From NCBI RefSeq assembly GCF_016892765.1, contig NZ_JAFEMD010000025.1:1-64000 (forward strand): DNA of 64,000 nt, in the 5' to 3' direction. The translations under genes and the position numbers were made by a program. A model generated the notes under the pieces. That model was not told where the DNA came from. It was given only the letters and a program-made list of their open reading frames with translations, and did not search any database. The DNA comes from Microvirga arvi (GTDB taxonomy: Bacteria; Pseudomonadota; Alphaproteobacteria; Rhizobiales; Beijerinckiaceae). Positions 1 through 64,000 of this stretch are shown here, piece after piece. The stretch's first letter is position 1; the number at the start of each line of letters is the position of its first letter.

Positions 1-78
1 TCCACTCCGCGCCCGGCCTCGGCTCATGCCTCAGCTTAACGACACCGTCTGTCAGATTAAGTCCAAACTACTTCACTT

Positions 79-112
79 GAGCCTGACGGACCCCACCTAT
101 CAGGCTCTTTTA
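79..112 (+). terminator. Rho-independent terminator, plus strand
   Basis: An 8-bp inverted repeat (gagcctga at 79-86, tcaggctc at 100-107) is followed by TTTTAAT on the plus strand. It would stop transcription entering from the left of the window. The minus-strand side has no T-run, so it is a poor terminator for the integrase gene that ends at 117. Confidence 0.5.
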
Positions 113-116
113 ATAT

Positions 117-1109
117 TTAGCCGACTGTCGCCTTAGCCAGCTTCTCAGCCACCTTCTCCGGCCTCAGGTGAGTATATGTGCTCAACATCCGAGGATCACG
201 ATGACCGCTGATCAAAGCCACCTCAGGAACGGTTAGGCCATACTCGAAGAACCGGGATACGGCTTCGTGCCTGAGGTCATGTAGCCTCAGGTCTTCCAAG
301 CCAGCCCTACGTCTCAGCCTCTCCCAGGCAAGACGCACAGCATTGGGCGTAACCGGGAAGACCCGCTCATCCTTCCTATCCAATGAAGTCAATACCTCGA
401 TAGCCTTGGGCGTGAGCGGGATCGTCCGAGGATGGCCGTTCTTAGTCTTAAGGATGCGGACGGTCGGAGCAGTCAGGTCTACGTCCTTCCACCGGATCGA
501 CAGGAGTTCACCGCGCCTCATCCCTGTTTCAATGGCGAGGGCGATGAAGGGGAGGAGATACCAATTCGATGCTGAGGCGGCTGATACTAGAGCATTAGTC
601 TCTCCTTCTTCCAATCGCCGTTCACGTGACCTCTGGGCCTCCGGCATTGCGATCTGCTGAACAGGATTGGTGAGGAGTGGCAGACCCCATTCCTTCTTAG
701 CAATCTCGAAGCAGTGTTGAACGATTGCAAGCTCCCGCCTAACCGTTCCTGGTTTGACGACCTTAAGTCGGTCATCGCGGTATTGAGCAACCGCCGCAGG
801 GGATAGCCTATTGAGAGATACCTGAGCGACGGCATGAGCTAGGATGGTCTTGATCCTATATTTCTCAGGTTCCGCTCCGCGCTTGGTTGGGGTTATTGCT
901 TCCCTGTATCGGCGTAGCAGGTCGCCCACGGTTATTCCCTTCAAAGCACGGGCAGTGGTCGGAAGTTCTGCACGGTCAATAGCTCGTTCCTGATCCCTTG
1001 CCCACGCTGCTGCGTCAGCCTTGGAAGGGAACGTCTTTGATAGGGGAGGGTAGCCTTCTCGCCGGACTTGAGCTTGCCAGGAAGAGCCGCGCTTGCGGAT
1101 GGTCGCCAT
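117..1109 (-). CDS. Phage-type tyrosine integrase
   Basis: Site-specific recombinase of the phage integrase family, 330 aa from the ATG at 1109 (MATIRKRGSSW). The frame stays open upstream to 1202, but the shorter start begins with the usual arm-type DNA-binding motif. The N-terminal arm-binding and SAM-like core-binding segments are followed by the catalytic domain, with the first catalytic Arg in ETGMRRGELL, the HDLRHE box, the distal His in SGHRD and the Tyr nucleophile in STYTHL. The gene lies 110 bp downstream of the 3' end of tRNA-Ala and reads away from it, the arrangement of an element integrated in a tRNA 3' end. It presumably drives integration and excision of an element that extends left of the window. 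No excisionase is visible here. Confidence 0.92.
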   Translation of the reverse strand: MATIRKRGSSWQAQVRREGYPPLSKTFPSKADAAAWARDQERAIDRAELPTTARALKGITVGDLLRRYREAITPTKRGAEPEKYRIKTILAHAVAQVSLNRLSPAAVAQYRDDRLKVVKPGTVRRELAIVQHCFEIAKKEWGLPLLTNPVQQIAMPEAQRSRERRLEEGETNALVSAASASNWYLLPFIALAIETGMRRGELLSIRWKDVDLTAPTVRILKTKNGHPRTIPLTPKAIEVLTSLDRKDERVFPVTPNAVRLAWERLRRRAGLEDLRLHDLRHEAVSRFFEYGLTVPEVALISGHRDPRMLSTYTHLRPEKVAEKLAKATVG

Positions 1110-1219
1110 TATCGTTTTCCGTCTAGCTGTGACAACGCTGTGACGGATTGGCTTGTCTGGCTGTTGGGAGTGCCCTAGTCGCAGAGCTGAAAGTCGAGCC
1201 AATTCAGCATCTTAGGACT

Positions 1220-1295
1220 TGGTGGAGCTGAGGGGAATCGAACCCCTGACCTCTGCAGTGCGATTGCAGCGCTCTCCCATCTGAGCTACAGCCCC
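1220..1295 (-). tRNA. tRNA-Ala (anticodon CGC)
   Basis: Read on the minus strand, the 76-nt gene starts GGGGCTG and ends CAGCTCC-A-CCA, with CCA encoded. The acceptor stem pairs over seven positions with one G-U. The D arm (AGCTCAGATGGGAGAGC), anticodon arm (CTGCA-ATCGCAC-TGCAG) and T arm with GGTTCGATTCC are all present. Loop position 34-36 is CGC, so it reads GCG alanine codons. Its 3' end faces the integrase gene and is the likely attachment site of the element on the left. Confidence 0.95.
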
Positions 1296-1476
1296 GGCCG
1301 ATTGAATCGAGCCAAGTGGCGCAAGTTTTAGGCTTCCCGGCTTTGGTCTGTCAATCGGGCCGGTGAGGCGTTCTGGGGGCCTTCGACAGGGGAAGACGAG
1401 GCGAACGGAACCTTATGGGTTGTTCAGCCCCGCTTCAAACGCTACATGAGCAACGCCCATCCCTGACAGGTTTTCC

Positions 1477-1767
1477 ATGCGCGCGCTTCTCAATGTCATT
1501 CTGCTGGCCCTGCAGCTCTATACCTATCTCATCATCGCCTCGGCGATCCTGAGCTGGCTCGTGGCCTTCAACGTGATCAACACCCGCAACGATTTCGTCC
1601 GCTCGGTCTGGAATTTCCTCGATGCGGTGACCGAGCCGGTGCTGCGGCCGATCCGGAACATCCTGCCCAATCTCGGCGGGGTCGATATCTCGCCCATCAT
1701 CCTGATCCTGCTAATCATTTTCATTCAGAACCTGATCATCGACTACCTGATGCCTATCGCGTTCTAA
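1477..1767 (+). CDS. YggT family membrane protein
   Basis: A 96-aa integral membrane protein with two hydrophobic segments (about residues 5-30 and 68-92) separated by a polar stretch containing the family motif around [14 protein letters not shown]. YggT/YlmG proteins are linked to membrane organisation and cell division in several bacteria, but the molecular role is unsettled. It is followed after 12 bp by the DUF167 gene and then folD, all on the plus strand, so the three are probably co-transcribed. AGG lies 8 nt before the ATG. Confidence 0.88.
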
Positions 1768-1779
1768 GGGCGACGGGCC

Positions 1780-2094
1780 ATGCCCTGGCGGATCCGCCCG
1801 GACGGCCTCGAGGTCCGGGTCCGCGTCACGCCCCGGGGCGGGAGGGATGCTATCGACGGGGTCGAGACCCTGTCGGACGGCAGGCCGGTGCTGAAGGTCC
1901 GGGTCAGGGCCGTGCCGGAGGACGGAGCGGCGAACGAAGGCGTCCGGCGGCTTCTGGCCAAGGCGCTCAAGGTTCCGGCCTCGGCGGTGAGCCTCGAGGC
2001 GGGCGCCACCGCCCGGCTGAAGACCTTTGTGATCTCGGGCGAGGGGGAGGCGCTGGCCGCAGCCCTCGCAGCCCTGACAGGACGAGACCCATGA
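1780..2094 (+). CDS. DUF167 / YggU family protein
   Basis: A 104-aa protein carrying the DUF167 signature, including the [14 protein letters not shown] start region and the [15 protein letters not shown] core. Small DUF167 proteins are widespread and commonly sit next to yggT; their function is not established. The stop codon overlaps the folD start (ATGA), which indicates translational coupling. Confidence 0.87.
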
Positions 2095-2990
2095 GCGCGA
2101 CGATCATCGACGGAAAAGCCTATGCGCAAGGCCTGCGCGCCCGCATCGCCGGAGCCGTGGGAATCCTGGCGGACGAGGGCGTGACGCCCGGCCTCGCGGT
2201 GGTGATCGTCGGCGAGGATCCGGCGAGCCAGCTCTACGTGAAGAACAAGGCGCGCCAGACCGTCGAGGTCGGCATGAACTCCTTCGAGCATGTGCTGCCC
2301 GCCTCCACCAGCGAGGCGGAACTGCTCGATCTCGTCGCCCGGCTCAATGCCGATCCGGCGGTGGACGGCATCCTGGTACAGCTGCCGCTGCCGAAGCAGA
2401 TCGATGCGCAGAAGGTCATCGAGGCCATCGATCCGTTGAAGGACGTCGACGGCTTCCACCCGATCAATGCCGGCCGCCTCATGACCGGCGTCCCCGGCCT
2501 CGTCTCCTGCACGCCCTTAGGCTGCCTGCTGCTGGCGCAGTCGGTGCGCCGCGATCTCTCCGGCCTCAACGCGGTGGTGGTCGGGCGCTCCAACATCGTC
2601 GGCAAGCCGATGGCGCAGCTCCTCATCGCGCAGAGCTGCACGGTGACCGTGGCCCATTCCAGAACCCGCGATCTTCGGCAAGTCTGCCGGGGCGCGGACC
2701 TCCTCGTCGCCGCTGTCGGGAGACCCGAGATGGTGCGCGGCGACTGGATCAAGCCCGGCGCCATTGTGATCGACGTGGGCATCAACCGGGTGCCGAACCC
2801 TGCCGCCGGCGAGGGCAAGACCCGGGTGGTCGGCGACGTGGCCACTGCCGAGGCGGCCCAGGTCGCGTCGGCCATCACGCCGGTTCCCGGCGGCGTCGGC
2901 CCCATGACCATCGCCTGCCTCCTGCGCAACACGCTCGAGGCCGCATGCATGCGGCGCGGCCTCGCGATGCCGGCGGTGGATTTCGCCTGA
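2091..2990 (+). CDS. folD: Methylenetetrahydrofolate dehydrogenase / cyclohydrolase
   Basis: Bifunctional cytosolic enzyme of one-carbon metabolism that converts 5,10-methylene-THF to 10-formyl-THF through methenyl-THF with NADP. The 299-aa length is normal. Recognisable motifs are the Tyr/Lys region YVKNKARQ, the substrate-loop [11 protein letters not shown], the nucleotide-binding [12 protein letters not shown] and the C-terminal [10 protein letters not shown]. It is the last gene of the yggT-DUF167-folD run and is followed directly by a palindromic repeat. Confidence 0.97.
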
Positions 2991-3092
2991 GTATCGGACC
3001 CAAAAGCGGACGCCACTTTTGGGATCCAATTCGATGCTTCTTGAGCGGCGCATCGTTCGGTGCGGCCCGCTGGGTCCGCACGATGCGCTGAT
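2991..3092. repeat. Two-hairpin dispersed repeat, copy A
   Basis: Two consecutive imperfect palindromes. The first runs ATCGGACCCAAAAG...CTTTTGGGATCC and the second starts GCGCATCGTTCGG and ends GCACGATGCGC. A second copy with the same two-hairpin architecture lies at 62974-63079. It fills the gap between folD and the convergent secreted-protein gene, and could work as a bidirectional transcription stop although it has no T-run. Confidence 0.85.
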
Positions 3093-3757
3093 CAGTTGGC
3101 CGCGAAGCAGTAGAATAGCCCTGCGCCGCCCGTGCTCCGCAAAGCGTCCTGGCTGCACCCGCCGCGAGTCGCGTGTGAGGAATTCCAGGATTTGGCCGGC
3201 GGCGACTCGTCCAGGCCCATGCGGTCATGGTGTCCCGTCATGGCCGCACCTTCGGCGCCGCCCTTCATCCAATTGCCGCAGGTCATGTCCTCATTGCCGG
3301 CGAAAGCCGTGCCGTCAGGCTGCGAGCCGGTGAGGATGTCGTGCTGGTTCGGCTGGTCGCCGCGACCTTTCACCAACTCGCCCTTCTCGGTGAGCGCGGT
3401 CTGCTTGGTGAGATTGTTGTTGGGTCCGTGCAAGTCCGCCACGTCCTTGGCGATGACTGCGCCCTTGGCGTTCTGCCATGGGCCGCGGCCGATGCGGTCC
3501 TTGGCGTTGACGGCCGTCGCGCCTTGGGTCGAGAGATAGGCGCGCCACATCTTGCCGCGAATGCCGGCGGCCTCCGCAAGGGTCTCGCAATGCCGGTCCG
3601 CGCCGTCGAGGCCACCGAGATCCGCGCCCTTGCCCGACCCGACGCTGGTGACGAAGAAGGTGGTGTCGGCCGAGGCCGTCTGGGCCTGAGCCGTTCCGGC
3701 GGAAGCCAGGGCAAGAAGCCCGATGGAAACCATAAGCGTTATGCCGTCCGTCCTGCG
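3092..3757 (-). CDS. Secreted endostatin/lectin-like protein
   Basis: A 221-aa predicted exported protein. The ATG at 3757 is preceded by GGAGGGAATA and begins a clear signal peptide (MRRTDG, hydrophobic core, cleavage near AQA-Q). The mature part starts with FFVTSVGSGKGADLGGLDGAD and contains WRAYLST, NAKDRIGRGPW and four cysteines (HCET, MTCGNW, GGCSQ, FYCF). That pattern resembles bacterial proteins with a collagen XVIII/endostatin or C-type-lectin-like fold; this is recognition by pattern and not proven. Four cysteines would allow two disulfides in the periplasm. No ligand can be assigned. It lies 135 bp downstream of a LysR gene on the same strand. Confidence 0.75.
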   Translation of the reverse strand, partial: RRTDGITLMVSIGLLALASAGTAQAQTASADTTFFVTSVGSGKGADLGGLDGADRHCETLAEAAGIRGKMWRAYLSTQGATAVNAKDRIGRGPWQNAKGAVIAKDVADLHGPNNNLTKQTALTEKGELVKGRGDQPNQHDILTGSQPDGTAFAGNEDMTCGNWMKGGAEGAAMTGHHDRMGLDESPPAKSWNSSHATRGGCSQDALRSTGGAGLFYCFAAN

Positions 3758-3892
3758 CATTATTCCCTCCTTGATGGAATCTTGGCTCATCCTCGCTCAA
3801 GACAGACAGTTCCGGGAGGGTAATCATTCCCTCATCACGGCGATGTGAGAGCAGGGCCGTTGGCCTTCGTGGCCAGGATTCCGCCGGAGATC

Positions 3893-4780
3893 TCATGCGC
3901 CCTGCCGCAGATGCTCCACCAGCTGCCGCGCCGAGGGGGCAAGGTCCTTCAGGGAGCGGATGCACAGGGTGAGGTCGCGGGCGGCCCAGGGATCCTCCAG
4001 CTCCACGGTCCCGATCGCCATGGTGCGGGCGGCCCGCCGGGCGGTGGTCTCGGGCACGATGCCGAGGCCCACACCCGCCTCGACCATGCGGCAGACGGCG
4101 TCGAAGCTGCGCAGCTGCACCCGCAGGCGAATGGGCTTGCCGATGCGCGTCGCCTTGCCGGCGAGGAAGCGCTGGAGGGCGCTCGCCCGGTCGAGACCGA
4201 CGAAATCGTGCTCCAGCACCTCGGCGAAGGAGATGCCGGGCCGCGAGGCAAGCAGGTGATCCTTCGGCACCACCAGCACGAAGCGGTCGCTGCGGAACGG
4301 ATAAGTCTCGAGCTGGCCCGTATCGACCGTGCCGGCCACGATGCCGATGTCGCCCACGCCCTCCGCGATCAGCCCCACGATCTCGTCGCTCAGCCGCTCC
4401 TCCAGGTCGATGGAGACCTGCGGGTGCCCGGCGAGAAACGCGCTCAGCGCCTCGGGCAGGAACTCGGTCAAGGCATTGGTGTTGGAGAGGATCCGGATCT
4501 GTCCCGTGAGGCCACCGGTATAGGAGCCTAGATCCTCCCGCAGGCGCTCGGCCTGGGCCAGCAGGGTCCGGGCATGCTGGAGCAGGGTCCGCCCTGCCGG
4601 GGTTGGGGTCACGCCGGCGCGGGTGCGCAGGAGGAGGGGAGCACCGAGGGACTTCTCCATGTTGCGGATGCGGGTACTGGCGGCGGCCAGCGCCAGGTGA
4701 GCCCGTTCCGCCCCGTGGGTGATGCTGCCCGCCTCGACCACATGGCGGAACAGGCTCAAATCCGTCAGATCGAATTGCAT
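3893..4780 (-). CDS. LysR family transcriptional regulator
   Basis: A 295-aa LysR-type regulator from the ATG at 4780, chosen because GAAGGAAA precedes it and the sequence begins MQFDLTDLSLFRHVVEAGS at the usual point of the helix-turn-helix domain. The frame is open upstream to 4984 but that part has no family similarity. The N-terminal winged helix (about residues 5-60) is followed by a periplasmic-binding-protein-like effector domain, with motifs such as DIGIVAG and GVGLGIVPE. It is divergent from sdhC, separated by 202 bp. Control of sdh or of the downstream secreted gene is possible but unproven; the inducer is unknown. Confidence 0.92.
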   Translation of the reverse strand: MQFDLTDLSLFRHVVEAGSITHGAERAHLALAAASTRIRNMEKSLGAPLLLRTRAGVTPTPAGRTLLQHARTLLAQAERLREDLGSYTGGLTGQIRILSNTNALTEFLPEALSAFLAGHPQVSIDLEERLSDEIVGLIAEGVGDIGIVAGTVDTGQLETYPFRSDRFVLVVPKDHLLASRPGISFAEVLEHDFVGLDRASALQRFLAGKATRIGKPIRLRVQLRSFDAVCRMVEAGVGLGIVPETTARRAARTMAIGTVELEDPWAARDLTLCIRSLKDLAPSARQLVEHLRQGA

Positions 4781-4982
4781 AGGTTTCCTTCGTCTTTGGC
4801 GAAGGTAGATAAGAATAATTAAAGATTGCGCGATAGGCGAGCCTGGGCAATCTTCGCGGCTGACGAAGTACGCCCCTCTGTCATCCGATTGGGCGGAAGG
4901 CGCATTGCGGTGTTGCCGCGCATTCGATACGAACCGTTCCAAACGACACGCGACCCGGCGTCGCTGATCAGGAGTGAACCCC

Positions 4983-5378
4983 ATGGCTGAGGCGAAAGTG
5001 GCCCCGAGGCCCTTGTCCCCGCATCTTCAGGTCTACAAGTGGAGCTGGACGATGGCGATGTCCGTCGTCCACCGTCTCACGGGCATCGCGCTCTACGGCG
5101 GCATCGCGCTGTTCGCGATCTGGCTCGTGGCCCTGGCCTCCGGCCCTGAAGCCTTCGATTCCGCGCAATGGTTCTTCGGCTCGCCCCTCGGCTACCTGAT
5201 CCTCTTCGGCTACACCTGGATCCTCATGCACCACATGCTGGGTGGCGTGCGCCATCTGGTCTGGGATTTCGGCTACGGCATGGAGGCGGTCCAGCGCATC
5301 AATATGGCCCGCTTCACCCTCGTCGGCTCGATCGCGCTCACGCTGGCGATCTGGGTCGTCGCCTTCATCGTTTTCTAG
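4983..5378 (+). CDS. sdhC: Succinate dehydrogenase cytochrome b556 subunit
   Basis: Membrane anchor of complex II that binds haem b and the quinone. At 131 aa it has three transmembrane segments and the family signature RPLSPHLQVYKW...SVVHRLTGIAL near the N terminus, plus the haem-ligand region HHMLGGVRHLVWD. ATG 4983 is preferred over an in-frame GTG at 4974 because GGAG at 4971-4974 is spaced 8 nt from the ATG. It is the first gene of sdhCDAB. Confidence 0.96.
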   Translation: MAEAKVAPRPLSPHLQVYKWSWTMAMSVVHRLTGIALYGGIALFAIWLVALASGPEAFDSAQWFFGSPLGYLILFGYTWILMHHMLGGVRHLVWDFGYGMEAVQRINMARFTLVGSIALTLAIWVVAFIVF

Positions 5379-5391
5379 AGGAGACCGGACC

Positions 5392-5811
5392 ATGGCCGAC
5401 AACAGGGCTGACACCCGCGTTTCCATGCGCACCCCGCTCGCCCGCGTGAAGGGCCTCGGCGCCTCCGGGCACGGGGTCGAGCATTGGTGGATCCACCGCA
5501 TGACGGCGGTATCGAACGTGCCCCTCATCATCGCCTTCGTGATCATCGTGGCGGCGCTCGCGGGCTCGCCCTCCTATCAGGAGGCCATCGCCATCATCTC
5601 GCATCCACTCGTCGCAATCATCCTGATCCTCGCGGTCATCTCGGTGACGAACCACATGCGGCTCGGCATGCAGATCGTCATAGAGGACTACGTCCACGAG
5701 AAGGGCTACAAGATCGCGGCCGTGATCGCGAACAACTTCTACGCGGTGATCATCGCGGTGGCCTGCCTCTACGCCATCCTCAAGGTCAGCCTCGGCCGCA
5801 TCCTGGTTTAA
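5392..5811 (+). CDS. sdhD: Succinate dehydrogenase membrane anchor subunit
   Basis: Second hydrophobic anchor of complex II, 139 aa with three predicted membrane helices and the conserved segment [22 protein letters not shown] near the N terminus. The [15 protein letters not shown] region holds the probable haem and quinone contacts. The ATG at 5392 follows AGAGGAGACCGG. The gene starts 13 bp after sdhC and ends 11 bp before sdhA. Confidence 0.95.
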
Positions 5812-5822
5812 GGAATTCTCTC

Positions 5823-7646
5823 ATGGCTCAAGCAACGAACGGCGCAGCCATCAACGGCAAGGCCTACAACATTGTCGACCACACCTTCGACGTGGTGGTC
5901 GTGGGCGCGGGCGGCGCGGGCCTTCGCGCCACCGTCGGCTGTAGCCAAGCCGGCCTTCGCACAGCCTGCATCACCAAGGTGTTCCCGACCCGCTCGCATA
6001 CGGTCGCAGCCCAGGGCGGCATTTCCGCCTCGCTCGGCAACATGGGGCCGGACGATTGGCGCTGGCATATGTACGACACCGTCAAGGGCTCGGACTGGCT
6101 CGGCGACCAGGACGCGATCGAGTACCTCGTGCGCAACGCGCCCGCCGCCGTCTATGAGCTGGAGCATTGGGGCGTGCCGTTCTCCCGCACGAGCGAGGGC
6201 AAGATCTACCAGCGTCCCTTCGGCGGCATGACCACCGATTTCGGCAAGGGCACCGCGCAGCGCACCTGCGCTGCCGCCGACCGCACGGGCCATGCGATCC
6301 TGCATACCCTCTACGGGCAGGCGGTGCGCAACCAGACCAACTTCTTCATCGAGTATTTCGCCCTCGACCTGATGATGGATTCCGATGGCCGCTGCATCGG
6401 CGTCGTGGCCCTGAACCAGTCCACCGGCGAGATCCACCGCTTCCGGGCCCATATGACGATCCTCGCCACCGGCGGCTATGGACGCGCGTACTTCTCGGCA
6501 ACCTCGGCCCATACCTGCACCGGCGACGGCAACGCCATGGTGCTGCGCGCCGGCCTGCCGCTGCAGGACATGGAGTTCGTGCAGTTCCACCCGACCGGCA
6601 TCTACGGCTCGGGCTGCCTCATCACGGAAGGCGCGCGCGGCGAGGGCGGCTATCTGACGAACTCGGAAGGCGAGCGCTTCATGGAGCGCTATGCGCCCTC
6701 CGCCAAGGACCTCGCCTCCCGCGATGTGGTCTCGCGCGCGATGACCATGGAGATCCGCGCCGGCCGCGGCGTCGGCAAAAACAAGGACCACATCTATCTC
6801 CATCTCGATCACCTCGACCCGAAGATCCTGCACGAGCGCCTGCCCGGCATCTCGGAGAGCGCGAAGATCTTCGCGGGCGTCGATGTCACGAAGGAGCCGA
6901 TTCCGGTCCTGCCGACCGTGCATTACAACATGGGCGGCATCCCGACGAACTATCACGGCGAAGTGCTGACCCTGAAGAACGGCAACCCGGACACGGTGGT
7001 GCCGGGCCTGATGGCGCTCGGCGAAGCGGCTTGCGTGTCCGTGCACGGCGCCAACCGCCTCGGCTCCAACTCGCTCATCGACCTCGTGGTGTTCGGCCGT
7101 GCGGCCGGCCTGCGCTGCGCCGAGATCCTGGAGCCGAACGCCCGCCATGCGGATCTGCCCAAGAGCGCCGATGAACTCTCCCTCTCGCGCCTCGACAAGT
7201 TCCGCTATGCCAACGGCTCGACCTCGACCGCTGAGCTGCGCCTGCAGATGCAGAAGACCATGCAGAACAACTGCGCGGTGTTCCGCACCGGCGAGGTGCT
7301 GGAGGAGGGCCGGCAGCTCATCCACCAGGTCTGGAACGGAGCCGCCGACATCAAGGTCACGGACCGTTCGCTGATCTGGAACACCGACCTCCTCGAGACG
7401 CTGGAGTTCGACAACCTGATCGGACAGGCGGTCGTGACCATGGAGGGTGCAGCGAACCGCCAGGAATCCCGCGGCGCGCATGCCCGCGAGGATTTTTCCG
7501 AGCGCGACGACAAGAACTGGATGAAGCACACGCTCGCCTGGCTCGACGACACCTCGCACAAGGTGACCCTCGATTACCGCCCGGTGCACACCTACACCAT
7601 GTCGAACGACATCCAGTACATCGAGCCGAAGGCTCGCGTGTACTAA
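5823..7646 (+). CDS. sdhA: Succinate dehydrogenase flavoprotein subunit
   Basis: Catalytic subunit oxidising succinate to fumarate, 607 aa with covalently bound FAD. The dinucleotide-binding motif [13 protein letters not shown] lies near residue 25, the FAD-attachment His in [10 protein letters not shown] near residue 60, and the substrate region contains [21 protein letters not shown]. The C-terminal part carries the [12 protein letters not shown]-like segment and ends in [19 protein letters not shown], as in mitochondrial and alphaproteobacterial SdhA. Faces the cytoplasm on top of SdhB. Confidence 0.98.
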
Positions 7647-7662
7647 GGAAGACGGAAAAACG

Positions 7663-8445
7663 ATGGCTCAGTTCACGCTTCCCAAGAACTCTCAGTACAC
7701 CGAAGGCAAGACCTGGCCGAAGCCGGCCAATGGGGCGAACCTTCAGGCGTTCCGCATCTACCGCTGGAACCCGGACGATGGGCAGAACCCGCGCATCGAC
7801 ACCTATTATGTCGACCGCGACGATTGCGGCCCGATGGTTCTCGACGCGCTTTTGTGGATCAAGAACAACGTCGACTCGACCCTGGTCTTCCGCCGTTCCT
7901 GCCGCGAGGGCATCTGCGGCTCCTGCGCCATGAACATCATGGGCGGCAACACGCTCGCATGCACGCTCGGCATCGACGATTGCGGGTCCGACACCATCAA
8001 GATCTATCCGCTGCCGCACATGCCGGTGCTGAAGGATCTGGTGCCGGATCTCACCAACTTCTTCGCCCAGCACGCAGCCATCGAGCCCTGGCTCCAGACG
8101 CAGACGGCGGAGCCTGAGACCGAGTGGCGCCAGACCCCGGAGGAGCGCTCCAAGCTCGACGGCCTCTACGAGTGCATTCTGTGCGCCTGCTGCACCACCT
8201 CGTGCCCGAGCTACTGGTGGAACGGCGACCGGTTCCTCGGCCCGGCCGCTCTCCTGCAGGCCTATCGCTGGCTCATCGACAGCCGCGACGAATCCACCGG
8301 GGAGCGTCTCGACAACCTGCACGATCCGTTCCGGCTCTACCGCTGCCACACGATCATGAACTGCGCCAATACCTGCCCCAAGGGCCTGAACCCGGCCAAG
8401 GCCATCGCCGAGGTCAAGAAGATGATGATTGCGCGGGCGATTTGA
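7663..8445 (+). CDS. sdhB: Succinate dehydrogenase iron-sulfur subunit
   Basis: Electron-transfer subunit of complex II, 260 aa. The N-terminal ferredoxin domain has [11 protein letters not shown]...LAC for the [2Fe-2S] cluster. The C-terminal domain has [12 protein letters not shown] for [4Fe-4S] and [17 protein letters not shown] for [3Fe-4S]. AAGGAAG precedes the start. It is the last gene of the operon and is followed by a strong terminator. Confidence 0.98.
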
Positions 8446-8470
8446 GGCGCCCTCGCAACACTTTCATCAA

Positions 8471-8495
8471 AAGGCGCCGCGGGCGCCTTTTTTTG
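8471..8495 (+). terminator. Terminator of the sdhCDAB operon
   Basis: An 8-bp perfect stem (AAGGCGCC, loop GCG, GGCGCCTT) is followed by a run of T residues. It lies 26 bp after the sdhB stop codon. Confidence 0.9.
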
Positions 8496-8615
8496 TGGAG
8501 CGCCATCCCATATGTCGAAGCCGGAACATTGTTGGTCTAGGTTCATATTCCTCCCCGTAGCCTGGGCTGAACGAACGACCGTCCAGAACGGACGGCCCTG
8601 CATGCGAGGACGTTG

Positions 8616-9197
8616 ATGACGAAATCCCTCTGGCCGATAACTGCCGTGATGTGCTCTGCTCTCGCGCTCGGCGCCTGTTCCTCGACCCGCCTGGGAAATG
8701 CGCCGGTCCGCAGTGCGAATGCTGCGCCCATCGTTGAGGCGCCGCCCGTCGAGGCGGTGCCGTCCGGGCCGATAGAAGCGGCTCCGCTGCCTCCGGTCGC
8801 CGGTGCGCCGCTCGCCTCCGACCCCATGGCGCCGCCGGCGGGAGGCACCGACATCGCAGGCCTGCCGCCTGCTCCGCCGCCCCCGACGGTCGCGGCGCCT
8901 GCGCCCGCCGCGGCCCCATCGAGCCGCACGGCGATGGTCGGTGCCTGGAGCGTTCAGACATCGGGCGGCAGCTGCCGCATCCAGCTCTCAAGCTCGCCTG
9001 CGCTCGATCTCTACCGGGCCTCGGCCTCCGGCTGCTCCAACCAGGATCTGTCCAAGGTCAATGCCTGGGATTATCGCGACGGAGAGGTCTATCTCTACCA
9101 GACCGGCGGTGCCGTCGCGGCGCGCCTGCGCGGCTCGTCTGCCTCGCTCAGCGGCGTTCTCACCAAGTCCGGTGCGCCGCTCTCCCTCTCGCGTTGA
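8616..9197 (+). CDS. AprI/Inh-type protease-inhibitor lipoprotein
   Basis: A 193-aa predicted outer-membrane or periplasmic lipoprotein. The signal sequence ends in the lipobox LGAC-SS near residue 20. A Pro/Ala-rich linker (about residues 30-100) leads to a C-terminal domain beginning MVGAWSVQTSGGSCRIQL, with a second Cys in ASGCSNQD, which matches the Inh metalloprotease-inhibitor fold. Inh proteins protect secreting cells from their own serralysin-type proteases, but no such protease is encoded nearby, so the target is unknown. ATG 8616 is chosen over an adjacent TTG at 8613; GAGG lies upstream. Confidence 0.8.
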   Translation: MTKSLWPITAVMCSALALGACSSTRLGNAPVRSANAAPIVEAPPVEAVPSGPIEAAPLPPVAGAPLASDPMAPPAGGTDIAGLPPAPPPPTVAAPAPAAAPSSRTAMVGAWSVQTSGGSCRIQLSSSPALDLYRASASGCSNQDLSKVNAWDYRDGEVYLYQTGGAVAARLRGSSASLSGVLTKSGAPLSLSR

Positions 9198-9299
9198 TCG
9201 CGCGGTCCCCTTCCTTTGTGGAGATAGGGATTGAGGGTGGGGGTCGGAAAGTCGGGGCTATGTGAATGATCCAGATAGCATGAGGCTCTAACAACGCAT

Positions 9300-9449
9300 C
9301 CCCTCTCCCGTTCGGGAGAGGGGCAGGGGTGAGGGTGTGGGGTTTAACCAGCTTGGCACTGTCGCCTCCGCCGCAACACGGACTCCGTTGCGCCTCCTCC
9401 GGCACTGTCCTGCCCTCACCCCAACCCTCTCCCGCCCGGGAGAGGGAGA
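9300..9449. repeat. Paired palindromic element 1 (CCCTCTCCC family)
   Basis: Left head CCCCTCTCCCGTTCGGGAGAGG with tail GCAGGGGTGAGGG, then about 75 bp, then the right head in inverted orientation (CCCTCACCCCAACCCTCTCCC followed by GCCCGGGAGAGGG). The same inverted pair recurs at 31688-31836, and G/C-shifted relatives at 37997-38125 and 39743-39900. Confidence 0.88.
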
Positions 9450-9486
9450 AGCGTCATGTTGGTTTCAGGTTTCCTCCTGTCAAACC

Positions 9487-9525
9487 ACCCCCACCCCTAC
9501 CCCTCCCCGCAAGGGGGAGGGAAGA
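9487..9525. repeat. Single palindromic head (CCCTCCCC-GCAAGG subtype)
   Basis: ACCCCCACCCCTACCCCTCC then CCGCAAGGGGGAGGG. The head and tail match the right half of element 4 at 39867-39900. No inverted partner is seen next to it. Confidence 0.75.
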
Positions 9526-9599
9526 GCGCGTGCGAAGCTTTTATTCATCCTGCCTGAAGACGTTTGCGCTCAACGCCTCGGAGCGGTATCGATCATCCC

Positions 9600-10799
9600 G
9601 TGAACGACACCCCATTCTCCCCGCCTCATTCCATCACGGCCCGCTACGGCGCCCTGGTCGCGTCGGGCGCCATCGAGCGCGATCCGGCGCAGGTGGCGCT
9701 TCTCAAGCGGCTCGAGGCCCTGGCCGAGGCCCTCGGCTCCCACCGCTTGGCCCGCAAGCCCAGCGCGCTCGGCTGGCTCTTCGGCAAGAAGAACAAGGAC
9801 CATGCGCCGCCTAAAGGCCTCTATGTCTGGGGCTCGGTCGGGCGCGGCAAGACCATGCTGATGGACCTGTTCTTCGAGGCGCTGCCCGTCAGGCGCAAGC
9901 GGCGGGTCCATTTCCATGCCTTCCTATCGGACGTGCACGAGCGCATCCACGCCTACCGGCAGAAGCTGAAAGCCGGCGAGGTTTCCGGCGACGACCCCAT
10001 CGCCCCGGTGGCGGAGGCTCTGGCCGACGAGGCCTGGGTGCTCTGCTTCGACGAGTTCACCGTCACCGACATCGCCGATGCGATGATCCTCGGCCGCCTG
10101 TTCACCGCCCTCTTCGCCCACGGGGTCGTGGTGGTGGCGACCTCCAACGTGGAGCCGGACAGGCTCTACGAGGGTGGCCTCAACCGTTCCCTCTTCCTGC
10201 CGTTCATCGCGCTGCTGCAGGAGCGGATGGCGGTGGTGAAGCTCGAATCCCGCACGGATTTCCGGCTGGAAAAACTCGCCGGCAGCCCCGTCTTCTACAC
10301 GCCGGCGAATGAGCTCTCCCACGCGGCCCTGACCCGGGCCTTCAAGAGCCTTACCGGTCGCGAGCAGGGTAGGCCGGTGACCCTGACGGTGAAGGGCCAC
10401 CCGGTGGAGGTGCCTCAGGCTGCCGGCGGCGTCGCGCGCTTCTCCTTCGAGAATCTGTGCGCGAAACCCTTGGGCGCCGCCGATTATCTGGCCGTCGCCG
10501 AAGAGTTCCACACGGTCATCCTGGAAAACATCCCGGCGATGACCTTCGAGCACCGCAACGAGGCCAAGCGCTTCATCATGCTCATCGACGCCCTCTATGA
10601 TGCCCATGTGAAGCTGCTCGCGTCCGCCGAGGCGGAGGTGCCGGAGCTCTATCAGGCCGACACGGGCCGCGAGGCCTTCGAGTTCGACCGCACGGTCTCG
10701 CGCCTCATCGAGATGCGCTCCGAGGAATACCTGTCCCTGCCGCATGGCCGCTCGGACTCCGAGGCCTCCGGCAGCACCACGGGACTTGCCGAAACATGA
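9600..10799 (+). CDS. zapE: Cell division ATPase ZapE (AFG1-like)
   Basis: AFG1/LACE1-family P-loop ATPase, 399 aa from the GTG at 9600 (VNDTPFSPPHSITARY). A TTG at 9564 in the same frame is a weaker alternative. Walker A is GSVGRGKTML near residue 80; Walker B is LCFDEFTVTD near residue 150; the sensor region is VVVATSNVEPDRLY. In E. coli ZapE associates with the Z ring; mitochondrial relatives act in protein quality control. The stop codon overlaps the start of the TetR gene. Confidence 0.92.
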   Translation: MNDTPFSPPHSITARYGALVASGAIERDPAQVALLKRLEALAEALGSHRLARKPSALGWLFGKKNKDHAPPKGLYVWGSVGRGKTMLMDLFFEALPVRRKRRVHFHAFLSDVHERIHAYRQKLKAGEVSGDDPIAPVAEALADEAWVLCFDEFTVTDIADAMILGRLFTALFAHGVVVVATSNVEPDRLYEGGLNRSLFLPFIALLQERMAVVKLESRTDFRLEKLAGSPVFYTPANELSHAALTRAFKSLTGREQGRPVTLTVKGHPVEVPQAAGGVARFSFENLCAKPLGAADYLAVAEEFHTVILENIPAMTFEHRNEAKRFIMLIDALYDAHVKLLASAEAEVPELYQADTGREAFEFDRTVSRLIEMRSEEYLSLPHGRSDSEASGSTTGLAET

Positions 10800-11425
10800 A
10801 GCGACTGTCCGGCAGTGTGGGAAGAGGGGCGGAGGCCGCACCGGCCGATACCCGGCTCCTCGCCATTGCCGCCGACCAGCTGAAGGAATTCGGGCCCAGG
10901 CACATCACCGTAGTCGGCATCGCCGATGCGGCCGGCATGACCCATGCCAATGTCTATCGCTACTTCACCAACAAGGCAGCCCTTATCGACGCGGTCGCCG
11001 GCCAGTGGCTGCGGCAGATGGAGGCGATCATCGCCGACATCGCGGATTCCCCCGATCCGGCCGACGACAAGCTCGAGCGCCTGATCCAGGCCTGGGCACG
11101 GGTCCACCGGGACCTCTTGAAGGAGGATCGCCACCTCTTCGATGTCTATTGCACGGCGACCGAGACCTCGCGCGCTCTCATCCGCAAGCACCGGGCGCGC
11201 ATGCGCCAGCTTATCGAGCGGGTGCTGGACGAGGGAATCGTGACGGGCAAGTTCGAACCCCGGGACCGGGAGAAGGCTCATGCCTTCATCAGCGATGCGG
11301 TCTACCGCTTCATCAATCCGCTCACCGTCCGCCTTGATGCGGAGGTGCCGCAGGACATCCTCGACCAGCGTCTTGCCACGATGATCCGGGTGGTCCTGAG
11401 GGCCCTCGCGAATGGGAGCGTGTAG
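10796..11425 (+). CDS. TetR/AcrR family transcriptional regulator
   Basis: A 209-aa regulator with an N-terminal helix-turn-helix: residues about 22-70 contain ITVVGIADAAGMTHANVYRYF, the canonical TetR recognition helix. The C-terminal ligand-binding part is unassigned. It overlaps zapE by ATGA and so is probably co-transcribed with it. A 24-bp palindrome lies 5 bp after its stop codon, in front of the mdh-suc genes. The ligand and regulon cannot be read from the sequence. Confidence 0.9.
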   Translation: MKRLSGSVGRGAEAAPADTRLLAIAADQLKEFGPRHITVVGIADAAGMTHANVYRYFTNKAALIDAVAGQWLRQMEAIIADIADSPDPADDKLERLIQAWARVHRDLLKEDRHLFDVYCTATETSRALIRKHRARMRQLIERVLDEGIVTGKFEPRDREKAHAFISDAVYRFINPLTVRLDAEVPQDILDQRLATMIRVVLRALANGSV

Positions 11426-11430
11426 GGAAA

Positions 11431-11454
11431 GTTACAATTTTAGAAAAATGTAAC
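11431..11454. promoter_or_regulatory. Palindrome GTTACA-N12-TGTAAC upstream of mdh
   Basis: A 24-bp inverted repeat with perfect 6-bp arms around an A/T-rich centre (attttagaaaaa), in an unusually AT-rich stretch between the TetR stop codon and mdh. It looks like an operator for a dimeric repressor. The weak stem and missing T-run argue against a terminator. Confidence 0.4.
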
Positions 11455-11571
11455 AGGAAAATCGGGATAGCTTCGACCGATGCAAGTTGCTGTAAACACG
11501 AAGTATTTCAACATTCTTAAGCTTGAGAAGACTTTTATCAGCGTCGAATGCCGGGACCATTAACCTTTTGA

Positions 11572-12624
<1,053 letters not shown>

Positions 12625-12633
12625 ACCATTTAC

Positions 12634-12721
12634 GTCATGGCCGCACTTGTCGCGGCCATCCACGTCTTCAACCGCCACGTCGCAACAGACGTGGATGCCC
12701 GGGCCAAGCCCGGGCATGACG
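12634..12721. repeat. GTCAT...ATGAC repeat between mdh and sucC
   Basis: Starts GTCATGGCCGCACTTGTCGC, has an internal pair around CCACGTC / GACGTGG, and ends GCCCGGGCCAAGCCCGGGCA followed by TGAC. Its ends are inverted repeats of each other. Related copies are at 19478, 30628, 35534, 47749 and 49954. It would form strong hairpins in the mRNA between mdh and sucC. Confidence 0.85.
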
Positions 12722-12734
12722 GAGAGGAAAACAG

Positions 12735-13934
<1,200 letters not shown>

Positions 13935-13946
13935 GGTTTCCAGCTG

Positions 13947-14834
13947 ATGTCCATCCTCATCACCAAAGACACCAAGGTCATCTGCCAGGGCTTCACCGGC
14001 AAGAACGGGACCTTCCACTCCGAGCAGGCCATCGCCTACGGCACCAAGATGGTCGGCGGCACCTCGCCGGGCAAAGGCGGCTCCACCCATCTCGGCCTGC
14101 CCGTATTCGACACGGTCATGGAAGCGCGCGAGAAGACCGGCGCCGACGCCTCGGTGGTCTACGTTCCGCCGCCGGGCGCGGCCGATGCCATCTGCGAGGC
14201 GATTTCAGCCGAGATCCCGCTCATCGTCTGCATCACCGAAGGCATCCCGGTGCTCGACATGGTGCGCGTGAAGCGTGCGCTCGAAGGCTCGAAGTCGCGC
14301 CTCATCGGCCCGAACTGCCCCGGCATCGTGACAGCGGGCGAGTCGAAGATCGGCATCATGCCAGCCAACATCTTCAAGCCCGGCTCGGTCGGCATCGTGT
14401 CGCGCTCCGGCACGCTCACCTACGAGGCGGTGTTCCAGACCACCAACGAAGGCCTCGGCCAGACGACGGCTGTCGGCATCGGCGGCGATCCGGTGAAGGG
14501 CACCGAGTTCATCGAGATGCTCGACATGTTCCTCTCCGACCCGAAGACCGAGTCGATCGTCATGATCGGCGAGATCGGCGGCTCTGCTGAGGAAGAGGCC
14601 GCCGAGTTCATCGCCCACGAAGCCAAAAAGGGCCGTAAAAAACCAATGGTCGGCTTCATTGCCGGCCGCACGGCGCCCCCCGGACGCCGCATGGGCCATG
14701 CCGGCGCCATCATCTCCGGCGGCAAGGGCGGTGCGGAAGACAAGATCGCCGCCATGGAGGCCGCGGGCATCCGCGTGTCCCCGTCGCCGGCCCGCCTCGG
14801 CAAGACCCTCGTCGAGGTTCTCAAGGGTAAGTAA
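13947..14834 (+). CDS. sucD: Succinyl-CoA synthetase alpha subunit
   Basis: CoA-binding and phosphohistidine subunit, 295 aa. The N-terminal CoA-binding domain contains [15 protein letters not shown] and [18 protein letters not shown]. The active-site His that carries the phosphate is in [15 protein letters not shown] near residue 250. Part of the mdh-sucCD-odh cluster; a stem-loop follows its stop codon. Confidence 0.98.
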
Positions 14835-14841
14835 CCGATAA

Positions 14842-14865
14842 GGCCGCCCCGAACCCGGGGCGGCC
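14842..14865 (+). promoter_or_regulatory. Stem-loop between sucD and sucA
   Basis: A 10-bp perfect GC stem (GGCCGCCCCG, loop AACC, CGGGGCGGCC) 8 bp after the sucD stop and 27 bp before the sucA start. The T-run is poor and interrupted (CGTCGTCATTTT). It could act as a partial terminator or protect the 3' end of an mdh-sucCD transcript. Confidence 0.6.
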
Positions 14866-14892
14866 CGTCGTCATTTTGGATCGAGTATTGTC

Positions 14893-17853
14893 ATGGCACG
14901 CCAAGACGCCAACGAAAAGCTTCTCAACACCGCTTTCCTCTATGGGGCGAACGCGTCCTATATCGAGGACCTTCAGGCCCGCTACGAGCAGGATCCCTCT
15001 TCGGTCGATGCCGAATGGCAGGCCTTCTTCGGCGCGTTGAAGGACGACAAGCAGGCTGTCGAGAAAGCGGCCAAGGGCCCGTCCTGGGAGAAGGCGAACT
15101 GGCCGATCCATGCCAATGGCGACCTCGTCTCCGCGCTCGACGGCAACTGGGCCCAGGTCGAGAAGGCGGTCGGCGACAAGATCAAGGCGAAGGCTGAAAC
15201 CAAAGGCGCCGAGATCAGCCAGGCGGACGTGCAGCAGGCGACCCGCGACTCCGTGCGCGCCATCATGCTGATCCGCGCCTATCGCGTGCGCGGCCACCTG
15301 CATGCCAAGCTCGATCCGCTCGACATCAACCCGCGCCCGAACGACCAGGAACTGCACCCGTCCCATTACGGCTTCACGGAAGCTGATTGGGACCGCAAGA
15401 TCTTCCTCGACAACGTGCTCGGCCTCGAATTCGGCACGATCCGCGAAATCGTCGCCATCCTCGACCGCACCTATTGCCAGACGCTCGGCGTCGAGTTCAT
15501 GCACATCTCCGATCCGGTCGAGAAGGCCTGGATCCAGGAGCGCATCGAAGGTCCCGACAAGGAGATCTCCTTCACCAACGAAGGCAAGCGCGCCATCCTC
15601 AACAAGCTCATCGAGGCGGAGGGCTTCGAGAAGTTCCTGGACGTGCGCTACACAGGCACCAAGCGCTTCGGCCTCGACGGCGGTGAGTCGCTCATTCCGG
15701 CGCTCGAGCAGATCATCAAACGCGGCGGCAATCTCGGCGTGAAGGAGATCGTGCTCGGCATGGCCCATCGCGGCCGCCTCAACGTGCTGACCCAGGTCAT
15801 GGGCAAGCCGCACCGGGCGCTGTTCCACGAGTTCAAGGGCGGCTCCTTCGCGCCCGACGACGTGGAGGGCTCCGGCGACGTGAAGTACCATCTCGGTGCC
15901 TCGTCGGACCGCACATTTGATGGCAACAACGTCCACCTGTCGCTGACAGCGAACCCGTCGCATCTGGAGATCGTCAATCCCGTGGTGCTCGGCAAGGTGC
16001 GCGCCAAGCAGGACCAGCACGGCTGCACGCCCGAAAATCGCAATGCCGTCATGCCGCTCCTCATCCACGGCGACGCGGCCTTCGCCGGCCAGGGCGTGGT
16101 GGCGGAGTGCTTCGGGCTCTCGGGCCTGCGTGGTCACCGCACAGGCGGATGGATCTCCTTCATCATCAACAACCAGATCGGCTTCACCACCGATCCGCGC
16201 TTCTCGCGCTCCTCGCCCTATCCCTCGGACGTGGCGAAGATGGTCGAGGCGCCGATCTTCCACGTGAACGGCGACGATCCGGAGGCTGTGGTTTTCGCTG
16301 CAAAGGTCGCGGCCGAGTACCGGCAGAAGTTTCAGAAGCCCGTCGTCATCGACATGTTCTGCTACCGCCGCTTCGGTCATAACGAGGGCGATGAGCCGGC
16401 CTTCACCCAGCCGCTCATGTACCGCAAGATCCGGTCGCATCCGGCCATCGTGGAGCTCTACTCCAAGAAGCTCGTCACCGAAGGTGTCGTCACCGAGGCC
16501 GAGGTCGAGGAGATGAAGTCGAGCTGGCGTTCGAAGCTCGACGCCGAATTCGACATCGCAGGCAGCTACAAGCCCAACAAGGCCGACTGGCTCGACGGTC
16601 GTTGGTCGGGCCTCAAGGCCGTGCGCGAGGATCAGGACGATCCGCGCCGCGGGCAGACCGGTGTTTCGGTCGAGACCCTGCAGCAGATCGGCAAGGCGCT
16701 CACCACGGTTCCGGAAGGCTTCCACCTCCACCGCACGATCCAGCGCTTCCTCGACAACCGCAAGAAGATGCTGGAGACCGGCGAGGGCTTCGACTGGGCC
16801 ATGGCAGAGGCTCTGGCCTTCGGTTCGCTCCTGCTCGAAGGCCACCGCGTGCGCCTCTCCGGCCAGGATGTGGAGCGCGGCACCTTCTCGCAGCGCCATT
16901 CGGTGCTGACCGACCAGGAGAACGAGGAGCGCTACACCAACCTCAACCACATCACCGAGAATCAGGCCCGTTTCGAGGTCATCAACTCGATGCTCTCGGA
17001 AGAGGCGGTGCTCGGCTTCGAGTACGGCTACACGCTCTCCGAGCCGAACTCGCTGACCCTGTGGGAGGCTCAGTTCGGCGACTTCGCCAACGGCGCGCAG
17101 GTGGTCTTCGACCAGTTCGTGTCGTCGGGCGAGCGCAAGTGGCTGCGCATGTCCGGCCTCGTCTGCCTCCTGCCGCACGGCTACGAGGGACAGGGACCGG
17201 AGCACTCCTCCGCCCGCCTCGAGCGCTGGCTGCAGATGTGCGCCGAGGACAACATGCAGGTGGGCTACTGCTCGACGCCGTCGAACTACTTCCACATCCT
17301 GCGCCGCCAGCTGAAGCGCGACTTCCGCAAGCCCCTGATCCTGATGACGCCGAAAAGCTTGCTGCGCCACAAGCGCTGCACGTCCTCCCTCGCCGACATC
17401 TCGGAGGGAACGTACTTCCATCGCGTCCTGCAGGACGATGCTCAGGCCGGGCGCGAGGGCATCAAGCTGGTGAAGGACGACAAGATCCGGCGCGTGGTGA
17501 TCTGCACGGGCAAGGTCTATTACGACCTGCTCGAGGAGCGCGAGAAGCGGGGCATCGACGATGTCTACCTGCTGCGGGTCGAGCAGCTCTATCCGTTCCC
17601 GGCAAAGTCCCTCGCGGCCGAGATCGCCCGCTTCAAGAAGGCCGACGTGGTGTGGTGCCAGGAAGAGCCCAAGAACATGGGCTCCTGGATGTTCGTCGAG
17701 CCCTATCTCGAATGGGTACTCAAGACGGCAGGCTCGAAGGTCGATCGTCCCCGCTACGTGGGCCGCCCCGCCTCCGCTGCCACCGCAACCGGCCTCATGT
17801 CGAAGCATCAGATTCAGCTGCAGGCCTTCCTCGACGAAGCCTTTGCGGGCTGA
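14893..17853 (+). CDS. sucA: 2-oxoglutarate dehydrogenase E1 component
   Basis: Thiamine-diphosphate-dependent decarboxylase of the 2-oxoglutarate dehydrogenase complex, 986 aa, a normal length for E1o. The N terminus has the short E2-binding motif (FLYGANASYIEDLQ). The E1 core contains EFMHI, KRFGLDGGESLIPAL, GMAHRGRLNVL and the Mg/ThDP motif following GDAAFAGQG. The C-terminal transketolase-like part includes HGYEGQGPEHSSARLER. It joins SucB and LpdA encoded downstream. A 1047-residue open frame on the opposite strand is only its mirror. Confidence 0.98.
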   Translation: MARQDANEKLLNTAFLYGANASYIEDLQARYEQDPSSVDAEWQAFFGALKDDKQAVEKAAKGPSWEKANWPIHANGDLVSALDGNWAQVEKAVGDKIKAKAETKGAEISQADVQQATRDSVRAIMLIRAYRVRGHLHAKLDPLDINPRPNDQELHPSHYGFTEADWDRKIFLDNVLGLEFGTIREIVAILDRTYCQTLGVEFMHISDPVEKAWIQERIEGPDKEISFTNEGKRAILNKLIEAEGFEKFLDVRYTGTKRFGLDGGESLIPALEQIIKRGGNLGVKEIVLGMAHRGRLNVLTQVMGKPHRALFHEFKGGSFAPDDVEGSGDVKYHLGASSDRTFDGNNVHLSLTANPSHLEIVNPVVLGKVRAKQDQHGCTPENRNAVMPLLIHGDAAFAGQGVVAECFGLSGLRGHRTGGWISFIINNQIGFTTDPRFSRSSPYPSDVAKMVEAPIFHVNGDDPEAVVFAAKVAAEYRQKFQKPVVIDMFCYRRFGHNEGDEPAFTQPLMYRKIRSHPAIVELYSKKLVTEGVVTEAEVEEMKSSWRSKLDAEFDIAGSYKPNKADWLDGRWSGLKAVREDQDDPRRGQTGVSVETLQQIGKALTTVPEGFHLHRTIQRFLDNRKKMLETGEGFDWAMAEALAFGSLLLEGHRVRLSGQDVERGTFSQRHSVLTDQENEERYTNLNHITENQARFEVINSMLSEEAVLGFEYGYTLSEPNSLTLWEAQFGDFANGAQVVFDQFVSSGERKWLRMSGLVCLLPHGYEGQGPEHSSARLERWLQMCAEDNMQVGYCSTPSNYFHILRRQLKRDFRKPLILMTPKSLLRHKRCTSSLADISEGTYFHRVLQDDAQAGREGIKLVKDDKIRRVVICTGKVYYDLLEEREKRGIDDVYLLRVEQLYPFPAKSLAAEIARFKKADVVWCQEEPKNMGSWMFVEPYLEWVLKTAGSKVDRPRYVGRPASAATATGLMSKHQIQLQAFLDEAFAG

Positions 17854-17865
17854 CAAAGGTAAGAT

Positions 17866-18198
17866 ATGCCCCTCTTCTTCTGCCGTCTCGTGCCCCCGCG
17901 TTCGACCTTTCCCTTCGACATCACGCCCGATGAGCGCGATGTGATGATGCGACATGCCGAGCATTGGCGGGCTCAGGCCAAGCAGGGCAAAGCCATTGCC
18001 TTCGGCCCTGTTCTCGATCCGAAAGGACCCTTCGGAATCGGCATCGCCGAGTATCAGACGGAAGAGGAGCTTCGCGCCCTGTGGGACGTCGACCCGGCTG
18101 TCGCATCAGGTCGTGGCTTTACCTACGAAATCCATCCGATGCCGTCTGTCATCCTGCGCGAGGCGCAGGCCGGGCGGTCTGATCAAACGAACGACTGA
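17866..18198 (+). CDS. YciI family protein in the odh operon
   Basis: A 110-aa protein with the YciI-like alpha/beta-barrel pattern: [15 protein letters not shown] at the start, the conserved His/Trp region [22 protein letters not shown] and the Asp in [14 protein letters not shown]. YciI proteins are small dimers of the ferredoxin-like fold whose biochemical roles are mostly unknown. It is placed 12 bp after sucA and 28 bp before sucB, so it is almost certainly co-expressed with the complex. Whether it acts on 2-oxoglutarate metabolism is not known. Confidence 0.8.
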
Positions 18199-18226
18199 AA
18201 GAGGCCCTTCGGGGATAGTTAGGACC

Positions 18227-19462
18227 ATGGCAACCGAAATCCGCGTACCCACTCTTGGCGAATCCGTGTCAGAGGCCACCATCGGCCGCTGGTTCAAGAA
18301 GCCCGGCGATCCCGTGAAGGCCGATGAGCCCGTGCTCGAGCTGGAGACCGACAAGGTCACCCTCGAGGTCAATGCGCCGGCCAGTGGCACCCTGGGCGAC
18401 ATCATCGCCAAGGACGGCGAGACGGTAAGCCCCGGTGCGGTGCTCGGCTCCATCGTCGACGGCGGCACTGCCGCCGCTTCCGCTCCGGCTGCCGCTCCCA
18501 AGGCTGAAGCTCCCAAAGCCGCTCCGGCTCCTGCCGCCGCGCCTGCTCCGGCCGCTGCTCCCGGCGCCGCCAAGGATCACGGCCCGGCCGTTGCCCGTCT
18601 TGCCGCCGAGAGCGGCGTGAGCCCGGTCCAGGTCGCAGGCTCCGGCAAGGACGGCCGCGTGACGAAGGGCGACATGCTCGCCGCCATCGCCACGGGCGGT
18701 GCCCAGGCTCCCGCTCCCGCTGCCCCGGTTCAGGTGCGTGCGCCGTCCGCGCCGAGCGATGCCGAGCGCGAAGAGCGCGTGAAGATGACCAAGCTGCGCC
18801 AGACCATCGCGCGCCGCCTCAAGGACGCCCAGAACACCGCCGCCATGCTCACCACGTTCAACGACGTGGACATGAGCGCGGTGATGCAGCTCCGCAGCCA
18901 GTACAAGGACGTGTTCGAGAAGAAGCACGGCACCAAGCTCGGCTTCATGGGCTTCTTCACCAAGGCGGTGATCCAGGCGCTCAAGGACGTCCCGGCGGTG
19001 AACGCCGAGATCGACGGCCAGGACATAGTTTACAAGAACTACTACCACATCGGCATTGCGGTCGGCACCGAGAAGGGCCTCGTTGTTCCGGTGGTGCGCG
19101 ACGCGGACCTGCTCTCCATCGCCGGCATCGAGAAGAGCATCTCCGATTTCGGCCGCCGCGCCCGTGACGGCAAGCTCTCCATCGACGAGATGCAGGGCGG
19201 CACCTTCACCATCACCAATGGCGGCATCTACGGCTCGCTCATGTCGACGCCGATCCTCAACGCGCCGCAATCGGGCATTCTCGGTATGCACCGCATCGAG
19301 GACCGTCCGGTGGTGCGCAACGGCCAGGTCGTGGTGCGCCCGATGATGTATCTCGCGCTCTCCTACGATCACCGCATCGTCGACGGCAAGGAGGCCGTGA
19401 CCTTCCTCGTGCGGGTCAAGGAGGTCCTGGAGGATCCGGCGCGCCTCGTGCTCGATCTCTAA
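18227..19462 (+). CDS. sucB: 2-oxoglutarate dehydrogenase E2 (succinyltransferase)
   Basis: Dihydrolipoyl succinyltransferase core of the complex, 411 aa from ATG 18227. It has one lipoyl domain with the modified Lys in [10 protein letters not shown] near residue 43, an Ala/Pro-rich linker (about 80-120), a peripheral-subunit-binding domain ([19 protein letters not shown]) and a catalytic acyltransferase domain. The active-site motif near the C terminus is [12 protein letters not shown]. The open frame extends upstream through the YciI gene in another phase and is not used. Confidence 0.97.
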
Positions 19463-19477
19463 GTTTTCAACATTCCT

Positions 19478-19565
19478 GTCATGGCCGGCCTTGTGCCGGC
19501 CATCTCGATCGGAGGGGCACTGCGCTTCGCCGTATCGGGATCACCGGGACGAGCCCGGTGATGAC
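19478..19565. repeat. GTCAT...ATGAC repeat between sucB and lpdA
   Basis: Starts GTCATGGCCGGCCTTGTGCC and ends TCACCGGGACGAGCCCGGTG followed by ATGAC. Same family and size as 12634-12721. It separates sucB from lpdA by hairpin-forming sequence. Confidence 0.85.
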
Positions 19566-19582
19566 GAAGCGAGGGTAAATCA

Positions 19583-20980
19583 ATGTCCTACGATCTCGTC
19601 GTTATCGGCACCGGCCCCGGCGGCTATGTCTGTGCCATCCGGGCCGCGCAGCTCGGCCTCAAGACCGCGGTGGTGGAAAAGCGCAAGACCCATGGCGGCA
19701 CCTGCCTCAATATCGGCTGCATTCCGTCGAAGGCGCTCCTGCACGCCTCGCACATGTTCCAGGATGCGCAGCATTTCGCGGAGATGGGCATCGGCGTGAG
19801 CGCGCCGACCCTCGACCTCAAGACGATGCTGGCTTTCAAGCAGGAGGGCGTCGACGGCAACACCAAGGGCGTCGAATTCCTGCTCAAGAAGAACAAGATC
19901 GACGCCTTCATCGGCACCGCGCGCATCGCCGCTCCGGGCCAGGTCGAGGTGACGAGCGAGGACGGCTCGAACCAGGTGCTCGAAACGAAGAACATCGTCA
20001 TCGCCACTGGTTCAGACGTGACCCGCCTGCCCGGCATCGAGATCGACGAGAAGGTGGTGGTGTCATCCACCGGTGCGCTGGAACTGGAGAGCGTGCCGAA
20101 GCGCCTCGTGGTGATCGGCGCCGGCGTGATCGGCCTGGAGCTCGGCTCCGTGTGGCGCCGCCTCGGCTCCGAGGTGACGGTGGTGGAATATCTCGACCGC
20201 ATCCTGCCCGGCATGGATGGCGAGGTCGCCAAGAACTTCCAGCGCATCCTCGGCAAGCAGGGCTTCCAGTTCAAGCTTGGATCCAAAGTCACCAAGGTCG
20301 AGAAGACGGGCAACGGCGTGACGCTCACCTTCGAGCCTGCCGCCGGCGGCAATGCGGAGACCATCGAGGCCGATGTGGTGCTCGTCGCCATCGGTCGTGT
20401 GCCCTACACGCAAGGACTTGGTCTCGACCACGTTGGTGTCCAGCTCGACAATCGTGGCCGGATCCTGACCGACGCGCATTTCTCCACCAACGTCACCGGC
20501 ATTTATGCCATCGGCGACGTGATTGCAGGCCCCATGCTCGCCCATAAGGCCGAGGACGAGGGCGTTGCCGTTGCGGAAATTCTCGCCGGTAAGGCAGGCC
20601 ATGTGAACTACGACGTGATCCCGAGCGTGGTCTACACGTTCCCGGAGGTCGCCTCCGTCGGCAAGACGGAGGAGGAGTTGAACGCTGCAGGCATCGCCTA
20701 CAATTCCGGCAAGTTCCCCTTCACGGCCAATGGCCGCGCCAAGGTGAACCGCACCACGGACGGTTTCGTGAAGATCCTGGCCGATGCCGCCACCGACAAG
20801 GTGCTGGGCGTCCATATCGTCGGGGCGGAAGCCGGCAACCTCATCCACGAGGCTGCGATCGCCATGGAGTTCGGCGCCTCGTCGGAAGACATGGCCCGCA
20901 CCTGCCATGCGCACCCGACGCTTGCGGAGGCTGTGAAGGAAGCGGCTTTGGCGGTGGAGAAGCGCGCCATTCACATGTAA
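19583..20980 (+). CDS. lpdA: Dihydrolipoyl dehydrogenase (E3)
   Basis: FAD- and NAD-dependent flavoenzyme that reoxidises the lipoyl groups of E2, 465 aa. The FAD motif [19 protein letters not shown] is at the N terminus, the redox disulfide in [17 protein letters not shown] near residues 40-50, the NAD motif [15 protein letters not shown] near residue 180, and the catalytic His-Glu pair in [15 protein letters not shown] at the C terminus. It follows sucB and most likely serves the 2-oxoglutarate complex, possibly others as well. Confidence 0.97.
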
Positions 20981-20989
20981 TATGGACTC

Positions 20990-21613
20990 ATGGCAAAGCT
21001 CCACTTCATCTACTCGGTGATGAATGCAGGCAAGACGACCCATCTCCTGCAAGTTCGCTACAATTACATCGAGAACGGCGGCCACGTGCTGCTGTTCACC
21101 AGCCTGATCGATGACCGCTTCGGCGTCGGCAAGGTGAAGTCACGCATCGGCCTTGAGGCCGATGCGATCCCCTTGAGGAAGAGTGACGACATCGGCGCCA
21201 TGGTGGCGGCCGAGCATGCGAAGACGCCGGTCACGGTGGTGCTGGTCGATGAAGTCCAGTTCATGACTGCCGACCAAGTCCGTCAGCTCGCCTGGATCGT
21301 CGACGAGCTGAACGTGCCCGTCATGGCCTATGGGCTGAAGAACAACGTCTACGGCACGCTGTTCAGCGATGCCATCATCGCGATGATGGCGCTGGCGCAG
21401 GATTTCCAGGAGATCAAGCAGCTCTGCCATTGCGGCCGCAAGGCCACGATGATCCTGAAATACGACCGCAACGGCGAGGCCGTCCGTTCCGGCCCGGTCG
21501 TCGAAATTGGCGGCGAAGGCCGCTACGTCTCCGTCTGCCGTCCGCACTGGACCGCCGGCGATATCGGCCCCGCCGCACGGCAGCTGCTCGCCCAGCCGGT
21601 AGCGGCGGAGTAG
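20990..21613 (+). CDS. tdk: Thymidine kinase
   Basis: Type II (TK1-like) thymidine kinase, 207 aa, phosphorylating thymidine in the salvage pathway. The P-loop is SVMNAGKTTHL at residues about 9-19, then the DDRFGVGKVKSRIGL region of the E. coli-like subgroup, the catalytic Glu in VLVDEVQFMT, and the lasso-loop zinc site (CHCGRK and a C-x2-H further on). The start lies 9 bp after lpdA; any functional link with lpdA is not evident. Confidence 0.96.
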   Translation: MAKLHFIYSVMNAGKTTHLLQVRYNYIENGGHVLLFTSLIDDRFGVGKVKSRIGLEADAIPLRKSDDIGAMVAAEHAKTPVTVVLVDEVQFMTADQVRQLAWIVDELNVPVMAYGLKNNVYGTLFSDAIIAMMALAQDFQEIKQLCHCGRKATMILKYDRNGEAVRSGPVVEIGGEGRYVSVCRPHWTAGDIGPAARQLLAQPVAAE

Positions 21614-21709
21614 AGGCTCTCACGCTTCAATCACTGGTTCTGTCGTGCCGCATTCGTGCTTCAGAATGTGCTTGAGGGTTGCATTTTGAGGCGTTTGAGA
21701 AAATTCCTC

Positions 21710-21738
21710 TTGTCACTCGGACGGGACTCCACCTAGCG
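21710..21738 (+). promoter_or_regulatory. Candidate promoter of the GG-leader peptide gene
   Basis: TTGTCA at 21710-21715 and CTAGCG at 21733-21738 are 17 bp apart, about 33 bp before the start codon. The -35 matches the sigma70 consensus at 5 of 6 positions; the -10 is weak. Confidence 0.35.
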
Positions 21739-21770
21739 TGACGATGCAATAAAGTTGCTAAAGGTGCGTT

Positions 21771-22013
21771 ATGTCGAAACTTTATCCTCTCACGGATCGG
21801 GAATTGGAACTCGTTGCCGGAGGCCAGAGCCGAATCCCTATCGTCGGCCCGCTAATCGATTGGATCACCGGCGGAAGCAGGTGCAGCTACCCGGGCGGCG
21901 GGGGGATTCCAACCGGACCGAATCCACCGAACCATCGCCAGTTTCCCGCCCCGGCGGCGCCCGCTCCGGGACCTGGCCGCGGCATCCCGCGCAGCGTGCG
22001 GCCCATCGACTAA
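21771..22013 (+). CDS. Small secreted peptide with double-glycine leader
   Basis: An 80-aa peptide whose first 18 residues, MSKLYPLTDRELELVAGG, match the double-glycine leader consensus of peptides exported and cleaved by peptidase-containing ABC transporters: Leu at -12, Glu at -8, Leu at -7, Val at -4, Gly-Gly at -2/-1. Cleavage would release a 62-aa product with one Cys, an N-terminal hydrophobic part (IPIVGPLIDWITGG) and a Gly/Pro-rich tail. AAGGTG sits 4 nt before the ATG. The gene stands alone between tdk and convergent xerC, with no maturation enzyme, immunity gene or transporter in the window. Function unknown: bacteriocin-like, signalling or modified peptide are all possible. Confidence 0.72.
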   Translation: MSKLYPLTDRELELVAGGQSRIPIVGPLIDWITGGSRCSYPGGGGIPTGPNPPNHRQFPAPAAPAPGPGRGIPRSVRPID

Positions 22014-22111
22014 AAGCATTGTCGGCAGAGTGGATGCCGGTTCGCTGCCAAGAATGCGGCAGAGCAAAGAAGAGGTCCGGTTCCGCGCGATAGAGCGATT
22101 CCCGGTGCAGC

Positions 22112-23098
22112 TCAGGCTGTGCCGGGCCTGCGCGCCCGCGGATGTGCCGCATTGAACGCATCCATCAATCGTGCCGCATCGACCTTCGTGTAGAGCTGTG
22201 TGGTCGAGAGCGAGGCGTGGCCTAAAAGCTCTTGAATGCCGCGCAGGTCGCCTCCCCTGGCGAGAAGATGCGTCGCGAAGGAATGGCGCAGGGCGTGAGG
22301 TGTGGCGCTGTCGGGCAGGCCCAGCGCACCACGCAGCTCCTCGACCGCCAGCTGGATGATGCGTGGCGAGAGCGGGCCGCCGCGCGCGCCGACGAAAAGC
22401 GGCCCCTCAGGCGGGATCGCGTAAGGGCAGAGCTCCAGATACTCCTCCACCGCCCGCTGGATCGCCGGGATCACCGGCACGCTGCGCATCTTGCCGCCCT
22501 TGCCGGTGACCGTGACCATGTCGATCCCATGAACCGGCGCATCGCGCCGCTGCAGTCCAAGGGCTTCGGAAATGCGCAGGCCCGCCCCATAGAGCAACGA
22601 CAGCACGGCGGCATCCCGTGCCAGGATCCAGGGCTTTCGATTCTCGGAAGCCCGAGTCTCCACATCCGTGACGGCGACGGCCGAGGAGGCGGAGAGGGGG
22701 CGCGGCAGGTTCTTGTCCACCTTCGGGGTGCGAATCGCCGCGAAGGCCGAGGCGGTGCCAAAGCCCTCCCGCTCCAGATGGCGCGCGAAGGAGCGCAGGG
22801 CGGCGAGCTGGCGCATGAGCGAGCGGCTTCCCACCGAATCCATGCGCCGGGCGGCGAGGAAGGCACGGATGTCCAGGGGCTTCAGGGCCAGGATACTCTT
22901 GACGCTCGGCGGCTCACCGAGATGGTTCGTCAGAAAAGCCAGGAACTGGCGCAGGTCCCGGGCATAGGCCTCGACGGTCTTGGCCGACAGCCGCCGCTCC
23001 TTGGCGAGCGAGGCGAGCCAGACAAACGCCTCCCGGCGGGTGTCGTCCGCGCCGGGCAGGACAAGATCGAGGGCATTTTGCGTGGCGCTGCTTGACAT
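22112..23098 (-). CDS. xerC: Tyrosine recombinase XerC
   Basis: Chromosome-dimer resolution recombinase acting at dif with XerD and FtsK, 328 aa from ATG 23098 (ATG 23107 is equally open). The N-terminal SAM-like core-binding domain spans about residues 15-105. The catalytic residues are Arg in GAGLRISEALGL, Lys in GKGGKMRSVP, His-x-x-Arg in HALRHSFATHLL, His in LGHASLSTTQ and the Tyr nucleophile in LYTKVD. XerC is favoured over XerD by length and its place next to priA. It is divergent from priA with about 56 bp between them. Confidence 0.88.
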   Translation of the reverse strand: MSSSATQNALDLVLPGADDTRREAFVWLASLAKERRLSAKTVEAYARDLRQFLAFLTNHLGEPPSVKSILALKPLDIRAFLAARRMDSVGSRSLMRQLAALRSFARHLEREGFGTASAFAAIRTPKVDKNLPRPLSASSAVAVTDVETRASENRKPWILARDAAVLSLLYGAGLRISEALGLQRRDAPVHGIDMVTVTGKGGKMRSVPVIPAIQRAVEEYLELCPYAIPPEGPLFVGARGGPLSPRIIQLAVEELRGALGLPDSATPHALRHSFATHLLARGGDLRGIQELLGHASLSTTQLYTKVDAARLMDAFNAAHPRARRPGTA

Positions 23099-23154
23099 GA
23101 GTCCCATTTATGCAAGGGCAGAACCATAACAGTCACAGGTTAACCTCTTATCCA

Positions 23155-25317
23155 ATGACAAGCCGCATCGCCGATGTCCTCATCCCGCTGGCGCTGGACA
23201 CGGCCTATTCCTATGCCGTGCCGGATGGCCTTGGTCTCCAGGAGGGCGACGTGGTGCAGGTGCCGCTCGCCAATCGCGAGGTGGTGGGCGTCGTCTGGTC
23301 CATGCGCGAAGGGCAGGGCGGCAACCTGAAGAAGGTGACCGGAATCATCGATGCACCGAACCTGTCCGCGACCATGCGCAAGTTCCTGGACTGGATCGCC
23401 TGGTACACCCTGGCGCCCAAGGGCTCGGCGCTGGCCATGGGCCTCAAGATCCCGGATGCCGACCGGCAGGAGGTCGCCCGCGTCGGCGTGAGGCTGGCGG
23501 GTGCTTTGCCGAAGCGCATGACGCCCGCCCGGCAGAAGGTGATCGAGATCGCCCAGGACGGAGGCGTGCGGCTGAAAAGCGAGCTCGCCCATGCGGCTGG
23601 GGTCAGCAACGGCGTCATCGACGGGCTGGTCGATGAGGGAACCCTGGAGACGGTAGCCCTCCTGGCAGAACCTGTGGCCGGAGTGCCCGACCCCGGCTTC
23701 GGCGACACGGCTCTCTCCGACGGACAGGGCGAGGCGGCCGAGCAGCTGGTGGCCGCCATGCGCGAGGAGCATCCGCCCGTGATCCTGCTCGAGGGTGTCA
23801 CCGGCTCCGGCAAGACCGAGGTTTATTTCGAGGCCGTCGCGGAGGCTGTGCGGACGGGGCGGCAAGCCCTGATCCTCATGCCCGAGATCGCGCTCACCGC
23901 GCAATTCCTCGACCGATTCGCGGCCCGCTTCGGATGCAAGCCCGCGACTTGGCATTCCGGGGTCACGGGGCGCCGGCGCGAGCGGCTCTATTCGGGCATT
24001 GCCTCGGGTGAGGTGAAGGTGGTGGCGGGCGCCCGTTCGGCCCTGTTCCTGCCTTACGCCGATCTCGGCCTCATCGTGGTCGATGAGGAGCACGAGACCG
24101 CCTACAAGCAGGAGGACGGGGTGCATTATCACGCGCGCGACATGGCGGTGGTGCGCGGTAAGATCGAGAATGCCCCGGTGGTGCTCGCCTCCGCCACGCC
24201 CTCCATCGAAAGCCGGGTCAATGTGGAGCGCGGGCGCTACCGCCATGTGCGCCTCCCTGAGCGCTTCGGCGGTCGCTCCATGCCGCAGATCCGGGCCATC
24301 GACCTGCGCAAAGAGGCGATCCCGAAGGGGCGCTGGCTCTCGCCGACCCTGGTGTCAGCGGTGGAACAGACGGTCGAAAAGGGCGAGCAGGCACTGCTCT
24401 TCCTCAACCGCCGCGGCTATGCCCCGCTGACCCTCTGCCGGGCCTGCGCCCATCGCTACGAGTGCCCCAATTGCTCGTCCTGGCTGGTGGAGCACCGGTT
24501 CCGCCGCTCCCTCGTGTGCCACCATTGCGGCCATGTGGAGCGCACGCCCCAGGCTTGCGTCGAATGCGGCAGCATCGATTCGCTGGTGCCCTGCGGTCCC
24601 GGCGTCGAGCGGATCGCGGAAGAGGCGGCGGAGCTGTTTCCTGACAAGCGCTGCATCGTGCTCTCCAGCGACTTTCCCGGCGGGACGGAGCGGCTGCGGG
24701 CGGAGCTTGCCGCCATTGCGGCGGGCGAGTTTGACATCGTCATCGGCACCCAGCTCGTGGCGAAGGGCCACAATTTTCCGCTCATGACCCTGGTCGGCGT
24801 GCTCGATGCCGATATCGGCCTCACCTCCGGCGATCCGCGCGCTGCCGAGCGCACCTTCCAGATGCTTCAACAGGTCACGGGCCGTGCCGGGCGCGGCGAG
24901 AAGCCGGGCCGGGCGCTGGTCCAGACCTGGCAGCCGGACCATCCGGTGATCGCAGCCCTGATTTCGGGCGATGCGGAGCGCTTCTACGAGGAGGAAACCC
25001 GCGTCCGGGAAATGGCGGGCCTGCCCCCGTTCGGGCGGCTCGCCTCCCTCATCGTCTCGGCCGCCGAGCGCGAGGCGGCGGAGGCCCATGCCCGCGCCAT
25101 GGCGCTGGTGGCGGAACCCCCGCCCGGGGTCACCGTGCTCGGCCCGGCCGAGGCGCCGCTCGCCCTGATCCGGGGACGCTACCGCTTCCGGCTCCTGGTG
25201 AAGACCGAACGGGAGGTGGACCTTCAAGCCTATCTGCGGGGTTGGATGGGTCGCTGCCCGAAGATTCGCGGCAATACGCGCGTCTCCATCGACGTAGACC
25301 CGCAGAGCTTTTTATGA
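23155..25317 (+). CDS. priA: Primosomal replication restart helicase PriA
   Basis: Superfamily 2 helicase that loads the replisome at stalled forks, 720 aa from ATG 23155. The N-terminal 3'-DNA-binding domain (RIADVLIPLALDTAYSY) is followed by Walker A GVTGSGKTEVYF near residue 225, the DEAH-type VVDEEHETAYKQ, and a zinc-binding insertion with eight cysteines (CRAC, CPNC, CHHC, CVEC) around residues 435-485. It ends four nt into the next reading frame. E. coli PriA is 732 aa, so the length is normal. Confidence 0.97.
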   Translation: MTSRIADVLIPLALDTAYSYAVPDGLGLQEGDVVQVPLANREVVGVVWSMREGQGGNLKKVTGIIDAPNLSATMRKFLDWIAWYTLAPKGSALAMGLKIPDADRQEVARVGVRLAGALPKRMTPARQKVIEIAQDGGVRLKSELAHAAGVSNGVIDGLVDEGTLETVALLAEPVAGVPDPGFGDTALSDGQGEAAEQLVAAMREEHPPVILLEGVTGSGKTEVYFEAVAEAVRTGRQALILMPEIALTAQFLDRFAARFGCKPATWHSGVTGRRRERLYSGIASGEVKVVAGARSALFLPYADLGLIVVDEEHETAYKQEDGVHYHARDMAVVRGKIENAPVVLASATPSIESRVNVERGRYRHVRLPERFGGRSMPQIRAIDLRKEAIPKGRWLSPTLVSAVEQTVEKGEQALLFLNRRGYAPLTLCRACAHRYECPNCSSWLVEHRFRRSLVCHHCGHVERTPQACVECGSIDSLVPCGPGVERIAEEAAELFPDKRCIVLSSDFPGGTERLRAELAAIAAGEFDIVIGTQLVAKGHNFPLMTLVGVLDADIGLTSGDPRAAERTFQMLQQVTGRAGRGEKPGRALVQTWQPDHPVIAALISGDAERFYEEETRVREMAGLPPFGRLASLIVSAAEREAAEAHARAMALVAEPPPGVTVLGPAEAPLALIRGRYRFRLLVKTEREVDLQAYLRGWMGRCPKIRGNTRVSIDVDPQSFL

Positions 25318-25349
25318 TCAGCCCCAATTCACCATCACGACAAGGCACC

Positions 25350-25910
25350 ATGACCAAGATCGTTCATTGCATCCGCCACGGCCAATCCACCTTCAACGCG
25401 CATTGGCTCGAGCACGGCGAGGATCCGGGGCATTTCGATGCGCCCCTGACGGAGCTTGGCCAGCGCCAGGTGGCGGAGCGGGCGCCGGAGCTGCGCCAGT
25501 ATTCCTATGAACTTGTCGTGACCTCGCCGCTCACCCGTGCCATCCAGACCACCATGGGGCTGTTCGGCGATCATCCGGCCTCTCCCCTGATCCTGGTGGA
25601 ATGCCTGCACCGCGAGCACCTGGAGAGCAGCTGCGACGTGGGCCGCGCCGTCTCCCACCTGGCCCAGGACTTTCCCCATTTTCACTTCGGCCATCTGGAC
25701 GAGGTCTGGTGGCACAATGAGGGCGAGGTGAACGAGCGCGGCTTCGCCTACGAGCCGGCCCACGTGTTCGAGGAGCGGGTCGAGCGGTTCCGCAATTGGC
25801 TCGCCGAGCGCCCGGAGACCATGATCGCCGTGGTTGGCCACGGGACCTTCTTCAGCAGGCTCACCGGCCGGTTCCTCGCCAACTGCGAGGTCGCCACCCT
25901 GGAGCTTTAA
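25350..25910 (+). CDS. Histidine phosphatase / phosphoglycerate mutase-like protein
   Basis: A 186-aa member of the histidine phosphatase superfamily. The phosphoacceptor motif is CIRHGQSTFN near residue 9, with the second catalytic His in VVGHGTFFSRL near the C terminus. It also has the Arg of the LVVTSPLTRAIQT segment. ATG 25350 is preceded by AAGG; an ATG at 25314 that overlaps the priA stop would add 12 residues and cannot be excluded. The substrate is unknown; the family ranges from phosphoglycerate mutases to phosphatases. Confidence 0.88.
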   Translation: MTKIVHCIRHGQSTFNAHWLEHGEDPGHFDAPLTELGQRQVAERAPELRQYSYELVVTSPLTRAIQTTMGLFGDHPASPLILVECLHREHLESSCDVGRAVSHLAQDFPHFHFGHLDEVWWHNEGEVNERGFAYEPAHVFEERVERFRNWLAERPETMIAVVGHGTFFSRLTGRFLANCEVATLEL

Positions 25911-26120
25911 GCGCCACCCCTCACCGGCACCCGGTTTTTCCCGGCGAAACAGGGCCCGGCTCGCCTTGCGCCTGCGAAAAACCCATGCTAGTGCACCGTC
26001 GCCTGACGGGCGGACAAGGCTCCCGCTCCGGGCTCATTTCCACACCTGACGGGTTTCCCGAGGGCCGCACAGCCGGCTTTCCCGGTCCGAGGCCCGTTAT
26101 GACACGAGAGAGATGGTTAC

Positions 26121-26692
26121 GTGGCGCAAAGCGGTTCCCAAGAAGGACCCCTCCTGTCGGGCGTAGCATTGCGCTATGCCTCGGCACTGTTCGAGCTCGC
26201 TCGGGAAGCGAATGCGGTGGACGCCGTTGCCGGCGACCTGTCCCGCTTCGACCAGATGATCCGGGGCAGCGAAGACCTGCAGCGCCTGATCCGAAACCCC
26301 ATTTTCACGGCTGAAGAGCAGTCGAACGCGATCGGGGCCATTCTCGATAAGGCCGGCATTTCGGGTCTCGCGGGCAATTTCATCCGCCTCGTGGCCGCCA
26401 AGCGCCGGCTCTTCGCGCTGCCTGACATGATCCGCGCCTATCAGGACCTCGTATCCGATGCGAAGGGTATCGTCCGAGCACAGGTCACCCTGGCGGAGGC
26501 GCCCTCCGACACCGTTCTCAACGAAATCAAGGCGGCGCTGCGCGACGTCGCCAAGGCTGACGTCTCCGTCGACGTCAAAATCGACCCGAGCCTCATCGGC
26601 GGCCTCATCGTGAAGATGGGTTCCCGCATGGTGGATGCCTCGGTGCGCACCAAACTCAATTCCATTCGTCTAGCGATGAAAGAGGTCCGCTG

Positions 26693-26693
<1 letters not shown>
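26121..26693 (+). CDS. atpH: ATP synthase F1 subunit delta
   Basis: Stator subunit that links the F1 head to the b subunits, 190 aa from a GTG start ([27 protein letters not shown]). The OSCP fold ends in the conserved C-terminal segment [30 protein letters not shown]. It is the first gene of atpHAGDC; its TGA overlaps the atpA ATG (TGATG). The F0 genes are not here, as in most alphaproteobacteria. Confidence 0.97.
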
Positions 26694-28222
<1,529 letters not shown>

Positions 28223-28278
28223 GACTTGGTCGTTCTCGTAAGATCCAGCCGGGTTTCCGGAGAGGGTAGGGCCGCTCG

Positions 28279-30616
<2,338 letters not shown>

Positions 30617-30627
30617 TCAAGTTAAGC

Positions 30628-30720
30628 GTTATCCCGGAGTCGTGCTCGCACGCTCCGGGATCACTTTGCCCAAGCGTATCTCCCAAACGATTCCCGACCG
30701 CCTCCGGCCACCGGGATGAC
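30628..30720. repeat. GTTAT/GTCAT-type repeat between atpD and atpC
   Basis: Starts GTTATCCCGGAGTCGTGCTC, forms a stem with GCACGCTCCGGGATCAC, and ends CCGGCCACCGGGATGAC. The right end matches the other members, but the left end is diverged (GTTAT for GTCAT), so this is the weakest member. It sits between the catalytic-subunit gene and the epsilon-subunit gene. Confidence 0.65.
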
Positions 30721-30731
30721 GAGGAGCTGAA

Positions 30732-31133
30732 ATGGCTACCTTCACATTCGAACTCGTCTCTCCCGAGCGTGTGCTGTTTTCCGGCGATGTCGACGCGGTC
30801 GTGCTGCCGGCCACCGAAGGCGACATGACGATCCTGGCCGGCCACTCGCCGGTGATGACCGCGCTCAAGACAGGGTTTCTCGTCATCACCAGCACACCCG
30901 GCAACGGCCGGCGAGTCCTGGTGCGCGGCGGCTTTGCCGACGTGAACCAGAACGGCCTCACCGTGCTCGCCGAGCGCGCGTTGCCTGAGGAGGAGCTGAC
31001 TCAGGAGATCCTCGACCACGAGATCCTGACGGCTGAGATGCACTACGATGCCACCAATGACCCTGCCGCCAAGCATGCGGCGGAATCGGCGGTCGCGCAA
31101 TTGCGCGAAGCCAAGGCGGCGCTGAACTACTGA
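30732..31133 (+). CDS. atpC: ATP synthase F1 subunit epsilon
   Basis: Inhibitory and coupling subunit of F1, 133 aa. The N-terminal beta-sandwich has TFTFELVSPERVLFSGDVDAVVLPATEGDMTILAGHSP, the normal family pattern, followed by a C-terminal helical segment. GAGGAG precedes the ATG. It is the last gene of the operon and is followed by a terminator. Confidence 0.97.
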   Translation: MATFTFELVSPERVLFSGDVDAVVLPATEGDMTILAGHSPVMTALKTGFLVITSTPGNGRRVLVRGGFADVNQNGLTVLAERALPEEELTQEILDHEILTAEMHYDATNDPAAKHAAESAVAQLREAKAALNY

Positions 31134-31141
31134 TCGGAAGC

Positions 31142-31167
31142 AACCCGGCCCCGAGCCGGGTTTTTCT
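31142..31167 (+). terminator. Terminator of the atp operon
   Basis: AACCCGGC and GCCGGGTT form an 8-bp stem around CCCGA, followed by TTTCTTTT. It lies 8 bp after the atpC stop. Confidence 0.88.
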
Positions 31168-31171
31168 TTTC

Positions 31172-31720
31172 ATGGATCCTGCCGCACCGCTTATCCTCAC
31201 GCTTCAGCTCGACGAGCGCTCCTCCGCCTTCTTCGACAGTCAGAGACGGCGCTATTTTCCGCCTGAGCGGAACTTCATCCCCGCCCATCTGACGCTGTTC
31301 CACCATCTGCCGGGCGAGCATCTCGCTTCGATCCAGCACGACATCGAAGCCTGTGCCTCGGGTCAGCAGCCTTTTCCTCTCGACGTGACAGGCCTGCGCT
31401 CCCTGGGGCGCGGCGTGGCCTATGCGCTTGCGTCCCCTGAACTCGAAGACCTGCGCCGTCACTTCGCACTTCAATGGAACGACTGGCTCAAGCCTCAGGA
31501 TCGGCAGAAGCATCAGCCGCATGTGACGGTGCAGAACAAGGTCGATCCGACGCAGGCCAGGGCTTTGCTGGAGGATCTGAGTGATGGCTTTCGATCGTTT
31601 GAGATCGTGGGCGTGGGGCTGGACCTGTGGTGGTACCGCGGCGGGCCGTGGGAGAAGGTGCAGACGTTTACACTAGGCGCGTCTTCTCCCCTCTCCCGTG
31701 TGGGAGAGGGGCAGGGGTGA
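31172..31720 (+). CDS. 2'-5' RNA ligase family protein
   Basis: A 182-aa 2H phosphoesterase. The two His-x-Thr-x motifs are HLTLFHHL near residue 33 and HVTVQNKV near residue 112. Homologues (LigT/ThpR) are cyclic phosphodiesterases or ligases acting on RNA ends or nucleotides; the substrate is not known. There is no ribosome-binding site in front of the ATG, which immediately follows the atp terminator. The last dozen residues (SSPLSRVGEGQG) and the stop codon are encoded by the paired palindromic element at 31688-31836, so the ancestral C terminus was probably replaced. Confidence 0.8.
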   Translation: MDPAAPLILTLQLDERSSAFFDSQRRRYFPPERNFIPAHLTLFHHLPGEHLASIQHDIEACASGQQPFPLDVTGLRSLGRGVAYALASPELEDLRRHFALQWNDWLKPQDRQKHQPHVTVQNKVDPTQARALLEDLSDGFRSFEIVGVGLDLWWYRGGPWEKVQTFTLGASSPLSRVGEGQG

Positions 31721-31836
31721 GGGCGGGCGATTCCAGAATAAGGCGCCATCCCTCTCCGCCTTCAAAGGCGATATCTGCAGAACCATGTCCGGTAAAGGCC
31801 TTCCCTCACCCCAACCCTCTCCCACACGGGAGAGGG
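31688..31836. repeat. Paired palindromic element 2 (CCCTCTCCC family)
   Basis: Left head CCCTCTCCCGTGTGGGAGAG with tail GCAGGGGTGAGGG at 31688-31723, and the inverted right head ending CCCACACGGGAGAGGG at 31803-31836, 79 bp apart. Same architecture as 9300-9449. It overlaps the 3' end of the upstream gene and ends 14 bp before the putA stop. Confidence 0.9.
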
Positions 31837-31849
31837 AGTTACCACTGCC

Positions 31850-34800
31850 TCACTCCCCCATCGCGATCAGATTCGCATTGCCGCCTGCCGCTGCCGTGTT
31901 GATTGTCACCGTCTGCTCGGTGGCGAAGCGCAGGAGGTAATGCGGACCACCGGCCTTCGGGCCCGTGCCGGACAGGCCATGGCCGCCGAAGGGCTGAACG
32001 CCCACCACGGCGCCGATCATGTTGCGGTTCACATAGACGTTGCCCACCGACAGAGCCTCGACCACACGTTCTACCGTCGCATCGATGCGCGAATGAACGC
32101 CGAGCGTCAGGCCATAGCCCGTGCCCTCGATCGCCTGCAGCACCTCTTCAAGGCGACCGGCCTTGTAGCGCACCACGTGGAGCACGGGGCCGAAGACTTC
32201 CTGCGCGAGATCGTGCGGCTTGTTGAGCTCGAAGATATGCGGCGCCACATAGGTGCCGGCGGTCGGCGCCTCCCCGGCATAGTGCACCTTGGCCTGGCGC
32301 TTCATCGCCGCGATATGCGCATCCAGCTTGTCCTTGGCCTCGCGGTCGATCACCGGACCCACATGGGTCGAGATCTCGCGCGGATCGGCGATCTTCAGCT
32401 CGCGCGCATTGCCGGCGATCATCTCGATCATGCGATCGGCCACGTCCTCCTGCACGCAGAGCAGACGCAGGGCCGAGCAGCGCTGTCCTGCCGAACGGAA
32501 GGCCGAGGTCACCACATCGTCGGCCACCTGCTCGGGTAGCGCTGTCGCGTCGACGATCATCGCGTTGATCCCGCCGGTCTCAGCGATCAGCGGCACGATG
32601 GCCGCATCCTTGCTGGCCAGCGTCCGGTTGATGATGCGCGCCACCTCCGTGGAACCGGTGAAGACCACGCCGGCCACATCCCTGTGCTCCACGAGGCGCG
32701 CACCGACACGCCCATCGCCCGGCACGAGATGAAGCGCCGTTTTCGGCACTCCAGCTTCATGCAGGATACGCACGGCAAGGTAGGCGATCAGCGGCGTCTG
32801 CTCGGCGGGCTTGGCCACGACCGAATTGCCAGCCATCAATGCCGCACTGACCTGGCCGAGGAAGATGGCAAGCGGGAAGTTCCAGGGCGAGATCGCCACG
32901 AACACGCCGCGCCCGCGCAGGCGCAGCACATTGCTCTCACCGGTGGGTCCCGGCATAAGGTCGCCATCGCCGAAGAGGGTGCGGCCCTGCACCGCGTAGT
33001 AGCGCAGGAAGTCGACCGCTTCGCGCACTTCCGAGAGCGCGTCGTCGAGGGTCTTGCCGGCTTCCACCTGCATCAGATGCAGGAGCGCTCCGCGCCGCTC
33101 CTCCAGGAGATTGGCAGCACGTTGCAGGGCTTTCGCGCGGGCGTCGGCTTCCGTGCGGCTCCATCCCGCAAAGCCCGCGCGGGCGGCCGCCATGGCGCGG
33201 TCCGCAACTTCGGGGGAGGCCTCCGTCACCTGGCCCGCAACGGTGCTGCCGTCGATGGGGCTGACGAGCGGACGCGACGTGCCGGAGGCCGCCTTGCCGT
33301 CGATCAGCGGCCCGGCCTTGTAGCTCTGCTGCGCGCTCTTCCCGATCTCGGCGAGAAGCGCCTCGAGCGAAACCTGATGACCGAACTCCACACCGCGTGA
33401 ATTCGCGCGCTCCGGACCATAGAGGTCACGCGGAAGCGGGAGCTTAGGATGACGCGCCTTGTCGGCTGAGACGATGATGTCGGACGGACGCTTCAGCAGG
33501 GCCTCGACAGGCACGTTCGGATCCGCTGCCACGGAAACGAAGGAGGAGTTCGCTCCATTCTCCAGAAGCCGGCGGACGAGATAGGCCAAAAGATCGCGGT
33601 GGCCGCCGACCGGCGCATAGGCGCGGCAGGCGAGACCCGGCTTGTCCTCCAGGAGGCGCGCATAAAGCGCCTCGCCCATGCCGTGCAGGCGCTGGAACTC
33701 GTAGCCTTCCGTGCCGCCGGCGCGCTCGATGATGGAGGCGACGGTGAGCGCGTTGTGCGTAGCAAACTGCGGATAGATGCGCGGGCGCAAGGACAGCATT
33801 CTTTCGGCGCAGGCCATGTAGTGCAGATCCGTCATCGCCTTGCGGGTGAAGACCGGGTAGTCGTCGAGCCCACGCTCCTGGGCGCGCTTCACCTCCGTGT
33901 CCCAATAGGCGCCCTTCACGAGGCGCACCATCAGCTGGCGGTCGTAACGCTCGGCCATAGCCGCGATGGCATCGATCACCGAGCCGGCGCGCTTCTGGTA
34001 GGACTGGATGGCAAGCCCAAAACCTTTCCAGTCGGCCAGCGACGGATCGGCGAGCACGGCCTCGATCACCTCGAGCGAGAGTTCGAGCCGGTCGGCCTCC
34101 TCCGCATCGACGGTGAAGTTGAGATCGTAGGATTTGGCTTGTCGAGCGAGTTCGATCACGAGGGGCACGAGTTCGCGCATCACCCGCTCACGGCTCGTGG
34201 CCTCGTAGCGCGGATGCAGGGCCGAGAGCTTCACTGAGATGCCGGGGCGATTCGGCAGCGGCTCGTTGCCGGCGGAGCGGCCGATGGCGTCGATGGCGGA
34301 GGCATAAGACTCGAAATAGCGGCGCGCATCCTCCGCCGTGCGGGCGCCTTCGCCCAGCATGTCGAAGGAGTAGCGATAGACCCGACCTTTCGAGGTACCA
34401 GCGCGCTTCAAGGCCTCCTCGATGGTCTGGCCGAGCACGAAGTGGTTGCCCATCACCCGCATGGCCTGGCGAGTGGCCGTGCGCACGGCGGGAAGGCCGA
34501 GGCGCTTGGTGAGCTGGCCCAGAATGCTCTCTGGCGTCTCGCCCGGCTGGATGACACGAGCCGTGATGCCGAGCGCCCAGGCCGAGGCCGAAACGAGAAA
34601 AGCATCGGACTTCGACTCATGGCCGGCGAAATCAGCCTGCCCCAGCTTGTCTTCGATGAGCCGGTCGGAAGTGGCTGCGTCCGGCACGCGAAGTAGGGCC
34701 TCGGCCAGCACCATGAGGGCCAGCCCCTCCTTGGTGGACAGCGCATATTCCCGCAGCATTTCCTCGACGCCACCAAGCCCGCCCCCCTTGGCGCGGATCG

Positions 34801-34948
34801 CTTCGATCAGGCGCGTGGCCTGCGCATCCACGCGCTTCTCCCGCTCCGGTGAGAGGCGGGAGTTGGCGAGAAGCCGGGCCGCGATGGCCTTGTCGTCTTC
34901 CGCGAAGGGAGGGTTGAAGGGCAGGGCGGTGCCGGGCGCAGGGTGCAT
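31850..34948 (-). CDS. putA: Bifunctional proline dehydrogenase / P5C dehydrogenase PutA
   Basis: Two-step oxidation of proline to glutamate, 1032 aa from ATG 34948 (preceded by AGAGGA; an upstream in-frame ATG at 35008 is discounted). The N-terminal FAD-dependent proline dehydrogenase barrel includes VRLVKGAYWDTEVKRAQ, and the C-terminal aldehyde dehydrogenase domain has FVAISPWNFPLAIFLGQ, the Glu in IAETGGINAMIVD and the Cys in FRSAGQRCSALRLL. There is no N-terminal ribbon-helix-helix domain, so unlike E. coli PutA it cannot repress its own gene. The divergent Lrp-type gene is the likely regulator. Confidence 0.97.
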   Translation of the reverse strand: MHPAPGTALPFNPPFAEDDKAIAARLLANSRLSPEREKRVDAQATRLIEAIRAKGGGLGGVEEMLREYALSTKEGLALMVLAEALLRVPDAATSDRLIEDKLGQADFAGHESKSDAFLVSASAWALGITARVIQPGETPESILGQLTKRLGLPAVRTATRQAMRVMGNHFVLGQTIEEALKRAGTSKGRVYRYSFDMLGEGARTAEDARRYFESYASAIDAIGRSAGNEPLPNRPGISVKLSALHPRYEATSRERVMRELVPLVIELARQAKSYDLNFTVDAEEADRLELSLEVIEAVLADPSLADWKGFGLAIQSYQKRAGSVIDAIAAMAERYDRQLMVRLVKGAYWDTEVKRAQERGLDDYPVFTRKAMTDLHYMACAERMLSLRPRIYPQFATHNALTVASIIERAGGTEGYEFQRLHGMGEALYARLLEDKPGLACRAYAPVGGHRDLLAYLVRRLLENGANSSFVSVAADPNVPVEALLKRPSDIIVSADKARHPKLPLPRDLYGPERANSRGVEFGHQVSLEALLAEIGKSAQQSYKAGPLIDGKAASGTSRPLVSPIDGSTVAGQVTEASPEVADRAMAAARAGFAGWSRTEADARAKALQRAANLLEERRGALLHLMQVEAGKTLDDALSEVREAVDFLRYYAVQGRTLFGDGDLMPGPTGESNVLRLRGRGVFVAISPWNFPLAIFLGQVSAALMAGNSVVAKPAEQTPLIAYLAVRILHEAGVPKTALHLVPGDGRVGARLVEHRDVAGVVFTGSTEVARIINRTLASKDAAIVPLIAETGGINAMIVDATALPEQVADDVVTSAFRSAGQRCSALRLLCVQEDVADRMIEMIAGNARELKIADPREISTHVGPVIDREAKDKLDAHIAAMKRQAKVHYAGEAPTAGTYVAPHIFELNKPHDLAQEVFGPVLHVVRYKAGRLEEVLQAIEGTGYGLTLGVHSRIDATVERVVEALSVGNVYVNRNMIGAVVGVQPFGGHGLSGTGPKAGGPHYLLRFATEQTVTINTAAAGGNANLIAMGE

Positions 34949-35061
34949 CGGAAATCCTCTGGATGTTTCCGGAAATATAAGAAGGAGCATGCCGCGGTTC
35001 GATGGCAAAATTCGCGAACTTCCCTTAAAAAGAACGGTAACTTAGGCAAGAGGCCGTGAAA
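34949..35061. promoter_or_regulatory. Divergent putA-putR control region
   Basis: A 113-bp region between the putA and Lrp-type regulator start codons. It must contain both promoters and presumably the regulator site; A/T-rich blocks (tccggaaatataagaagg, cttaaaaagaacggtaac) are visible. No exact operator is claimed. Confidence 0.5.
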
Positions 35062-35523
35062 ATGACGGATTTGGACCGGATCGATCGCAAGATCCTCAAG
35101 GCGCTCCAGGCCGATGGCCGCATTGCTACGGTGGAGCTTGCGGAGAAGGTGGGTCTGTCGCCGACCTCCACCGGCGAGCGGGTCAAGCGTCTGCAGCGGG
35201 AGGGGGTCATCGCCGGCTATGGCGCGAGGCTTGATCCGCACCGGCTCGGGCTTGGGCTTCTGGTTTTCGTGGAGGTCTCCCTCGACAAGACGACCGCGGA
35301 TGTTTTCGAGAAATTCGCTGCCGCCGTGAAGCGCGCGCCGGAAGTTCTCGAATGCCATATGGTGGCGGGCGGCTTCGATTATCTGGTCAAGACCCGCGTC
35401 GCCGACATGGCCGCCTATCGCGGCTTCCTCGGCGAAATCCTCCTCGCCCTGCCGGGCGTGAAGGAGACCCGCACCTACGCCGTGATGGAGGAGGTGAAAA
35501 GTGACGGGATGTTGCCGGTTTGA
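35062..35523 (+). CDS. putR: Lrp/AsnC family regulator, probable putA activator
   Basis: A 153-aa Lrp-type regulator. The N-terminal helix-turn-helix has LDRIDRKILKALQADGRIATVELAEKVGLSP, followed by the RAM ligand-binding domain with ECHMVAGGFDYLVKTRV. ATG 35062 is chosen over a GTG at 35056 because AAGAGG is then 8 nt away. In Rhodobacter and Agrobacterium a divergent Lrp-type PutR activates putA in response to proline; the gene symbol follows that context. Confidence 0.85.
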   Translation: MTDLDRIDRKILKALQADGRIATVELAEKVGLSPTSTGERVKRLQREGVIAGYGARLDPHRLGLGLLVFVEVSLDKTTADVFEKFAAAVKRAPEVLECHMVAGGFDYLVKTRVADMAAYRGFLGEILLALPGVKETRTYAVMEEVKSDGMLPV

Positions 35524-35533
35524 CATCCCTCAC

Positions 35534-35619
35534 GTCATGGCCGGGCCTGTCCCGGCCATTCCGATAAGAAGGGCATACACCTTTCTGAACGAGATCACCG
35601 GCACAAGGCCGGTGATGAC
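35534..35619. repeat. GTCAT...ATGAC repeat between putR and terC
   Basis: Starts GTCATGGCCGGGCCTGTCCC and ends ATCACCGGCACAAGGCCGGT followed by GATGAC. It fills the gap between the convergent putR and TerC genes. Confidence 0.85.
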
Positions 35620-35630
35620 GTAGAGGTGAT

Positions 35631-36638
35631 TTACCCGGTCACGGTCTCTTCCTCGTCCTTCGTCTTCCAGAGCGAATAGACGACGCCACCCGCGATCAGG
35701 GCGAGAGTCACGGAGAGCGAGATGGTGGGATCGAGCTTGCCCACGAGCTGGTTCCAGAAGATCTTGCCGCCGATGAACACGAGCACCAGCGCCAAAGCGT
35801 ATTTCAGGTAGTGGAACCTGTGCACCATGGCGGCCAGCGCGAAGTAGAGCGCGCGCAGGCCCAGGATCGCCATGATGTTGGCCGTGTAGACCACAAACGT
35901 GTCCGTGGTGATGGCGAAGATCGCCGGCACCGAGTCGACCGCGAAGATCAGGTCCGCGACATTGATCACCAAGAGGGCCAGGAAGAGCGGTGTCGCCCAG
36001 GTGACGATCCTGCCCGTCTTCGGATCGGGCTCGCGCACAAAGAAGTGTTGATCGTGAAGGCGGTTCGTCACCCGCATATGTTTGCGCAGGAAGCGGACGA
36101 GCGGGTTCTTCTCGATGTCGGGATCGCTCTCGGGCACGAACAGCATCTTGATGCCCGTCGCAATGAGGAACGCGCCGAAGAGATAGAGCATCCAGGCGTA
36201 TTCCTGCACCAGTGCAGCGCCCACCGCGATCATGATGCCGCGCAGAATGATGACGCCGATGATGCCCCACACAAGGGCGCGGTACTGGTACTTTCGGGGA
36301 ATCGCGAAATAGCTGAAGATCAGCGAGATCACGAAGACGTTGTCGATCGACAGGGACTTCTCGATGAAGAAGCCCGTGAAGTAGGCGATGCCCGCATGGG
36401 TTCCGTCCTCGGTCACCAGGAGACCGGTTTCGAACGACCACCAGATATAGGCGCCGAACAGCACCGCGATGCTGATGTAAAAAGCGGACAGGAGGAGACT
36501 CTCCTTCACGCCGAGCTCCTTGTCCTTTTTGTTGAGGACGCCGAGATCGAAGGCGAGGAGAAAAACGACAAGGCTCAGGAAAGCCGTCCACATCCAGACG
36601 GGCTTCCCCAGCCATTCCAAGAGCAGGAATTCTGGCAT
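35631..36638 (-). CDS. TerC/Alx family integral membrane protein
   Basis: A 335-aa polytopic membrane protein of the TerC family, about nine hydrophobic helices. Family motifs include the acidic FDLGVLNKKDKE near residue 30, FFIEKSLSIDNVFV near residue 92 and the pair VADLIFAVDSVPAI near residue 230. Relatives (Alx, MeeF, TerC) handle manganese or calcium export or tellurite resistance. The conserved Asp residues in the membrane fit a cation carrier. AAAGGT precedes the ATG. Confidence 0.92.
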   Translation of the reverse strand: MPEFLLLEWLGKPVWMWTAFLSLVVFLLAFDLGVLNKKDKELGVKESLLLSAFYISIAVLFGAYIWWSFETGLLVTEDGTHAGIAYFTGFFIEKSLSIDNVFVISLIFSYFAIPRKYQYRALVWGIIGVIILRGIMIAVGAALVQEYAWMLYLFGAFLIATGIKMLFVPESDPDIEKNPLVRFLRKHMRVTNRLHDQHFFVREPDPKTGRIVTWATPLFLALLVINVADLIFAVDSVPAIFAITTDTFVVYTANIMAILGLRALYFALAAMVHRFHYLKYALALVLVFIGGKIFWNQLVGKLDPTISLSVTLALIAGGVVYSLWKTKDEEETVTG

Positions 36639-36936
36639 AACCGGACCTTTGATTGCTTCTGTTCAAGCATCGGCTCCGACATCACGGACACTTTCTTGTC
36701 CGCCAGAGGGGCCCGGTCACCGATGGCCTCAACGTGGGAAGGCCCTTCACGGCCGTCAAGGGGAGGCCTCTTGAGAATTTCTGCTCAATTCTGCGTCAAA
36801 TGACGGCCGGGGAGGCAGGAATGCCCGGGCAAGAGACTTGACCCCCGATGGCGTTCTGCTTGCATGGTCAGGAAGAGGGCCAGCGGCCGAAAAGGGCGCC
36901 ATGAGTCTCCAGGGGATAAAAGCAGAGGTGACGGTG
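36639..36936. other. 298-bp divergent region between terC and the ABC operon
   Basis: Holds the promoters of both genes. On the minus strand there is a short hairpin (GGACA...TGTCC) and a GGCC-rich inverted repeat in the TerC leader. The manganese-responsive yybP-ykoY core sequence expected before Alx/TerC genes is not recognisable. No additional gene is supported. Confidence 0.5.
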
Positions 36937-37974
36937 ATGCTAGTGGATCGTTCGACACAGGTGAGATGGATCAGAGGGATGCTGGCAGGCGCTGCCGTGC
37001 TTCTCGGCTCTATTTCCGCCCAGGCCCAGACTCCGGTGCGGTTTTCCCTGGACTGGCGCTGGGAGGGCCCGGCCGCTCCCTTCGCGGTGGCCCTCGACAA
37101 GGGTTACTTCAAGGCCGAGGGCCTCGATGTCACGATCGATCCGGCGGCTGGCTCCCGCGAGCCGATCTCCCGGGTCGCTTCGGGCACCTACGACGTGGGC
37201 TTCGGCGACGTGAACTCCCTCGTGCGCTTTCGCGACGAAAATCCGGGCACCGACATCAAGGCGGTGATGGTGATCTACGACCGTCCGCCCTTCGCCATCA
37301 TCGGGCGCAAGAGCCGCGGCATCAGCAAGGAGGTGTCGAGCCTTCAGGGTAAGAAGTTCGGCGCGCCGGCGGCCGATGGCGCCTACGCGCAATGGCCGAT
37401 CTTCAAGGCCGTGAATAAGATCGACGATTCCACCATGCGGTTCGAGAATGTCGGCTTCCCGGTTCGCGAGCCCATGCTGGCGCAGGGCGAGGTCGATGCA
37501 GTCTTCGGCTTCTCCATGTCCTCCTACATCAACCTCAAGTCCCGCGGCGTGCCGGCAGACGACATCGTCGTTCTGTCCATGAGTGATTACGGCGTCGATC
37601 TCTATGGCAACACGATCATCGTCTCGCAGAAATTCGCACAGGAGAAGCCGGAGGCCGTGAAGGGCCTTCTGCGTGCGATCATGAAGGGCGTGCAGGACAC
37701 GGTGAAGGACCCATCGGGTGCGGTCGATTCGGTCATCAAACGCAATGACGTCGCCAAGAAGGACGTGGAGCTCGAGCGCCTCAAGATGGTGCTGGAGCAG
37801 AACATGATCACGCCCTGGGTGAAGGCGAACGGCTTCGGCGGCATCGACAAGGACCGCTTCACCAAGGCCCTCGACCAGATCGGCCTGACCTTCACCTACA
37901 AGGCCAAGCCGAACGTTGAGGCCGTCTTTACGGAAGAGTTCCTCCCCGCCGCCGACCAGCGCAAGGTGAACTGA
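36937..37974 (+). CDS. ABC transporter substrate-binding protein (NMT1/SsuA-like)
   Basis: A 345-aa periplasmic solute-binding protein. ATG 36937 follows AGAGGTGACGG and begins a signal peptide (MLVDRSTQVRWIRGMLAGAA..., cleavage near AQA-Q at about residue 30). The mature part has the NMT1/THI5-type features: RFSLDWRWEGPAAPFAVALDKGYF at the start and DVGFGDVNSLVRF. Such proteins bind nitrate, sulfonates, taurine or thiamine-precursor pyrimidines; the ligand cannot be decided. First gene of a binding protein-ATPase-permease operon. Confidence 0.87.
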   Translation: MLVDRSTQVRWIRGMLAGAAVLLGSISAQAQTPVRFSLDWRWEGPAAPFAVALDKGYFKAEGLDVTIDPAAGSREPISRVASGTYDVGFGDVNSLVRFRDENPGTDIKAVMVIYDRPPFAIIGRKSRGISKEVSSLQGKKFGAPAADGAYAQWPIFKAVNKIDDSTMRFENVGFPVREPMLAQGEVDAVFGFSMSSYINLKSRGVPADDIVVLSMSDYGVDLYGNTIIVSQKFAQEKPEAVKGLLRAIMKGVQDTVKDPSGAVDSVIKRNDVAKKDVELERLKMVLEQNMITPWVKANGFGGIDKDRFTKALDQIGLTFTYKAKPNVEAVFTEEFLPAADQRKVN

Positions 37975-37996
37975 GAGTTTTACGCTCATTCTATTA

Positions 37997-38125
37997 CCCT
38001 CCCCTTGAGGGGGAGGGTCGTGAGCATCGCGAGCGGGGTGGGGTGAGTAGCGCCAACATCGAAGGACGTCGCGTTGCCACCCCACCTCGGCTCTTCGAGC
38101 CGATCCTCCCCCTCAAGGGGAGGAT
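37997..38125. repeat. Paired palindromic element 3 (CCCTCCCC-TTGAGG subtype)
   Basis: Left head CCCTCCCCTTGAGGGGGAGG at 37997-38017 with tail CGAGCGGGGTGGGGTG; inverted right head GCCACCCCACCTCGGCTCTT ... GATCCTCCCCCTCAAGGGGA to 38125. It lies inside the ABC operon, between binding protein and ATPase genes. Confidence 0.82.
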
Positions 38126-38143
38126 GTAATCACGGAGCGGCCC

Positions 38144-38935
38144 TTGTCTGCTTTTGTCGATATTCACGACGTGACCCACGTCTACGCGCGGGTCGAGGAT
38201 GGCTTGCCGGCGGTCCAGAACCTCAATCTCAAGGTGAACGAGGGCGAGTTCGCCGCCATCGTCGGCCCCTCGGGCTGCGGCAAGTCCACCCTGATGAAGC
38301 TTGCCACCGGATTGCAGTTTCCCCGGGAAGGAACCGTCATCGTCGACGGCAGGGAGGTGGGCGCTCCTGTGAAGCTCGCCGGCATGGCTTTTCAGAACCC
38401 GACCATGCTGCCTTGGCGCACCACCCGCGACAACATTCTCCTGCCGCTCGAGATCGTGGAGCCGCACCGCTCCCGGCTGCGGCGGCACAAAGCGGAGTAT
38501 GTCGCCAAGGCGGAAAGGCTGCTCGCTCAGGTGGGCCTGAAGGGGCAGGGCGACAAGTTCCCATGGCAATTGTCCGGCGGCATGCAGCAGCGGGCTTCCC
38601 TCTGCCGTGCGCTCATCCACGAACCCAAGCTCCTGATGCTCGATGAACCCTTCGGTGCGCTCGACAGCTTCACCCGTGAGGAATTGTGGTGCGTGATGCA
38701 CGATCTGCATGCGGCGCAGAAGGTGACGATCATCCTCGTCACCCATGACCTGCGCGAGGCGGCCTTCCTTTCGGACCGCATCTTCTGCATGAGCGCGCGG
38801 CCAGGGCGCATTGTCGCCGAGCGCGAGGTGGAATTCCCAAGGCCTCGCGATATCGAGATCACCTACACGCCGGAATTCTCCAGCCTCGTCCACGAATTGC
38901 GCAGCCACATCGCGCAGGCGCGCCAGGCTGCTTGA
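38144..38935 (+). CDS. ABC transporter ATP-binding protein
   Basis: Cytoplasmic ATPase of the NMT1-type importer, 263 aa, start TTG at 38144 with GGAG 7 nt upstream. Walker A is GPSGCGKSTLMK near residue 45, the signature motif LSGGMQQRASLCRAL near residue 145, Walker B LLMLDEPFGALD, and the switch His in VTHDLREAAF. SsuB/TauB-type. The stop overlaps the region just before the permease start. Confidence 0.93.
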   Translation: MSAFVDIHDVTHVYARVEDGLPAVQNLNLKVNEGEFAAIVGPSGCGKSTLMKLATGLQFPREGTVIVDGREVGAPVKLAGMAFQNPTMLPWRTTRDNILLPLEIVEPHRSRLRRHKAEYVAKAERLLAQVGLKGQGDKFPWQLSGGMQQRASLCRALIHEPKLLMLDEPFGALDSFTREELWCVMHDLHAAQKVTIILVTHDLREAAFLSDRIFCMSARPGRIVAEREVEFPRPRDIEITYTPEFSSLVHELRSHIAQARQAA

Positions 38936-38943
38936 GGCACGTG

Positions 38944-39711
38944 ATGAAAACCAAGAACAAGCTCGCCCTTGCGCCGTGGGTCTTCACCATCGCCTTTTTC
39001 GCCCTGTGGGAGATCTTCTGTCACGTCCTGAAGATTTCGAGCTTCATCCTGCCCGCACCCTCCACGATCCTCTGGGCCGTGTGGGAATACCGCAACCAGC
39101 TCGCCTACCATGCCATGCATACCCTCTGGATGACGCTGGCGGGCTTCGGTCTGGCTGTCGGGTTCGGTCTGCTGCTCGGGATGGTGCTCGGTTCGTCACG
39201 GCTCATCAATGCGGGCACCTACCCGCTGCTCGTGGGCTTCAACTCGATCCCGAAGGTGGCCGTGGTGCCGATCCTCGTGTTCTGGTTCGGCGTCGGCTGG
39301 GTGCCGCCGGTGATGACGGCCTTCCTGATCTCGTTCTTTCCCATCGTGGTGAATGTCGCCACCGGCATTGCGACCGTCGAGCCGGAGATGGAGGACGTGC
39401 TGCGCGCGCTCGGCGCGTCCAAACGCGACATCGTGTTCAAGGTCGGCGTGCCGCGCGCGATGCCCTATTTCTTCGGCAGCTTGAAGGTGGCGATCACGCT
39501 CGCCTATGTGGGCTCGGTCATCGGCGAGCAGAACGCGTCGAATGTCGGCATCGGCAACCTGCTCACCCGTGCCTCGGCCGCCTTCGAGGTCCCGCTCGTC
39601 TGGGCCGCCCTCGTGGTGCTCGCCGTGCTCGGCGTGATCATGTATGCGATTACGGCTTATGCGGAGCGTTCCATGACCGGATGGGCGCAGCGCTCGCAGA
39701 TGGCGGCTTGA
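38944..39711 (+). CDS. ABC transporter permease
   Basis: A 255-aa membrane protein of the SsuC/TauC type with about six helices. The cytoplasmic EAA loop has ALGASKRDIVFKVGVPRAMPYFF near residue 170. ATG 38944 is taken because GAGG lies 6 nt upstream; a TTG at 38932 is less likely. Third gene of the transporter operon. Confidence 0.92.
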   Translation: MKTKNKLALAPWVFTIAFFALWEIFCHVLKISSFILPAPSTILWAVWEYRNQLAYHAMHTLWMTLAGFGLAVGFGLLLGMVLGSSRLINAGTYPLLVGFNSIPKVAVVPILVFWFGVGWVPPVMTAFLISFFPIVVNVATGIATVEPEMEDVLRALGASKRDIVFKVGVPRAMPYFFGSLKVAITLAYVGSVIGEQNASNVGIGNLLTRASAAFEVPLVWAALVVLAVLGVIMYAITAYAERSMTGWAQRSQMAA

Positions 39712-39742
39712 GGTATAATTCTCTCGGAACAGAGCGCGTGTT

Positions 39743-39900
39743 CCCCTCCCCCTTGCGGGGAGGGGCAGGGGTGGGGGTGGAGCGACCGGGTGAGTAAGAG
39801 GACCAGCCAAGCGCCGTAGCAGCCTTCGTACTCTCTGGATAAAATGCAGTGCTCCGACTTTCCTATCCCCACCCTCAGTCCCTCCCCGCAAGGGGGAGGG
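39743..39900. repeat. Paired palindromic element 4 (CCCTCCCC-GCAAGG subtype)
   Basis: Left head CCCCTCCCCCTTGCGGGGAG with tail GGGGCAGGGGTGGGGG at 39743-39780; inverted right head CCCCACCCTCAGTCCCTCCC then GCAAGGGGGAGGG at 39867-39900. It separates the permease from convergent cobW-like gene. The head is the same subtype as the single head at 9487-9525. Confidence 0.85.
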
Positions 39901-39937
39901 AAGAACGGCCCGCTTCCTCGCTCTGTGAAAGACCCGC

Positions 39938-41077
39938 CTACCGCCTCAACGACAGAGGATTGTCGGAGAGTGCCGCTGCATCGGGCTGATCGACGGCCGG
40001 CTTTCCGAGAAAAGCGTTCCAGAGCTTCTCCACCGTCTCGCGCTCCAGATCGTCCACGATGAAGACGATGCGGCTTCGCCTGTCTTCGCTGGGCCAGCGC
40101 GGCAGCACGGCGGGCACGTGGATCACGTGCTGCACGCCGTGGATGACGACCGGGTGCTCCGGGTCTTCTGCCAGAGCCACGAGGCCTTTCACGCGCAGTA
40201 GCTTCGCGCCTTGCGACGAGCGCAGAAGATCGAGGAACATGTCGAGCGTGCCCTGTCGGATCGGCTGGTCGCTCGTGAGGCAGAAGGCGCGAATGCGCTC
40301 GTCGTGCCGGTTCACGTCATGGTGATGTCCATGATCGTGGTCGTGCTGGTGGTGTCCGTGCTGATGCGCATGGCTTCGCCTCTCAGCCTCCTCCACCGCT
40401 TCCGTCTTCAACCATTCGGCTACGTCGGCGACCTTGCCATCGAGACCGAAGAGGCCGCCGGCAATGACGGCCTCGGCCGGCGCATTCGCGTCCAGAAGCG
40501 TTGCGCCGGGATTGAGCTGATGAAGCCTTTCCCGGAGCTCCAGCAGCCTTGCCTCATCGCTCACGAGATCGGTCTTCGTGATGACGAGACGCTCCGCCAC
40601 CGCCGCCTGCTTCACGGCCTCGCGATGGGCGTCGAGGGTAGCGGCTCCGTTGACGGCATCGACCACCGTCACCACCCCTTCGACCGCATAGCGCATGGAA
40701 AGATAGGGATGGTAGAGAACCGCGTGCAGGATCGGCGCCGGATCGGCAAGACCCGTGGTCTCGATGATCACGCGCCGGAACGGCAGGATCCGGCCGTTGT
40801 CGCGCTTGCGCAGCAGGTCTTCGAGGGTCGCGATGAGATCGCCGCGCACAGTGCAGCAGAGGCAGCCGGCGGAGAGCAGCACCATGCCTTCGTCAACTTT
40901 CTCCACCAGCAGGTGATCGAGGCCGATCTCGCCGAACTCGTTCATGATGACCACACTGTCCTGCAGCGCCGGATCCTTCAGGAGCCGGTTGAGCAGGGTG
41001 GTTTTGCCCGATCCCAGGAACCCGGTGAGGATGGTGAGTGGAAGAGGGGCGGGAGGAGTCATCGGGGTGTTTGTCAT
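39938..41077 (-). CDS. CobW/COG0523 family GTPase with His-rich loop
   Basis: A 379-aa G3E-family GTPase. The P-loop is ILTGFLGSGKTTLLNR at residue 15-30, the metal motif CLCC in LSAGCLCCTVRGDL near residue 72, and the switch ETTGLADPAPIL. A run of His and Asp residues (HAHQHGHHQHDHDHGHHHD, about residues 236-254) precedes the C-terminal CobW domain. COG0523 proteins are metal chaperones, mostly for zinc; some serve cobalt (CobW) or iron enzymes. ATG 41077 is preferred over TTG 41086. It is transcribed after an EamA gene whose stop it nearly overlaps. Confidence 0.88.
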   Translation of the reverse strand: MTNTPMTPPAPLPLTILTGFLGSGKTTLLNRLLKDPALQDSVVIMNEFGEIGLDHLLVEKVDEGMVLLSAGCLCCTVRGDLIATLEDLLRKRDNGRILPFRRVIIETTGLADPAPILHAVLYHPYLSMRYAVEGVVTVVDAVNGAATLDAHREAVKQAAVAERLVITKTDLVSDEARLLELRERLHQLNPGATLLDANAPAEAVIAGGLFGLDGKVADVAEWLKTEAVEEAERRSHAHQHGHHQHDHDHGHHHDVNRHDERIRAFCLTSDQPIRQGTLDMFLDLLRSSQGAKLLRVKGLVALAEDPEHPVVIHGVQHVIHVPAVLPRWPSEDRRSRIVFIVDDLERETVEKLWNAFLGKPAVDQPDAAALSDNPLSLRR

Positions 41078-41082
41078 CTCGT

Positions 41083-41988
41083 TCAATCCGCAATCGGCAC
41101 CAGGGGCGCATCCTTCAGGCGGCGCTGCTCCAGCACAACGTTGGCAATGATGGCGCCCAGCACAAGGGCGCCGCCTGCAATCTGCAAGGGAGACAGGACC
41201 TCATCCAGGATGAGAGCCGAGGAGATGGCGGCCACCACCGGCTCGGTACAGTAGATGATGCCGGCTGCCACCGCCGTGATGCGCCCGAGCGCCAGGAACT
41301 GCAGCACGAAGCCGAAGATGTAGCCGCCGATCGTCAGAGCGACGGCGAAGGGAGCGACGGCCAAAGTGGAGGGAGGGGCGAGCTGGCCGGCCGCCAGGCT
41401 GATGAGCGCTGCGGTGGGCAGCACGAGCAGATGGATCCAGAAGGTCTTGGCCATGACGCCGGTCCTGCGGCAGCGCGCGGCCGCGAAGAACTGGATCGCC
41501 GTGGCGATGCTCGCGCCGAAAGCCAGGGCGAGGCCCCGCCAGTCGAGGTCGCCGAAGGCCGGGCCCACCACCAAGGCCACGCCGAGAGACGCTATGGCCA
41601 CGACGCCCAGCAAGGCCGGCGTGAGCTTCGTGCCCTCGACGAAGGGACTCGCGAGCACGATCAGGATCGGAAAGGTGTAGAACACCACCGCCGCCACGGT
41701 GACTGGGATGAAGGCGACCGACGAGAGATAGCAGATGCCCACGAAGGCTGTGGCGACGCCGAGCAGCAGCAGGGTGCCGCGCTCCTCCCGCGCCGCTTTG
41801 AGCGAACTCCTCGTCGCAGCGGCGACGATGCCCACCAGGACCAGCATCAGGAACACCCGGTAGACGACAATGGCCGACCCGCTCGCGCCGGCGAATGAGG
41901 CCATGCGCGCATAGACGATGTTGAAGCCGTAGAGACTTGCCGAGACGAGGGCGAAAAGCAGGCCGCTGGCGGGAGAGGAGCGATTCAT
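41083..41988 (-). CDS. EamA/DMT family transporter
   Basis: A 301-aa drug/metabolite transporter family protein with ten predicted membrane helices arranged as two EamA repeats (the second begins around residue 150 with LDWRGLALAFGAS). Typical motifs are NIVYARMASFAGASGSAIVVYRV near the N terminus and YCTEPVVAAISSALILDE near the C terminus. Substrate unknown. Its end overlaps the leader of the CobW-type gene on the same strand, so the two may be co-expressed. Confidence 0.9.
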   Translation of the reverse strand: MNRSSPASGLLFALVSASLYGFNIVYARMASFAGASGSAIVVYRVFLMLVLVGIVAAATRSSLKAAREERGTLLLLGVATAFVGICYLSSVAFIPVTVAAVVFYTFPILIVLASPFVEGTKLTPALLGVVAIASLGVALVVGPAFGDLDWRGLALAFGASIATAIQFFAAARCRRTGVMAKTFWIHLLVLPTAALISLAAGQLAPPSTLAVAPFAVALTIGGYIFGFVLQFLALGRITAVAAGIIYCTEPVVAAISSALILDEVLSPLQIAGGALVLGAIIANVVLEQRRLKDAPLVPIAD

Positions 41989-42051
41989 GACGGGACTTGG
42001 AGGACGAGGCCTGAACCGTTCACCCGGTTAGGCAGGAAATGCAAGGGGCAA

Positions 42052-42082
42052 GAAAAACGCCCGGTTGATGAGACCGGGCGTT
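42052..42082 (-). terminator. Terminator of the D,D-carboxypeptidase gene
   Basis: ACGCCCGGT and ACCGGGCGT form a 9-bp stem around TGATGAG; read on the minus strand it is followed by TTTTTCTT. Confidence 0.88.
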
Positions 42083-42106
42083 ACGGAGAGGCGATTGCCT
42101 ATTGGA

Positions 42107-43492
42107 TCAGTTCGCGACGGATTTGGGCTTTGCGGCCGCATCAGCCTTCTGCGGAGGCTTGGCCTTGGTGTCCGCGGCGGGCTTTGCTGCCGGCTTTGCA
42201 GTGCCTGTCACCGGCTTGACGGTGACGCTGACGCGCGGCTGAGACTTGCCTTTGGCCGCAGCCTTCGCGGGCTCCTTCTCGGTCGCGTTGGCTTCGTCCG
42301 ATGTCTCGTCATCGGTCTGCTTGGCCACGGCCTTGCCCTTCTTGGGAGCCGCCGCCTTCTTGGTCTTGCGAGCTTGCTCGGCGGCGGCTTCCGCGGCAGC
42401 CTGGGCGGCAAGTTCAGCCTCGGACGGCGGATTCAGGCCGATCCAGACACGCTCCGGCTGTACGGCGGCGCGGGGGCCGAGCACGGTGCGGGCCGGCTTC
42501 GAAGCGGCATCCCCTGCAAACGCCATCACTTCGGAGGAGAAGAGGTTCGGAATGTTGCTGTCCGTCTCGGCAACGGCCGGGGCGTCCTCTTCCTGCGGCA
42601 TCGGTCCGCGGCGGTCGCAGATGACGGGACGCATGTCCGGCGGCGTGGCATTGGCTGAGACCGGCAGGGCCGCGAGTTCCGGATTGGTGAAGTTCACTTT
42701 GCTGTTGAAGCCGCGGTCGAACAGCTCGGCCGCCTTGATGGTGCGCTCGTTGGCGGAAGGTGCCCCGAGCACGACCGTAACCAGATGGCGACCGTTGCGG
42801 GTGGCGCTCGCCACTACATTGAAGCCCGACGAGCAGATGAAGCCGGTCTTCATGCCGTCGGCGCCGGGATAGCGGCCGATGAGCCCATTGGTGTTGCGCA
42901 TGATGCGGCGGCCGAACTGGACGGCGCCGATGTCGAAAAGGTTCGCGTGGTCCGGGAATTCCCGCAGAAGCGCACGGGCCAGGATCGCCATGTCGCGGGC
43001 CGTGGTCTGATTGCGCTCGTCGGGCAGTCCGTGGGGGTTGGCGAACCGGCTGCTGACCATCCCGAGCCTCTGGGCATGGGCATTCATCAGCTCCGCGAAG
43101 CCATCAATCGAGCCGCCGATATTCTCCGCAATGGTCGCGGCGATGTCGTTGGCCGACTTGACCATCATGATCTTGAGGGCGTTGTCGAGCCGGATCTCCG
43201 TCCCGGGCTTGAAGCCCATCTTGGACGGGGGCAGCGCGGCAGCACCGTCGGACACGATGAGCAGCGTCTCCATGCTCAACTGGCCGGAGCGCACCTTGTC
43301 GAGGGCGACATAGGCGGTCATCAGCTTGGTGATGGAAGCAGGAAACCAGGGGTCGGTCGCCCTCTCCGCGTGCAGCACGCGGCCGGATTCGACTTCAACG
43401 ACAAGAGCAGGGCCGCCGGCGGCCAGGGCCGAACCGCCCATCAGGGCGGCGAGGGCAAAGGCTGTCACGCGGAGGGCTCGGCTAACGTTCAT
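42107..43492 (-). CDS. D-alanyl-D-alanine carboxypeptidase (DacA-like PBP)
   Basis: Periplasmic class C penicillin-binding protein, 461 aa from ATG 43492 (AAGGAG upstream). A signal peptide ends near ALA-AGG. The serine active-site motif is SITKLM near residue 53, then SAN in VKSANDIAAT near residue 115 and KTG in GMKTGFICSSG near residue 212. The C-terminal 190 residues are low-complexity, rich in Ala, Lys and Pro, and lack the usual amphipathic anchor, so it may bind peptidoglycan through charge. It trims the terminal D-Ala of pentapeptide stems. Confidence 0.93.
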   Translation of the reverse strand: MNVSRALRVTAFALAALMGGSALAAGGPALVVEVESGRVLHAERATDPWFPASITKLMTAYVALDKVRSGQLSMETLLIVSDGAAALPPSKMGFKPGTEIRLDNALKIMMVKSANDIAATIAENIGGSIDGFAELMNAHAQRLGMVSSRFANPHGLPDERNQTTARDMAILARALLREFPDHANLFDIGAVQFGRRIMRNTNGLIGRYPGADGMKTGFICSSGFNVVASATRNGRHLVTVVLGAPSANERTIKAAELFDRGFNSKVNFTNPELAALPVSANATPPDMRPVICDRRGPMPQEEDAPAVAETDSNIPNLFSSEVMAFAGDAASKPARTVLGPRAAVQPERVWIGLNPPSEAELAAQAAAEAAAEQARKTKKAAAPKKGKAVAKQTDDETSDEANATEKEPAKAAAKGKSQPRVSVTVKPVTGTAKPAAKPAADTKAKPPQKADAAAKPKSVAN

Positions 43493-43699
43493 GCGGAACG
43501 ACTCCTTGGCTTCGTTCGACGATAGGAGAGGATGGATCAAGCCCCGCCTGTCAGCTGGGCTATTTTTAGTCCCAAACCTTGGCCTTGGCTAGGTCGGGCG
43601 GTTTGTTGCTTGCTTAAACTCCCCTTCTTAACAAATTCCGTGGCAAGAGAGTGGCAAGAGAAGCGCGGTCTACAAGCGAAGAGCGGTTGAAGGACGATC

Positions 43700-44599
43700 A
43701 TGGGTGCCCTCCTCTGGATTCCAGTAACCTTGGCGGCCGCGGCGGCGCAGACGGGCCGTAATGCCACCCAGCGCCGCCTGACGGAAACCATCGGAACCGT
43801 GGGTGCGACCCAGGTCCGTTTCCTGTACGGCTTTCCCTTCGCGCTGCTGGCCTTGGCCGTGATGAGCCTTGCCACGGGCGAGGTCGTGCCGGGGCCGAAC
43901 GCCACCTTCTTTGCCTATGCCCTCATGGGCGCCGTCACCCAGATCCTCGCCACCGCCCTCATGCTCTCGGCCATGCGGGAGCGCGCCTTCTCGGTGGTCA
44001 CCGCCTATACCAAGACCGAACCGGTGCAGGTGGCCCTGTTCGGGCTTGTGCTCTTAGGCGACCCGCTCACCCCGGCCATGGCCCTGGCCATCGCGGTGGC
44101 GACCGCAGGCGTTCTGCTCATGTCGGTCAAGCCGGGCACCAGCCTGGCCTCCTTCGGCCTGAGGCCGGTTCTCTTCGGTCTCGCCTCGGGCGCCTTCTTC
44201 GCCCTGGCAGCCATCGGCTTTCGCGGCGCAATCCTGTCCCTTGACGAGGGCTCCCCCCTCATCCGGGCCTCCACGACCCTGGTCTGGGGCCTGGGGCTGC
44301 AAACCGCCATCCTCCTGCTTTGGCTCGGCTTCTTCGACCGGAAGGCATTGTTCGCGAGCTTCGCGGCGTGGCGCCCGTCCCTGGGAGCAGGCTTCCTCGG
44401 TGCGCTCGCGTCGCAGTTCTGGTTCATTGGTTTTGCGCTGACCACCGCAGCCAATGTGCGAACTCTGGCCTTGGTGGAGGTATTGATGGCGCAGGCCGTG
44501 TCGCACCGCTTCCTGGCGCAGGCCACCACCAAGCGTGAACTCACCGGAATGCTGTTGATCCTCGGAGGAGTTGCCCTGCTGCTGATATCGCAACGTTAA
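43700..44599 (+). CDS. EamA/DMT family transporter
   Basis: A 299-aa ten-helix membrane protein. Two EamA repeats are visible, beginning MGALLWIPVTLAAAAAQTGRNATQRRL and around SLASFGLRPVLFGLASGAFF. Ends in hydrophobic IILGGVALLL-type helices typical of the family. Divergent from the D,D-carboxypeptidase gene. Substrate unknown; not closely similar in sequence to the other EamA protein here. Confidence 0.88.
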   Translation: MGALLWIPVTLAAAAAQTGRNATQRRLTETIGTVGATQVRFLYGFPFALLALAVMSLATGEVVPGPNATFFAYALMGAVTQILATALMLSAMRERAFSVVTAYTKTEPVQVALFGLVLLGDPLTPAMALAIAVATAGVLLMSVKPGTSLASFGLRPVLFGLASGAFFALAAIGFRGAILSLDEGSPLIRASTTLVWGLGLQTAILLLWLGFFDRKALFASFAAWRPSLGAGFLGALASQFWFIGFALTTAANVRTLALVEVLMAQAVSHRFLAQATTKRELTGMLLILGGVALLLISQR

Positions 44600-44668
44600 C
44601 TTGTCCCTGCGGCAGCTGCGTGATAACGAACAACGTTACATAAATCGTGAACGTATCCTGGATCCCCG

Positions 44669-45823
44669 ATGACCGACGCCGCTGCTCCTGAATCCGTGCA
44701 ACCCGCCTATCGCGTGCTCCAGGTGGGCGATCCGGTTCCGTGGTTCAAACAGAACTCGACCAGCAATCCGAACTTCAGCTTCGACACAGTTGCAGGCCGG
44801 TACATCGTTCTGTGTTTCTACGGCATGGGATCGGACGAAACGGGTCGTGCAACCCTCGCTTCATTTCAGGACGAGCACCGTTCCCTCTTCGACGATGAAA
44901 AGATCGCGCTCTTCGGCGTCAGCGTCGATCCGTCCGACCAATCGGACAATCGGGCCAGGCAGATCGTTCCCGGCATCCGCCACTTCTGGGATTTCGACGG
45001 CACGGTCGGACGGCTTTACGGGGCCTTGCCGCGCAACGTTCAGCCCGGGCAGGGCCCGGTCCCGATCCGTCGCTTCTGGATGGTGCTCAATCCATCCTTG
45101 CGCGTGCGGGCGATCTTCCCGTTCGAGGAGGATGGCAGCGACCGCGAGAGGGTGATGGCCTATCTTCGTGAGCTGCCGCCCGTCAGCCATTATGCAGGGT
45201 TCGAACTCCCGGCTCCCGTCCTCGTCATTCCGGACGTGTTCGAGCCCGAGTTCTGCCGTCACCTGATCAGCCTTTACGAACAGCATGGCGGCGAGGAATC
45301 GGGCTTCATGCGCGAGGTCGACGGCAAGACCGTCGCAGCTCACGACCCGAACCACAAGCGGCGCAAGGACTACACGATCAGCGATCCGAACCTGATCCGG
45401 CAGGTGCAGCACCGCATCATCCGCCGCATCAATCCCGAAATCGAGCGGGTGCATTTCTTCAAGCCGTCCCGCATGGAGCGCTACATCGTCTCCTGCTACG
45501 CGGCGGAGGACGGCGGGCATTTCCGTGCTCACCGGGACAACACGACGAGCGGCACGGCTCACCGCCGCTTTGCGGTCTCGATCAACCTCAACAGCGATTT
45601 CGAAGGCGGCGAGGTCAGCTTCCCGGAATACGGCCCGCGCAGCTACAAGGCGCCGCCCGGCGGCGCCGTAGTGTTCTCCTGTCCGCTGCTGCACGCGGTC
45701 TCCAAAGTCACGAAGGGCCGCCGCTTCGCGTTCCTGCCCTTCCTCTATGACGAGGAGGCTGCGAAGGTGCGCGAGGCGAACAATGCCAAACTTGGCGAGG
45801 GTGTAGGCGCTTACAGGGCTTGA
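44669..45823 (+). CDS. Redoxin-fold / 2-oxoglutarate-Fe(II) dioxygenase fusion
   Basis: A 384-aa two-domain protein. Residues about 15-170 have the peroxiredoxin (AhpC/TSA) pattern: VGDPVPWF, VLCFYGMGSDETGR, FGVSVDPSDQSDNRARQ, and a WMVLNPSLRV strand. The segment 51-75, where the peroxidatic Cys should lie, contains none. Residues about 180-365 form a prolyl-4-hydroxylase-like dioxygenase with HxD at His288/Asp290 and the distal His342 with Lys349/Arg351 to bind 2-oxoglutarate. So this is probably a hydroxylase with a thioredoxin-fold partner domain that has lost peroxidase activity. Substrate unknown. The start has no strong ribosome site. Confidence 0.8.
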   Translation: MTDAAAPESVQPAYRVLQVGDPVPWFKQNSTSNPNFSFDTVAGRYIVLCFYGMGSDETGRATLASFQDEHRSLFDDEKIALFGVSVDPSDQSDNRARQIVPGIRHFWDFDGTVGRLYGALPRNVQPGQGPVPIRRFWMVLNPSLRVRAIFPFEEDGSDRERVMAYLRELPPVSHYAGFELPAPVLVIPDVFEPEFCRHLISLYEQHGGEESGFMREVDGKTVAAHDPNHKRRKDYTISDPNLIRQVQHRIIRRINPEIERVHFFKPSRMERYIVSCYAAEDGGHFRAHRDNTTSGTAHRRFAVSINLNSDFEGGEVSFPEYGPRSYKAPPGGAVVFSCPLLHAVSKVTKGRRFAFLPFLYDEEAAKVREANNAKLGEGVGAYRA

Positions 45824-45830
45824 GATCCGA

Positions 45831-46409
45831 TCAGCGCTCGCCCGCCTTGATCCACTTGTCGACCTTCGGCGGCTCGTAGGCCTGGATGGCTTTGATGAGG
45901 GCGGCAGGCTCGTTCTCGACGATCAGCATGGCGCGGTGGATCGGCTTCACGAAGCCGCGCTCGACCACGTCGTCCAGGAAATCGGTCAGCTTGTCGTAGA
46001 AGCCGCCCGCATTGAGCAATGCGCAGGGCTTGCGGTGATAGCCGAGCTGGGCCCAGGTCCAGACCTCGAACAGCTCCTCGAAGGTGCCCAAGCCTCCGGG
46101 GAGGGCGATGAAGCCGTCGGCAAGCTCCGCCATCAGGGCCTTGCGCTCGTGCATCGAGCCCACCACCCGCAGCTCGCTCAAACCCCGATGGGCGATTTCC
46201 TTGTCCACCAGCGCCTGGGGCATCACGCCGATCACATGGCCGCCTCTTGCCAGAGCCGCATCGGCCACGGCGCCCATGAGGCCGACGGAGGCGCCGCCAT
46301 AGACGAGGTCGATTCCGCTGGTGGCCAGCGTTTTGCCCAAGGCCTGCGCCGTTTCGAAGTAGACGGGATCCTGGCCGGCATTGGAGCCGCAGAAAACGCA
46401 CAGGCGCAT
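45831..46409 (-). CDS. LOG family cytokinin riboside 5'-monophosphate phosphoribohydrolase
   Basis: A 192-aa TIGR00730/LOG protein from ATG 46409 (AAGGA upstream). The nucleotide-binding N terminus is [12 protein letters not shown]; the LOG signature motifs are [10 protein letters not shown] and [13 protein letters not shown]. Such enzymes release cytokinin bases or act as general AMP nucleosidases; the role here is not resolved. It is convergent with the dioxygenase gene, 8 bp from its stop. Confidence 0.9.
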
Positions 46410-46568
46410 GACGTGTCCTTCCTGATTCGGTTGCCCATCGATGAACGACAGGACGGGGCCCAAGCTCAAGACCTGGACGCAGGCCTGTGCACCGTTTGCC
46501 CGACTTGCTGAATGACCGAAAGAGGGCCACCTTGTGCCTCAACAACCCAATCCTTGAGGAGACATCCA

Positions 46569-47735
46569 ATGACCGCCTGCATCGTCGGCTGGGCCCATAC
46601 CCCCTTCGGCAAGCTCGATGCCGAGACTGTCGAGAGCCTGATCGTCCGCGTGACCAACGAGGCGCTGGAGCATGCCGGCATCGGTCCCGAGGATGTGGAC
46701 GAGGTGGTGCTCGGCCACTTCAATGCCGGCTTCTCTCCGCAGGATTTCACCGCCTCCCTGGTGTTCCAGGCCAGCGACAAGTTCCGCTTCAAGCCGGCGA
46801 CCCGGGTCGAGAATGCGTGCGCCACGGGCTCGGCCGCCGTGCATCAGGCCATCAAGACCATCGAGGCCAAGCGCGCCAAGACGGTGCTGGTGGTGGGCGT
46901 CGAGCAGATGACCCGCACGCCCGGAGCCGAGATCGGCCAGAACCTGCTCAAGGCTTCCTATCTTCCCGAGGATGGCGATACGCCGGGCGGCTTTGCCGGC
47001 GTGTTCGGCAAGATCGCAGGCACTTACTTTCAGCGCCATGGCGACCAGTCCGATGCCCTGGCGCTGATCGCCGCCAAGAACCACAGGAACGGCGTCGACA
47101 ATCCCTATGCGCAGATGCGCAAGGACCTCGGCTTCGATTTCTGCCGCGCCGAGAGCGACAAGAACCCTTACGTCGCCGGTCCCCTGAAGCGCACCGATTG
47201 CTCGCTGGTCTCCGACGGCGCCGCGGCCCTGGTGCTGGCTGACACGGAGACGGCGCTGCGGATGAAGCGCGCGGTCGCCTTCCGCGCCACGGCCCATGCG
47301 CAGGATTTCCTGCCGATGTCGAAGCGCGACATCGTCCAGTTCGAAGGCTGCGCGGAAGCTTGGCGGCGGGCCCTGTCGCAGGCCGGCATTCAGCTGTCCG
47401 ATCTCTCCTTCGTCGAGACCCACGACTGCTTCACCATTGCCGAACTCATCGAATACGAGGCTATGGGCCTGACCCCTCCCGGCCAGGGGGCGGTCGCCGT
47501 CAAGGAAGGCTGGACGAACCGCGACGGCAAGCTGCCGGTGAACCCCTCCGGCGGCCTCAAGGCCAAGGGGCACCCGATCGGCGCCACCGGCGTGTCCATG
47601 CATGCGCTCTCCGCCATGCAGCTCTGCGAGGAGGCCGGCGGAATCCAGGTGAAGAACCCGGTGCTGGGCGGCATCTTCAACATGGGCGGCGCGGCCGTGG
47701 CGAACTACGTCAGCGTGCTTGAGCGGATCAAATAG
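46569..47735 (+). CDS. Thiolase (acetyl-CoA acetyltransferase family)
   Basis: A 388-aa thiolase-fold enzyme from ATG 46569 (GAGGAG upstream). The nucleophilic Cys is in VENACATGSAAVHQA near residue 87, and the C-terminal His is in GLKAKGHPIGATGVSM. The spacing and the acidic VETHDCFTIAELIEYE segment resemble the SCP2/thiolase-like group, members of which act in beta-oxidation or related degradative pathways. A specific substrate cannot be assigned; no other beta-oxidation gene is adjacent. Confidence 0.87.
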   Translation: MTACIVGWAHTPFGKLDAETVESLIVRVTNEALEHAGIGPEDVDEVVLGHFNAGFSPQDFTASLVFQASDKFRFKPATRVENACATGSAAVHQAIKTIEAKRAKTVLVVGVEQMTRTPGAEIGQNLLKASYLPEDGDTPGGFAGVFGKIAGTYFQRHGDQSDALALIAAKNHRNGVDNPYAQMRKDLGFDFCRAESDKNPYVAGPLKRTDCSLVSDGAAALVLADTETALRMKRAVAFRATAHAQDFLPMSKRDIVQFEGCAEAWRRALSQAGIQLSDLSFVETHDCFTIAELIEYEAMGLTPPGQGAVAVKEGWTNRDGKLPVNPSGGLKAKGHPIGATGVSMHALSAMQLCEEAGGIQVKNPVLGGIFNMGGAAVANYVSVLERIK

Positions 47736-47748
47736 CGAGACATTCCTT

Positions 47749-47835
47749 GTCATCACCGGCCGTGTGCCGGTGATCCCGATCAGGGAGGGGTAGCACCTTT
47801 CCAATCGAGATGGCCGGGACAAGCCCGGCCATGAC
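47749..47835. repeat. GTCAT...ATGAC repeat between the thiolase gene and bolA
   Basis: Starts GTCATCACCGGCCGTGTGCC and ends GATGGCCGGGACAAGCCCGG followed by CCATGAC. Same family as 12634; the internal inverted repeats differ. It fills the convergent gap. Confidence 0.85.
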
Positions 47836-47852
47836 GGCTTCAGTGGTTTTCT

Positions 47853-48119
47853 CTACTCTCCCGGCGCCTTGGCCTGGATGGCCAAGGCGTGCAGCCCCCT
47901 GTCGAAGGCGCCTTTCAACGTACCGTTCACGAGGCGGTGACGTTCGATCCGGCTCTTGCCGGAGAAGGCCTCCGATACGATATAAATGTGGAAGTGAGTT
48001 TCACCGCCCTCCCGCCATCCCGCATGGCCGTGATGCTTCTCTGATTCGTCGGTGACGGTCAGTTCGGTCGGCTGCAGGCTCTCCTGCAATGTCTTTGTGA
48101 TCCAGTGGGTGAGGGTCAT
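47853..48119 (-). CDS. BolA family protein
   Basis: An 88-aa BolA domain protein (IbaG/BolA-like). It has the class II KH-like fold with the invariant His-rich motif: SEKHHGHAGWREGGETHFHIYIV, and the C-terminal segment SRIERHRLVNGTLKGAF. BolA proteins bind monothiol glutaredoxin with a [2Fe-2S] cluster, which fits the iron or Fe-S homeostasis role usual in this gene block. ATG 48119 is used; the frame is open further upstream. Confidence 0.92.
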   Translation of the reverse strand: MTLTHWITKTLQESLQPTELTVTDESEKHHGHAGWREGGETHFHIYIVSEAFSGKSRIERHRLVNGTLKGAFDRGLHALAIQAKAPGE

Positions 48120-48208
48120 TCTGATTCGTAAACCTTTTTGAACGGGTCTGCGGCCAAAAGCTCTCAGGCCTTGGCGCAAAGCCTCAAGACACTCATAATC
48201 GCTGAATC

Positions 48209-48838
48209 ATGGATCTCAACTCGCCTCTTTTCGACCGCATCCGCATCAAGTCCTCCTGCGAGGAGCCGCAGGAGACCAAGGGGCCTGTCTGCGACCATCC
48301 CTCCTGCAAGCAGGCAGGGGAGTATCGTGCGCCCAAGGGGCGGGATCGGGAAGGCCAATATTGGCGCTTCTGCCTCCAGCACGTGCGCGAGTACAACGCC
48401 TCGTACAATTATTTCGCGGGCATGTCCGACACGGCCGTGGCGGCCTTCCAGAAGGATGCCATCATCGGCCACCGCCCGACCTGGGCCATGGGCGTGAACG
48501 CCTCCGGGCAGGCCGAGGGGCAGACCGCCAAGGCCGAGCCCCGCGACTGGGAATATCTCGACCCCCTCGGGGTCCTGCGAGGGCAGGACTTCACCCAGGC
48601 GCGGGCGCGCCGAGCGGCTCCTGAGCCGAAGCGGCCGCGCTACACGGGTGCCATGCGCCGAGCCCTCGATATCCTCGGCCTCGACGAGACGGCGGACGGG
48701 CCGGCCATCAAGGCCCAGTACAAGGCTCTGGTGAAACGCTTCCATCCGGATGCCAATGGCGGCGACCGCTCCTTCGAGGAGCGCCTGCGCGACATCATCA
48801 AGGCGCACGACACCCTCAAAAGTGCCGGACTCTGCTAA
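48209..48838 (+). CDS. J domain-containing protein
   Basis: A 209-aa protein. The C-terminal 65 residues are a DnaJ-type J domain, ALDILGLDETADGPAIKAQYKALVKRFHPDANGGD, with the diagnostic HPD. The N-terminal half has a possible zinc site (CDHPSCKQAGEY ... RFCLQH) and no transmembrane segment. Divergent from bolA and followed by cobS, an order widely conserved in alphaproteobacteria. The client is unknown. Confidence 0.9.
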   Translation: MDLNSPLFDRIRIKSSCEEPQETKGPVCDHPSCKQAGEYRAPKGRDREGQYWRFCLQHVREYNASYNYFAGMSDTAVAAFQKDAIIGHRPTWAMGVNASGQAEGQTAKAEPRDWEYLDPLGVLRGQDFTQARARRAAPEPKRPRYTGAMRRALDILGLDETADGPAIKAQYKALVKRFHPDANGGDRSFEERLRDIIKAHDTLKSAGLC

Positions 48839-48954
48839 AAACCATATCCTTTTATGCAGGGCCGATAGGCTGATTAGGAAATTGCGCCATTCCGTCATGG
48901 GGTTTAAGAAGCCCATGACACCTTCACGACACCTATGCGACCAAGAGGCCCCTT

Positions 48955-49944
48955 ATGACGGCACATACCGAGACAGCGACGCTTACGCCTGACATGAAGG
49001 TGTCCGTGCGACAGGTCTTCGGCATCGACTCGGATCTGGAGGTTCCGGCCTTTTCGCAGGCGGAGGAGCACGTTCCCGACCTCGATCCGGATTACCTCTT
49101 CGACCGGGAGACGACGCTTGCCATCCTCGCGGGCTTCGCGCGCAACCGCCGCGTGATGATCACGGGCTATCACGGCACCGGCAAGTCGACCCATATCGAG
49201 CAGGTCGCCGCCCGCCTCAACTGGCCCTGCGTGCGCGTCAACCTGGACAGCCACGTCTCCCGCATCGACCTTGTCGGCAAGGACGCGATCGTGCTCCAGG
49301 AGGGCAAGCAGATCACCGCCTTCCAGGACGGCATCCTGCCCTGGGCCTTGCAGAACAATGTTGCCCTGGTCTTCGACGAATACGATGCCGGCCGTCCGGA
49401 CGTGATGTTCGTGATCCAGCGCGTTCTGGAGCAGTCGGGCAAGCTCACCCTTCTCGACCAGAAGCGCGTGATCCGGCCTCATCCGGCTTTCCGCCTCTTC
49501 GCCACCGCCAACACGGTGGGCCTCGGCGACACGTCCGGCCTCTATCACGGCACGCAGCAGATCAACCAGGGCCAGATGGACCGCTGGTCCATCGTCACCA
49601 CCCTCAACTACCTGCCGCACGACAAGGAGGTGGACATCGTCCTCTCCAAGGCGCGGCACTACCAGGAGGATCCGGCGGGCCGCGACATCGTCAACAAGAT
49701 GGTGCGCGTGGCGGATCTCACCCGCAGCGCCTTCATGAACGGCGACCTCTCGACCGTCATGAGCCCGCGCACGGTGATCACCTGGGCCGAGAACGCCGAG
49801 ATCTTCGGCGACACGGGCTTCGCCTTCCGCGTCACCTTCCTCAACAAGTGCGACGAGCTGGAACGGGCCCTGGTGGCCGAGTTCTACCAGCGCTCCTTCG
49901 GCAAGGAACTGCCGGAGAGCGCCGTGAACATGGTGTTGTCGTAA
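48955..49944 (+). CDS. cobS: Cobaltochelatase subunit CobS
   Basis: AAA+ ATPase subunit of the aerobic cobaltochelatase, 329 aa. Walker A is [15 protein letters not shown] near residue 72, Walker [12 protein letters not shown], and the sensor region [15 protein letters not shown]. With CobT it forms the ring that drives cobalt insertion into hydrogenobyrinic acid a,c-diamide by CobN, which is not in this window. A repeat separates it from cobT. Confidence 0.96.
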
Positions 49945-49953
49945 GACGAACCT

Positions 49954-50056
49954 GTCATTCCGGGGCGGCGCAGCCGAGCCCGGAATCCATAACCGCTGCC
50001 GATGCAAGGCTGGATTCCAACCTGTGTTTATGGATCCCCGCCTTCGCGGGGATGAC
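49954..50056. repeat. GTCAT...ATGAC repeat between cobS and cobT
   Basis: Starts GTCATTCCGGGGCGGCGCAG, includes the inverted pair CGGAATCC/GGATTCC, and ends GGATCCCCGCCTTCGCGGGG followed by ATGAC. Longer than the other members (103 bp) and recognisably diverged inside. Confidence 0.8.
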
Positions 50057-50082
50057 AAAAGGCGGGTGTCAGGAGAGGTGAG

Positions 50083-51984
50083 ATGTCCATCTCGAACCGC
50101 AAGCCAGGTGAGAAGAAGGAAGCGCCGGCGGAGCCGCTGAAGCGCTCCATCGCCGGCACCATGAAGGCGATCGCCCGCAAGCCCGATCTCGAGGTCGCCT
50201 TCGCCTCCGACCGCCCGGTGCTCATGGGCCAGGACAAGGCCCGCCTGCCGGAGCCGCCGCGCCGGCTGACCGCGCAGGACGTGGCGATCCTGCGCGGCAA
50301 TGCCGATGCCATGGCCCTGCGCCTCGCCTGCCACGATACCACCCTGCACCGAAGGCTTGCTCCCGAGGGCCAGGCCGCCCGCGCCGTGTTCGATGCGGTC
50401 GAGCAGGCGCGCGTGGAATCCATCGGCTCCCGCCGCATGGCGGGCATCTCCTCCAACATCACGGCGATGCTGGAGGACCGCTATCATCGCGGCGGCAAGT
50501 ACGAGGAGGTCACGGACCGCGCCGATGCGCCGCTCGAGGATGCGCTGGCCCTCATGGTGCGCGAGCGCCTGACGGGGCAAAAGCCGCCCGCGTCGGCGGC
50601 CAAGATCGTCGATCTCTGGCGCGACTTCATCGAGGACCGCGCCGGGCGCGATCTCGATGGATTGCTCAAGAACATCGAGAACCAGCGCAGCTTCGCGCGC
50701 AATGTTCGTGACCTGCTCTCTTCCCTCGACATGGCCGACGATGCGGCCATGGATTCCGAGGACGAGGAGAACGAGGACGAGAACGAATCCGAGCAGCAGG
50801 AGCAGCAGGGCGAGGGTGAATCCGAGCAGGAATCCCAAGGCGACCGCGCCGAGGTGGAGGTCAGCGAGGATTCCAGCGACGAAATGGAGGATGGCTCCGC
50901 GGAGGAGGCCGATGGTCCCTCCGGCGAGCTGCCCGAGGAATCCGAGGAAGCAGAGTCCGAGGATGCCGGCGAATCCTGGCGCCCGCCATCCCGCTCCAAC
51001 GAGGCGCGTGGTCCGGACTACAAGACCTACAGCCAGAAATTCGACGAGATCATCCACGCCGAGGATCTCTGCGATGCGGACGAGCTGACGCGCCTGCGCG
51101 CCTATCTCGATAAGCAGCTCGCGCATCTTCAGGGCGTGGTGGGCCGCTTGGCGAACCGCCTGCAGCGGCGCCTGATGGCGCAGCAGAACCGCTCCTGGGA
51201 GTTCGACCTGGAGGAGGGAACGCTCGATCCCGTGCGCCTGCCGCGCATCATCATGGACCCCTTCCAGCCGCTCTCCTTCAAGCAGGAGCAGGACACGAAC
51301 TTCCGCGACACGGTGGTGACGCTGCTGCTTGACAATTCCGGCTCCATGCGCGGGCGTCCGATCACGGTGGCGGCCACCTGTGCCGACATCCTGGCCCGGA
51401 CGCTCGAGCGCTGCGGCGTGAAGGTCGAGATTCTCGGCTTCACCACCCGCGCCTGGAAGGGCGGGCAGGCCCGCGAGACGTGGCTGCAGGCCGGCAAGCC
51501 GGCCAATCCCGGCCGCCTCAACGATCTGCGCCACATCATCTACAAGTCTGCGGATGCACCCTGGCGGCGCGCGCGCAAGAACCTCGGTTTGATGATGCGC
51601 GAGGGCCTGCTCAAGGAGAATATCGACGGCGAGGCCCTGGATTGGGCGCACAAGCGCCTGCTCGGCCGGCCCGAGCAGCGGCGCATCCTGATGGTGATCT
51701 CGGACGGCGCGCCGGTGGACGACTCGACCCTGTCGGTCAATCCCGGCAATTATCTCGAGCGCCACCTGCGCTTCATCATCGAGGAGATCGAGACCCGCTC
51801 GCCCGTGGAGCTCATCGCCATCGGCATCGGGCACGACGTGACGCGCTACTACCGCCGCGCCGTGACCATCGTCGATGCGGAGGAGCTCGGCGGGGTCATG
51901 ACCGAGAAGCTCGCGGAGCTGTTCGAGGAGAATGCGGGGCCGCCGGCCCGCGGCGCAGCTCCCCGTCGCAGAGCCCACGCTTGA
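50083..51984 (+). CDS. cobT: Cobaltochelatase subunit CobT
   Basis: Second ATPase-ring subunit of cobaltochelatase, 633 aa. The N-terminal region is helical; residues about 220-310 are a strongly acidic, Glu/Ser/Gln-rich linker; the C-terminal part from about residue 400 is a von Willebrand A-type domain with the metal-binding DNSGSM near residue 415. GGAGAGG precedes the ATG. Its stop codon is embedded in the start of the next gene. Confidence 0.95.
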
Positions 51985-52985
51985 GGCTCACCCGACGCAA
52001 CGTGCTGATCGGCGGCGGTGCCGCCGCCGCGACCCTGGCCTGCACGGGCGTTGCCCTGGCGCAGCGTCCGCAGGCCTTCAGGGGAGCCACGGCCATCGAC
52101 GTGGAGGCGCAGCCGATCAGCCGCCTCTCCACCACCGATCCCGACCGCACCCGCTTCGGGACTCTGCAATTCCGGTCCGGGATCGACCTGCGGTCGCGGG
52201 TTTCGGCCTTCGGCGGCTTTTCCGGCCTGTGGCGCTCGGGCAATGGGCAGGAGATCATCGCCCTTGCCGACAATGCGCAGCTCCTGAAAGCCCGGATCGA
52301 GACATCGGACGGGCGGCTCTCGGGCCTGTCCGGCCCGGTCCTGTCCCCCCTCATCTTGAGCAGCGGCGTGCCGATGCGGCGGTCGCGCTATTACGATACC
52401 GAGAGCTTCGCCCTTGCCGGCAATGCCGCGTTCGTCGGCGTCGAGCGCAACCATGCGGTCATCCGCTTCGAGCGCACCGCCACGGGCAGCATCGTCCGAG
52501 GCGTTCCGATCGCCGTCCCGCAAGAGCTGAAGGACTTGCCGAGCAATGGAGGGCTGGAGGCGATCGCCATAGCGCCTCAGCGTTCACCTTTGAGCGGAGC
52601 CCTCATCGGTCTTGCCGAAGGGGGAAGGGGCTTCATTCTCACCGGGTCTCGACAGGGGACCTTCCAGATGGCTCCCTCGGGCGGCTATGACGCCACCGAT
52701 CTCGCCTTCCTGCCCGACGGCGATGCCCTCGTTCTCGAGCGCCGCTTCTCGCTTTTCGGAGGCTTTGGCTGCCGCCTGCGCCGTGTCGAGGCGTCTGCCC
52801 TCCGTCCGGGAGCGAGCGTCAACGGCGATGTCCTCTACGAGAGCGAAGCCTCGCATCAGGTCGACAACATGGAAGGACTGGCGGTTCACCGTGAAGGGAG
52901 CGATACGGTCCTCTCGCTGATCTCCGACAACAATTTCAGTTCGCTTCAGAGAACCCTGTTGCTGGAATTCGCCCTCGCTGCCTGA
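51981..52985 (+). CDS. Esterase-like/phytase-like exported protein
   Basis: A 334-aa predicted Tat-exported protein. The N terminus [21 protein letters not shown] carries a twin-arginine motif and ends near ALAQ. The rest has the repeated beta-propeller strands of the phytase-like domain family (often called esterase-like activity of phytase), with [17 protein letters not shown] and DNMEGLAVH blocks. The TTG start at 51981 overlaps the cobT stop by four bases (TTGA), so it is translationally coupled to cobT. The overlap is not obviously related to cobalamin synthesis. Activity unproven. Confidence 0.72.
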
Positions 52986-53006
52986 GAGGCAGAAGGCACT
53001 GCCTTC

Positions 53007-53031
53007 GAAAGGGGCAGCTGCCCCTTTTCTC
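53007..53031 (+). terminator. Terminator of the cobST-phytase-like unit
   Basis: AAAGGGGCAGCTGCCCCTTT is a perfect 20-bp palindrome followed by TCTC, located 23 bp after the stop codon. A second small hairpin (GAAGGCA/TGCCTTC) precedes it. Confidence 0.85.
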
Positions 53032-53164
53032 ATCATTCTTTGCCTGCGCGTATTCCTTCGTCTCGCTTGAAGCCCTAGGTTTTAGGCAACTAAGCTTTCG
53101 TCTTGCGGGCCCGGTTCCAATCGTTGCAGCGGGTGGTCGCTTAAAAGAGGCTTAAGGAGATCCG

Positions 53165-54589
53165 GTGGCGGCACAGGCGATCTTCGACGAGATGAGCGGC
53201 CATGACGGCCGCAGCCGGGATGCCTACCGCATCCTCCAGGATTGGCTGAGATCCGCACCGCCCCAATTGCTGGAACACCGCCGCGAGGAGGCGGAACTCT
53301 TCTTCCGCCGGGTCGGCATCACGTTTGCCGTCTACGGTAATGCAGAAGCCGAAGAGCGACTCATCCCCTTCGACATCATCCCGCGCATCCTCTCCGGCCA
53401 GGAATGGAGCCGGCTTTCCCGCGGCCTGGAGCAGCGGGTCAAGGCGCTCAATCTCTTCCTGAAGGACATCTACGGGCCGCGAGACATCCTGCGCGCCGGG
53501 ATCATCCCGCCGGAACTCGTCTATCTCAATCCCTATTACCGTCCGCAGATGCACGGGCTGTCGCTCAACAGCGGCATCTACGTGCAGGTCGCCGGCATCG
53601 ATATCGTCCGGGTCGACGACCAGGACTTCTACGTGCTGGAGGACAACCTGCGCACGCCGTCCGGCGTCTCCTACATGCTGGAGAACCGGGAGGTGATGAT
53701 GCGGCTCTTTCCCGAGCTCGTGGGCATGCAGCGCATCCGGCCCATCGAGAACTACGTGGACGAGCTGCTCGGCACCCTCAAATCCGTCGCGCCGGCCAGC
53801 AGCCCCTGGGATCCTACCGTCGTTCTTCTCACCCCCGGCTCCCTCAACTCCGCCTATTACGAGCACAGCTTCCTCGCCGACCGCATGGGGGTGGAGCTGG
53901 TCGAGGGGCGCGATCTCTTCGTGCGCGACGACATGGTCTATATGCGCACGACCGAGGGGCCGAAGCGCGTCGACGTGGTCTACAGCCGCATCGACGACGA
54001 CTTTCTCGATCCGCTCGTGTTCCGTCCTGATTCAGCGCTCGGCGTGCCGGGGCTCATCGCGGCCTATCGCGCCGGCAACGTCGCCATTGCCAATGCGCCT
54101 GGAACGGGAATCGCCGACGACAAGGCCATGTACAGCTACGTGCCTGACATCGTGCGCTTCTACATGGGCGAGGAGCCGATTCTGAAGAACGTGCCGACCT
54201 GGCGCTGCCGCGAGCAGGACTCGCTCTCCTATGTGCTCGACAACCTGCACGAGCTTGTCGTGAAGGAGGTCAATGGTTCGGGCGGCTACGGCATGCTTGT
54301 GGGGCCGCATGCGACGAAGGAGACTTGCGAGCATTTCAAGGCGCGGATCCTGGCCCATCCCGACAACTACATCGCGCAGCCGACGCTTGCCCTTTCGACG
54401 AGCCCCATCTTCACGGAGAAGGGGTTGGCGCCGCGCCATGTGGATCTGCGCCCCTTCGTTCTCACCGGGCGCGACGGCGTCAGGCTCGTACCGGGCGGGC
54501 TCACCCGCGTGGCGCTGACGGAAGGCTCCCTCGTGGTGAATTCGAGCCAGGGTGGCGGAACCAAGGATACCTGGGTGTTGAGCGAATGA
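53165..54589 (+). CDS. Circularly permuted ATP-grasp family protein
   Basis: A 474-aa protein of the circularly permuted ATP-grasp type 2 family, from a GTG start preceded by AAGGAG. Conserved features include FLKDIYGPRDILRAGIIP, DVVRVDDQDFYVLEDNLRTPSGVSYML-like stretches and KEVNGSGGYGMLVG, plus the C-terminal Arg/Asn block of the family. ATP-grasp proteins ligate carboxylates to amines. It is the first gene of a four-gene operon with alpha-E, transglutaminase-like and Anbu-type peptidase genes, in keeping with a peptide-synthesis or protein-modification role that is only predicted. Confidence 0.9.
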   Translation: MAAQAIFDEMSGHDGRSRDAYRILQDWLRSAPPQLLEHRREEAELFFRRVGITFAVYGNAEAEERLIPFDIIPRILSGQEWSRLSRGLEQRVKALNLFLKDIYGPRDILRAGIIPPELVYLNPYYRPQMHGLSLNSGIYVQVAGIDIVRVDDQDFYVLEDNLRTPSGVSYMLENREVMMRLFPELVGMQRIRPIENYVDELLGTLKSVAPASSPWDPTVVLLTPGSLNSAYYEHSFLADRMGVELVEGRDLFVRDDMVYMRTTEGPKRVDVVYSRIDDDFLDPLVFRPDSALGVPGLIAAYRAGNVAIANAPGTGIADDKAMYSYVPDIVRFYMGEEPILKNVPTWRCREQDSLSYVLDNLHELVVKEVNGSGGYGMLVGPHATKETCEHFKARILAHPDNYIAQPTLALSTSPIFTEKGLAPRHVDLRPFVLTGRDGVRLVPGGLTRVALTEGSLVVNSSQGGGTKDTWVLSE

Positions 54590-54605
54590 GCAGGGAGCGC
54601 TTCTC

Positions 54606-55550
54606 GTGCTGAGTCGTGATGCGGACAGCCTCTTCTGGCTCTCGCGCTATGTGGAGCGGGCGGAGAACACGGCCCGCATCCTCGATGTCGCCTATCGCAT
54701 GGCGTCGATGCCGATCTCCTACAACGATGTGGAGACCAACGAGTGGGAGTCGGCCCTGATCACGGCCGGCGGGATCGATCAGTTCCGTGCGGCCTATGGT
54801 GAGGTGACGCCTGAGAACGTGATCGAGTTTCTGGCCTTCTCAGAAGCGAATGCCTCGAGCATCCAGAACAGCTTCGACACCGCACGTCACAATGCTCGCT
54901 CCGTCCGCTCTGCTCTGACGTCGGAGATGTGGGAGGCGATCAACTCCGCCTGGCTCGATCTGCGCCGCTACAAGGCCAGGAAGATCAAGGTCGAGGATCT
55001 GCCGCGGTTCCTGAATCTCGTGAAGGAGGCTTCGCTCCGCTACGACGGTTCGGCCATGCGGACCATGCTGCGCAACGACGCCTACTGGTTCTCGCGGCTG
55101 GGCCTCTATATCGAGCGGGCGGACAACACGGCCCGGGTGCTCGACGTGAAGTATCACGTGCTCCTGCCGCAGGACGCACCTGTAGGCGGCGGCATCGACT
55201 ATTATCAATGGGCCGCCATTCTCCGCTCGGTCTCGGCGCTGGTCAGCTACCAGTGGGTCTATCACCAGAACCTGAGGCCATGGCTCGTGGCGGATCTCCT
55301 GATCCTGCGCGAGGAGATGCCCCGGTCGCTGGCTGCCTGCTATGGTGCGCTCTCGCGGCATCTCGATGATCTCTCGCATCGCTACGGCACGTCAGGCGCA
55401 GCGCAGCGCCAGGCGCGGGCAACCCATGCCCGGCTGACGAACCGGAACATCGAGGATATCTTCCAGCACGGGCTGCATGAGTTTCTTCAGGAATTCCTGG
55501 CGGACAACAACCGACTCAGTCTCGCCATCACGAACCAGTATCTGTGCTGA
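54606..55550 (+). CDS. Alpha-E domain-containing protein
   Basis: A 314-aa all-helical protein of the alpha-E family, start GTG 54606 with GGGAG upstream. The N-terminal motif is LSRDADSLFWLSRYVERAENTARIL and a similar block recurs around SRLGLYIERADNTARVLDVKYH. It is almost always encoded beside the circularly permuted ATP-grasp protein; its biochemical role is unknown. It ends 3 bp before the transglutaminase-like gene. Confidence 0.9.
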   Translation: MLSRDADSLFWLSRYVERAENTARILDVAYRMASMPISYNDVETNEWESALITAGGIDQFRAAYGEVTPENVIEFLAFSEANASSIQNSFDTARHNARSVRSALTSEMWEAINSAWLDLRRYKARKIKVEDLPRFLNLVKEASLRYDGSAMRTMLRNDAYWFSRLGLYIERADNTARVLDVKYHVLLPQDAPVGGGIDYYQWAAILRSVSALVSYQWVYHQNLRPWLVADLLILREEMPRSLAACYGALSRHLDDLSHRYGTSGAAQRQARATHARLTNRNIEDIFQHGLHEFLQEFLADNNRLSLAITNQYLC

Positions 55551-55553
55551 CCC

Positions 55554-56372
55554 ATGCGCATCCGCATCACCCATGAGACGGTCTACAACTACAGCGAGCC
55601 CGCAAGATCTGCGATCCAGCTCCTGCGCCTTACGCCCCGTGGCTATGACAGCCAGACGGTCCTGTCCTGGAATATCGATCTGGACGGCGAAGCGCGCCTC
55701 ATGCGCCAAGAGGACTGGTACGGCAACATTATCCACAGTTTGTCCGTGCCCGGTCCGGTCAGCCGGATCACCTTGAGGGTCGCGGGCGAAGTCGAGACGA
55801 CGGACACGGCCGGCGTCGTGCAAGGCGGAGTCGAGCGCTTTCCTGAAATCTTTTATCTCCGGGAAACACCCCTGACCCGGCCCGATGCCGCCATCCGGGA
55901 GTTCGCAGAGATGACGGCAGGTCGCTTCACGAATTCTCTCGATCAGGCCCATGCGCTCCTGAACGCGATCCCCGAGCGTCTGCGCTTCGATACGCAAGCC
56001 ACGAACGCCACGACCATAGGGGCGGATGCCTTTGCGGCGGGCCATGGCGTCTGTCAGGACTTCACCCATGTCTTCCTGGCGTCGGCGCGCTTCTTGAAGA
56101 TTCCAGCGCGCTATGTCTCCGGCTATCTGCACAAGCCGGGCGAGATCGAGCAGGAGGCGGGCCATGCCTGGGTCGAGGCCTATATCCCGGATCTCGGCTG
56201 GGTGAGTTTCGACCCGACCAATGCTGTTTCCGCAACGGAACACTACGTCCGGCTGGCCTTCGGGCTCGATTATCTTGATGCAGCCCCGGTTCGAGGAAGC
56301 TATTACGGGATCACCCGTGAAGCGCTCGACGTTCGTTTGAGGATTGAAAGCGCCCGTCAAGTACAGGCGTGA
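55554..56372 (+). CDS. Transglutaminase-like cysteine peptidase family protein
   Basis: A 272-aa protein with a beta-sandwich N-terminal domain (MRIRITHETVYNYSEPARSAIQLL) and a transglutaminase-type core. The catalytic Cys is in GHGVCQDFTHVFLASARF, the His in GHAWVEAYIPDLGW and the Asp in FDPTNAV. Members act as peptidases or amide-forming enzymes. Gene order ties it to the ATP-grasp and alpha-E proteins and to the peptidase 53 bp downstream. Confidence 0.92.
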   Translation: MRIRITHETVYNYSEPARSAIQLLRLTPRGYDSQTVLSWNIDLDGEARLMRQEDWYGNIIHSLSVPGPVSRITLRVAGEVETTDTAGVVQGGVERFPEIFYLRETPLTRPDAAIREFAEMTAGRFTNSLDQAHALLNAIPERLRFDTQATNATTIGADAFAAGHGVCQDFTHVFLASARFLKIPARYVSGYLHKPGEIEQEAGHAWVEAYIPDLGWVSFDPTNAVSATEHYVRLAFGLDYLDAAPVRGSYYGITREALDVRLRIESARQVQA

Positions 56373-56425
56373 GAATGCCCTCGACACTGCAGCAACTCGA
56401 CCAGAAGGCCCCCGGAGGAACCCCC

Positions 56426-57175
56426 ATGACGTATTGTGTCGGCATCCTCGTGCAGGATGGTCTTGTCATGATCGCCGACACGCGCACCAACGCAGGCGTC
56501 GACAACATCGCGACCTTCCGCAAGCTTCATCTGTTCGAGAAGCCGGGGGAGCGGCTCATCACCCTGGCCACCGCCGGCAATCTCTCGGCAAGCCAGTCCG
56601 TCATGTCGCTGCTCTCGGACGGGATCGAAAACTCTGAGACCGGCGAGCTGGAGACGCTTCTGACGGTCCCCAGCATGTTCAAGGCGGCTCAGCTCGTCGG
56701 GCGTGCCATCCGTCAGGTCTACGAGATGGATGGGGTCGAGATGGAAAAGCGCAGCATGGCCTTCGATGTCACCATGCTGCTTGGGGGGCAGATCCGTCAG
56801 GGTCAAATGCGGCTCTACCAGATCTATGCCGCCGGCAATGCCATCGAGGCGACCACCGATACGCCCTTCCTGCAGATCGGAGAGCCGAAATACGGCAAGC
56901 CGATCCTGGATCGGGCGATCTCCCACGACACCAGTCTCGTCGAGGCCCTGAAGCTCGGCCTCATCTCCATGGACTCGACGCTGAAATCCAATCTCGGCGT
57001 CGGCCTGCCGATCGACATCGTCATGGCCAAGCGCGATGCCCTCAAGGCCAGCGTGAGCTACCGCATCCAGGAGGACGAGCCCTATTTCCGCGACCTGCGC
57101 GAGCGCTGGTCGGCAGCCCTGCGCGCAGCGCATCAGGCCATTCCCCATCCTCCCTATGTGGATGAGGCTCTCTGA
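56426..57175 (+). CDS. Anbu-type proteasome-like peptidase
   Basis: A 249-aa Ntn-hydrolase of the bacterial proteasome-like (Anbu) group. ATG 56426 follows GGAGGAA, so removal of Met leaves Thr1 (MTYCVGI) as the nucleophile. Asp17 in ADTRTNAGVD and Lys in TFRKLH complete the proteasome-type triad. An in-frame start at 56369 is rejected since it would bury Thr1. In the described cases Anbu is found with exactly this ATP-grasp/alpha-E/transglutaminase set; its physiological substrate is unknown. It lies 53 bp after the transglutaminase gene. Confidence 0.9.
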   Translation: MTYCVGILVQDGLVMIADTRTNAGVDNIATFRKLHLFEKPGERLITLATAGNLSASQSVMSLLSDGIENSETGELETLLTVPSMFKAAQLVGRAIRQVYEMDGVEMEKRSMAFDVTMLLGGQIRQGQMRLYQIYAAGNAIEATTDTPFLQIGEPKYGKPILDRAISHDTSLVEALKLGLISMDSTLKSNLGVGLPIDIVMAKRDALKASVSYRIQEDEPYFRDLRERWSAALRAAHQAIPHPPYVDEAL

Positions 57176-57201
57176 GTCATGAAGGGGAGGGCTGCCTGAT
57201 C

Positions 57202-57825
57202 TCAGGCGGCCCGCTGCAGCCGCGGACGCATGAGCGCCAGGACGGCCCCGTAGGGCGCAATCGAGATGGCGGCGAGGGCCAGCTTCACCAGATAGTCGGC
57301 AATGGCAAGGTTGACCCATGGCAGGGCGACGCACGCGTCCACAATCCCCGTCCGGCCCAGCATCTCGCTGATCGTGAAGCCGAATCCCGGCACGGTGCCG
57401 CAATAGAAGGCGAACGAGAAGAAGATCGCCGTGTCGAGCCCCGACGAGATCACCGAGGAAATGAAGGGCGGCATCCACCAGGCCTTGTTGCGCAGGCGAG
57501 CGAAGATGCTGATGTCGAGAAGCTGAGCGACCAGGAAGGCCGTGCCCGAGGCGATGGCGATGCGGGGCGTGGCCAGGACGACCGAGAGCGCCACGGCCAG
57601 CACGAAGCCGACATAGACCACACGACGGGCGCCCTGCGTCCCGAACCGGCGGTTCGACAGGTCGGTGACCAGGAACGAGAACGGATAGCTGAAGGCGCCC
57701 CAGGTCAGATAGTCGCCCAGGCCCAGATGCTGGAAGGGATGCTGGACCAGGATATTCGACGAGAGGACGACCAGGGTCATTGCGGTAAGAGCAATGAGGA
57801 AGTCGCGGCGGTCGATCTGGGTCAT
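57202..57825 (-). CDS. Queuosine precursor transporter (YhhQ/VUT family)
   Basis: A 207-aa integral membrane protein with about six helices. Family features are MTLVVLSSNILVQ near the N terminus, TWGAFSYPFSFLVTDLSNRRFG and the PPFISSVISSGLDTAIFFSFAF segment. E. coli YhhQ imports 7-cyano-7-deazaguanine for tRNA queuosine synthesis. No preQ1 riboswitch was recognised in the short leader. It is transcribed toward the end of the Anbu gene, 26 bp away. Confidence 0.9.
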   Translation of the reverse strand: MTQIDRRDFLIALTAMTLVVLSSNILVQHPFQHLGLGDYLTWGAFSYPFSFLVTDLSNRRFGTQGARRVVYVGFVLAVALSVVLATPRIAIASGTAFLVAQLLDISIFARLRNKAWWMPPFISSVISSGLDTAIFFSFAFYCGTVPGFGFTISEMLGRTGIVDACVALPWVNLAIADYLVKLALAAISIAPYGAVLALMRPRLQRAA

Positions 57826-57865
57826 GAGCGATCTCTTCCGGGCATATGGTCAAGCCTTATACAAC

Positions 57866-57893
57866 GCAAAACGGGCGGCACCGAGCCGCCCGC
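57866..57893 (-). terminator. Terminator of rpmB
   Basis: CGGGCGGC and GCCGCCCG form an 8-bp stem around ACCGA; on the minus strand it is followed by TTTTG. It lies 27 bp beyond the rpmB stop codon. Confidence 0.82.
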
Positions 57894-57919
57894 AAAGCCA
57901 ATTCTCCGGCGATCCGAGA

Positions 57920-58210
57920 TCAGCTCGCAGCGGCGAGCTTCTTCTCGAGCTCGCGCTTCACCGCCAGGGCGGTAGTGGAGAGCTCCTCAGCCTTGGCCTT
58001 GGCCAGGAAGGCGTCAAGGCCGCCGCGATGCTCAACCGAGCGGAGCGCATTGGCAGTGACGCGCAGGCGGAAGGAGCGCTGCAGAGCGTCAGACTGGAGC
58101 GTGACGTTGCAGAGGTTCGGCAGGAACTTCCGCTTCGTCTTGCGGTTCGAGTGGCTCACCAGGTGGCCACTCAGCACGGCCTTGCCGGTCAGTTCGCAAC
58201 GGCGCGACAT
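57920..58210 (-). CDS. rpmB: 50S ribosomal protein L28
   Basis: A 96-aa L28, longer than the E. coli protein by a C-terminal helical tail as is normal in alphaproteobacteria. Signature [33 protein letters not shown] with [22 protein letters not shown]. Divergent from the DUF3108 gene, with 235 bp between starts. Confidence 0.97.
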
Positions 58211-58445
58211 GGTCTCAATCCTATCGTCTAGTGAGGGTCACGACCTCGATCTCGCGGGTTTGCCTCATCGCAGATCCCACGCGGCCGGACACCAGAAGTC
58301 CTTGGAAGGTGCGAGCCTATAGGCCAAAAAAGGGGTGTGCGTCAAGAATAGTGCGACGCCGCACCTCGTTTTTTTACGGCACCATGGTCATCATTTATTC
58401 TGAATCTCGTGCGATGCAACAGAATAGACTAACGGAAGTGCCCTT

Positions 58446-59306
58446 ATGCGCCTCATCGCCTCAGCTGTCGCAACCTTGGCCTTTGCAGGAACGGCTTCGC
58501 TCGCCCAAGCCCAGACCCTCAGGGTGACTTACGATCTCTCCCTTGCGGGCCTGCCCCTGGGGAAGGCAAACCTGTCCTCGTCCTTCAGCGGGCCGAAATA
58601 CGAGATGCAGGGAAACGCGAAGCTGACCGGCCTTGCCATGCTCCTGACGGGCGGCAAGGGCGAGGCAAGCGCGTCCGGCTCTCTCGCGGGAGCGGAGCCG
58701 CGCTCGACGAAATTCGCGGTGGTGTCGAAGACCTCCGACAACCAGCGCAGCGTCCGCATGGGGCTGAAGGGCGGCCGGGTGGCCGAGGTTGAGATCGATC
58801 CGCCGCTTGAGCCCAAGCCCGACCGGGTTCCGGTCAAGCCCGCCGACAAGCGGGGCGTCGTCGATCCGATGAGCGCATTGCTCATGCCGGCCTTGGACTC
58901 GAAGAGCCTGACCGACCCGGACAACTGCAACCGGACCATCCCCGTCTTCGACGGCGCCTCCCGCATGAACGTCGTCCTTACCTACGCGGAGACGAAGAAT
59001 GCCGAGATCCCCGGCTATTCCGGGCCGGTCCTCGTCTGCAATGCCCGTTACGTGCCGATCTCCGGTCACAGGAGCGAGCGCCCGGCCACCAAGTTCATGC
59101 AGGACAACCGGGATATGTCCGTGTGGCTTGCCCCCATCGAGGGGCCGCGCCTGCTCTTCCCCTTGAAGGTCTCGGTCCGCACCATGATCGGCATCGGCGA
59201 GATGCAGGCGTCTCTCTGGTCGGTGGAAGGCGACGGAAAGCCATCCTCGCCCACGCGCAAGGCGGTGAGGGCCGACGAGGCCATCGCGGCGGGAACGGTC
59301 CAATAA
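58446..59306 (+). CDS. DUF3108 domain-containing exported protein
   Basis: A 286-aa predicted periplasmic protein. The signal peptide is MRLIASAVATLAFAGTASLAQA with cleavage before QT. The mature sequence begins LRVTYDLSLAGLPLGKANL, typical of the DUF3108 beta-rich fold, with later conserved blocks DPMSALLMPA and CNARYVPISGHR. Its function is unknown. It has no obvious operon partner. Confidence 0.85.
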   Translation: MRLIASAVATLAFAGTASLAQAQTLRVTYDLSLAGLPLGKANLSSSFSGPKYEMQGNAKLTGLAMLLTGGKGEASASGSLAGAEPRSTKFAVVSKTSDNQRSVRMGLKGGRVAEVEIDPPLEPKPDRVPVKPADKRGVVDPMSALLMPALDSKSLTDPDNCNRTIPVFDGASRMNVVLTYAETKNAEIPGYSGPVLVCNARYVPISGHRSERPATKFMQDNRDMSVWLAPIEGPRLLFPLKVSVRTMIGIGEMQASLWSVEGDGKPSSPTRKAVRADEAIAAGTVQ

Positions 59307-59493
59307 ACCTCGAAATCCTCGGCGAGAAGGATCTCGCATGGGTAGCGAAAACGGTGCTTGACCCCATATAAGAGGCTAGCTCGCAGCCGGCCGCTGGGCT
59401 TAAGGCTGCTTTCAAGAAGGCTTCCTGCTCCGGCGTCCGGCCTGAAGCCTCTGATCATCATCCGGGACCTTTCCGATTACCCGACATCCAGGC

Positions 59494-62400
59494 ATGGCCC
59501 GTCGTTCCCTTCCTCCGCAAGTGCGCGCGCGCGGCGTCACGGCCGTGCTCGGTCCCACCAATACCGGCAAGACCCATCTCGCCATCGAGCGCATGCTCGG
59601 CCATGACAGCGGCATGATCGGGCTGCCCCTGCGCCTGCTTGCCCGCGAGGTCTACAATCGGGTGGTGGACAAGGCGGGGGTCCACAACGTCGCCCTGATC
59701 ACGGGCGAGGAGAAGATCAAGCCGGACCGGCCGCGCTACTGGATCTCCACCGTCGAGGCGATGCCGCGGGACCTCGACCTCGCCTTCGTGGCGGTCGATG
59801 AGGTCCAGCTCGCCAGCGACCTCGATCGCGGCCATGTCTTCACCGACCGCCTCCTGAACCAGCGCGGACGCGAGGAGACCCTCCTCATCGGATCGGCCAC
59901 CATGCGCCCGCTGATCGAGGCGCTGATCCCCGGCGTCCACGTGGTGACCCGGCCGCGCCTGTCGAAGCTCTCGTTTGCGGGCGAGAAGAAGGTTTCGCGC
60001 CTGCCTCGCCGCTCGGCCATCGTCGCCTTCTCGGCGGAGGAGGTCTATGGCATCGCGGAGCTGATCCGCCGTCAGAGCGGCGGCGCGGCGGTGGTGCTCG
60101 GCGCCCTCTCGCCCCGCACCCGCAACGCTCAGGTCGAACTCTTCCAGAACGGCGACGTGGACTATCTCATCGCCACCGATGCCATCGGCATGGGCCTCAA
60201 TCTCGACGTGGACCATGTGGCGTTCGCATCCGACAAGAAGTTCGACGGGTTCCAGTTCCGCAAGCTGAACAACCCGGAACTGGCCCAGATCGCCGGCCGC
60301 GCCGGCCGCTACATGCGCGACGGGACCTTCGGCACCTCCGGCCGCTGCCCGCCCTTCGATGCGGAGACCGTCGAGGCGCTGGAAAACCACATCTTCGATC
60401 CGGTCCGCATCCTCCAATGGCGCAACCCCGACCTCGACTTCTCGTCGCTTGCCCGCCTGCGCGATTCGCTGGGCCAGCAGCCGAGGGAGCACGGCCTCGT
60501 GCGCGCCCCCACCGGCGAGGATGTGGCCTCCCTCGAGGTTCTGGTTCGGGAAGACGACATCCAGGCTTTCGCCCGTTCGCAATATGCCGTGGAGCGGCTC
60601 TGGCAGATCTGCCAGGTGCCCGATTACCGGAAGGTTTCACCGCAGACCCATGCGGATCTTGTCGGGCAGCTCTACCGTTTTCTTATGAAGGACGGGGCCA
60701 TCCCGGCCGACTGGTTTGCCCGCCATCTGTCCGCCATGGACCGGACGGATGGGGATATCGACACCCTCTCCAACCGCATCGCCCAGGTCCGGACCTGGTC
60801 CTTCGTCGCCAACCGTCCCGACTGGTTGAAGGATCCAGAGCATTGGCAGGATGTTGCGCGTCAGGTAGAGGACAAGCTATCGGATGCGCTCCATGAACGT
60901 CTCGCCCAAAGGTTCATCGACCGGAGGACGAGCGTTCTCATGCGGCGCTTGAGAGAGAACACAATGCTCGAAGCGGAAATTACGACCACCGGCGACGTCA
61001 CCGTCGAGGGCCAGCACATCGGTCACCTGCATGGCTTCCATTTCGTGCCTGATCCCCAGGCCGACACCACGGAGACCAAGACCCTGCGCAACGCGGCCAG
61101 CAAGGCGCTGGCCGGCGAGATCGAGGCGCGGGCGGATCGGTTCGCCGAGACCCCCGACACGATGCTCGTGCTGTCGAACGACGGCACGATCCGCTGGATG
61201 GGCGACCCGGTGGCCAAGCTCGAGACCGGGGACAAGCTTTTCGACCCGAAGGTGCGCATTCTCTCGGACGAGCATCTCACGGGTCCTGCCCGGGACAAGG
61301 TGGACGCCCGCCTGCGCGCCTGGCTGAAGGCCTATATCGTGCGCCTGCTCGGTCCACTGCTCCAGCTCGAAGACAGCGCGGAGCTGACGGGCCTTGCCCG
61401 CGGCATCGGCTTCCAGATCGGCGAGGCCCTGGGCGTCCTGGAGCGGTCCAAGGTTCTCAACGAGGTTCGAAGCCTCGACCAGGACGCCCGCTCGGCTCTG
61501 CGCAAGGCCGGAATTCGCTTCGGGGCCTATCACCTTTACCTGCCGGCCCTGCTGAAGCCGGCGCCCCGCGTCCTGGCAACTCAGCTCTGGGCGCTGCAGA
61601 ACGGCGGCCTCGAGCAGAAGGGCATCGACGAGATCGCCCATCTCGCCCAGTCCGGCCGCACCTCGATCCCGGTCGATCCGGAGATCGGGCACGGGCTCTA
61701 CCGCGCCGCAGGCTTCCGCGTCCTGGGCGGCCGGGCCGTGCGCGTCGACATCCTGGAGCGTCTGGCCGACCTGATCCGCCCTGCCATCGCCTACCGTCCC
61801 GGCATCACCCCCGGTCAGCCCCCGGCGGGCGCGGCCGATGGCGAGGGGTTCGTTCCGACGGTCGCCATGACATCCCTCGTCGGCTGTGCCGGCGAGGATT
61901 TCGCCACCATCCTGAAGTCCCTTGGCTACGTCATGGACCGTCGTTCCGGTCCGGCCATCACCGTGCCGCTCGTGGAAGCTCCGACGGTCGTCGAGCCTCA
62001 GGCGGCGCCGACCGAAGGCGAGGTGGCTGCTCCGGTCGAGGAAATCCAGGCTGAGGCGCCTGAGGCTACCGTCGGCTCCGAAGAAGCCGGGGCTGCTGCG
62101 GTCGAGGCTCCCGAAGCCGCCGTCTCTGAGCAGGAGGTCGAGGCCAGCGCCGCCGAGGCCGTGGCTTCGCCCGAAGGTCAGGCCATGGCTCCTGCGGAAG
62201 CTTCTGCCGAGGCGGCTCCCGCCGAGACCGCATCGGCCGAGCCCGAGATGATCGAGGTCTGGCGCCAGGGCCGCCGCCATCACGAAGGCGGGCAGGCGCG
62301 CCATGGCCGCGATGCGCGTGGTGGCCGCCACGAGCGCGGCGACCGGTCCGACCGTGGCGAGCGTCATGACCGAGGCGACCGGCGCCCGCGTCATGGCGAG

Positions 62401-62658
62401 GCTCAGGGCGAGCAGCCCGCCGGCGAGCGCCGCCCGCGTCCGGATCGCCGCGAGGCGCAAGGGGAGGGCGGGCGCCCGCAGAACCGGCCGCCGCGTGGCC
62501 CTGGCCGTGGCGACGACCGTCGTGGGCCTCGCCCCGACAAGCGGCCTGACAACCGCCGCGACGGCGGTCACGAGCGCCGCGAGAAGCAGCCGGATCCGAA
62601 TTCACCCTTCGCCAAGCTCATGGCTCTCAAGGCCCAGCTTGAGGATAACAAGAAGTGA
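59494..62658 (+). CDS. SUV3-like DEAD/DEAH-type helicase
   Basis: A 1054-aa superfamily 2 helicase related to the mitochondrial RNA helicase SUV3. Motif I is GPTNTGKTHLAIE near residue 20, motif II VAVDEVQLASD near residue 105, motif III GSATMRPL, motif V IATDAIGMGLNL and motif VI QIAGRAGRYM. The conserved core ends near residue 750. The C-terminal 300 residues are low-complexity: an Ala/Glu/Pro-rich stretch (about 830-920) followed by an Arg/Gly/Asp/His-rich tail to the end, likely RNA-binding. It may take part in RNA turnover. The S4 gene starts 12 bp downstream. Confidence 0.92.
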   Translation: MARRSLPPQVRARGVTAVLGPTNTGKTHLAIERMLGHDSGMIGLPLRLLAREVYNRVVDKAGVHNVALITGEEKIKPDRPRYWISTVEAMPRDLDLAFVAVDEVQLASDLDRGHVFTDRLLNQRGREETLLIGSATMRPLIEALIPGVHVVTRPRLSKLSFAGEKKVSRLPRRSAIVAFSAEEVYGIAELIRRQSGGAAVVLGALSPRTRNAQVELFQNGDVDYLIATDAIGMGLNLDVDHVAFASDKKFDGFQFRKLNNPELAQIAGRAGRYMRDGTFGTSGRCPPFDAETVEALENHIFDPVRILQWRNPDLDFSSLARLRDSLGQQPREHGLVRAPTGEDVASLEVLVREDDIQAFARSQYAVERLWQICQVPDYRKVSPQTHADLVGQLYRFLMKDGAIPADWFARHLSAMDRTDGDIDTLSNRIAQVRTWSFVANRPDWLKDPEHWQDVARQVEDKLSDALHERLAQRFIDRRTSVLMRRLRENTMLEAEITTTGDVTVEGQHIGHLHGFHFVPDPQADTTETKTLRNAASKALAGEIEARADRFAETPDTMLVLSNDGTIRWMGDPVAKLETGDKLFDPKVRILSDEHLTGPARDKVDARLRAWLKAYIVRLLGPLLQLEDSAELTGLARGIGFQIGEALGVLERSKVLNEVRSLDQDARSALRKAGIRFGAYHLYLPALLKPAPRVLATQLWALQNGGLEQKGIDEIAHLAQSGRTSIPVDPEIGHGLYRAAGFRVLGGRAVRVDILERLADLIRPAIAYRPGITPGQPPAGAADGEGFVPTVAMTSLVGCAGEDFATILKSLGYVMDRRSGPAITVPLVEAPTVVEPQAAPTEGEVAAPVEEIQAEAPEATVGSEEAGAAAVEAPEAAVSEQEVEASAAEAVASPEGQAMAPAEASAEAAPAETASAEPEMIEVWRQGRRHHEGGQARHGRDARGGRHERGDRSDRGERHDRGDRRPRHGEAQGEQPAGERRPRPDRREAQGEGGRPQNRPPRGPGRGDDRRGPRPDKRPDNRRDGGHERREKQPDPNSPFAKLMALKAQLEDNKK

Positions 62659-62670
62659 GGCGTTGAGTGC

Positions 62671-62973
62671 ATGCGTGAGGACCGCCAGCGGCTCGACAAG
62701 TGGCTGTGGTTCGCGCGCTTTGCGAAAACCCGGACGCTGGCGGCCAAGCTGGTGACCAGCGGCTTCGTCCGGCTCAATGGCCAGCGCACCGACAATGCTG
62801 CCAAGGCGGTGGCGGTCGGTGACGTGGTGACCATCGCGCTTCCCCGGACGACCCTTGTCGTCCGAGTCGAGGTCCTCGGCGAACGCCGCGGCCCTGCAAC
62901 GGAAGCAAGGCTGCTCTACCTGGATCTCAGCCAGGACAAGGGAGCGCTTGTCAGCGACCCTGACAAGGGCTAG
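62671..62973 (+). CDS. S4 domain RNA-binding protein (Hsp15-like)
   Basis: A 100-aa protein consisting almost wholly of an S4 domain: RQRLDKWLWFARFAKTRTLAAKLV...FVRLNGQRTDNAAKAVAVGDVV. Hsp15 of E. coli binds stalled 50S subunits carrying tRNA. It is co-transcribed with the helicase gene and followed by the two-hairpin repeat. Confidence 0.9.
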   Translation: MREDRQRLDKWLWFARFAKTRTLAAKLVTSGFVRLNGQRTDNAAKAVAVGDVVTIALPRTTLVVRVEVLGERRGPATEARLLYLDLSQDKGALVSDPDKG

Positions 62974-63079
62974 AGCATCGGACCCAAAAGTGGGCCCACT
63001 TTTGGGTCCGATGCTCCACTCTTTGAAGAGCGCATCGTTCGGGCGGAAAACCGGGTCCACTTTTCCGCACGATGCGCTA
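62974..63079. repeat. Two-hairpin dispersed repeat, copy B
   Basis: 62974-63015 is a perfect 42-nt palindrome with 21-nt arms (AGCATCGGACCCAAAAGTGG then G and its complement), no loop. The second hairpin starts GCGCATCGTTCGGGCGGAAA and closes with TTTTCCGCACGATGCGC. Copy A at 2991-3092 shares both parts with mismatches. It lies between the S4 gene and fdxA. Confidence 0.9.
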
Positions 63080-63129
63080 GTGCGGCAGCAGATCTTTCTC
63101 GATTGGAACAGACCCCTGAAGGACCGTTC

Positions 63130-63468
63130 ATGACCTACGTCGTCACTGAAAATTGCATCAAGTGCAAATACATGGACTGCGTCGAGGTTTGCCCGGTCGA
63201 TTGTTTCTACGAGGGCGAGAACATGCTCGTCATTCACCCTGACGAGTGTATCGATTGCGGTGTCTGCGAACCGGAATGCCCGGCCGAGGCGATCAAGCCC
63301 GATGCGGAGCCGGGCCTCGAGCAATGGCTGAAGCTCAACGCCGACATGGCCAAGAGCTGGCCCAACATCACTATCAAGAAAGACGCGCCTGGCGATGCGA
63401 AGGAATTCGACGGTGTTGCGGGCAAGTTCGAGGCCTATTTCTCGCCCAATCCCGGCGAGGGCGATTAA
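63130..63468 (+). CDS. fdxA: 7Fe ferredoxin FdxA
   Basis: A 112-aa ferredoxin with [3Fe-4S] and [4Fe-4S] clusters. Cluster ligands lie in [17 protein letters not shown] near residues 9-25 and [12 protein letters not shown] near residues 40-50. The start follows GAAGGA. The C-terminal tail continues as in Rhodopseudomonas-type FdxA. It sits before carD, as usual in this group. Confidence 0.96.
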
Positions 63469-63827
63469 GCCCCGGCTTCGGGCCGAGGCAGGTCCTCTTC
63501 ACGCTATCCCTTGAAATATTTTTGCTTTTTCGGCCGGACTGTGATAGGGTCCGCAAATGCCGTCGCTTGCGCTCAAGCCGTGCACCGTCCCCGCAGACCG
63601 GCGGTTCACATAATGAAGCAAAGATTCGCGTCCTTTGACTTAAGGGAGCCTTGCTGCCTGGGTCAAGGGCATGAGCGTTTGTAGCCGCCGGCTTACATCA
63701 GGGAGACGAGCGGAATAGTCAAGTTCCGTGACCCTCACATCCTATCCTCGTTCCTCTGGGGCCCTGCCCAGCGGGACAACAGCTTCCTCGCCGCCAGGCG
63801 AGGACCATGCAAGGAGGCCTCTCTCGC
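63469..63827 (+). promoter_or_regulatory. 359-bp leader and promoter region of carD
   Basis: A promoter-like pair TTGCTT (63522-63527) and TAGGGT (63545-63550) with 17-bp spacing lies about 280 bp before the carD start, so the mRNA would have a long leader. The leader holds a 23-codon open frame at 63613-63684 and a 7-bp hairpin CCTCGCC/GGCGAGG (63786-63803) just before the AAGGAGG at 63811. No other gene is supported. Confidence 0.5.
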
Positions 63828-64000
63828 ATGACAACCGCCAAGAAGTCCGCCCAGCGCCTTGGGTTCAAGTCCGGTGAAGCGATCGTCTATCCCGCTCACG
63901 GTGTCGGCCGCATTACGGCCATCGAAGAGCAGGAAATCGCGGGTTTCAAACTGGAGCTGTACGTCGTCTCCTTCGACAAGGACAAGATGGTCCTCCGGGT
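63828..64000 (+). CDS. CarD family transcriptional regulator (partial)
   Basis: The first 57 codons are in the window: MTTAKKSAQRLGFKSGEAIVYP, then GVGRITAIEEQEIAGFKLELYVVSFDKDKMVLRV. This is the RNA-polymerase-binding RID/Tudor-like domain of CarD proteins. CarD binds RNA polymerase and stabilises open complexes; in alphaproteobacteria it acts on housekeeping promoters. AAGGAGG is 10 nt upstream. The C-terminal DNA-interacting part lies beyond the window edge. Confidence 0.9.
   Translation, partial: MTTAKKSAQRLGFKSGEAIVYPAHGVGRITAIEEQEIAGFKLELYVVSFDKDKMVLR

Follow-up and report, generated by a model that had tools for sequence, protein, structure and literature searches.

A conserved double-glycine-leader peptide gene in Microvirga lies apart from the only C39-peptidase transporter found in its genome

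The window, the whole stretch of 64,000 nucleotides of Microvirga arvi DNA that was analysed, contains at 21771..22013 on the + strand a gene with an ATG start for an 80-aa peptide precursor carrying a double-glycine leader, with orthologues at the same locus in two other Microvirga genomes. The gene is preceded by the thymidine kinase gene tdk (20990..21613, + strand; Pfam TK, 3.1e-39; NCBIfam NF003300 over its cut-off) and followed by a convergent gene for a xerC-like tyrosine recombinase (22112..23107, - strand; Pfam Phage_integrase, 1.1e-32), whose 309 bits against TIGR02224 XerC are below the cut-off of 335. Both neighbours are considered to be outside the system, and no further gene was apparent in the gap between them. 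The good start site claimed by the first-pass annotation is supported by a Shine-Dalgarno-like AAAGG (21760..21764, + strand) that is read from the sequence six bases before the ATG. Regarding the candidate promoter proposed by the same annotation, the region fails a strict sigma-70 consensus scan, but a conserved promoter-like block composed of TTGTCA, 17 nt and xTAxCGT (21710..21739, + strand) is kept with equal spacing in three species. Within this block, located 32-61 bases upstream of the ATG, 19 of the 30 columns are identical in the three species, compared to 7 of 30 in the preceding bin; since one of the relatives, G166, has almost no sequence further upstream, the bins beyond that give no fair contrast.

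The consensus of double-glycine leaders consists of L at -12, E at -8, L at -7, V or I at -4 and GG or GA at -2/-1. The 18-residue leader of the window peptide (21771..21824, + strand; residues 1-18, MSKLYPLTDRELELVAGG) satisfies every consensus position, with Leu -12, Glu -8, Leu -7, Val -4 and Gly-Gly, as had been read at first sight. The predicted exported peptide (21825..22010, + strand), which begins QSRIPIVG, is 62 aa long, with a computed mass of 6.3 kDa, a pI of about 11 and one Cys. It is organised as a hydrophobic head corresponding to its first 15 residues (residues 19-33, mean hydropathy +0.57), a Gly-rich hinge that carries the single, invariant Cys, and a Pro/Gly-rich basic tail; Gly plus Pro account for 47% of the product beyond the head. 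This computed composition agrees with the earlier description of a 62-aa product with one Cys, a hydrophobic N-terminal patch and a Gly/Pro-rich tail. The AlphaFold model of the peptide, in which residues 9-15 and 25-32 form short helices, is poor (mean pLDDT 54). The strict motif L...EL..[VI].GG, following a start codon in a short open reading frame (ORF), occurs once in the window, in the ORF at 21771-22013, and was found neither in 100 first-order Markov windows nor in one second-order simulated genome of 6.46 Mb. An intermediate leader motif yielded no match beyond the window ORF and its two orthologues in seven stretches of real DNA without a transporter, whereas a much looser motif is uninformative because about 11 matches per window are expected by chance.

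Orthologues of the window peptide are present in G153 (80% identical) and G166 (53% identical), where they are also located between thymidine kinase and a xerC-like gene. Conservation of the frame in relatives, on which the first-pass annotation had made the gene depend, is observed: start and leader are kept in both, and the window peptide and its G153 orthologue agree in length and stop. In G153, the predicted product begins KSSIPIIG. The G166 orthologue, of 84 aa, retains the head as well, and its tail is strongly diverged, still Pro-rich. Leader residues M1, K3, L4, L7, T8, D9, E11, L12, L14, G17 and G18 are invariant in the three orthologues, and the head of the window-type peptides follows the pattern x-S-x-IPI[IV]GPLIDWI. 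The dN/dS ratio between the window peptide gene and that of G153 is 0.187 in frame, whereas frames +1 and +2 give 1.21 and 2.89. By region, the leader has a ratio of 0.28, the tail one of 0.18, and residues 19-44, the best conserved part of the peptide in this comparison, one of 0.13. Over residues 1-44, values of 0.24 and 0.11 were obtained for G166 against the window and against G153, respectively. Taken together, these results show that the window ORF is a real gene, which two relatives have conserved and on which purifying selection acts.

The tdk-xerC gap (21614-22111 in the window; L073-L111 in relatives) ranges across the genus from about 10 to more than 1000 bases, as measured between tblastn match ends. 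Other ORFs occur in some of these gaps, such as a 284-aa ORF in L098 that is glycosyltransferase-like by eye; this listing took in 28 of 39 gaps. In the gap of the three carrying species, no immunity-like membrane ORF common to all three was found among the ORFs of at least 30 aa, in a scan that ended at tdk and xerC on either side. The highest 19-residue hydropathy was 1.75, for a 34-aa ORF found in G153 only, and all other gap ORFs reached at most 1.46.

The first-pass annotation had predicted that the export machine, if the peptide is real, is encoded elsewhere in the genome, and a C39-peptidase ABC transporter with its adaptor is indeed encoded there on another contig. A single Pfam Peptidase_C39 match was obtained in this genome (G000) at a threshold of E <= 0.001 (E 8e-35). 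The protein concerned is 723 aa long and combines a C39, an ABC membrane and an ABC ATPase domain; its gene is on contig C145, as is that of an HlyD-family adaptor, which overlaps the transporter gene by 4 bases. The window peptide gene is on contig C147, the assembly being a 229-contig draft. Residues 18-697 of the transporter align to PCAT1 (4ry2, E 1.3e-100), and its Cys26, His99 and Asp115, which we take to be the catalytic residues, stand opposite a Cys, a His and an Asp of PCAT1. An NHLP-type RiPP export system was rejected, as the transporter scores 529.7 bits against a cut-off of 853 for NHLM_micro_ABC1, though this is its best NCBIfam match. Three ORFs located between the adaptor gene and aspS have no Pfam match. 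Within the genus, a C39 match is found in 38 of the 48 genomes. These matches lie at 49 places, and the 38 places with E <= ~1e-32 were examined as 39 stretches, that of G152 being split over two contigs; the 11 weaker ones were left out. Six loci (L114, L115, L119, L173, L174 and L177) belong to another lineage of C39 transporters, which share 48-49% identity with that of G000; these loci show no rnd or aspS match alongside, and two of the six (L119 and L174) contain a double-glycine ORF.

Three of the 48 genus genomes, that of the window included, carry the window peptide gene (G000, E 1.4e-29; G153, 4.3e-21; G166, 1.4e-15). Although 17 of the 48 were matched at E <= 1, three of these matches are real (E <= 1.4e-15) and the remainder are at 0.017 or worse. 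The end of the thymidine kinase gene was located in 43 of the 48 genomes. Among the 40 non-carrying tdk places, 39 were examined (G179, near a contig end, was left out): a xerC-like gene follows thymidine kinase at 34 of them, and none has a peptide match at E <= 0.1. In G190 and G152 the sequence stops at a contig edge by tdk, so that absence at the locus is not certain there, and the whole-genome search found no window-type peptide in either genome. The carriers do not form one group in the tree of the rnd protein, where G166 pairs with G190 (97/91) and where G153 and G000 fall within a group of ten (93/89). In the transporter tree, the partner of G000 is G153 (89/82) and that of G166 is once more G190 (100/99), the G166-G190 pairing being the only one well supported across both trees. 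Loss in multiple lineages, or transfer, would explain this scatter of the carriers.

Beyond the genus, a single-sequence query of the family sample matched 4 of 149 genomes at E <= 0.01, namely its own and three at 0.002-0.008. With an alignment query, 21 of 397 genomes were matched at the same threshold, three of them being the carriers (E <= 6.3e-36). The best E values of the other 18 range from 2.1e-4 to 9.2e-3; of the 19 matches that these genomes contain, 13 start at residue 22 or later and 6 at residues 9-14, and 9 cross stop codons. These 18 genomes, judged collectively rather than singly, were taken as Gly/Pro compositional matches. In a collection of 85k genomes, no match was obtained with the single sequence and one with the three-row alignment, in Microvirga arsenatis, which we take as G153. 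The plasmid collection yielded no match to the window peptide.

The window gene had been described as solitary, and it is alone at its locus; a genome-wide look for peptides with the same leader, as had been suggested, revealed two more small double-glycine ORFs, which adjoin the G000 transporter gene on the opposite strand (L002:3915-4016 and L002:4140-4289; contig C145). The first is 27 or 33 aa long, depending on the choice of start, with the hexapeptide RRIILY as predicted product, and the second is 45 or 49 aa long, with a predicted product that begins RRIIMH. It should be noted that the 27-aa form (L002:3933-4013) matches TIGR04497, a putative ATP-grasp target RiPP, below threshold, with 21.8 bits where 32 are required. 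Products of the RR[IV]I type are predicted from double-glycine ORFs in 15 of the 39 transporter stretches, and in two cases 3-4 residues precede the motif. Ten other, larger double-glycine ORFs were found at the rnd locus, across nine loci, eight of them by motif scan and two (L207 and L209) by a profile search of 15 genomes; a 51-aa double-glycine ORF in L178 was set aside by eye as a probable chance match. Five of the ten (L122, L126, L127, L131 and L175) combine a short hydrophobic head with a tail rich in Gly or Pro, and this architecture is absent from the other five (L120, two in L124, L207 and L209); the sorting was done by eye, composition having been computed for four of the head-and-tail peptides and for that of G149 described below.

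Double-glycine peptides encoded away from the transporter were found in 3 of the 15 other genomes examined (G149, G171 and G188). In G149, the peptide gene is on contig C233 and the transporter gene on C144, and the predicted product, like that of the window gene, starts with QSRI and is Gly-rich in its tail. The unlinked peptide of G171 (C93, transporter on C104) and that of G188, encoded on the same contig as the transporter about 14 kb off, are of the RKVNEYEGQHR type. Other genomes besides G000 thus have solitary tagged peptides, as far as draft genomes can be read. This second small type, ending RKVNEYEGQH(R), occurs in four Microvirga genomes (L122:8343-8504, L127:8704-8859, L203 and L204): two have it near the transporter, one has it on a different contig, and one has it at a distance of about 14 kb.

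In G000, a profile built on 12 leaders picked up three ORFs, the two linked to the transporter and that of the window, with E values from 6e-7 to 7e-6 and the next match at 0.6; the window leader reached E 7.8e-7 with its own family included. With the same profile, G153 and G166 each gave two strong places. These values are partly circular, since these leaders and related ones went into the profile. When the three window-type leaders were left out, the window leader was at E 0.97, compared to 0.71 for the best noise in the genome, and the orthologous leaders of G153 and G166 were absent from the matches at E <= 10. The window leader being at noise level, its link to the transporter rests on the single C39 match and on the general leader rules. 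We consider it likely, with a probability of about 0.7, that the window gene encodes a secreted peptide that is an unlinked cargo of the C39 pump on the other contig. The head-and-tail build of five of the ten larger linked peptides and the unlinked double-glycine peptides of three other genomes speak for this reading. Besides the noise-level leader score, the rarity of the gene (3 of 48 genomes, when 38 have a C39 match), the different build of the other five linked peptides, the poor fold model and the draft state of the genome speak against it. We infer the handling of the window peptide by the C39 transporter, its export, an outer channel and all that concerns its function.

According to the proposed mechanism, the C39 transporter and its HlyD-family adaptor would cut the leader and export the window peptide. 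Outside the cell, the hydrophobic head probably engages a membrane or a receptor, and the Gly/Pro tail probably forms a flexible extension. The purpose would be a narrow-range action on related bacteria, like that of a class II microcin. Such an antibacterial, microcin-like role is our leading guess and is put forward tentatively; it loses weight because no immunity-like gene was found in the gap. The main alternative, which we consider slightly less probable, is that the exported peptide is not antibacterial but a signal or a surface or biofilm factor. The absence from the gap of an immunity-like membrane ORF common to the three species speaks in its favour, as do the low dN/dS of head and tail against G153 (0.13 and 0.18), given that a toxin in an arms race might change faster, and the precedent of the EbfG proteins of Synechococcus elongatus (described in part in PMC4997328). 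Against it, so patchy an occurrence (3 of 48 genomes) is seen more often in competition factors than in core signals, the G166 peptide has a strongly diverged tail, and a passage of PMC10233263 reports bacteriocins of Bacteroides that have a double-glycine site but no immunity protein, so that a missing immunity gene is not decisive. A third reading considers the gene as a leftover, a cargo gene formerly linked to the transporter that moved to the tdk-xerC gap, is no longer exported and is kept by chance. The variable length and content of the gap across the genus and the failure to find the gene in 45 of the 48 genomes are compatible with it, but an open frame kept at the same place in three species, together with the low dN/dS against G153 and the conserved upstream block, make it improbable. 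Finally, a chance ORF or another coding frame with a coincidental leader, as might be suspected of an ORF that is short, lies in GC-rich DNA and is overlapped by others on either strand, is contradicted by the frame-specific dN/dS (0.19 against 1.21 and 2.89) and by the 0 strict motifs in simulated sequence, and has hardly any probability left.

Searches for bacteriocins and peptide signals usually look beside transporter genes. Here, a conserved tagged peptide is encoded well away from the single suitable pump that the genome search revealed. If, as we favour, this pump exports the window peptide, whole-genome leader searches would yield more cargo than neighbourhood searches, and Microvirga would gain a tractable secreted-peptide system. 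One can further imagine a split system, in which a conserved rnd-aspS locus would provide the C39 transporter, the adaptor and a six-residue secreted signal of the RRII[LV]Y type, effectors with a head and a Gly/Pro tail would share the pump, some of them, including the window gene, being relocated, and the whole would constitute an alphaproteobacterial peptide signalling; this picture is speculative and, taken as a whole, unlikely to be correct.

Regarding known systems, the first impression that no known bacteriocin family is recognisable in the peptide stands, as no family reached its cut-off in Pfam or NCBIfam. Pfam gave no match to the window peptide and NCBIfam two, both sub-threshold and neither from a microcin family. 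NF038034 (lactococcin G beta / enterocin 1071B) weakly matches residues 7-34 of the three orthologues (E 0.031, 0.0063 and 0.011); it was rejected, since the scores of 14.5, 16.7 and 16.0 bits compare with a cut-off of 37 and the match includes the leader. PHROGs gave one weak match (E 0.06), to a family without assigned function. In the open-access literature, no paper combining double-glycine leader, Alphaproteobacteria and C39 peptidase was found, nor any combining class II microcins with Alphaproteobacteria. Among the papers listed by other searches, those looked at for Microvirga do not mention it, one listing contains no double-glycine paper and the titles of another concern other subjects.

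The Cdz system of Caulobacter crescentus, according to passages of PMC5380434, consists of the glycine-zipper peptides CdzC and CdzD, which carry extended GxxxGxxxG zippers and leave the cell by type I secretion, encoded in a gene cluster with the immunity gene cdzI. Compared by description, the window product resembles CdzC and CdzD in being a small alphaproteobacterial peptide with a presumed leader, but it has neither the extended GxxxGxxxG zipper nor such a cluster; GxxxG occurs twice in the window and G153 peptides and once in that of G166. The EbfG proteins of Synechococcus elongatus are described in parts of PMC4997328 as double-glycine proteins of 6-7 kDa after cleavage, encoded by four adjacent genes, that act in biofilm formation and need a C39 transporter for efficient secretion. 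The window product, with its 6.3 kDa, a C39 transporter encoded in its genome and no recognised domains, is similar to EbfG/PteB when compared by description, whereas the window gene is solitary at its locus.

Class II microcins, as presented in passages of PMC10233263, rely on TolC and on four components encoded close together, namely the precursor, its immunity protein, a C39 transporter and an adaptor, and their precursors have a double-glycine leader of 15-18 residues and a core of 60-90 aa. As in the microcin V type (CvaC with CvaB/CvaA/TolC), the window precursor has a leader of 18 residues and a core of 62 aa, and a C39-peptidase ABC transporter with an adaptor is encoded in its genome. 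Unlike in class II microcins, the precursor gene lies apart from the transporter gene and has no adjacent immunity-like gene, and the antibacterial role is a guess. With its precursor gene elsewhere and no immunity-like ORF in the gap, the peptide is therefore not filed as a class II microcin, and it may work like one. We regard the window peptide as a new family, of narrow distribution, within a known kind of peptide.
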